This document shows positions 1 through 36,927 of a DNA stretch of 36,927 nt, in pieces (the first letter of the stretch is position 1; each line of letters opens with the position of its first letter). The stretch is from a virus. The stretch is taken from the IMG/VR virus record IMGVR_UViG_3300037160_000014, positions 1 to 36,927 of that record, one strand, 5' to 3'. The notes under the pieces were generated by a model. It was not told the origin of the DNA. It did not search any database and saw only the letters and a list, made by a program, of their open reading frames with translations. A program made the translations under genes and the position numbers.

Positions 1-1
1 G

Positions 2-460
2 GTACAATATGCACTCGGAATCTCACAAAGCGAAGCCGCGTGGCTATCCGCACCGAATCGTTTGTTGCCTGAGATATATGGCTTTGCGAAAAAGATGCTT
101 GACCCTAAATTCGACAGCGACGGATTCAACAGCGACGGATTCAACAGAGCTGGATTCAACAGAGCCGGACTCGACAGCGACGGATTCGACAGCGACGGAT
201 TCGACAGCGACGGATTCAACAGAGCCGGATTCAACAGAGCCGGATTCAACAGAGCCGGATTCAACAGAGCCGGACTCAACAGAGCCGGATTCGACAGCGA
301 CGGATTCAACAGAGCTGGATTCAACAGAGCCGGACTCGACAGCGACGGATTCAACAGAGCCGGATTCAACAGAGCCGGATTCAACAGAGCCGGATTCGAC
401 AGCGACGGATTCAACAGAGCTGGATTCAACAGAGCCGGAGAAAGGTTACCACTTCTTTAA
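2..460 (+). CDS. 3' end of a gene with C-terminal tandem pentapeptide repeats (5' truncated by window)
   Basis: The second frame is open from the first base to the TAA at 458-460, so the gene starts upstream of the window. The first ~36 residues look like ordinary folded protein (AAWLSAPNRLLPEIYGFAKK). Then follow 22 copies of a five-residue unit of the form [DN][SR][DA]-G-[FL], alternating DSDGF and NRAGF, and a short tail ending RLPLL. Similar repeats of Asp/Asn-Gly-Phe/Tyr type are known in phage proteins as flexible low-complexity tails; the function is not known. The other frames across the repeat are also open because a 15-nt unit has no stop in any frame. I prefer this frame because the sequence before the repeat reads as plausible protein here. 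No homologue recognised. Confidence 0.65.
   Translation, partial: VQYALGISQSEAAWLSAPNRLLPEIYGFAKKMLDPKFDSDGFNSDGFNRAGFNRAGLDSDGFDSDGFDSDGFNRAGFNRAGFNRAGFNRAGLNRAGFDSDGFNRAGFNRAGLDSDGFNRAGFNRAGFNRAGFDSDGFNRAGFNRAGERLPLL
113..442 (+). repeat. 15-bp tandem repeat, 22 units of two types
   Basis: Twenty-two perfect-length 15-bp units. Type A is GACAGCGACGGATTC and type B is AACAGAGCCGGATTC, with minor T/C variants. The order is A, hybrid (AACAGCGAC start), B, B, A, A, A, B x5, A, B, B, A, B, B, B, A, B, B. The block A-B(CTGG)-B(GGACTC)-A recurs, so there is higher-order structure. The unit length keeps the reading frame, and all units sit inside the coding sequence of the preceding gene. Confidence 0.95.
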
Positions 461-545
461 CCCCATGCCAGAGAAAAAGAACGCTCTTCAAACCGCAATC
501 CTTAGCCTTGAGCACGAGAATACGATAATTCACATTAATAACAAC

Positions 546-2030
546 ATGGAATCTAATTCACACACAAAGGAAGCTGAGATAGAATTGAAGCCGTGCCCAT
601 TTTGCGGCGCGAAGCCGGCAGTAAATCCGAAACCTATCGGAGATGGAACACACGAAAGGACACCAATGCAAATTAACAACGAGAACCTAAAGCAAGGAAG
701 CCGCGTAGCAGTAATTGGAACCATAAGTCATATTAATAGCGACGGTACTGCGTTTATCAGCTTTGAAGGCAACCGCACTCCGGCAATCTATATGGATATA
801 AATGATGCGAACTTAACCTCCCTCCCCCCATCCCCGGAGCCGCGATGTGAGCACCTTAATCCTCTTACTGGTGAAGACAACGAAGGTATAGTTAGACCCT
901 CTGGGGTTTGTAAGACGTGCGAATCTCTTGCCGTCTTCGCTAAGAGCATGGAGCCGTCCCGCGAGGGCAAGAGCTTCGTGGAGCTATTCGGGGAAAACGG
1001 TGAAGGGTGGACGGTTATGCCGGGGAGAAAATGGCGGGTTAGTATGGACAGTCCCGAATACTATCTCTCGGCTGGTATCTACGAAGAATCTGAAAAAACG
1101 ACTTTTCGCAAATGCGGCCAAGACAACGCTCTGTCAGGACTTGACCTAATGACAGACGGTAAGTCTGAGAACGGTGCTCTATCTTGGTACGCACCGCTTG
1201 CGCTGCTCACTCTCGTTTCCGAACCCCATCCATCCGAGCCAACGCCCGAAGCAGAAGAGTCTGGCGAAGGAACTATGAATCCGTGGCTTATAGTGCAGAA
1301 ACTTGATGGCGTTAATTACAAAGAGGTTAGACGCTTCAAGGGCGATAGGGCACAATTCGGAGTGGGTAGAAATTTCACCGGGCTTGCAATGCACCATCCT
1401 GAGCTATTTCGAGGGGTAAACGTGAACGGAATTCGCGTAACGCTCGACGGTATAGTAATATCAGTCGCTGACCCCAAAGACCAATCTTTCGAGCCAACGC
1501 CCGAAGCGATAGACGACGATGAGCCTGAAATAATAAGTGATAGAGAGTGGCATGAAACCCGACCAACGCCCGAAGTTGCGCCGGTGACGGAAGTGCCGCT
1601 TACGGTACGAGAGGAGTTCTTTAAGCAATTAGATATTACGGCTGCTGGCAAAACCGACTCTTTTGATTCTTTCACAAAATGCGTTGGCATGTTCGACGCC
1701 CTGTTACGCGACAAGGCCGAACTCGAAAAGCGGCTCTCGGTTGCTCAGTCAACCGACGAACGATTTCATAAGCTCGAAGAAGCCAACGCCAAGATCGAAG
1801 CAGAAACGGATTATCGTTATTTGACTCGCTGCGGCTGGCGGGAGGAGGATGGATTTTTTGAACACAAAAACGCCGAAATAACCACACCAGATCACGCGGT
1901 GCGAATTCAATATGAGTGGGTCATCGAATCTCAATCAGCAGAGATAGCACGGCTTACGGCGCATCGAGCTTTCCCGTTCGCTTCTCAGCGAGATCGAGCG
2001 GAATGCCGCCAAAAAAATAAATTAAAATAA
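546..2030 (+). CDS. modular Lar/Ea22-like phage protein
   Basis: With the ATG at 546 the protein has 494 residues. It opens with a Lar-type zinc-ribbon signature (ELKPCPFCGAKPAV, residues ~16-29), as in restriction-alleviation proteins. A small beta module follows (QGSRVAVIGTISH) and a Cys-containing segment (RCEHLNP ... CKTCES). Pro/Thr/Glu linkers (SEPTPEAEE, FEPTPEAID, RPTPEVAPV) separate further modules. The C-terminus contains a coiled coil and a WREEDGFFEH ... AVRIQYEWVIE segment resembling the tails of Ea22-type accessory proteins. An in-frame ATG at 468 is an alternative start; the frame is also open through the upstream repeat, which I regard as accidental. The role is probably accessory (host takeover or anti-restriction), inferred only from the Lar-like start. 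Confidence 0.6.
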   Translation: MESNSHTKEAEIELKPCPFCGAKPAVNPKPIGDGTHERTPMQINNENLKQGSRVAVIGTISHINSDGTAFISFEGNRTPAIYMDINDANLTSLPPSPEPRCEHLNPLTGEDNEGIVRPSGVCKTCESLAVFAKSMEPSREGKSFVELFGENGEGWTVMPGRKWRVSMDSPEYYLSAGIYEESEKTTFRKCGQDNALSGLDLMTDGKSENGALSWYAPLALLTLVSEPHPSEPTPEAEESGEGTMNPWLIVQKLDGVNYKEVRRFKGDRAQFGVGRNFTGLAMHHPELFRGVNVNGIRVTLDGIVISVADPKDQSFEPTPEAIDDDEPEIISDREWHETRPTPEVAPVTEVPLTVREEFFKQLDITAAGKTDSFDSFTKCVGMFDALLRDKAELEKRLSVAQSTDERFHKLEEANAKIEAETDYRYLTRCGWREEDGFFEHKNAEITTPDHAVRIQYEWVIESQSAEIARLTAHRAFPFASQRDRAECRQKNKLK

Positions 2031-2043
2031 TTTACCAAAACAC

Positions 2044-2074
2044 TTGACTTTCATCTTTTTATTTCGTATATTTG
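2044..2074 (+). promoter_or_regulatory. strong promoter for the early operon
   Basis: TTGACT at 2044-2049, a 17-nt spacer, then TATATT at 2067-2072: five of six matches to each sigma70 hexamer at the ideal distance. The same bases also read TATATTTG (2067-2074) with TTG 20 nt upstream, which is the Bacteroidota vegetative pattern (TTTG-N19-21-TAnnTTTG). Transcription would start near 2080, ahead of the genes from 2126 on. Confidence 0.65.
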
Positions 2075-2125
2075 TATAACCTTAGGCAATTAAGCTTTTG
2101 GGAATCAAGAAAATACGACATCGGT

Positions 2126-2239
2126 ATGTTCGATGAACAGATCAAAGAGTGGTGGCCTAATCCGCATATTATTACTAACCTATCTGAAATGACTGACGTA
2201 GTATTATCGGAGTTTTCCAAATCTATAATCAGAGCTTAG
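2126..2239 (+). CDS. small ORF, 37 aa, first after the promoter
   Basis: ATG at 2126, TAG at 2237-2239. The peptide begins MFDEQIKEWWPNPH and is acidic with paired tryptophans. It lies about 45 nt after the predicted transcription start, and a hairpin (2246-2285) follows directly. It could be a small early protein or a leader peptide. There is no obvious Shine-Dalgarno sequence. No homologue recognised; the position after a strong promoter is the main support. Confidence 0.4.
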   Translation: MFDEQIKEWWPNPHIITNLSEMTDVVLSEFSKSIIRA

Positions 2240-2245
2240 GGGATT

Positions 2246-2285
2246 CCGGCCTGTCGGGTTTTGTATCTTCTTGACGGCAGGCCGG
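2246..2285 (+). other. hairpin after the leader ORF
   Basis: CCGGCCTG at 2246-2253 pairs perfectly with CAGGCCGG at 2278-2285 (8 bp, 24-nt loop). It lies between the 37-aa ORF and the next gene and has no U-run after it, so it is not a classic terminator. It could be a processing or attenuation element in the early transcript. Confidence 0.4.
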
Positions 2286-2302
2286 ATGAACCTATTAAAT
2301 TT

Positions 2303-2491
2303 ATGAACGATCTAAGCATAACAGAATTAATCTCAATGGGTCGAGCACTCAAAGTATGCAGGCATTTCCCTGACGGCAAGCCGATATTCAGGTGTGGCCC
2401 ATACGCCGGGACGAACATAATGGAGGCTCTGGCGCAAGCGAGCGCACTCTACGAGAAGAATCTGACGGTAGCCGCAATCCCAAAAATATGA
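2303..2491 (+). CDS. small hypothetical protein
   Basis: Starting at ATG 2303 the product is 62 aa (MNDLSITELISMGRALKVCR...). A TTG at 2261 would add 14 residues, but it lies inside the hairpin at 2246-2285. The stop overlaps the next gene's start as ATGA (2488-2491), so the two are probably translationally coupled. The sequence looks globular, with one central Cys-rich stretch (FRCGPYAGTNIMEALAQA). No family recognised. Confidence 0.55.
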   Translation: MNDLSITELISMGRALKVCRHFPDGKPIFRCGPYAGTNIMEALAQASALYEKNLTVAAIPKI

Positions 2492-2739
2492 CAATATCAA
2501 AACTAACGAGAACCTACAAGTATCTGACTGAGCAGCAGTCCGAGTGGATGAAGGCGCGAGCGATAGAATTATACGGCACGATGGAGAAGGCCGCTCGTGC
2601 TGCCGACATGACGAATATCAGCTTTTATAATAACATCATGGGTCGGCACAGCCCGTCTGTTCTTAACGTAAATAAGATTTGTGCCGCGCTAAAAATCAAA
2701 CGCTTTCCATCACACGGAGAGCCAATCGAATTAGAATGA
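2488..2739 (+). CDS. small helix-turn-helix protein
   Basis: An 83-aa protein starting at the ATG that overlaps the upstream stop (ATGA). The centre (IELYGTMEKAARAADMTNIS, then FYNNIMGRHSPSVLNVNKICAALKI) has the pattern of an XRE/Cro-like or MerR-like helix-turn-helix: a helix, a turn at 'AADMTN', a second helix, then a helix resembling the 'L.KICAAL' helix of Cro-like folds. It may regulate early transcription. The in-frame extension back to 2392 overlaps the previous gene and is not needed. The fold is inferred by eye only. Confidence 0.55.
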   Translation: MTISKLTRTYKYLTEQQSEWMKARAIELYGTMEKAARAADMTNISFYNNIMGRHSPSVLNVNKICAALKIKRFPSHGEPIELE

Positions 2740-2972
2740 CAAGTTCATACGCATCCGAGATCGAGCAGGACGAGCGCGCTAAGTGGTCGCCGGATGAGCT
2801 TGCCGCATACGAAGCAAGCCTTACCGATGGTGGCAAGCGGAATTTTAACGATTGCGCCGGGTTCGGATGCGTCTGGTGCGACGGCAAAGGCTCGCTAAAC
2901 ATGACCGAGCAAGAATTTTTTAAGCACGAGTCCGCCAGAGCGACGGATGAGGGCTTGGAGCTATTATACTAA
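2736..2972 (+). CDS. small Cys-rich hypothetical protein
   Basis: A 78-aa acidic protein beginning MTSSYASEIEQDERAKW at the ATG overlapping the HTH gene's stop (ATGA at 2736-2739). A CAGFGCVWCDGKG segment near residue 40 gives a C-x4-C-x2-C cluster that could bind a metal. No family recognised. A 37-nt gap follows before the SSB-like gene. Confidence 0.55.
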   Translation: MTSSYASEIEQDERAKWSPDELAAYEASLTDGGKRNFNDCAGFGCVWCDGKGSLNMTEQEFFKHESARATDEGLELLY

Positions 2973-3009
2973 ATTTTTAGAATCATTAAACAAGTAAGGA
3001 AAACAAATT

Positions 3010-3756
3010 TTGTCATTAAGCAACAACACTGAGTCTCAGAATCCAGCTACGAAGTTTATATCGTGGAGCGGATCGAAGGGCTACTTTCAGTATTTCGATA
3101 AGTCGTTAGGCGAGAAAGGCGAGCGGGTGGCTATTGATTTGCCATTCCAGTTTATCGTACTCGATACTCTCTCGACGATCAAAGGCTTTAACAAAGCAGA
3201 CAAGGCAAGCTTCTGGTCGAATGAGGTAAAAGACTTGCGAACAGATGTACTTACTGTCAGGCTAAAGCGTAATGTAGTTGCGAGTGGCCTATACCAGGAG
3301 ATCAAAGATTCTATCAAGAGTCGGGGAGCCAAGTTCTGTCAGTCGGTCTATGCTTGCGTTCGTGAAGGCGAAGAGCTAAAGATCGTAAATCTGCAATTCA
3401 CTGGCGCGGCCCTATCTTCATGGATAGAGTTCTGTAATAAGAACAAAGTCTATGGCGCGGCTATCAAAGTTGACCAATCCATGAAGGGCGAGAATGGTGG
3501 AATCACATATCAGATTCCAGTATTCAGAATCATTCCGATCAATCCGAATACGCTTGAGACGGCAATCGAATTAGACAAGCAGGTGCAGGAGCATTTGAAG
3601 ATATACTTCAATCGCTCTAAAGATGAAGTGGCCACGATACACGCGGCGGAAGTTGCGGACGGTAAGCATGAGCCGGAAGATGATTACGAACAACGTGATG
3701 ACCCGAACGACGCTCTGGCTCTGACGACTGAACCTGTCTCGGATTTGCCCTTCTGA
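3010..3756 (+). CDS. single-stranded DNA-binding-like protein
   Basis: A 248-aa protein starting at TTG 3010, with AAGGAAAA about 10 nt upstream. The body is beta-rich (FISWSGSKGYFQYFDK, IDLPFQFIVLD, KIVNLQFTGAALSSWIEF), and the C-terminal ~30 residues are acidic and disordered, ending DLPF. An acidic tail ending in [D]-[IL]-P-F is the hallmark used by SSB proteins to recruit replication and repair partners. Together with its place at the head of the replication genes this suggests an ssDNA-binding role. I cannot assign an OB-fold with certainty from sequence alone. Confidence 0.55.
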   Translation: MSLSNNTESQNPATKFISWSGSKGYFQYFDKSLGEKGERVAIDLPFQFIVLDTLSTIKGFNKADKASFWSNEVKDLRTDVLTVRLKRNVVASGLYQEIKDSIKSRGAKFCQSVYACVREGEELKIVNLQFTGAALSSWIEFCNKNKVYGAAIKVDQSMKGENGGITYQIPVFRIIPINPNTLETAIELDKQVQEHLKIYFNRSKDEVATIHAAEVADGKHEPEDDYEQRDDPNDALALTTEPVSDLPF

Positions 3757-4181
3757 TGTATGCACTATTCACTCGCTCGCTAACTGGATTTGTTCCCGCC
3801 GATGAAGAAGCGGGGAAGCTATTCAAGCGAGTATCGTTAGGAGAGATCGTATCACTGGAAGGCAGGCAGCCGCGCAACTTAAAATGGCATCGTAAGTATT
3901 GGGTGCTAATCGGTGTTATTCAGGATAATATCTCAGGGGTGCGGAGTAAAGAAGATATATCCGATGCTATCAAGATCGGCATAGGGCATACACGGAAGAT
4001 CGTTATGAAGCGAGGGACATACGAAATTCCAAAGAGCATATCCTTCGCAAAAATGTCACAGTCCGAATGGGAAGTATTTTGGGACTTAGCAATTAAATTC
4101 GTATGCAGCGAGATTCTTCCCGGCATGGACAATGACGTATTAACTCAACAGGTATTAGAACTAACTGAATTCAATCCTTAA
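3756..4181 (+). CDS. DUF1367-like phage protein
   Basis: A 141-aa protein whose ATG shares a base with the previous stop (TGATG). The segment RQPRNLKWHRKYWVLIGVI (residues ~37-55), and later YEIPKSISFAKMSQSEWEVFWD, match the pattern of DUF1367 proteins, which sit among recombination and nin-region genes of lambdoid phages and have no settled function. Being next to an SSB-like gene and a Gp157-like gene is typical. Full length for the family. Confidence 0.6.
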   Translation: MYALFTRSLTGFVPADEEAGKLFKRVSLGEIVSLEGRQPRNLKWHRKYWVLIGVIQDNISGVRSKEDISDAIKIGIGHTRKIVMKRGTYEIPKSISFAKMSQSEWEVFWDLAIKFVCSEILPGMDNDVLTQQVLELTEFNP

Positions 4182-4187
4182 TTTATT

Positions 4188-4427
4188 ATGACAGACGCAC
4201 CAGAGACGACATCAGCAGAGAGGCTAAAGCGCACACGAACAGTTAAGCCACAGGGCGAGCTTACGCAACTCGAAACGAAGCTTGACGCCTTGAAAGCGAG
4301 CCGCGCTACCTTGCAACCGAAGCACCAGGAGCTAACCGATAAGCTTGGTAAGCTCGACAAAGATATAGCTGAAACGCAGATCGCTATGCAAGAAGCATTC
4401 GCCAAGAAGATGGCAACGATAGGATAG
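4188..4427 (+). CDS. small coiled-coil protein
   Basis: A 79-aa protein (ATG 4188). After a Ser/Thr-rich start it is almost entirely a heptad-like helix (LTQLETKLDALKASRATLQ, then KLGKLDKDIAETQIAMQEAF), so probably a dimeric coiled coil. No family recognised. It lies 6 nt after the DUF1367-like gene, in the same operon. Confidence 0.6.
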   Translation: MTDAPETTSAERLKRTRTVKPQGELTQLETKLDALKASRATLQPKHQELTDKLGKLDKDIAETQIAMQEAFAKKMATIG

Positions 4428-4473
4428 GTTTTTCACCGTGACTCTTCGCGTCTCACTGAACAGGGCGAGAACA

Positions 4474-4519
4474 GCCGCGTCGGGCGATTCCGACAAAATA
4501 CCCGGCGCGGCACTAATTT
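4474..4519 (+). terminator. GC-rich hairpin with short U-run (possible attenuator)
   Basis: In the 94-nt gap 4428-4521, GCCGCG (4474-4479) pairs with CGCGGC (4506-4511), followed by ACTAATTTTT. A smaller inner stem GTCGG/CCGAC is also possible. The hairpin ends directly before the next ATG (4522), so it could be a weak terminator or mask translation. The stem is short and the loop long. Confidence 0.35.
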
Positions 4520-4521
4520 TT

Positions 4522-4779
4522 ATGAAACTATCACACGTTAAAGTAGGGGTCAGGGTAAGGTCGCTTGTTGGTTTTTACCAGCTGCCTAAAGGCAGCGTTG
4601 GTGTGATCGACGAAGATTATGGCTCCGGTGTGATGGTCAAATGGGATGGCATAAACATTCGTGATGGCTTTGACAAAGAGACAGAGCTTGATTTTTTAGA
4701 AGCAATTAACCCGCCGCTCGACTGGCGCAAGAAGCACGGCCTGATAGTCGAAGAGGCAGAATACGAGGAGATAGCGTAA
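4522..4779 (+). CDS. small SH3-like (KOW-like) hypothetical protein
   Basis: An 85-aa protein from the ATG at 4522; a GTG-initiated extension to 4438 would run through the GC-rich hairpin and is unlikely. The sequence KVGVRVRSLVGFYQLPKGSV followed by GVIDEDYGSGVMVKWDG is the alternating pattern of a small SH3/KOW-type beta barrel. The C-terminus is acidic. No named family. It overlaps the next gene as TAATG. Confidence 0.55.
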   Translation: MKLSHVKVGVRVRSLVGFYQLPKGSVGVIDEDYGSGVMVKWDGINIRDGFDKETELDFLEAINPPLDWRKKHGLIVEEAEYEEIA

Positions 4780-5006
4780 TGGACTTAGCGATGGCGAAGC
4801 TTTGCGGCGATAAGATAGTGGAAGTAAGAGATACTGAGGGTAAGATCGTAGTTATGGGTCGGGTTACTGGCCTTGTCGATGAACCTGCGCTTGTTTTGAA
4901 GTATCTGAATGGACAGGTTGGTGAGCATGTAATAAGTCAGTGCGAGGTCATACCGTTAGCTGATGATGTTGTTGACTATCTAACTAAGAGAAAGGGCATA
5001 CAGTAA
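4779..5006 (+). CDS. small hypothetical beta-rich protein
   Basis: A 75-aa protein whose ATG is inside the upstream stop (TAATG) and whose own stop overlaps the next start in the same way. It is rich in beta-prone stretches (DKIVEVRDTEGKIVVMGRVT, VISQCEVIPLADDVVDYL). No family recognised. The tight coupling on both sides supports that it is translated. Confidence 0.55.
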   Translation: MDLAMAKLCGDKIVEVRDTEGKIVVMGRVTGLVDEPALVLKYLNGQVGEHVISQCEVIPLADDVVDYLTKRKGIQ

Positions 5007-5491
5007 TGTTGCTGCACGAAATACCAAGTGAGATCGACAAGCTTTTAGACGAGTACAACTCAGACGGCATTAGCGACGACAGGCGCGAACAGATAGAGTT
5101 CGAGCTTGAAGCGTTGGAGCACATGAAGGGCGGTAAGCTGGACTGGCTTGCAGATAAGCGAGCCTCAGAGCTTAATGATGCCGCCACAATCAAAGCAGAG
5201 GAGGATCGGCTGTACGACCGACGCAAGGCCAAAGAGAATAATGCCGACAGGCTGAAACGCTTCACGGACTTTATGCTTGGCGGCGAGAATCTAAGGACTC
5301 CGATGCACACGTATTTTTATCGAGCTACACAGTCCGCTAATATACTGGCAGAAGATTTGATACCAGAAGAATTTATCACTATCATAACCGAGCGCAAGAT
5401 AGACCGCGCCGGAATATTAAAACGGTTGAAAGCCGGGGAAGAAATTTCAGGCGCAGAGCTTCATGTTAATACAAGCTTGATTATAAAGTAA
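5006..5491 (+). CDS. Siphovirus Gp157-like protein
   Basis: A 161-aa protein with the features of the Gp157 family (PF05565): IEFELEALEHMKGGKLDWLA near residue 30, a charged helix with KAEEDRLYDRRKAKENNADR, then a C-terminal beta part ending ILKRLKAGEEISGAELHV. Family members lie in early and recombination operons of siphoviruses; the Streptococcus thermophilus member was linked to phage resistance, but the mechanism is unclear. Length fits the family. TAATG overlaps on both sides. Confidence 0.8.
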   Translation: MLLHEIPSEIDKLLDEYNSDGISDDRREQIEFELEALEHMKGGKLDWLADKRASELNDAATIKAEEDRLYDRRKAKENNADRLKRFTDFMLGGENLRTPMHTYFYRATQSANILAEDLIPEEFITIITERKIDRAGILKRLKAGEEISGAELHVNTSLIIK

Positions 5492-5814
5492 TGGAACCAA
5501 CTCTATTCGACGCAGTCGCCGCTAACGATGCTAAAGAGCTTGGTAAAAGCTCTGCTGCTGGCGTGAGTTATCGCATGGGTATATTAGCCGAAGCGCAGGA
5601 GATCGCTCGTGACCTTGGTCGGCGTATGGGACACTGTTGCGCCGATCAGGTTTATTTCATGCTCGATGCTCGCGGTCGAGACATAAAATTATTAGGCAAT
5701 GGCGCTGGCAGTATATTCGCTGGCAAAGAATGGGAGTTCTCTGGCGAATGGATTAAGAGCACTCGAATAACAAATCATGGTCGCATGATTAGAGTCTGGA
5801 AGTTTGTAGGTTAG
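5491..5814 (+). CDS. small hypothetical phage protein
   Basis: A 107-aa protein, ATG overlapping the Gp157-like stop (TAATGG). An Ala/Arg-rich helix (ILAEAQEIARDLGRRMGHCC) leads into a short segment ending HGRMIRVWKFVG, a C-terminal pattern common in small proteins of early phage operons. It may bind DNA, but I see no decisive motif. It is the last gene before the tRNA-like locus. Confidence 0.55.
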   Translation: MEPTLFDAVAANDAKELGKSSAAGVSYRMGILAEAQEIARDLGRRMGHCCADQVYFMLDARGRDIKLLGNGAGSIFAGKEWEFSGEWIKSTRITNHGRMIRVWKFVG

Positions 5815-5821
5815 TATCGTT

Positions 5822-5958
5822 GGGACAGTAAGCTCACAGTGGGGACGAGCGCACCGCGTCGCATGAAGGGGAGGTTGCCTGGCGCAATAATTCCAATCCT
5901 TCTCGTTTAGCGAATGATAAACCGGTGAGGGCCATAGGTTCAAATCCTATCTGTTCCA
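5822..5958 (+). tRNA. tRNA-like cloverleaf with a 66-nt structured anticodon loop
   Basis: A complete cloverleaf can be drawn. Acceptor GGGACAG (5822-5828) pairs with CTGTTCC (5951-5957, one G-U). TAA joins to D stem GCTC/GAGC (5832-5835/5847-5850) with an 11-nt loop containing GGGG. G5851 precedes anticodon stem CACCG/CGGTG (5852-5856/5923-5927). The variable segment is AGGGCC, and the T arm is ATAGG-TTCAAAT-CCTAT (5934-5950), with a consensus T loop and discriminator A5958. CCA is not encoded. Instead of 7 nt, the anticodon loop has 66 nt (5857-5922) that fold into two hairpins: 5865-5902 (GAAGG/CCTTC, GGA/TCC, GTTGC/GCAAT) and 5905-5922 (GTTTA/TAAAC), the latter abutting the anticodon stem. 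No anticodon can be assigned. It could be a tRNA with a small intron, a remodelled tRNA-like RNA, or a decayed gene. The next ATG lies 4 nt downstream. Confidence 0.7.
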
Positions 5959-5961
5959 CAA

Positions 5962-6258
5962 ATGGCAAAGAAGCAAATAGAAGTAGCAAGCGAGGGCATT
6001 CATCACATGGACGATGCTCAGTTGCAATGGGTCGAATTCAAGAATGAATGGAGTGATTGGCTGGCAGAGCGGCGGCTGAAAAAGAACCCAGTCACCGATG
6101 CCGCCGCCAAGAGACAGCTTGTTTTCTTGCGCTCGCAACCAGACCCTATCGCTGTTATTAGTCAGTCGATCATGTGCGGGTACACGGGTTTATTTCCTAC
6201 TAAAAATAAAGGACAAGCACTTGCAGGATTTAGAAGTGAGCATCCAGAGTCTTTCTGA
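5962..6258 (+). CDS. small replication-module protein (C-terminal domain of phage replication proteins)
   Basis: A 98-aa protein. The segment EFKNEWSDWLAERRLKKNPV, then TDAAAKRQLVFLRSQ and AVISQSIMCGYTGLFP, matches the small domain usually found at the C-terminus of phage replication-initiation proteins (pattern W..W...r...k...t..a...ql..l......a...i..si..gw.GlfP). Here it stands alone directly before a DnaC-like gene, so it probably helps load the helicase. The start is 4 nt after the tRNA-like RNA; its 3' end overlaps the next gene by 38 nt. Confidence 0.65.
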   Translation: MAKKQIEVASEGIHHMDDAQLQWVEFKNEWSDWLAERRLKKNPVTDAAAKRQLVFLRSQPDPIAVISQSIMCGYTGLFPTKNKGQALAGFRSEHPESF

Positions 6259-6991
6259 CGAGCGAATAGGTAAGCTCGTCGAGGTCGATGCTAACATAGC
6301 AGAAGTAATCTGCCATGTATGCCAGACTAATCCCGCCCGTGCATTAGTAATAATGGGTCATACGATGATGGGTACATGCGATAATTGTCAGCGAATACAG
6401 GCTGAGGCCGAGTCGAAGATATTAGCCGAACAAGCCGAGCGTGAGAGATTAGCTAAGATACGTGTGCGATTTGAAGCAGTCAAAGCGAATGTGCCGGAAA
6501 GCTTTCGAGGAACGTTTGATATATCAAAAGTCAAACCCGAAGCCAAAGTTCCGGCTGAGAAAGTATTAGCATGGACTTACGGAGCGATGGGTATAATAGC
6601 TCACGGCGCAACAGGTAAGAGCAAGACTTGGTCGCTGTACGAATTAGTCGGGCGTGAGATCGAGGCCGGGAGATCAGCTAAGTGTATCACTGCTTTCTTC
6701 TTTACTACTGAGCTGTCGAAAGCTCAGGGTGAATTCAAAGTAGCAGAGTACATCGACACACTTACTAAGCCGGATATATTATTCTTTGACGATTTAGGCC
6801 AAGTCAAATTCAGCGAGCAGGCCGAGGCCGCATTCATGGCTATCATAGATGCGCGAGCATCGAAGCGAAAGCCGACGTTGATAAGCACAAATTACGTTGG
6901 TGAATCACTAATAGCAAGATTCCAAGTTGAGCGCGGGGAGCCAGTAGTCCGGCGCATCAGAGAATTTTGCACGAACATTTACTTCCCATGA
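6221..6991 (+). CDS. DnaC-like helicase loader ATPase
   Basis: I chose TTG 6221 because AAAGGA (6209-6214) lies 6 nt upstream; the longer open frame to 6098 would overlap the previous gene. The 256-aa protein has a zinc-ribbon-like C-x2-C ... C-x2-C (C31, C34, C53, C56), then a coiled linker and an AAA+ core as in DnaC/IstB-type loaders. The P-loop is GATGKSKT (G129-T136), with Ser where Gly is usual before Lys. Walker B is DILFFDDLG (D190-D191), and a sensor segment PTLISTNY follows. It would bring the replicative helicase to the phage origin. Coupled to the next gene by ATGA. Confidence 0.8.
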   Translation: MQDLEVSIQSLSDERIGKLVEVDANIAEVICHVCQTNPARALVIMGHTMMGTCDNCQRIQAEAESKILAEQAERERLAKIRVRFEAVKANVPESFRGTFDISKVKPEAKVPAEKVLAWTYGAMGIIAHGATGKSKTWSLYELVGREIEAGRSAKCITAFFFTTELSKAQGEFKVAEYIDTLTKPDILFFDDLGQVKFSEQAEAAFMAIIDARASKRKPTLISTNYVGESLIARFQVERGEPVVRRIREFCTNIYFP

Positions 6992-13461: not shown

Positions 13462-15176
13462 AGATTGGCAGCTTAGAATTAACTACTGAGAAGCAGCGCA
13501 AGGACTCCGAAGTAATGAGAGACTTAGGCGCTAAGGTTGTGTCGCTTGCCGATAAGATCGAGCACTACGAAAAGAATCAGAAATTAGATCGCTCAACCGT
13601 GCCGGGTCACGTTGCTGAGTCCGGGGATTTCCCGCCTGACTTTTTTAACGATCCCAATTTTATTCCCGCTAATTCAGGAACAGGCTATAGCTTGTACCCA
13701 CTGAATTATTTCAGGGCTTGCGCTCAGGCTGAAAGATTATCACAGGCTAATCCATTTTATCACAGAGTAATAGAAATACACCGCGATCATATTTGCGGTC
13801 AGGGCTACGAGATAGAGGCAAAAGCTACCGATGCAAGTTTAGCCGATGTTATTCCCTGCATCCAAACTCTCTGCAATGAGAATTGGAGTGGCGACATAAA
13901 CCAAGCTGACCTAAGATACCAGCAATGGGTCTATGAGTGCAACATGACTGGCATGTTATGTTTGACCGCCAACGTGAATCACGTAACAGGCTTTCTCGAA
14001 TACGGAGATTTACCCGCTCGATGGATAACTGACTTATCTGTCAATCCGTATAACTCCAGCGATGTAACAAGCGTAAAGACGCAACCGGGGGACTGGATTC
14101 CCGGAAAGAAAGTTGGGCCAATATCTAAGATAGATATTAATGGCGTGGAGCGTAAGGCATGGGGTGATCCTACGCAGTACCAGGTTATTCGCATGAATCG
14201 CTACGAGTGGGAGCTTGACGAAAAAGCAAAGCCACGCATTGACCCTGAAACTAATTTGCCGATAGCCAACACAGACTATGGCAGCTTGACAGGCGATGTG
14301 TTCTTACTCAGAACGGGTAACTTGCGAGGACAGAAATTCGGTCAGGGTGACGGCTTTCACATACATGATTTGTGTACCGAGTTAGACCAAATTATATTTC
14401 TATTCAGGCGAGCTTATGAGATTCAGTTGAACGTAGTAATGGAGTTCAACTACAAGAACGTAGCTGACGATGATCTTGATGATAAAGCCAAGATGATCGT
14501 TCCGACTGCGCCGTTGCCATTAGCAACAAATGAGAATGTATCTTTCAAGATGCACTCGCCACAGCTTAATCCGCAAGACCTAAACCAATTAGTCGAGACT
14601 CTTGGCAGGTTCATAGCTGGTGTAATGGGCATACCCGAATTTATGATGGGTAATGGTGCTAACACAAACAGGTCGGCCGGCGATTTGCAGACCGGGCCGA
14701 TGTATCAAAAGTTTAATGTTCGCAGAAAACAATTCGAGTATTTCTTCAGCTTCATGCTGAGGTATTATATTCAGGAAGCGAACAAGCGCGGGATGCTATA
14801 CCATACTATCTCGAATGCCGATGGCACTACGACCAAAGGCGGAACAGCGAAGCTTACCAAAGAGCAGCTAAAGCAGATAGATATTAATTGGAAGTTTCTG
14901 CCCTACGAGAAGAACAACGTAAAAGATCAGGCGATGGCGCTGAAAGATTTAGCCGATGCCCTGACTGCGCTTTTACAATTACACTTTTCGGACGACGCCG
15001 GACAGCAGCGAGCGATACTCGACGGAGCGACAGTTCAGGATATAGTATTCGGTGCGCTATCAAGCTTAGGATATACGGTCAACCGTGAAGCTGTTGCCGC
15101 CAAAGCTGGAACAGTCGATGCTATGACTAACGTAGGGCAAGCCAATAAACCGATTAGCGCACAAGACCTTGCGTGA
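13458..15176 (+). CDS. portal protein
   Basis: A 572-aa protein located between terminase and the MuF-like gene, as portals are. The middle (YRACAQAERLSQANPFYHRV-like region near 95-110, LRTGNLRGQKFGQGDGFHIH, then ETLGRFIAGVMGIPEFMMGN with NTNRSAGDLQTGPMYQKF) has the crown/stem/clip pattern of siphovirus portals, notably the long helix after the 'G.P..M.G' loop. It forms the dodecameric DNA gate in the capsid vertex. ATG overlaps the resolvase stop; the stop overlaps the next start (GTGA). Confidence 0.85.
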   Translation: MKIGSLELTTEKQRKDSEVMRDLGAKVVSLADKIEHYEKNQKLDRSTVPGHVAESGDFPPDFFNDPNFIPANSGTGYSLYPLNYFRACAQAERLSQANPFYHRVIEIHRDHICGQGYEIEAKATDASLADVIPCIQTLCNENWSGDINQADLRYQQWVYECNMTGMLCLTANVNHVTGFLEYGDLPARWITDLSVNPYNSSDVTSVKTQPGDWIPGKKVGPISKIDINGVERKAWGDPTQYQVIRMNRYEWELDEKAKPRIDPETNLPIANTDYGSLTGDVFLLRTGNLRGQKFGQGDGFHIHDLCTELDQIIFLFRRAYEIQLNVVMEFNYKNVADDDLDDKAKMIVPTAPLPLATNENVSFKMHSPQLNPQDLNQLVETLGRFIAGVMGIPEFMMGNGANTNRSAGDLQTGPMYQKFNVRRKQFEYFFSFMLRYYIQEANKRGMLYHTISNADGTTTKGGTAKLTKEQLKQIDINWKFLPYEKNNVKDQAMALKDLADALTALLQLHFSDDAGQQRAILDGATVQDIVFGALSSLGYTVNREAVAAKAGTVDAMTNVGQANKPISAQDLA

Positions 15177-16075
15177 ACTTAGAATCTATACAGCTTGAAG
15201 GTGAGAACAAGGCGGCTCGATTAGTCGAGCAGATTCGCCAGCGCGTAATACTCAAAGTAAGCTCGGCAAGCGATTTCTCTGGGCCGCTGGGAATAGGCAT
15301 ACGCTCTCAGGTTGACGGCATACTAAAAACAGGACTTGATCATCAGGCGGCAAGCTATTCGGCCCTCATACGCGATGCGTGGCAGTCAGGAATAGATCGG
15401 GCTGGCCCTACGCCGCCCGGAGGCTTCTCGACGATTGTGGCTGAACTAAGCGGCTTTGAGGAAACGATTACGCGAGGGTTCGCACGGCTCGAAGCTGGTA
15501 TGGAAGAAGATGTGTCGAGAGTTCTCATTCGAGCGAGCCTAAATAAAGATTATACCAAAGGCGTAGTAATCGACAAGATAGGTAACGCCGAGGCCAAAGG
15601 CTTATTCAAAGACTATCAGGCGCGAGCGATGGGCATAGTGAATTATGCTATGCAAAAAGCTGAGGGCACTGCGTACAACATGAAGATGCACGAGAATGCG
15701 AGACTCACCGCTCAGTTCGAAGCTCGTAGTGTAGCCAAAGGCTTAGTGGCTAAGAAGCTGAAAACTTTGGTTATGCTTGTATGGCATCACGCCGGAGGCC
15801 GGGATCATCCAGACGGAAACCCACCGAGAGAAAATCATGTTGAAATGGACGGGCATGGAGTTCCGAATAACACTAAGTTCAAATTAATTGGCAGAGACGG
15901 TGACGAGTATATGTGTGACGGGCCGCATGACATGGTGCTCCCGCCAGCCGAGGAAAGAAACTGCCACTGCTATTTAGTACCGGTCACACTTCACGTTACC
16001 CAAGCAGACAATGATATTATCACAGCCGAATCATTAGCAACAGGAGGGTACGTTGATTCAAGATGGAGTGAGTAG
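15173..16075 (+). CDS. minor head protein, phage Mu F-like C-terminal domain
   Basis: A 300-aa protein starting at GTG 15173, coupled to the portal. The N-terminal two-thirds is helical. The C-terminus has the MuF signature: VWHHAGGRDHPDGNPPRENH, then VEMDGHGVPNNTKF, a D-G-x-x-D segment and EERNCHCYLVPV (near residue 270). MuF proteins sit inside or at the portal vertex and are ejected or help head assembly. Full-length domain, no toxin fusion seen. Confidence 0.85.
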   Translation: MNLESIQLEGENKAARLVEQIRQRVILKVSSASDFSGPLGIGIRSQVDGILKTGLDHQAASYSALIRDAWQSGIDRAGPTPPGGFSTIVAELSGFEETITRGFARLEAGMEEDVSRVLIRASLNKDYTKGVVIDKIGNAEAKGLFKDYQARAMGIVNYAMQKAEGTAYNMKMHENARLTAQFEARSVAKGLVAKKLKTLVMLVWHHAGGRDHPDGNPPRENHVEMDGHGVPNNTKFKLIGRDGDEYMCDGPHDMVLPPAEERNCHCYLVPVTLHVTQADNDIITAESLATGGYVDSRWSE

Positions 16076-16232
16076 AGACATCGAGACATTCCAAAAGGGT
16101 CTACGCGAAGTCGCATTAACTGCGGCGGCATTACAAGTTCCGCGTGGCCCTGGCCCGAAACAAAAGCGCAGCGCACTCAGTAAGCGCAAAGCGAAAATAT
16201 CGAAGCAGAGCAAGCGGAGGAATCGTGGCTGA
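16053..16232 (+). CDS. small basic protein, 59 aa
   Basis: TTG 16053 has an excellent Shine-Dalgarno sequence, AGGAGG at 16042-16047, five nt upstream. The frame runs to TGA 16230-16232. The C-terminal half is strongly basic (GPGPKQKRSALSKRKAKISK, ending KRRNRG), suggesting nucleic-acid binding inside the head or during packaging. It overlaps the MuF-like gene's end and the next gene's start. No family recognised. Confidence 0.6.
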   Translation: MIQDGVSRDIETFQKGLREVALTAAALQVPRGPGPKQKRSALSKRKAKISKQSKRRNRG

Positions 16233-16515
16233 ACCCAAACCCAAATCGTCGATCCAATTACATGAGCGAGATACCCGGCAAATAAGAACAGCCGGATTTA
16301 TCTGTACGCATGATAACGGCACTCCGACTTTTAGTGCTGAAGGAAAGATGGTTGAGATATTACAATGCTTTAGTTTCGCGGCATTCAGATTAGCGGAACA
16401 ATTATCAGGAGCTTTCGGCAGACCTATATCGGCATACGAAGCGATTGATATATCGCTCAAAGCAACGGCTGAACATTTTATTGGCCCGGAGCCGGAGAAT
16501 CAATTAATAAGTTGA
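16225..16515 (+). CDS. small hypothetical protein in head module
   Basis: GTG 16225 was chosen because GGAGG (16217-16221) lies just upstream; the open frame extends to 16144 but there it overlaps the basic gene. The 96-aa product has a short disordered start (AEPKPKSS), a beta pattern (TRQIRTAGFICTHDNGTPTF) and a helical C-terminus. Function unknown; the context is the portal-capsid interval. Confidence 0.6.
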   Translation: MAEPKPKSSIQLHERDTRQIRTAGFICTHDNGTPTFSAEGKMVEILQCFSFAAFRLAEQLSGAFGRPISAYEAIDISLKATAEHFIGPEPENQLIS

Positions 16516-16516
16516 T

Positions 16517-16864
16517 ATGGAAAAAGAAATAATCCCGATGCAGGTTGACGAGGAGCGTCAGATAAACGACGAGCCTGTTAGCGGTACACCCAAAGCGGTA
16601 CAGGAAATGTTTTGCCGCAAATGGTGCAAGCTTGTCTTAGCTCCATTCGAAGCCAGAGATAAGATAAATAAATTAGTCAAATGGTTCGAAGATCAGCCGG
16701 AAGCATACTGGTTTATTCCAGGTGAGAATTTCCCGCCACCGATAGGGCAATGCGATGGCGTGATATTATCTGCCACGATAGGTATTCAGATCGGCTTCGA
16801 AGATTTTACGAAGAAGCCAAAGTTCACACGCAAAAGAATAGAGATTGATCTTGCGAAGCTATGA
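16517..16864 (+). CDS. hypothetical protein in head module
   Basis: A 115-aa protein with ATG two nt after the previous stop. Sequence features: an acidic N-terminus, CRKWCKLVLAPFEARDKINK, and WFIPGENFPPPIGQCDGVIL. Nothing diagnostic of a known family. Its stop overlaps the next start, ATG 16861, consistent with one operon. Confidence 0.55.
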   Translation: MEKEIIPMQVDEERQINDEPVSGTPKAVQEMFCRKWCKLVLAPFEARDKINKLVKWFEDQPEAYWFIPGENFPPPIGQCDGVILSATIGIQIGFEDFTKKPKFTRKRIEIDLAKL

Positions 16865-17064
16865 TGCTAATTCAGAATGAGTTTGAGCTTGGAGCAACAG
16901 TGTATCTCGTTACCGATAAGGAGCAAGCTCCGCGAATGGTTACGATGATTCAGGTGTCTCCGGGTCAGGGTATCGCTTATCGCTTAGCTTGCGGCTCTCA
17001 GGAGAGCTGCCATTTTCCATGTGAGATTTCACAGGAGCCGAATTTAGTGTTGAGCAATTCGTAA
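16861..17064 (+). CDS. small hypothetical protein
   Basis: A 67-aa protein (MMLIQNEFELGATVYLVTDK, then EQAPRMVTMIQVSPGQGIAY). The pattern 'F.lG..VYL.TD.eQ..r.Vt.i...p' is that of a small SH3-like protein seen in many phages and mobile elements of mixed hosts; the function is not known. It overlaps both neighbours (ATGATG at the start, TAATG at the end). Confidence 0.6.
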   Translation: MMLIQNEFELGATVYLVTDKEQAPRMVTMIQVSPGQGIAYRLACGSQESCHFPCEISQEPNLVLSNS

Positions 17065-17318
17065 TGCCTTTTACCCAGCTACAATGCGATAAGCACAGAA
17101 GCACGACTGAGGCCGGAGCGCGTCGGCACATGCACCGCTTGTTACGCAACGGCGCAGCTAAAGACGATACGGTTCACACTTATCTCTGTGATAGTTGTGG
17201 CTACTGGCACTGTGGTCACGGTGGAAATAATAGCAATACTGCGCCGTCGAGATTCGAGCGACGGGCGCAGCGAAGGCAGAAAATAAAAATCTCCCGGAAT
17301 TTATTGGATTCCGATTGA
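17064..17318 (+). CDS. small zinc-ribbon protein
   Basis: An 84-aa protein coupled by TAATG. It has C8-x2-H11 near the start and a second pair in YLCDSCGYWHCGHGG (C42, C45, H49, H52), a typical zinc-knuckle arrangement of small phage proteins ('Y.C..CG.WH.GH'). The C-terminus is basic. Likely RNA or DNA binding; role unknown. Confidence 0.6.
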   Translation: MPFTQLQCDKHRSTTEAGARRHMHRLLRNGAAKDDTVHTYLCDSCGYWHCGHGGNNSNTAPSRFERRAQRRQKIKISRNLLDSD

Positions 17319-17368
17319 GTTTCGAATGCAACCCTACTAATCGTCGAAGCTATAACAGGCTTTGACAA

Positions 17369-20167
17369 GTGAAAAATCCAGACGAATCCGACATAGATTA
17401 TAAAGCACTTGGCGAGAAATTAGACCAAGCGATTCAGAGCGCCTATCCCCCTCAGCAGGTTAACGGTCAACCGACCGGATATTGCTGCATCGTCTCACTC
17501 TACTCCACTTACCTTGTTTATGATTGCGGTGGCGAATCATGGTGTGTTCAATTCACTCTCGATCCTTCCGGTGAACCCATACTTGGCGCACGTACTAAAG
17601 TCGAAGTAGCATACGTTCCAGTAGCCGAAGGCAAAGAAATCCAGGCTGAAATATCAGAATCTTATTCGATGGACTTTAGCGCAAAGCAAGCCAGCGAAAA
17701 AGGTTGGGTATGGGATGTTCAGATGTTGCGCTCCGGCCCAACGGCAGGCACATCCGATCTTGGTAGCTTCTATCCTGAATTACGCGGCAAGCGAGGCCAC
17801 AAGAATTATTTACCCGAATGCCTCGAACATGCCGTCTCAGAAGGCTTATTTAATCTTGCTCCTATGATGCTCCGCACGGAGGATCAGCACAAAGCATACC
17901 AGAATAATAACGGTAAGATGGGTGACGGCAACTCGATTGATCTTGTCGTTGGTAACTATGATGAGGCTCGAATAGCTGAGTCATGGGACGATCCGAGTAA
18001 GACGGCGGTTCGCGCTAAGCTAAGATTAAAGCGGGATGCAGCCGGAACAGCTATGAAGGAATTTTTAGAAGGTCGCGTAGCAGAAGGAGCCACGATACCT
18101 TATGAGTTATCTATTACAGGTGACGCTCTTATTAAGCTTAGAAACCCTGAGTCGGCAAATCCAATCCTTGATATATTACGCTTGAAATCCGTGAAGAGTG
18201 CCGATGGCGTTATTCGCGGTAATGCTGGCGGTTATGTTTTTCATGCACTTTCAGAATCATTAGAAAAAACTATGTTAACACCAAAGCAAAAAATGCAGTT
18301 GGCGATCAAGGCCGGAAAGCTTGCCGCCAAGTTTCCAAAGAAATTCGCTCGTCTCGCAGAGGCCGATGATGACGAAGGCGGAGCCGCGCCAGAAGATATT
18401 GAAACATTGGTAGCGGAGGCATTTCTTGCCGATCCTGCTAATGCTCCTCTCAAAAAGATGTTTCCTGATGTAGCTACGTTGCTCAAGCAGGAAACAGCTT
18501 TAGCGTCTATCGAAGAGTGGATCAAGACGAAGCTTGCTGGCCCAGCCGAGCCGGATGCTGACGATACGGCTGACAAAGCCCCCGAAGATCAGGATGCAGG
18601 CTCAGTCGCAGAGTCGCGCCGACGACAGGCGGGAAAGCCGTCGCCTCTCGACGTGCGAATCAGTGAGCTTGAAACGAAGATGAAGGCGGACAACGAGGCC
18701 AACATCAAACGTATGTCCGAGAGCTATCTTAGTAACTCGCTTCGTGAGGCCAAGCATTTGCCGGAGAAGGGCAAGGCGCTGGTTACTAATATGGTTAAGA
18801 ATCAGGGCATTACCGATTCGACCAAGATCGACGCAATGATCCGCGAAGTCGCTGAGTCTATGGCTCCCGAAGGCGCTGTGTATCTGTCACGCGGTACGAA
18901 TACGCCAGCCGAAGAGGACAAGTGGAAAGCTAACGTGCTTAATCTTTTGCTTCGCGGTTCACGCGAGAAAGACCCACGCTTTGCCAATTCAAAAGGCATT
19001 GCGGCTCGCGTAGCGGAGTCAATCGGCTTTGACCCAACTCATCGTCAATACAACGGCATTAATTCCTTGAGGGATATGCTGCAAATTTTCGATGGCATTG
19101 GCAATCCGAATCCGATGGGCGGCTTTGGTATCGACCCAAAGAACGGTCGAGTATCGGAATCTTATGATGCTGGCATTACAAGTCAGATCGCTTATGATGC
19201 GATGTACTTAGTATTGCAGGCAGAATGGGATGAGCCAGACCTGTACGATGCGTGGCGCAAGATCACTAACATCACACCTGCGAACAATTTCCTTAATGTC
19301 AATACGGAGAACTTCGGCTATTTCGATTCCGGGAATATCACCGAGCGCACGGATCAGACTGCCGATTACGCGGAAATGCCGCTTACTGGTGCGGAGAACG
19401 CGCCGTATGCTATCAAAGATTACGGGTTCTTATTCACGCTTTTCTGGAGAGATTTCGTCAATGACAATGTTGGCAAATTCCAGAAGATGCCGCGTGAGAT
19501 GGCTCAGGTGTTCAAGCGCCAGCTTTACTACAAAGTAATGGATGCCGTTTGGGGGGCTAACTTCACTACGTGGAGTGGCTTCGAAGATAGCGGAACGGCG
19601 ATGGCTCCATCGACTAAGAAAGTTTGCGATCATAGCGGATGGGGTAACGCTCCAACTACGATGGCAACTCTTAGCGCAGCATCGCTCATCGAGGGCTTCA
19701 CCGGACTTATGACTGTTAAGCAGTTGGGTTCGGATGCAGTAACCGGTACGATAGCTCGCTATCTGCTTACACCGATGAAATCATGGACGACTGCTTACAA
19801 CCTGACCTCTCCGATGGAGACAAGTCAGTTCGGATTAGGCGTAACGAGCACAGGCTTGGCGCAACAGGCGGCTCGTGGAATTACCGCCCTGAAAGAGAAC
19901 GGAGTATTGCCGCTTGAGCATATCTTCGTTCCCGAATGGGACGGTAAGGGGTCGACATACGATAGGTTCTTTTTGATGGCAGAGCCGAAGCAACAGGAGT
20001 GCTTAAACGTATTCCTGTATTCTAACATCCAGGAGCCTTTATTGCAGCAGGAAGCGACAGCGACCGGCAAGCAATTCACGGCGAATGCGATTCGGTTCAA
20101 AGTCATGTTCCCGAATAATGCAGGGTTTATCAATCCTCGCGGAATTTGGGGTAACTCAGCAAGCTAA
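17369..20167 (+). CDS. fused prohead protease - scaffold - HK97-type major capsid protein
   Basis: A single 932-aa ORF from GTG 17369. Residues ~110-290 look like a prohead protease domain (MLRSGPTAGTSDLGSFYPEL; FNLAPMMLRTEDQHK; a beta part with IPYELSITGDA as the probable Ser motif). Residues ~300-440 are charged, Ala/Glu-rich and helical, as in scaffolds, with a RISELETKMKADNEANIKRM coiled coil. From ~560 to the end is an HK97-fold capsid protein (INSLRDMLQIFDGIG; NVNTENFGYFDSGNITERTD; LLTPMKSWTTAYNLTSP; a final NAIRFKVMFPNNAGFINPRG). Usually these are two or three genes. Self-cleavage during prohead maturation is expected. No frame break is visible. Confidence 0.8.
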   Translation: MKNPDESDIDYKALGEKLDQAIQSAYPPQQVNGQPTGYCCIVSLYSTYLVYDCGGESWCVQFTLDPSGEPILGARTKVEVAYVPVAEGKEIQAEISESYSMDFSAKQASEKGWVWDVQMLRSGPTAGTSDLGSFYPELRGKRGHKNYLPECLEHAVSEGLFNLAPMMLRTEDQHKAYQNNNGKMGDGNSIDLVVGNYDEARIAESWDDPSKTAVRAKLRLKRDAAGTAMKEFLEGRVAEGATIPYELSITGDALIKLRNPESANPILDILRLKSVKSADGVIRGNAGGYVFHALSESLEKTMLTPKQKMQLAIKAGKLAAKFPKKFARLAEADDDEGGAAPEDIETLVAEAFLADPANAPLKKMFPDVATLLKQETALASIEEWIKTKLAGPAEPDADDTADKAPEDQDAGSVAESRRRQAGKPSPLDVRISELETKMKADNEANIKRMSESYLSNSLREAKHLPEKGKALVTNMVKNQGITDSTKIDAMIREVAESMAPEGAVYLSRGTNTPAEEDKWKANVLNLLLRGSREKDPRFANSKGIAARVAESIGFDPTHRQYNGINSLRDMLQIFDGIGNPNPMGGFGIDPKNGRVSESYDAGITSQIAYDAMYLVLQAEWDEPDLYDAWRKITNITPANNFLNVNTENFGYFDSGNITERTDQTADYAEMPLTGAENAPYAIKDYGFLFTLFWRDFVNDNVGKFQKMPREMAQVFKRQLYYKVMDAVWGANFTTWSGFEDSGTAMAPSTKKVCDHSGWGNAPTTMATLSAASLIEGFTGLMTVKQLGSDAVTGTIARYLLTPMKSWTTAYNLTSPMETSQFGLGVTSTGLAQQAARGITALKENGVLPLEHIFVPEWDGKGSTYDRFFLMAEPKQQECLNVFLYSNIQEPLLQQEATATGKQFTANAIRFKVMFPNNAGFINPRGIWGNSAS

Positions 20168-20173
20168 AAAATC

Positions 20174-20206
20174 TGCCACCGGGAGACAATCCCGGTGGCA
20201 CTTATT
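20174..20206 (+). terminator. strong hairpin after the capsid gene
   Basis: TGCCACCGGGA (20174-20184) pairs perfectly with TCCCGGTGGCA (20190-20200) around a GACAA loop. The following CTTATT is short in U, so it may be a partial terminator or an mRNA-stabilising hairpin separating the abundant capsid message from the neck genes. Confidence 0.6.
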
Positions 20207-20950
20207 ATGAGTGCTACAAAGACATGGGACGATTACTTAAATAAGGCGCAGCTACTTGTTCGGGACAAGGCTCAGATCATGCTGGAAAGCGAAGATGCTG
20301 AAGCAGCTCTCGAACAAGCGGCTGATACGCTGACTTTTTATCGTCGCGATCAAAATGTCACGGAGTACACAGCGACCGACACCAGACTATATGCGTTGCC
20401 CGAATTATGGGATGATGAAATGAGTCCGGGGTCGTACCTGCTTGAATATCCAGTCGATGATAACGCTGTCGAGGTCACCTATCTTAAAGATGGAATGACT
20501 GAGATATATAACACGCCGACCGGATGGATGCTGAGGTTTCGAGGGCTTGATCTGATAGACGATGAGCTTCCGAGCGTAGGACAGAAATTCAGGTTGCATT
20601 ATGCGACACCGTATTTGCTGACGCCGGATAAAGTAACGATTCCAGATAGCTTATTCGGAGCGGTCAGTAAGTTATGCGCCAGAGAGCTTTGCTTGATAGC
20701 TGCGCCGAGATTCGCTCAGAATCAATCCGGTACGGCAGTCGGCGGAGTCGGAAGCTATGAGCAAAAAGACACAAGCTTTCTAAAATTAGCCGATCAGTTC
20801 ATGGCTGATTTCTTACGTAAAGTAGCACCCGATCCAAAAGAGCGGCCCGGACACGCAGTATTCGGTTCGTTTATAGGAACGCCGTTAGACAGATATGCAA
20901 CCCCTCTCTATCCGAGAGATCGTTCATTGAGACCCTATACGGACAGGTAA
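20207..20950 (+). CDS. head-tail adaptor-like neck protein
   Basis: ATG 20207 (247 aa) is preferred; the in-frame GTG at 20195 lies within the hairpin arm. The N-terminal half is helical (WDDYLNKAQLLVRDKAQIML), followed by a beta-rich centre and a helical end (DSLFGAVSKLCARELCLIAA). Its position directly after the capsid and before a gp10-like gene suggests the connector/adaptor role. No family signature that I can name. It joins the next gene as TAATG. Confidence 0.5.
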   Translation: MSATKTWDDYLNKAQLLVRDKAQIMLESEDAEAALEQAADTLTFYRRDQNVTEYTATDTRLYALPELWDDEMSPGSYLLEYPVDDNAVEVTYLKDGMTEIYNTPTGWMLRFRGLDLIDDELPSVGQKFRLHYATPYLLTPDKVTIPDSLFGAVSKLCARELCLIAAPRFAQNQSGTAVGGVGSYEQKDTSFLKLADQFMADFLRKVAPDPKERPGHAVFGSFIGTPLDRYATPLYPRDRSLRPYTDR

Positions 20951-21501
20951 TGGCTGATTATGGCGACGTAATAGACTTTAGCGGATTAGATGCCGCTTTG
21001 GATATTGCTAAACTTGGTGAGTTATTAAAGCCTTCGGTCGAAGCAGCGATGCAGGCGGCTAAAGGTCAGATAGTGAGATTACTCCCCGATGGAGCAAGCG
21101 GTAATTTAAGACGAGCGCCGCAGGCTATAGCTGTTCTTTGGCCCGATAGGATCGAAGGTCAGGTATTTATTCAGGAGGATAATCCGGCCTATGGCTATGC
21201 TTGGTTCGTAGAACACGGCAGAGCACCTGGCAAATATCCGCCTTGGGGTGAAGGCACAAGTTTATTCAAGTGGGCTTCTCGAAAGCTTACGAGCGGTAAG
21301 TACAAAGCGACGGGCAAAGTAGTCCGGCAGAGCAAAGCCCTGAAAGCTGAGACTCTGGGCTTCAGCTTTTTAGTAGCTCGCAAGATAGCGAAGTTCGGCA
21401 CTAAGGGTCAGTTCCCATTCATGAAGGGATGGGCGGCAGCCGAAATGCAGGTTATGACGATCCTTGAAAAAGGAGTAATAGAAGCAGTCGAGCAACTATG
21501 A
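20950..21501 (+). CDS. HK97 gp10-like head-tail joining protein
   Basis: A 183-aa protein. YAWFVEHGRAPGKYPPWGEG (near residue 77) and FLVARKIAKFGTKGQFPFMK with GWAAAEMQV match the HK97-gp10-like/minor tail family, where the 'Y...vE.Gr..g..pP' loop and the 'ArkIa..GTkg..Fm..a' end are characteristic. It acts at the head-tail interface. TAATG with the upstream gene, ATGA with the downstream gene. Confidence 0.7.
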   Translation: MADYGDVIDFSGLDAALDIAKLGELLKPSVEAAMQAAKGQIVRLLPDGASGNLRRAPQAIAVLWPDRIEGQVFIQEDNPAYGYAWFVEHGRAPGKYPPWGEGTSLFKWASRKLTSGKYKATGKVVRQSKALKAETLGFSFLVARKIAKFGTKGQFPFMKGWAAAEMQVMTILEKGVIEAVEQL

Positions 21502-22085
21502 CGTTTTACGATACAGTACGAGCGGCGATCCGAACAGCGATACTTGCTGTCGATCCTACGATTCGTGTGTATGACTACGAAACGGTTCCGGTTGATACGT
21601 CGGCTGATAAGTTCTCCAAGATGTTCGGCATTATCGACGCAAGCGGCAATCCAATAGTGGATTCGACCGGAAGTTATATTAACAATTTTGTAAGGTTCTT
21701 CAGGAGCGTTCCCGGTTTAATGGGTGAGGTACACTCGACAGGCCGAGGCGCAGACGGAAAGACCTTGAACGAAGTAAGACAGGTACAATCAGAATGGCAA
21801 ATAGAGTATTATCGCACGTTTCAAGACCCAGTGAATGATCCATCGGGCAAGCTTGCAACGCCGAGCGAATACTTGTTTCAGGACACAATAGATAATATCA
21901 AGCGGGAGCTATACCTGAATAGCGTGATAACATCACTTATGACTTTGGCTGGATTCAATGGAGCGGTTATGTCCGTGAATGCTTCACAGCAAAGACTCGG
22001 TGATTTTCCCGGCAGTAAAATTTTACATCACGGCGCGTTGCTAACCCTTACAATGAGCCATTTGCAGTCGCGGTTATACACTTAA
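21498..22085 (+). CDS. tail completion/terminator-like protein
   Basis: A 195-aa protein beginning MTFYDTVRAAIRTAILAVDP, then a beta-rich body (SEWQIEYYRTFQDPVNDPSG) and a helical tail. Placed between gp10-like and tail-tube genes, where siphoviruses keep the tail terminator (gpU-like) protein. Function is from gene order and shape only. Confidence 0.5.
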   Translation: MTFYDTVRAAIRTAILAVDPTIRVYDYETVPVDTSADKFSKMFGIIDASGNPIVDSTGSYINNFVRFFRSVPGLMGEVHSTGRGADGKTLNEVRQVQSEWQIEYYRTFQDPVNDPSGKLATPSEYLFQDTIDNIKRELYLNSVITSLMTLAGFNGAVMSVNASQQRLGDFPGSKILHHGALLTLTMSHLQSRLYT

Positions 22086-22098
22086 TTCAGACACACAA

Positions 22099-22596
22099 AT
22101 GAAAGCATCAGATTTCAAATCCAAATGGGGAAACAAGGAATGGTCGCCGATCCCGCGCTGTCAAGTTTTCCCCGGCGAAGCGGTAGGCAACATAACCATT
22201 GACGGCTATGCTCAGTGGCTCTTAGATTTAGGCGCGGGATATTTGCAGGTGGGACTTATTACCCCTGCAACCAAAGCTATCTCGAAAGCTATTAATCGAG
22301 AGCTATCTACGGGTAATCCGATGGTAGGTGTGAATTTATCGCACGAAGGCGAATTAGCTCAGACTAAGCCCGCCGATATTGCGGCTCTCGTAGGAGCTAT
22401 ATCTTTAGCTGGCTCCAAAATTATTGGCGCAGTTAATACGTCGGTACTCACGGCTCCGGCTGGACGCAAACTCTATATGACGTTTGATCTCGAAGATGTG
22501 TTCTCGAACAAATCGGATTCGAAGATCACATTCAAGATCGAATTCCCCGGACAACCAGTGAGTGCGCTTTCGAGCTTCATCGTAGCGACTTCGTAA
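22099..22596 (+). CDS. probable major tail (tube) protein
   Basis: A 165-aa beta-rich protein (CQVFPGEAVGNITIDGYAQW; KLYMTFDLEDVFSNKSDSKI; FKIEFPGQPVSALSSFIVAT). The order completion protein - this gene - hairpin - chaperone pair - tape measure is that of siphovirus tail tubes, and a strong hairpin directly follows, as after highly expressed structural genes. No sequence motif proves it. Confidence 0.6.
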   Translation: MKASDFKSKWGNKEWSPIPRCQVFPGEAVGNITIDGYAQWLLDLGAGYLQVGLITPATKAISKAINRELSTGNPMVGVNLSHEGELAQTKPADIAALVGAISLAGSKIIGAVNTSVLTAPAGRKLYMTFDLEDVFSNKSDSKITFKIEFPGQPVSALSSFIVATS

Positions 22597-22605
22597 CGTT
22601 TTCTT

Positions 22606-22655
22606 ACCCTGGGATTGGCGATTAGAACCCGCGATCCCAGGGTGATTCTTTAACC
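22606..22655 (+). terminator. hairpin after the tail-tube gene
   Basis: ACCCTGGGAT (22606-22615) pairs perfectly with ATCCCAGGGT (22634-22643) across an 18-nt loop, followed by GATTCTTTAA. Probably a partial terminator that lowers expression of the chaperone and tape-measure genes relative to the tube. Confidence 0.6.
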
Positions 22656-22666
22656 CTTAATAATCT

Positions 22667-23263
22667 ATGACCCTTAATATAATTGACGATAACTCGTTCA
22701 GCTTGACGCTGGACAATGGAGATAAGCAGACATTCGCTCTCGTAAAAGACATAGGTATCTGGCAGATAAAAAAGCTTGGTATCTTACTCGAAGAATTCAC
22801 TACTGAGTGCAGCAAGAACGGGAGTGTTTTACTTGCGGCCTTGATGGTTGCGATGCAAAAAGGCACAGCGATAGACTTGCAGTTTATTACTGACCTGATC
22901 AAGAACGTAACTCGCGTTCAGCTTGGCGATGTAGCGATGGCAGGTGTAGGTGAGGCTTTGAATTTCTTACTAAAGAAAGACAGGCTCGAATTACTCGTTG
23001 CCATTATGTACTTGAAAGGCGATGAGACGAAGCTTAAAGATGATGCGCTCGCAAAACGCATTGATTTATTCCGGGATGAGATACCACCGGGATTAGTAAT
23101 AAGGGGAGCCAGAAGTTTTTTCGAACCAAAGCTGAAGTCGTGGAAGAATTCGCTTACGCTTTTAGCGACATCCTGGACCCAGCTGACGCAGCGGACGAAC
23201 GACTCGTTGAACCCGACCTCGGAGAACTCAACGCAAATATCTCCGAATACGACAGATTCATAG
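22667..23263 (+). CDS. tail assembly chaperone G-type (unshifted product)
   Basis: The 198-aa product of normal decoding through the slippery site. The first 150 residues are shared with the fusion: a beta start (NIIDDNSFSLTLDNGDKQTF), then helices. The last ~45 residues, beyond the slip site, are Ser/Thr/Asn-rich (ending SPNTTDS), as expected for the out-of-frame part. In known systems the unshifted form is in large excess. Confidence 0.7.
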   Translation: MTLNIIDDNSFSLTLDNGDKQTFALVKDIGIWQIKKLGILLEEFTTECSKNGSVLLAALMVAMQKGTAIDLQFITDLIKNVTRVQLGDVAMAGVGEALNFLLKKDRLELLVAIMYLKGDETKLKDDALAKRIDLFRDEIPPGLVIRGARSFFEPKLKSWKNSLTLLATSWTQLTQRTNDSLNPTSENSTQISPNTTDS

Positions 23264-23433
23264 ACGCATTTACAGACAGCCACCCGGAGCGTGAGGATGA
23301 AATACTACAAGTGACGTTTCGGGCCGCAGCCCGATCACTCGCATTGAAAAAAGAACGTATTCTCCGACAGAAGCGGCGCGATATTAAGCAGCAAGCTTTG
23401 ATGGAGAAACGTCGCAAGAGTTCGGGAGGGTGA
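22667..23433 (+). CDS. tail assembly chaperone G-T-type fusion (-1 frameshift product)
   Basis: Two overlapping frames precede the tape-measure gene, as for lambda gpG/gpGT. The 0 frame starts at ATG 22667. At T_TTT_TTC (23116-23122) a -1 slip would join it to the frame that runs to TGA 23431-23433, giving about 255 aa. The downstream part is acidic then basic (EEFAYAFSDILDPADAADER; DEILQVTFRAAARSLALKKE) and looks like real protein, whereas the 0-frame tail after the site is low-complexity Ser/Thr/Asn. Such chaperones coat the tape measure during tube assembly. Confidence 0.75.
23116..23122 (+). promoter_or_regulatory. programmed -1 frameshift slippery heptamer
   Basis: T_TTT_TTC in the 0 frame (codons AGT-TTT-TTC) fits the X_XXY_YYZ rule. 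After a -1 slip the frame reads CGA-ACC-AAA-GCT and stays open to 23433. The shift direction and location are those found in lambda-like tail chaperone genes. Confidence 0.75.
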
Positions 23434-23456
23434 AAAGCCTGACCGGAAAAGACGAT

Positions 23457-23555
23457 TAAGGGTTCCGGTGGGTTGGTAGCAATATCAGCCCACTGGTTTA
23501 TTAGAACTAAGGGTTCCGGTGGGTTGGTAGCAATATCAGCCCACTGGTTTATTAG
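23457..23555 (+). repeat. two identical 48-bp hairpin repeats before the tape-measure gene
   Basis: A perfect 48-bp direct repeat, 23457-23504 and 23508-23555, period 51 bp. Each copy can form a stem CCGGTGGGTT/AGCCCACTGG (10 bp with two wobble pairs) followed by TTTATTAG. The second ends 5 nt before the tape-measure ATG (23561). They could be tandem weak terminators, a translational control element, or protein-binding sites. Confidence 0.9.
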
Positions 23556-23560
23556 GACAC

Positions 23561-26500
23561 ATGGACGGGAAGCCACTAATTGTATCGCTAACCCTTAAGC
23601 TCAAAGAAGCTGTTGCGGAAGCGGCTCGCGCCAAAGATACCCTAAAAAGCGAGTTTAATCAGATGCAGACCGAGGGATCGGCGGCTGCTAAAAAGATTGA
23701 GGATGTATTCGAGCAAAATCTTAAAAAAGTTGGTGGCGCAGCGAAAGAACTCGAACATGCTTTGGGTGGAGTTGGCAAAGAGCATGAGGCTAATACTTCT
23801 TGGATCGCCAAGATAAAAGAGAAGCTTGAACAATTAGAGGGTCAGGCGAAGCATACCGGCTCGGCTGTTCACGAAGCGGGAGAAGGCGGGCATGGTAGTG
23901 AAATGGGCTTAGGTGCTATCGCTGGCATAGCTGGTGTGGGATTTGAGTTAAAAGAATTGTTCAATGTCGGTCGGGAGACGATTGAGCGCGAAGAGGAAAT
24001 TACGATAGGTCTCAGAACTACCGGAATGAGCGCGGAGCAGGCCGCTAAGTCTCTCGATAAAGTAACCCAAGCTTCCGGTGAGACGGCGAATGCGCTCGCG
24101 TTAAATCACGCTGAGGTAGAGACTGCTACTGCCGCTTATCTTAAGATGGGTGGCACGATGGATAATCTGCCTCAGAAGCAGGAAGCTATTGCCGCGCTTG
24201 CCCAGCGCGCAGGTATCGGTATGGATCAGGCCGCCAAACTGTATGCTAAATCGGTCGATGATGAGACGGGTACGCTTTCGAGATTAGGTATCACTTTCGA
24301 AAAGGGCGCGACTCAGGCCGAACGACAGATAGCTATTAATAAAGCCTTGTCCGGCACTATCGACGGTATGAAAGAGGCCGCTAACGGCCCGATAGGAAGC
24401 TTCAATCGTTTCAAAGACAGCGTATCTGTTCTTGAAGAGAAAATGGGAAGCTTTTTATTTAAGACGCTTGCTCCGGTATTTGAATTCCTGAACAAGAATC
24501 AAAAAACGGTTCTTACTGTCGTTGAAGTATTAGGAGCGATGGCAATAGCCGTTGGAACCGTTAGCGCAGCAACCGCCGCGTGGAATGCCGTGCTTGCTCT
24601 CAATCCGATCACATGGATAGCTCTTGCGGTTGGCGGATTAATAGCCGGATTGATATTGCTATATCAGAATGTCAAACCTGTGCATGATGCGTTTCAACAA
24701 ATTTGGGATGTAATCAAAGCTACGGGAACTGCGATCTGGGCATTCGTTCAGAATTATGTCGGCTCGCTTATCGAGGCATTCAAGGGTGTAGGTAAAGTAA
24801 TAGATTCGCTGATTCATCTTGACTTCAAAGGAATGGTCGAGGGAGCGAAGCAAGTTGGCGAATCGGTCGTGAATGCTTACGCTGGTTCAGCTAAGAAAGC
24901 AGGTGCGGCATTTGGTGACTCGATGGCAAGTAGTCTTAGTGGGCATCTTTACGATGCTGCGCGGGAGCAGGTTAAGAAAGCTCTCGATAGTATAAATAAG
25001 CAATTAGCCGAACAGGGACTAAGCCCGGAGCGTAAAGCGGCACTTGAAAAATCAAGATTAGAATGGGTTGAATATGGTAAGAAAGTTGGCGCGGACGTAG
25101 GTGACGCGATGGATTCCGGTTTGAATAAACCGAAAGAAGAGAAGGCTCCTGCTTCCGGTAGCGCGGCGGGCGATTCTCGCGCAGTAAAATTGCAGGCTCG
25201 ATATTCAACAGAAAAAGATGCCCTCGACAAGGAGTACCAGCTAAAGTCTGCTAACGCTGAACGTGAGGCTATTTTAGCTGGCGCGTCTCAGGAGGACATT
25301 AAGAATTTGACTCTTGGAATCGAGCAGGAGAAGAATAGCAAGCTTAATGAGATTGCTCAAAAATATCATGCCGAATCTCTTACCATCAAAAAAGGCGATG
25401 CGGCTGAAATCAAGAAGGTGCAAACTGATCTTGCTGTCGCGGAAGCACAGACGGCTCTTGCTAATGCAAAGAATTTGTCAGAGACAGATAAACTGGCTCT
25501 TGAAGAACGGCTTAAAAACGCCGAAGAGCTTGCTGCAAACGCTAAAACCGAAGAGGAGCGGGCCGCTAAGGTTCGCGCCGACAATCATGCCGAATTCGAA
25601 AAAAGTATTAGTGAACTAAAGGCTCACATCGAAGCCGAGTCGCACTTGCAAGAACTACGCGATAATGCAATTAGTGACTCGATGGAACGTGAGCTTGCTC
25701 TTGCTCAGGATAAATCGGCTAAAGAATTAGCGTTACTCGACGAAGAGCACGCCGCTAAGAAAATATCCGACGAAGAATATAATCTTACTAAGACAAGCCT
25801 CGAACAGCAGGCCAACGATGCGCGGCTGAAAATCTTATCCGACCACCTGCAAAAGGAGAATGTACTTTATGCCGGAGCGATGGCCGGCGTGAAAACCATA
25901 TTCTCTGACTTGACAAAGCAGGTCGAGGGTATGCTTGACAGCTTATTCTCTGCTAATCAGGCCGGGACTCAGAATGATATAGCTCTTGCGAATCTCGAAA
26001 AGGAGAAGAAGATTCAAGCGATGAGCGATCAGGTGCGTACCAATAAAATGACGTACCAGGAATTTACCCTGCAAAAGACAAAGCTCGATGAAGATGCTAC
26101 TAAAAAAGAGCAGGCCAATCAATTTTCGGTTCAGAAATTAGCGGTTAGTGTCGGTCAGAGTATTACGAAATCTATCGTTGGTGAACTTGCAAAGCGAGCT
26201 GAGGCATGGGTTGCGGATCAACTAATGAGATTAGCCTTGCAGGTCGTTTATGGAGCCACATCTACGGCCACCGGAGCGGCCCTTGCGGCTACGACTGCGG
26301 CGATGTGGGCTGGCCCTGCGGCCCTTACGTCCATTGCTACGCTTGGCGCGGCTGATGTCGCTGCTACGGCTGGAATCATTGCTACGACGGCAGCCGCACA
26401 GGTGGCGGGTGCACCCAAGAAAATGGGTGGCGCGGCTGATTCAGGAAGCGATGATGATATAGGTGGCGTGTATCACAAAAACGAATTTATCGTAAGTGCG

Positions 26501-26824
26501 GCAGGGCGCAGAGCCTTCGGAAATGATTCGTTCTTGAATGCCGTTAACCGGGGAGATCATGCTGCGATGGCCATGTACCAATCGGGCAATATTATTCCGA
26601 GAGTAGCTTCGCAATTAGCACCGGGATATTCGAGCACCGGAGGCGGCGACCATGGAATGAAAGAATTGCTAACTAAGATACACTCGACTCTCGATGCCGG
26701 AATAGATGTGACTGGTAAAATAGACGCTAAGATGTACCCGCGAGAAACAGAGAAGGCTACGCGAAAGAGGAATCAGCAGGTCGGCGGTCGCGCTTATGTT
26801 TTAGGTGGAGGGCTGAGAGCTTAA
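23561..26824 (+). CDS. tape measure protein
   Basis: A 1087-aa protein, the longest in the window. It is mainly helical and Ala/Lys/Glu-rich, with coiled coils at residues ~10-110 and ~540-850. There is a hydrophobic block near 306-385 (VLGAMAIAVGTVSAATAAWN; NPITWIALAVGGLIAGLILL) and another near 890-950. The end contains GGVYHKNEFIVSAAGRRAFG, a typical tape-measure C-terminal motif. It sets tail length and may help DNA cross the membrane. About 1090 residues would predict a tail in the 150-nm range by the usual ~1.5 Angstrom per residue rule. Confidence 0.9.
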   Translation: MDGKPLIVSLTLKLKEAVAEAARAKDTLKSEFNQMQTEGSAAAKKIEDVFEQNLKKVGGAAKELEHALGGVGKEHEANTSWIAKIKEKLEQLEGQAKHTGSAVHEAGEGGHGSEMGLGAIAGIAGVGFELKELFNVGRETIEREEEITIGLRTTGMSAEQAAKSLDKVTQASGETANALALNHAEVETATAAYLKMGGTMDNLPQKQEAIAALAQRAGIGMDQAAKLYAKSVDDETGTLSRLGITFEKGATQAERQIAINKALSGTIDGMKEAANGPIGSFNRFKDSVSVLEEKMGSFLFKTLAPVFEFLNKNQKTVLTVVEVLGAMAIAVGTVSAATAAWNAVLALNPITWIALAVGGLIAGLILLYQNVKPVHDAFQQIWDVIKATGTAIWAFVQNYVGSLIEAFKGVGKVIDSLIHLDFKGMVEGAKQVGESVVNAYAGSAKKAGAAFGDSMASSLSGHLYDAAREQVKKALDSINKQLAEQGLSPERKAALEKSRLEWVEYGKKVGADVGDAMDSGLNKPKEEKAPASGSAAGDSRAVKLQARYSTEKDALDKEYQLKSANAEREAILAGASQEDIKNLTLGIEQEKNSKLNEIAQKYHAESLTIKKGDAAEIKKVQTDLAVAEAQTALANAKNLSETDKLALEERLKNAEELAANAKTEEERAAKVRADNHAEFEKSISELKAHIEAESHLQELRDNAISDSMERELALAQDKSAKELALLDEEHAAKKISDEEYNLTKTSLEQQANDARLKILSDHLQKENVLYAGAMAGVKTIFSDLTKQVEGMLDSLFSANQAGTQNDIALANLEKEKKIQAMSDQVRTNKMTYQEFTLQKTKLDEDATKKEQANQFSVQKLAVSVGQSITKSIVGELAKRAEAWVADQLMRLALQVVYGATSTATGAALAATTAAMWAGPAALTSIATLGAADVAATAGIIATTAAAQVAGAPKKMGGAADSGSDDDIGGVYHKNEFIVSAAGRRAFGNDSFLNAVNRGDHAAMAMYQSGNIIPRVASQLAPGYSSTGGGDHGMKELLTKIHSTLDAGIDVTGKIDAKMYPRETEKATRKRNQQVGGRAYVLGGGLRA

Positions 26825-29800
26825 TGCAACCGACTACTAATATAAATATCCCGGCTTCCGATGCCATAGTCTTCAAGATCGCGCCGATTCACACGCCGGA
26901 AGGGTGGATGAGGGTAACTTTGTGGCGAAATTATGCTGCCACTGACCCCGTAAGCTTCAATGTAGATACCAAAAATTGGGATGTCGGCAGTGTAATTAAC
27001 GGTGTTCCAACTTTATATTCCTCCCTGATAGGCTCCCCCAAATCGAGAGAGAATACGATTATATCCCTATCGAATCGGATCGTAACTTTATGGCCTGTTC
27101 CCGATGAAGAAACTGAGAATTATTTTTCCGAGGGTACGATACACGAATTCTCGATGGGTATTTATAACACGAACAGCCTTGCGGATTTCATTCAAAGCAT
27201 AGACACGTCTCAGGGCAATCAGTTCTTATGCGGCAATAATTCGATAGCTACGGGCAGCCTGCAACTTGGCCCGAACAGTGACGATAGGTTATTATTTAGA
27301 TACCTCACGGCTCCCCCAAGCCCAATAAGCTATTTTCCATTACCACAGATACAGGCAACAGGAACAGATGGAGTCCTGAACAACAATGGGCCTATTGCAG
27401 TATTCAACAGCGTAAGCACAGTGTTTACTCCGGCTATGATCGGCTGGCAGATATGTGAAGCTACGACCCATACTGACGGCACGACTGTCCCTGCGGGAGT
27501 TTATACTATACTTGGATTAGTGGCAGAGACTCCATGCCATTCGGTTTATATTTCATCTAAGCAAGGTACATCTGCGGGCGGTGGAATTTGGGCGTTGATG
27601 GCTCCACCCTTTGCGTTGGTTAATCAGAACACGTCTATCTTCGGCAATGACGGCACGATAGATGGCTCCGGGCATTTATTTACCGATACTATGAGTAACG
27701 GCGGGAGCAGCTTCGCCGGATTACTTGAAGATGCACAGCTTGTAAAAAGTGGACAGGTGCAAATCCTAATTAATTTTCAACCGGTTCAGGTTGTCGATGT
27801 AATAAGCAATCAAACAATGAAACTTGGCGGCCTGCCTATTGTTGGCGGCCCTTTTTATTGGCAGATAATTTATGAAAGAGTCGGATATTTCCAGACTCCA
27901 CTTTATGCTTTAGTCGAGTTCCAGCAGGATAACGAAGCGAATTATACGACGATGCTCGTTGGGCAGGCTCAGGCCGCAATGACAGGCGATGATAAAAGAT
28001 GGATTCATGCTCAGAGCGGTAATCCGATTCTCGACGAAGATTATAGTGCAAGCGGTAATGCTCCGCTCGATGCCGAGCAAATTTGGGAGCTAAGATTTAT
28101 CCACGCGATAACTTCGGGCCTTAGTCAGCTGCCAATAACCCCGGCAACGGTCGTAACCGATAATAGCTCCTGGTATATGCCGTCTATGCTAATGGGCGAT
28201 CAGGCAACCCAGGGGACAGGCGCACTAATCGTTCCGCCGTCGCCTTTTAATATAATCCCGTGTGTGGCGAATGCTTTATCCGATGGAGCTTTTGCGCCAT
28301 ATTCTTCGAATGGAATTTGGTCTGGGCACATAGATATTGTTTACGCTCTCACGTTAATGATGGATGCGGCGTTAGGCGTTGGTGGTTGGACTATTACATC
28401 AGACGATTCGCCGATAGAGATAGAGGGCGCACTGTTGCAGGTGAAAAACAATGCACCGCCTATTCCACTTTACAACGGCAATGAGGGTAATTTAGTGGGC
28501 CAGAGAGAGTCTGGTAATTGGACGACAGGACGAACGACAGCGCCGGATGTGAATGGCAATTATCCGCCATTGAAGTTTATGCTTAACGAAGCGTGGCACG
28601 GGCAGCCTGTTCCTAAATATCTCACCATAGGATTAGTCCCTTTATCTGCTACGCCGAATGCGAAAAACTACAAAGTTAATTTTGCAAATCCCGGTCAGTA
28701 TTTTATACCACAAACTCTTTTTGGGTTGCAGTCGCAGCCCTACGGGGTAACGGATGGAACAACGGGTGCGCCTTCACCGCGTTCTACATGCTGGCCTGAT
28801 TATCTGCTGTCCGCCTGGGATGCGATCATGGAGTTGTCGCTTTGCAATGGATTTCTTCCGGTGCTATCTTGCAATGATGACGGCACGGTAAATCTTCACT
28901 TCAAAGACAGAACGAATCCTATTGCAACATATTTTAGCGGCCCGACTCCTGTGGGTGCGAAGCCCGAATCAATGGATGAAACAGAGCAAGGCATTCAGAT
29001 AACGGCACTACAAAGCTTCGAGAACAATCGCCCTACCGATGGATGGTATGACGATCTGTATGCAATGAAGCAGGGTCATGGAGTAAATTCGATTTATGGT
29101 GTCTATGACATCGAAGAGCACTTATCCGATAAAGATGCCGGGAATGCAGGGTTAGACGATACGATCAACCCGCGAATGGCGAACCCATATACTGTTCCCG
29201 GTACTCCCAATAAGCCTGCTAATCTCAATACGCTCATGCGGTTCGCAGGATATACTTTCGCATGGTACACGGGCAATCTTTTTGGGACATATCAGGCTGG
29301 AAGATTCACTAATGTTTGTGGCGGTCAAATAGAGGGTGTCGGCGTGTATCCGTTTTTTAATCTTACGGATATTAATGGACTCGTTAAATCGGGGATCGGT
29401 CAGGCGGCAGCATGGTATCCTACGCTCGTGCCTCTTATTCCGGGAAATCCCGCAGCGTTAATAATTGGTTTACCGAATTTTGCCCCTGCTATACCGACGT
29501 TGAAAGATTTTACCCCTGTAGTTCGTGCTCGGTTCACATTCAAAGATGCTGGCGGTAACTTAGTAACGAGCTTGAGTGATGCGCTTCGGCAATGTCTGGC
29601 AAGATTTTATTCGCTCTTATTTGTAACGAGCGCACGAAAGTATTCTTTCGAGGATGGAACGGTAACTCAGTTCAAGCTTATCGATCCCGTTACTGGGAAG
29701 CAAACCGGGACTGCTTCGTGGCAGAATGTAGCTTTGTATAATCAACGAATGGCTCCCGATGGCAAGCGATATTTCGTAAAACGCAGAAGTCCGAATGTGA

Positions 29801-29967
29801 ATACAATGGTTACTACGATGGACTGCCTGCGGATCGAGGGCAATCAATTCATAGGTAACGGCGGCAATTTTTATGATGGCAATGAAGGAGTCGGGCCGCT
29901 CGCTCCGGGTAATCCGCCGAGCGGCGGCGGCCCTGCTCCAAGCGGCGGAAAGGTAACGGGTGGATAA
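26824..29967 (+). CDS. large tail-tip protein
   Basis: A 1047-aa protein starting inside the tape-measure stop (TTAATG). It is beta-rich with many Gly, Asn, Pro and aromatic residues (MRVTLWRNYAATDPVSFNVD; GPFYWQIIYERVGYFQTPLY). The C-terminus is a Gly/Pro-rich linker (GPLAPGNPPSGGGPAPSGGK). Directly after the tape measure one expects distal tail/tail-associated (Dit/Tal or gpJ-like) proteins; this may combine them. No specific family motif recognised, so the call rests on position, size and composition. Confidence 0.6.
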   Translation: MQPTTNINIPASDAIVFKIAPIHTPEGWMRVTLWRNYAATDPVSFNVDTKNWDVGSVINGVPTLYSSLIGSPKSRENTIISLSNRIVTLWPVPDEETENYFSEGTIHEFSMGIYNTNSLADFIQSIDTSQGNQFLCGNNSIATGSLQLGPNSDDRLLFRYLTAPPSPISYFPLPQIQATGTDGVLNNNGPIAVFNSVSTVFTPAMIGWQICEATTHTDGTTVPAGVYTILGLVAETPCHSVYISSKQGTSAGGGIWALMAPPFALVNQNTSIFGNDGTIDGSGHLFTDTMSNGGSSFAGLLEDAQLVKSGQVQILINFQPVQVVDVISNQTMKLGGLPIVGGPFYWQIIYERVGYFQTPLYALVEFQQDNEANYTTMLVGQAQAAMTGDDKRWIHAQSGNPILDEDYSASGNAPLDAEQIWELRFIHAITSGLSQLPITPATVVTDNSSWYMPSMLMGDQATQGTGALIVPPSPFNIIPCVANALSDGAFAPYSSNGIWSGHIDIVYALTLMMDAALGVGGWTITSDDSPIEIEGALLQVKNNAPPIPLYNGNEGNLVGQRESGNWTTGRTTAPDVNGNYPPLKFMLNEAWHGQPVPKYLTIGLVPLSATPNAKNYKVNFANPGQYFIPQTLFGLQSQPYGVTDGTTGAPSPRSTCWPDYLLSAWDAIMELSLCNGFLPVLSCNDDGTVNLHFKDRTNPIATYFSGPTPVGAKPESMDETEQGIQITALQSFENNRPTDGWYDDLYAMKQGHGVNSIYGVYDIEEHLSDKDAGNAGLDDTINPRMANPYTVPGTPNKPANLNTLMRFAGYTFAWYTGNLFGTYQAGRFTNVCGGQIEGVGVYPFFNLTDINGLVKSGIGQAAAWYPTLVPLIPGNPAALIIGLPNFAPAIPTLKDFTPVVRARFTFKDAGGNLVTSLSDALRQCLARFYSLLFVTSARKYSFEDGTVTQFKLIDPVTGKQTGTASWQNVALYNQRMAPDGKRYFVKRRSPNVNTMVTTMDCLRIEGNQFIGNGGNFYDGNEGVGPLAPGNPPSGGGPAPSGGKVTGG

Positions 29968-31184
29968 TGAGTAGGCTCATACATAAAGACTCTTCGAATG
30001 CTGTATTGCCGCTTGTGCGGTTCCAGGGAGATACGCGCCCGATAATCAAGGCCGTCGATTCTGACGGTCTTTATGATTTCATAGATTATTATTCGGCAGG
30101 CACTGAGGTGTTTTCTATCAATGCGGCAGGGACGATAACTGTGGGCGCGTGGCATGGCTCTACTATCGGCATAGCTTACGGCGGTACAAATGCGACAACG
30201 GCCAATGCCGCGCTGAATAATTTACTCCCGACACAAACAAGTAATTCGGGGAAAGTTTTAAGCACGAACGGAACGAACGCCTCATGGGTTGCGGCGGGTG
30301 GCGGTTCATATATCAACAACAGCACAACACTTCAATCGAGTGCAAATTTTAATATATCCGGTTCAGCGCGTGTTCAGACTGGACTCGATATAGGGACGAG
30401 CAACACGAACATCGGTGCAGGGTTTGCCGTTGGATTAACCGTAGGAACCGGACTAAGTATAGGCGGCGACTATGCCGTTGCATTAGGCAATGGCGCGACC
30501 GCAAATGCCGATTATGCATTTGCGCAAGGCGGGAGCGATGCGTCGGGAATGAACGCTATTGCTATGGGGCCGAATGCGCTTGCCTCTGGTGATTATTCCA
30601 TTGCAATGGGACAGAGTAATCATGCGACTAATGCTAACTCTGTTGCATTTGGGTTTCAAACAACAGCAAGCGGTGACACTTCGACATCGTTAGGGAGCCT
30701 GACCCTTGCCTCTGGTAGCTTATCGTTAGCGACGGGTAATCAAACGACGGCAAGTGGCAGTGTCTCAACTGCAATGGGGGCAAGTGCTACCGCAGGCCAT
30801 ACGAACTCTTTCTGTTGGAGTGACGGCCAGGCTACGACGGCTACAAGTGCGAGCTATCAATTCGTTATCGGCGCATCGGGAGGAGTACATATTCTGCGCG
30901 GCAACATGCTTATAGATACAGCCGGAAACGGCCTGGGCATAAAAGGCGGCTCTAATGCAAAAATCGGAACGGCTACATTGTTAAGCGGAACCGTGACCGT
31001 TTCGACAACGGCGGTTACGTCAAGCTCGCTTATATTCCTAACGAATCAGGCTCCGAGTTTAGGCGGCGGTGCGGTTGGCGCGTTGTCAATCGGCGCGGTT
31101 ATAGCGGGAGCGAGCTTCGTAATCAATAGCTCTAACGTTCTTGACAACTCAGTAATCGGCTGGATTATTATAGAAAAGACATAA
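29967..31184 (+). CDS. tail fibre with YadA-head-like repeats
   Basis: A 405-aa protein. Residues ~165-280 carry 14-residue repeats of the YadA/Hia head type (YAVALGNGATANADYAFAQG; NAIAMGPNALASGDYSIAMG; SVAFGFQTTASGDTSTSLGS), which fold as trimeric left-handed beta rolls. The C-terminal ~75 residues (GTATLLSGTVTVSTTAVTSS; FVINSSNVLDNSVIGWIIIE) match a compact C-terminal domain often found at the ends of phage fibres. The protein probably binds the host surface. It joins the next gene as TAATG. Confidence 0.75.
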   Translation: MSRLIHKDSSNAVLPLVRFQGDTRPIIKAVDSDGLYDFIDYYSAGTEVFSINAAGTITVGAWHGSTIGIAYGGTNATTANAALNNLLPTQTSNSGKVLSTNGTNASWVAAGGGSYINNSTTLQSSANFNISGSARVQTGLDIGTSNTNIGAGFAVGLTVGTGLSIGGDYAVALGNGATANADYAFAQGGSDASGMNAIAMGPNALASGDYSIAMGQSNHATNANSVAFGFQTTASGDTSTSLGSLTLASGSLSLATGNQTTASGSVSTAMGASATAGHTNSFCWSDGQATTATSASYQFVIGASGGVHILRGNMLIDTAGNGLGIKGGSNAKIGTATLLSGTVTVSTTAVTSSSLIFLTNQAPSLGGGAVGALSIGAVIAGASFVINSSNVLDNSVIGWIIIEKT

Positions 31185-31252
31185 TGACCCGTCAACTTAT
31201 ATTCACCAACTTGGTAACGGAACTTTTTAGCGTGATTTTCGTATGGGTAGCT

Positions 31253-31618
31253 ATGAAAAAAACAATCATTCTTATCTTTTTTGTTCTTGCGGCTTGCAAG
31301 AGCAATCCTAATCAGCCCGAATCGCAGTCCGGGTACTTAGGCGTATGGCACTCGAGTTCGTATATGCTGGATTTTACCAGTCTGACCGAGTGCGCGATTA
31401 CTCAAAATCGAAATACGTTCAACGCATCGGCAAGTATTACTATGGCCGATAGTGAGAGCTTTCAGAGTCTTGGTATTCCATTAAGCGCAACGCTAATCGA
31501 ATTGCAATGGCCGACTAATTTAGGGTATGGGCCTCAATACTATTATTTAGATGAATACCTAAGTAACGATACGCTCTGGCCTCAGCCCGGAGCAACGGGA
31601 GCAATCTTTACTCGATGA
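31253..31618 (+). CDS. phage lipoprotein
   Basis: From ATG 31253 the 121-aa product has a classic lipoprotein signal: MKK, a hydrophobic core (TIILIFFV) and lipobox LAAC with C15 as the lipidation site, followed by a flexible KSNPNQPE linker. ATG 31184, coupled to the fibre gene by TAATG, would add 23 residues with a further hydrophobic stretch and hide the signal, so 31253 is preferred. The mature part is beta-rich (YLGVWHSSSYMLDFTSLTEC) with no known family. Known phage lipoproteins of this size block receptors or cause superinfection exclusion; that role here is inference. Confidence 0.6.
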   Translation: MKKTIILIFFVLAACKSNPNQPESQSGYLGVWHSSSYMLDFTSLTECAITQNRNTFNASASITMADSESFQSLGIPLSATLIELQWPTNLGYGPQYYYLDEYLSNDTLWPQPGATGAIFTR

Positions 31619-32112
31619 TTATCACAATAGCTTGGACTGACAACAGTCTATACGAATACGATTTAGCCGGAGGGCTTGCCGCTCATCCTGCGGCTATTAT
31701 TACGTGTCAGCTCGAAATAGCTACGACTAATACGGTTGAGCCACAGGCCGGGAGTCCGTTCAAGAAAAGATTACTTGACGGACAGGCTTTGGAGTTGAAG
31801 AGCCAATACTATCAGAAGCAGAAGATTACTACTCTGCCAAATTTATTATTATCCGGCTTTATTATACCGCCGATTTTTGGGAATAAGGCAAGCCTGATTT
31901 CTTATTATGAAATTTTGAGGGCTTGGCATTATGCTCAATCCCGATGGATAACTACGGATGATTTATTCGATTCAACTGCGCCAATGGGACTCGTAAAAGT
32001 AGTACGAGGTCAGGAGAATTTGCCATTCGAGCAGGTAAATAATATCACATGGGCGGTGCGCTCTACATTCGAAGTAGAAACAGCCGGAGTATTTGGAACC
32101 ATCGGAAGTTAA
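31615..32112 (+). CDS. hypothetical protein near tail fibre
   Basis: A 165-aa protein whose ATG shares a base with the preceding stop. It contains beta-rich segments (IITIAWTDNSLYEYDLAGGL; PMGLVKVVRGQENLPFEQVN) and a hydrophobic helix-like stretch LPNLLLSGFIIPPIF. No signal peptide. No family recognised. The position among fibre genes suggests a virion component. Confidence 0.55.
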   Translation: MIITIAWTDNSLYEYDLAGGLAAHPAAIITCQLEIATTNTVEPQAGSPFKKRLLDGQALELKSQYYQKQKITTLPNLLLSGFIIPPIFGNKASLISYYEILRAWHYAQSRWITTDDLFDSTAPMGLVKVVRGQENLPFEQVNNITWAVRSTFEVETAGVFGTIGS

Positions 32113-32120
32113 AAAGCATT

Positions 32121-32759
32121 ATGCCAGAACCTTCAATCACTCTAAATTCCGGCCTCGGCAGTTATTTTCCCGATCAGGTATTCGATATGGTGTTCGTTCG
32201 CCGTGACGATACCGGAAAAGAGCTTTACAGCTTTAGTCTATATGATGTCCTCAGGGCCGCAAGCGTTCGATGGGAGGAATTAGTTGTTCCCGTAGGCGTT
32301 GGTCAGGCCGGACAGGGTATTTATCTTATCACTGGCGATATTGTTTTAGTACAAAACGATTCGGGAACGATGAACGCGCTTCAGCAGCATCTCGGCAGAA
32401 TATATGAATTGCACGTTATCTACGGTAACGGAGCATGGATTTCTTCCGCGTTAATCTCAGGTGGACTGCTTGCTCCGCTCGCTAAGAGCGCGTACTCTTA
32501 TATCTCAGACCGATTTAACCTGATTGAAAATTATCGCACTCAGATGGGTGTAGCATTAAAATTAGTCGATGATTCGAACCCGCGTCAGATACATTTGAGT
32601 GTCACGGGCGCGACGACGGAGAAGATAAATTATCCCGCAGCGACCACGAGGGCCAATATCAATAAGGCGTTCACTGCTTTCTATGCTCAGTTCAAAAAGC
32701 TAAACTTAGCAAATATCGGTTCGCCAATTTTCACGGGTAATACGGGAGGCAATAGTTAA
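32121..32759 (+). CDS. hypothetical structural protein
   Basis: ATG 32121 gives 212 aa; an in-frame ATG at 32049 overlaps the previous gene. Contains SYFPDQVFDMVFVRRDDTGK, YLITGDIVLVQNDSGTMNAL and a C-terminal helix NINKAFTAFYAQFKKLN. The composition resembles neighbouring tail genes; function unknown. Ends at the next ATG (TTAATG). Confidence 0.5.
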   Translation: MPEPSITLNSGLGSYFPDQVFDMVFVRRDDTGKELYSFSLYDVLRAASVRWEELVVPVGVGQAGQGIYLITGDIVLVQNDSGTMNALQQHLGRIYELHVIYGNGAWISSALISGGLLAPLAKSAYSYISDRFNLIENYRTQMGVALKLVDDSNPRQIHLSVTGATTEKINYPAATTRANINKAFTAFYAQFKKLNLANIGSPIFTGNTGGNS

Positions 32760-33352
32760 TGGCACAGGGAAATTTCACGCTCGATCAAACGACTTTATTG
32801 CATAGCGATTTCGTAAACATGGCCGTTTACGACGATCCAAAATATGGATTGATTTTCGGCGGCTCAAGCATCCTTGAATTATTCAAGCCTCATCAGATCG
32901 CTTTGCCTGTTTACGCAGCCGGATATTCGGGTAATTATTATCGCAAGACTTCGGCGTTCGCTAGTTTTAGCTTGGTAGTAAAAGCGGGGCTTCACGTAAG
33001 CATCTACGAAGAAAGCTCTCCAAGCGATTGCCAGGGCAAAGGTATTCAGGCTCTCGAAATCTTAATGGGTTCCGGGGACTTAGTGCCGGAGGCCAACATA
33101 AATAACCAGGACTCAGAAAGCGCATGGGATTTAACCGGCGCGAACACTACGCAAGTTTACTGGCGACAGGAGGGCGTTAAGCTTCGTCTTGCAATGCCAA
33201 ATGGCTTTAGCGGCTCGATCACGATGATGTGGGCAGCCGACTACAAGAGGCTGCCTACTTTTCCACAGGTAGCGGGTGACTCGATAGATGTTCCCGCCGA
33301 AGACGTCGATACTTATTACTCCAAATGGAAGGCCGAAATACGGACTCCATAA
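32759..33352 (+). CDS. hypothetical structural protein
   Basis: A 197-aa beta-rich protein (FTLDQTTLLHSDFVNMAVYD; SFSLVVKAGLHVSIYEESSP; VKLRLAMPNGFSGSITMMWA). No domain recognised. It is coupled to the previous gene by TAATG and is the last of the block between the YadA-like fibre and the lysis genes, so probably a tail-surface or tip protein. Confidence 0.5.
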   Translation: MAQGNFTLDQTTLLHSDFVNMAVYDDPKYGLIFGGSSILELFKPHQIALPVYAAGYSGNYYRKTSAFASFSLVVKAGLHVSIYEESSPSDCQGKGIQALEILMGSGDLVPEANINNQDSESAWDLTGANTTQVYWRQEGVKLRLAMPNGFSGSITMMWAADYKRLPTFPQVAGDSIDVPAEDVDTYYSKWKAEIRTP

Positions 33353-33372
33353 TCACTTAATCAAATAATACC

Positions 33373-33762
33373 ATGACACTTTCATTTATTACTATGCTTG
33401 GGCCAGTAGCTTCGCTGCTTGGCTACGGCGATGTTACTACGTTAATTGCCGATGGGCAGGCGCTTATCAAGGCGCACACTCAGGGTAATATCAATCAGTT
33501 CATCCAGGATGCGGGCACTACGATTGCCGATCATTTCAAGAATATCCCAGCAGAAGATATTCCGGCTGCGGTGGCGGCTCTTGAAGCTATCGTTGCTGCG
33601 GCAGAAGCTCCGACAGAACAAACAATCGTTCTTGGAGTTGCGGCTGGACTTTCAGCTTATGCGCTTATTACGAAATCAGTAGTCACTCCGGCTGATATTA
33701 ATTCGGCGGCGGCTGACATTTCGACGATAATCAACAAGCTCTTTCCGCCGAAAGCGGCTTAA
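33373..33762 (+). CDS. hypothetical Ala-rich helical protein
   Basis: A 129-aa protein with a moderately hydrophobic N-terminus (SFITMLGPVASLLGYG), a helical Ala-rich middle (EDIPAAVAALEAIVAAAEAP) and a second hydrophobic stretch (IVLGVAAGLSAYALI). It could be membrane-associated. A strong terminator follows. Its position before the lysis genes is suggestive, but no family is recognised. Confidence 0.5.
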   Translation: MTLSFITMLGPVASLLGYGDVTTLIADGQALIKAHTQGNINQFIQDAGTTIADHFKNIPAEDIPAAVAALEAIVAAAEAPTEQTIVLGVAAGLSAYALITKSVVTPADINSAAADISTIINKLFPPKAA

Positions 33763-33775
33763 TTCATTCGTCGTT

Positions 33776-33811
33776 CGCGGGAGCCACAACGGCTCCCGCG
33801 TGACGATCCTG
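33776..33811 (+). terminator. terminator hairpin before the lysis genes
   Basis: CGCGGGAGCC (33776-33785) pairs perfectly with GGCTCCCGCG (33791-33800) around ACAAC; CGTC/GACG can extend the stem on the outside. The downstream sequence is only moderately T-rich, so termination may be partial. Confidence 0.65.
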
Positions 33812-33825
33812 TCTAATTAATTAGA
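33812..33825 (+). promoter_or_regulatory. 14-bp palindrome just before a lysis-module start codon
   Basis: TCTAATTAATTAGA is a perfect palindrome ending two nt before ATG 33828. It might be a repressor or activator site, but it is A/T-rich and short, so chance is possible. Confidence 0.3.
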
Positions 33826-33827
33826 AC

Positions 33828-34187
33828 ATGAGCATAGAAGAAAAGCAAGAGAACGTAAAGATTGCCACTCAGGTGGTAGAGCATCTTTACGACACACACA
33901 AGGGCAAAATTTGGGCCGCTGGGATTTTAGTTACGACGGTACTTCCGTTTATGCTTGCTGCGCTTGGTAATGTTGCAGGGTGGGCATTTACCGGAGCAAG
34001 ATATGTACATGAAGTAAATATAGCGGTTCAGAATGCGCCCAAGATTGCTGCTGCCGTTGTTCTGCAAAACGAGAATCAGCTTGCGGCCTACAATGCAATA
34101 GTGAACATAGAATATGTTGCCGATACTGACTATAGTTTTGCTCCGGTTCCTGCTTACAGGCCACCGACTTTAGACTTTATAAAATGA
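33828..34187 (+). CDS. single-span membrane protein, lysis module
   Basis: A 119-aa protein with one clear transmembrane segment (residues ~28-50, IWAAGILVTTVLPFMLAALG), a charged N-terminal helix, and a Pro/Tyr-rich C-terminus (FAPVPAYRPPTLDF). It sits before a holin-like gene and lysozyme. It could be a holin partner, an i-spanin-like protein or a membrane anchor. The coupling overlap with the next gene (ATGA) supports joint function. Confidence 0.5.
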   Translation: MSIEEKQENVKIATQVVEHLYDTHKGKIWAAGILVTTVLPFMLAALGNVAGWAFTGARYVHEVNIAVQNAPKIAAAVVLQNENQLAAYNAIVNIEYVADTDYSFAPVPAYRPPTLDFIK

Positions 34188-34390
34188 CACTACCAACTCC
34201 GGTAACATCATTCCTAAATGATTCGAATAGACTGCATGGCTTTAGCCTTATGGTCAAGCTCATGGGACTTGGCACTGCGCTTTGCATTGGCTTCTTCGGG
34301 CATGACTGGAGTTCGGCTGGTGGCGTGGCAATGGGTGCGCTTGCAGTGAGTAGCACGGCCTCGGTGGTCGCTAAGAATGCGGGTAACTAA
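34184..34390 (+). CDS. holin-like small membrane protein
   Basis: A 68-aa protein directly upstream of the lysozyme, coupled by TAATG. Two hydrophobic segments, LMVKLMGLGTALCIGFFG and AGGVAMGALAVSSTASVVA, separated by a short polar turn (HDWSS), fit a class II holin topology. The size and gene order support a role in timing lysis; no family signature. Confidence 0.6.
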   Translation: MTLPTPVTSFLNDSNRLHGFSLMVKLMGLGTALCIGFFGHDWSSAGGVAMGALAVSSTASVVAKNAGN

Positions 34391-35022
34391 TGGAGCAAGC
34401 CGATCTTTCGCAGTTAGGGCGCGTACCGGCTCCGCCAAAGCCGCTTCTCGATATTGGCGTTTCGAGCGACGGATTTGAAACGGACAGATACGACGATAAA
34501 AAGAATAACGACGATTTAACGAGCAAAATAGAAGCAATGGCACAAGAGCAAAATCCGTTAGTTCCACAGGCTGTTCTCGATCTTATTCGAGAGCGAGAGG
34601 GTTATGAGAATGTTTCTTATTTAGATTCGGTCGGCAAACTTACGGGCGGAGTCGGGCATTTACTTGTTGGCGCAGAGGCCGATCAATACCCCAAAGGCAC
34701 AGTAATATCCGATGCTATAATCTTACAGTGGGAGCAAAGCGACACTCTGAGCGCATACAAAGCCGCGCAGGAGCAGGCCGAGCTAATAGGCATCGACGAT
34801 CCAATCCTCATTAATGCTCTAACTTCGGTTTGCTATCAACTCGGCAATAGCTGGAATGAGAATTTTCCCGCTACGTGGCATTGCCTTTCATCGCACGACT
34901 GGCTCGGCGCGGCAACCAATGCAGCTAAGTCTCATTGGTTCAAAGAAACCCCGGTTCGTGTGCAGGATTTTCAAACGGCCTTGCGAGCATTGAACAATGG
35001 CGCATCGGCTGATGTTATGTAA
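34390..35022 (+). CDS. endolysin, T4-type lysozyme (GH24)
   Basis: A 210-aa protein. After a ~55-residue disordered N-terminal extension comes a muramidase domain: LIREREGYENVSYLDSVGKL, then TGGVGH. The catalytic triad E70-8-D79-5-T85 matches the spacing of T4 lysozyme (E11, D20, T26) exactly. Later motifs include NALTSVCYQLGNSW and HDWLGAATNAA. It cleaves peptidoglycan at lysis. The long N-terminal extension, without a signal sequence, implies export through the adjacent holin. Confidence 0.88.
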   Translation: MEQADLSQLGRVPAPPKPLLDIGVSSDGFETDRYDDKKNNDDLTSKIEAMAQEQNPLVPQAVLDLIREREGYENVSYLDSVGKLTGGVGHLLVGAEADQYPKGTVISDAIILQWEQSDTLSAYKAAQEQAELIGIDDPILINALTSVCYQLGNSWNENFPATWHCLSSHDWLGAATNAAKSHWFKETPVRVQDFQTALRALNNGASADVM

Positions 35023-35057
35023 TTAACCCATTTCACTTATTTTAACTCAACAATTCT

Positions 35058-35468
35058 ATGATAGCATTCGCAGTAGGTAACTTAGTAGAGGTTTTAGCGC
35101 CGGGATGGGTATGTCCCGTTACGGCAGTTTCAGGCAACAATATCACTGTCACTGTTCCAGGTGGCAGTTCGGTGGTTTATGCTTCGAGCTTGCTCGGATT
35201 AATTAGTCCGGGCGCGGCAGCAAGCGGAGTTCGCGTAGATAGCACGAGCACAGGCACAGCGGCGATGTTGCCGAGCGACACTTATGTTCAGTTTACAGGC
35301 ACGAATACAGGCTTCAACCTGAATTCGAGTGCTCCGTCTGGCAGGCGTTGTACCGTGTATAATGGCACAGGGTCGACGTTTACGACGGGCGATTTTAATG
35401 TTGTTAGCGCCCACGTTTGGGAATTTATATTCGACGGTACGAACTGGAAGCAGATCGTAGTAGCGTAA
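35058..35468 (+). CDS. hypothetical beta-rich protein
   Basis: A 136-aa protein with an SH3-like start (VGNLVEVLAPGWVCPVTAVS), then Thr/Ser/Gly-rich beta sequence ending WEFIFDGTNWKQIVVA, an ending common in phage fibre C-terminal domains. A terminator hairpin follows. Likely virion-associated; no family named. Confidence 0.5.
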   Translation: MIAFAVGNLVEVLAPGWVCPVTAVSGNNITVTVPGGSSVVYASSLLGLISPGAAASGVRVDSTSTGTAAMLPSDTYVQFTGTNTGFNLNSSAPSGRRCTVYNGTGSTFTTGDFNVVSAHVWEFIFDGTNWKQIVVA

Positions 35469-35475
35469 TTAAATA

Positions 35476-35506
35476 ACCGGGCCGGAGCGATTCGGCCCGG
35501 TACTTG
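35476..35506 (+). terminator. hairpin after the beta-rich gene
   Basis: ACCGGGCCG (35476-35484) pairs perfectly with CGGCCCGGT (35493-35501) around an 8-nt loop; ACTTG follows with few U residues. Probably a partial terminator or stability hairpin. The next ATG is at 35511. Confidence 0.55.
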
Positions 35507-35510
35507 CATC

Positions 35511-36152
35511 ATGGATCAAGTACCAGAACTCGTCTTAAAAGAAATGGTGATAGGTCAGGCATGGAGCGACAGCCTCATACTTGGCCTATCTCCACGTCCG
35601 ATACTTGGCTCGACGAATGCAAGTCCTATTGTTGTAAGTGTCGATCAGGCAAGCTTTTGGCTGAATGGAGTGAGTAATGTAGCCATAGGCGGTCACTACA
35701 CTAATGCCGCAGCTAATTTCACGAGTGCTCCGCAGGCTATAAGCAACATAATCTCAACAGGGTTTACGCTTACCGGATCGACCGGAAGCGGAGTAGGTAC
35801 AGTCGATGGCGGCTTTGTTCAGCAGATACTCGATGCTCGCGGCGGAAGTATTTATGTATTTGTGTCCGGAGGATATAACTCGAATCATCCGTATTTTATA
35901 TTCACGAATAGCTCCCCGACGAGTCCGATCCTTGATCGTTGGATATTTACCGACCCAGGAATAGTCATACCGATCACATGGCAGGATACTCCATCGGGTT
36001 CAGCGGCATGGTTTAAGATGGCGCTTAGTATCGCTCAGGTGAATACTTTCGCTGACATACAGCCGCGACGATTATTTTGTGAGGCGTGGTTCGTTGATAC
36101 ATCAGGAAATCCACAGCCTTATTTGAGATTTCAAATACCTATATCGGGATGA
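35511..36152 (+). CDS. hypothetical surface/tail protein
   Basis: A 213-aa beta-rich protein ([50 protein letters not shown] end). It shares style with the upstream fibre genes. No domain recognised. Its stop overlaps the collagen-like gene as ATGA, so the two are coupled, perhaps as partner fibre or decoration proteins. Confidence 0.5.
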
Positions 36153-36927
36153 ACTCAACAGCTGCAATAAACTATCCCGGCCCGAATCTCGCTGCTATTA
36201 ATATGAGTCAGGGTATTTCCGGTATTCCCGGGCCGTCAGGCGGCGGCATTGACTATGCCTACTTGACCGATACGGCTAATAGTGACCCCGGAACTGGGAA
36301 CTTAAAATTCGACAGCACGACTTTCTCCGCGATAACGAGCTTACGAATCAGCAACACGGATTCCGCCGCTACGAATGTTGCATCGTTAATTTCGACATGG
36401 GGACTCTCGACCTCACCCAACAGGTCAACGATTCTCATGTTGAGTGCGCCGAATGACTTGATATTTCAGGTGACGGGCGCAGTCACGAATAACGGGACAT
36501 GGAGTTCCATGCCTGTTACTTACGTCGGAACGTCAGGTACTTTCAATAATGGCGATACGGTTCAGGTGTCGTTTGCCAACACTGGCAATCTTGGAGCAAC
36601 AGGGCTGACCGGAGCGACGGGCGCAACCGGAACAAATGGCGCGACAGGCGCACAAGGAAACACAGGTACTACGGGAGCCACAGGAGCACAGGGAGCCGTT
36701 GGCGCAACAGGTCAGATTGGTTTAGAGGGTGAAGTTGGCCCAGCGGGGCCGCAAGGCGCGACTGGTAACACTGGCGCGACCGGAGCGCAAGGCAGTCAAG
36801 GTAATACGGGTGCAACAGGAGCACAGGGCAGTCAGGGCGCAAGCGGAGCACAAGGTACGGTTGGCCCGACCGGACAAATTGGCTTGGAGGGTGACACCGG
36901 AATTCAAGGGCCAACTGGAGCACAGGG
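36149..36927 (+). CDS. collagen-like tail fibre (3' end beyond window)
   Basis: The frame opened by ATG 36149 has no stop before the window ends, giving at least 259 residues. Residues 1-148 form a beta-rich N-terminal domain ([38 protein letters not shown]), and from G149 the sequence is an unbroken Gly-X-Y repeat rich in GAT, GAQ and GNT triplets, with a longer motif GQIGLEG occurring twice. Such collagen-like stalks form trimers in phage fibres. The gene probably ends in a C-terminal receptor-binding or trimerisation domain outside the window. Confidence 0.75.

Follow-up and report, generated by a model that had tools for sequence, protein, structure and literature searches.

A tRNA-derived element with an enlarged anticodon loop in a 36.9 kb phage record

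What does a locus encode that has every arm of a tRNA and carries 66 nt in place of the 7-nt anticodon loop? We addressed this question for a 137-nt element in a 36.9 kb virus record (IMGVR_UViG_3300037160_000014), the whole stretch of which was analyzed and is referred to here as the window (positions 1 to 36,927). As the initial annotation had described, four arms of 7+4+5+5 bp, a T loop reading TTCAAAT, G26, and A73 are all present. Inspection of the sequence and our scripts found 21 of 21 arm pairs formed, the sole G-U among them being at position 3:70, and the 66 nt that replace the anticodon loop could likewise be read from the sequence (Table 1). Genes are closely packed in this region, and the element takes up all of the space from the stop codon at 5814 to the ATG at 5962. 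This ATG begins an O-like replication initiation ORF and lies 3 nt (CAA) past the discriminator. The true start codon of the O-like gene is uncertain, as homology starts only at about residue 23-30 and an ATG at 6007 is preceded by GAGG.

In the left part of the window are genes for replication and recombination (NinB-like, Gp157/Gam-like, O-like, and DnaC-like), and an endolysin-like gene is present in the phage. Shine-Dalgarno motifs are weak or missing ahead of most ORF starts in the window. The terminase is at most ~30% identical to any match found, and searches of viral and genome collections by neighboring proteins, terminase, DNA pattern, and alignment returned no usable close relatives; the matches at two loci (L002 and L003) were without the tRNA-like element. 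The insert-bearing element is known from one sequence, and the phage that carries it appears to be a small orphan phage. Repeats were also seen in the window: about 20 tandem 15-bp units near the left end (66-499), translated as DSTATDSTEP-like repeats; three 42-bp tandem units (8301-8455) in an ORF weakly similar to a DNA methyltransferase family; two near-identical 51-bp tandem copies (23457-23558) directly ahead of a 1087-aa ORF at 23561; and degenerate repeats at the right end of the record (36606-36927).

Table 1. Coordinates of the element, its parts, its neighboring genes, and the insert-bearing tRNA loci of other phages.
Feature	Position	Strand	Remarks
tRNA-derived element	5822-5958	+	137 nt
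Upstream ORF, 107 aa, no assigned function	5491-5814	+	Stop codon 7 nt ahead of the element
Acceptor stem, 5' strand GGGACAG	5822-5828	+	G3 pairs with U70; pairing probability 0.97-1.0
Linker TAA	5829-5831	+	3 nt (canonical U8-A9, 2); from sequence
D arm, GCTC / 11-nt loop ACAGTGGGGAC / GAGC	5832-5850	+	Beats 400/400 control stretches in tRNA D-arm similarity
G26-equivalent	5851	+	From sequence
Anticodon stem, 5' strand CACCG	5852-5856	+	Becomes CACCGC on removal of the 57-nt insert
66-nt loop between the strands of the 5-bp anticodon stem	5857-5922	+	From sequence
Candidate 7-nt anticodon loop GTCGCAT	5858-5864	+	Anticodon CGC (Ala), U33, A37; deletion scan
Candidate 57-nt insert AAGGGG...GATAAAC	5866-5922	+	Deletion scan
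5-bp hairpin GTTTA-GCGAATGA-TAAAC	5905-5922	+	Abuts the 3' strand of the anticodon stem
Anticodon stem, 3' strand CGGTG	5923-5927	+	
Variable loop AGGGCC	5928-5933	+	6 nt
T arm, ATAGG-TTCAAAT-CCTAT	5934-5950	+	Matches annotated phage tRNA-Pro and tRNA-Arg genes
Acceptor, 3' strand CTGTTCC, and discriminator A73	5951-5958	+	From sequence
Downstream ORF, 98 aa, replication initiation O-like	5962-6258	+	phrog_678, E 1.7e-8
Giant-phage insert family	L040:6181-6305, 4978-5104, 4532-4648; L064		Phage BF
Giant-phage insert family, further loci	L043, L044, L045, L046, L047, L048; L053, L054, L055, L056-L063; L065, L066		
Aeromonas phage tRNA	L041:898-997, L049:304-405, L050:304-377		PX29 and Ah1 with insert; phiAS5 without

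The initial annotation judged a chance origin unlikely, and several comparisons with controls bear this out. Among 400 random stretches drawn from the window, none resembled real tRNA D arms as closely as the linker and D-arm stretch did. When the T arm was held fixed, the full arm arrangement arose in only 43 of 20,000 shuffles. Split alignment of the element to real tRNAs scored 64, compared to 16.5-31.5 for shuffled elements. For the 3' half, comprising the T arm and acceptor strand, matches were found among the tRNA genes of many phages (24/24 nt in a cyanophage tRNA-Arg). We also searched with R1, a covariance model of insert-bearing phage tRNAs that describes a tRNA body with an insert between the D and T arms. 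The only match in the 36.9 kb was the element (18.1 bits, E 0.0093), and its E value was 0.0015 when the model was run without a filter over 6 kb. The R1 signal is nevertheless modest, since a prefiltered genome search with this model did not report the element. No other tRNA-like gene was detected in the window by ARAGORN or R1, and there is no tRNA cluster. We conclude that the element is tRNA-derived. A chance assembly of tRNA-like pieces would agree with the free fold of the element, which is ordinary relative to shuffles (z -0.39), but the shuffle and D-arm tests, the split alignment, and the R1 match make such an assembly extremely improbable.

The element is not a standard tRNA. Neither ARAGORN at standard thresholds, also with introns allowed, nor Rfam at gathering thresholds called a tRNA. 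The Rfam tRNA model RF00005 gave just 17.2 bits, below threshold and with a differing alignment; the insert-bearing giant-phage and Aeromonas phage tRNAs that this model reported (see below) scored 46-54 bits. Departures from the tRNA standard include a 3-nt linker, an 11-nt D loop, a 6-nt variable loop, and no encoded CCA; taking the anticodon stem as 5 bp, there is no U33 and the loop is 66 nt, not 7. An ordinary tRNA is disfavored because these spacings are off-standard. Rfam matches to a CRISPR repeat and a plastid 3' UTR were below threshold and were taken as chance, and no terminator was detected.

The initial annotation had also drawn the 66-nt loop as two hairpins stacked on the anticodon stem, and this specific fold was not borne out. 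The minimum free energy structure of the element (-41.3) is not the cloverleaf; in the pairing probabilities, the acceptor stem (~1.0) and the T arm (~0.9) stand well above the D and anticodon stems (~0.13). The two-hairpin structure reached -36.8, and when the cloverleaf was enforced, a single long extended arm was better (-39.0). Equally good folding of the 66-nt loop was seen in 39 of 300 shuffles. The two-hairpin fold is just one among several near-equal folds. Entirely within the expanded loop is a reading frame of 15 codons, MKGRLPGAIIPILLV-stop (5863-5910).

G3:U70 together with A73 is a known alanine identity, and the acceptor of the element carries both. We scanned for deletions between the D and T arms that would leave an all-Watson-Crick stem, a 7-nt loop, U33, a purine at position 37, and a variable loop of 4-8 nt. 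Exactly one was found, the deletion of 5866-5922 (57 nt), which yields CACCGC-GTCGCAT-GCGGTG with the alanine anticodon CGC. Among loop shuffles, 571 of 1500 gave some candidate deletion and 77 of 1500 (~5%) gave an alanine anticodon, and we regard the apparent agreement of acceptor and anticodon on alanine as suggestive, not significant. The deletion product has a 6-bp anticodon stem or a 9-nt loop. No single deletion, that of 5866-5922 included, restored a tRNA that ARAGORN would call (0/1638), and 13 of 20 insert-shuffled controls yielded some tRNA calls in the same test. Descent from tRNA-Ile(GAU), with the pattern GAGCGCACC...TGATAA...GGTGAGG, was considered and rejected since other isotypes align equally well in the split alignment, which singles out no isotype for the element. 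A pattern search for interrupted tRNA-Ile genes returned only intact tRNA-Ile genes or chance matches. At another locus (L023:7647-7799), a tRNA-Ile(GAU) gene (7686-7761) lies between the halves GAGGTGG... and ...TCACCTCCA and looks nested inside another tRNA.

Inserts in the anticodon arm were found in tRNAs of other phages. Several large phages (Serratia phage BF, Erwinia SNUABM phages, Cronobacter GAP32, Pectobacterium CBB, Xanthomonas XbC2, Erwinia Kaldavass, and Vibrio D479) carry ~45-50 nt between positions 28 and 29 of a tRNA, which is Asn-GUU in D479 and Lys(UUU) in the others, and removal of the insert leaves a perfect anticodon arm. The stems of these tRNAs covary, with double changes in 17 of 28 pairs and a covariation score of 0.566 vs. 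0.18 when shuffled. The insert has a purine-rich start, followed by a covarying hairpin and then a (U)ACAGCA or ACGGCA motif. Genes for other tRNAs, tRNA-Asn, -Glu, and -Tyr among them, carry the same insert, with at least four insert-bearing tRNAs in phage BF. Members of the family are 38-90 nt long and sit on the 5' side of the anticodon arm, and in most of them, removal restores a standard arm. No Rfam family of its own matched the insert, and no description was found in a literature search that covered a minority of subscription journals; the family is apparently unreported. In Pectobacterium phage CBB there are genes for two RNA ligases, one of which may act in tRNA repair (PMC5259590). 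When we searched with R2, a covariance model of the giant-phage insert (hairpin plus ACAGCA motif), there was no match in the element (background ~7 bits) or in the window record, and membership of the element in this family was rejected. The giant-phage inserts are structured and compact; they are unrelated to the insert in the window but occupy almost the same position in the tRNA. A different tRNA carries a 26-28 nt hairpin insert in its anticodon arm in Aeromonas phages PX29 and Ah1; in phage phiAS5 this tRNA lacks the insert.

Our favored explanation, which we consider plausible and hold tentatively, is that the element is a phage tRNA of alanine type with an insert, released by processing of an early transcript and unable to decode unless the insert is removed. 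Its tRNA descent, the 21 intact arm pairs, the exactly filled gap between genes, the alanine anticodon of the one suitable deletion product, and the existence of phage tRNAs with anticodon-arm inserts in giant phages and Aeromonas phages support this explanation. Against it weigh the single sequence, the off-standard linker, D loop, and variable loop, the lack of any ARAGORN call after a deletion, a cloverleaf that is not the minimum-energy fold, the low RF00005 score, the miss in the prefiltered R1 search, and the failure to recognize an RNA ligase or tRNA-processing gene among the window ORFs scanned. The tRNA descent and intact arms of the element are established, and we infer transcription, processing, alanylation, and insert removal as follows. 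The element would be transcribed along with its neighboring genes. RNase P and RNase Z recognize a tRNA by its acceptor/T-arm half, which is intact here, and these enzymes may cut the element from the transcript at about 5822 and 5958, which would leave a replication-gene mRNA starting CAA-AUG. The freed RNA could be CCA-tailed and possibly alanylated. As it stands, the element is unable to read codons because of the ~60 extra bases at its anticodon loop, and it would act as tRNA-Ala(CGC) only on loss of 5866-5922. That the 57 nt are a non-group-I intron in a phage tRNA-Ala(CGC), and a case of a wider, undescribed phage habit of compact, removable anticodon-arm inserts, is rather unlikely. Three options had been given in the initial annotation, namely a small intron, an anticodon arm that is expanded, and a tRNA mimic; a tRNA body with an anticodon-arm insert is supported. 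The G3:U70 alanine mark, the alanine-restoring deletion, and the insert-bearing giant-phage tRNAs were absent from that annotation.

We ranked the insert-bearing alanine-type tRNA ahead of a pseudogene, a decoy, and pure transcript punctuation. A decaying pseudogene, in which a phage tRNA took an anticodon-loop insertion and then drifted with no present function, would account for the off-standard linker, D loop, and variable loop, the missing U33, the lack of an ARAGORN or Rfam call, and an insert that folds no better than shuffles. However, decay is expected to cost pairs, and an old pseudogene is disfavored because pairing is intact in every arm (21/21); the gap between the two genes is also exactly filled, though phage gene runs are usually compact. 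We consider a pseudogene somewhat unlikely. A mimic or decoy whose body binds a host factor that handles or attacks tRNAs, and whose expanded loop blocks decoding or resists anticodon nucleases, would fit an intact elbow and acceptor next to a disrupted anticodon loop. In line with such a role, it has been proposed that changes in the anticodon loop let phage tRNAs escape host tRNases (PMC10264068). A decoy is nonetheless distinctly unlikely for a single tRNA-like gene outside any cluster.

It is also improbable that the element acts as transcript punctuation only, with a tRNA-like RNase P/RNase Z site at which a short-leader O-like/DnaC mRNA is split from the mRNA upstream and the insert being irrelevant. 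The acceptor and T arm are indeed the most stable parts, the start codon closely follows the discriminator, and Shine-Dalgarno motifs are weak or missing before most starts, but the D and anticodon stems would be needless, and the O-like start on which this account depends is itself uncertain. The intact T arm and acceptor 3' strand, the best conserved part of the element, could instead be an attP-type tRNA 3' end carried for integration, with a 5' half that arose by chance; we find this highly improbable, as the 5' half is itself tRNA-like and no integrase was recognized among the window ORFs scanned, nor was any RNA ligase or tRNA-processing gene. A minimal tmRNA-like RNA, with an alanine acceptor and the short internal frame replacing the anticodon, is barely credible. 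G3:U70, A73, and an ORF with its stop inside the loop speak for it; against it, there was no Rfam match, ARAGORN in tmRNA mode was empty on a 181-nt stretch even when relaxed, the D stem is kept, no pseudoknots were seen, and a 15-codon ORF easily arises by chance.

To our knowledge, bacteria and phages have no protein-based tRNA splicing, their tRNA introns being large self-splicing ribozymes, and we know of no bacterial splicing machinery for compact anticodon-arm inserts of this kind. Archaeal-type splicing is unlikely, since the endolysin-like gene points to a bacterial host. When the element was read by eye, no archaeal-type BHB with its 3-nt/4-bp/3-nt arrangement was seen; a TCGC/GCGA pairing would give 2- and 9-nt bulges. 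An anticodon-arm insert of 57-66 nt would demand either a new removal route or a non-decoding role, possibly transcript cutting or service as a decoy against anticodon nucleases. Since inserts of similar size are conserved in several giant-phage tRNAs, the question is testable in cultured phages.

The initial annotation had set the element apart from group I introns and tmRNA, and as far as tested this holds. The known bacterial group I tRNA introns are roughly 200 nt or more. The insert in the window shares their location in the anticodon region, but at 66 nt or less it is far shorter, and a group I catalytic core (P3-P8), for which the element is too short, had no Rfam match within it. Like tmRNA, the element has an alanine-type acceptor and no anticodon loop; unlike tmRNA, it keeps the D stem and shows no pseudoknots, and ARAGORN in tmRNA mode found no match in the window with the ends of the element. 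Compared to tRNA-Ala, it has G3:U70, A73, GAGCGC after the D loop, and CGC in a possible 7-nt loop, but also 57 extra nt, additional nucleotides in the linker and variable loop, and a 6-bp anticodon stem after the deletion. The PX29 and Ah1 tRNA resembles the element in having an anticodon arm extended by extra paired sequence, although there the insert is shorter, forms a single strong hairpin, and has a known uninterrupted relative in phiAS5. In the giant-phage tRNA-Lys(UUU)-type genes, the insert interrupts the anticodon stem on its 5' strand (28/29) in an otherwise perfect tRNA, which the element is not, and has a conserved hairpin and (U)ACAGCA, neither of which the window insert has. The element and these genes alike combine a phage tRNA body in which every arm is present with a compact anticodon-arm insert too short for group I.
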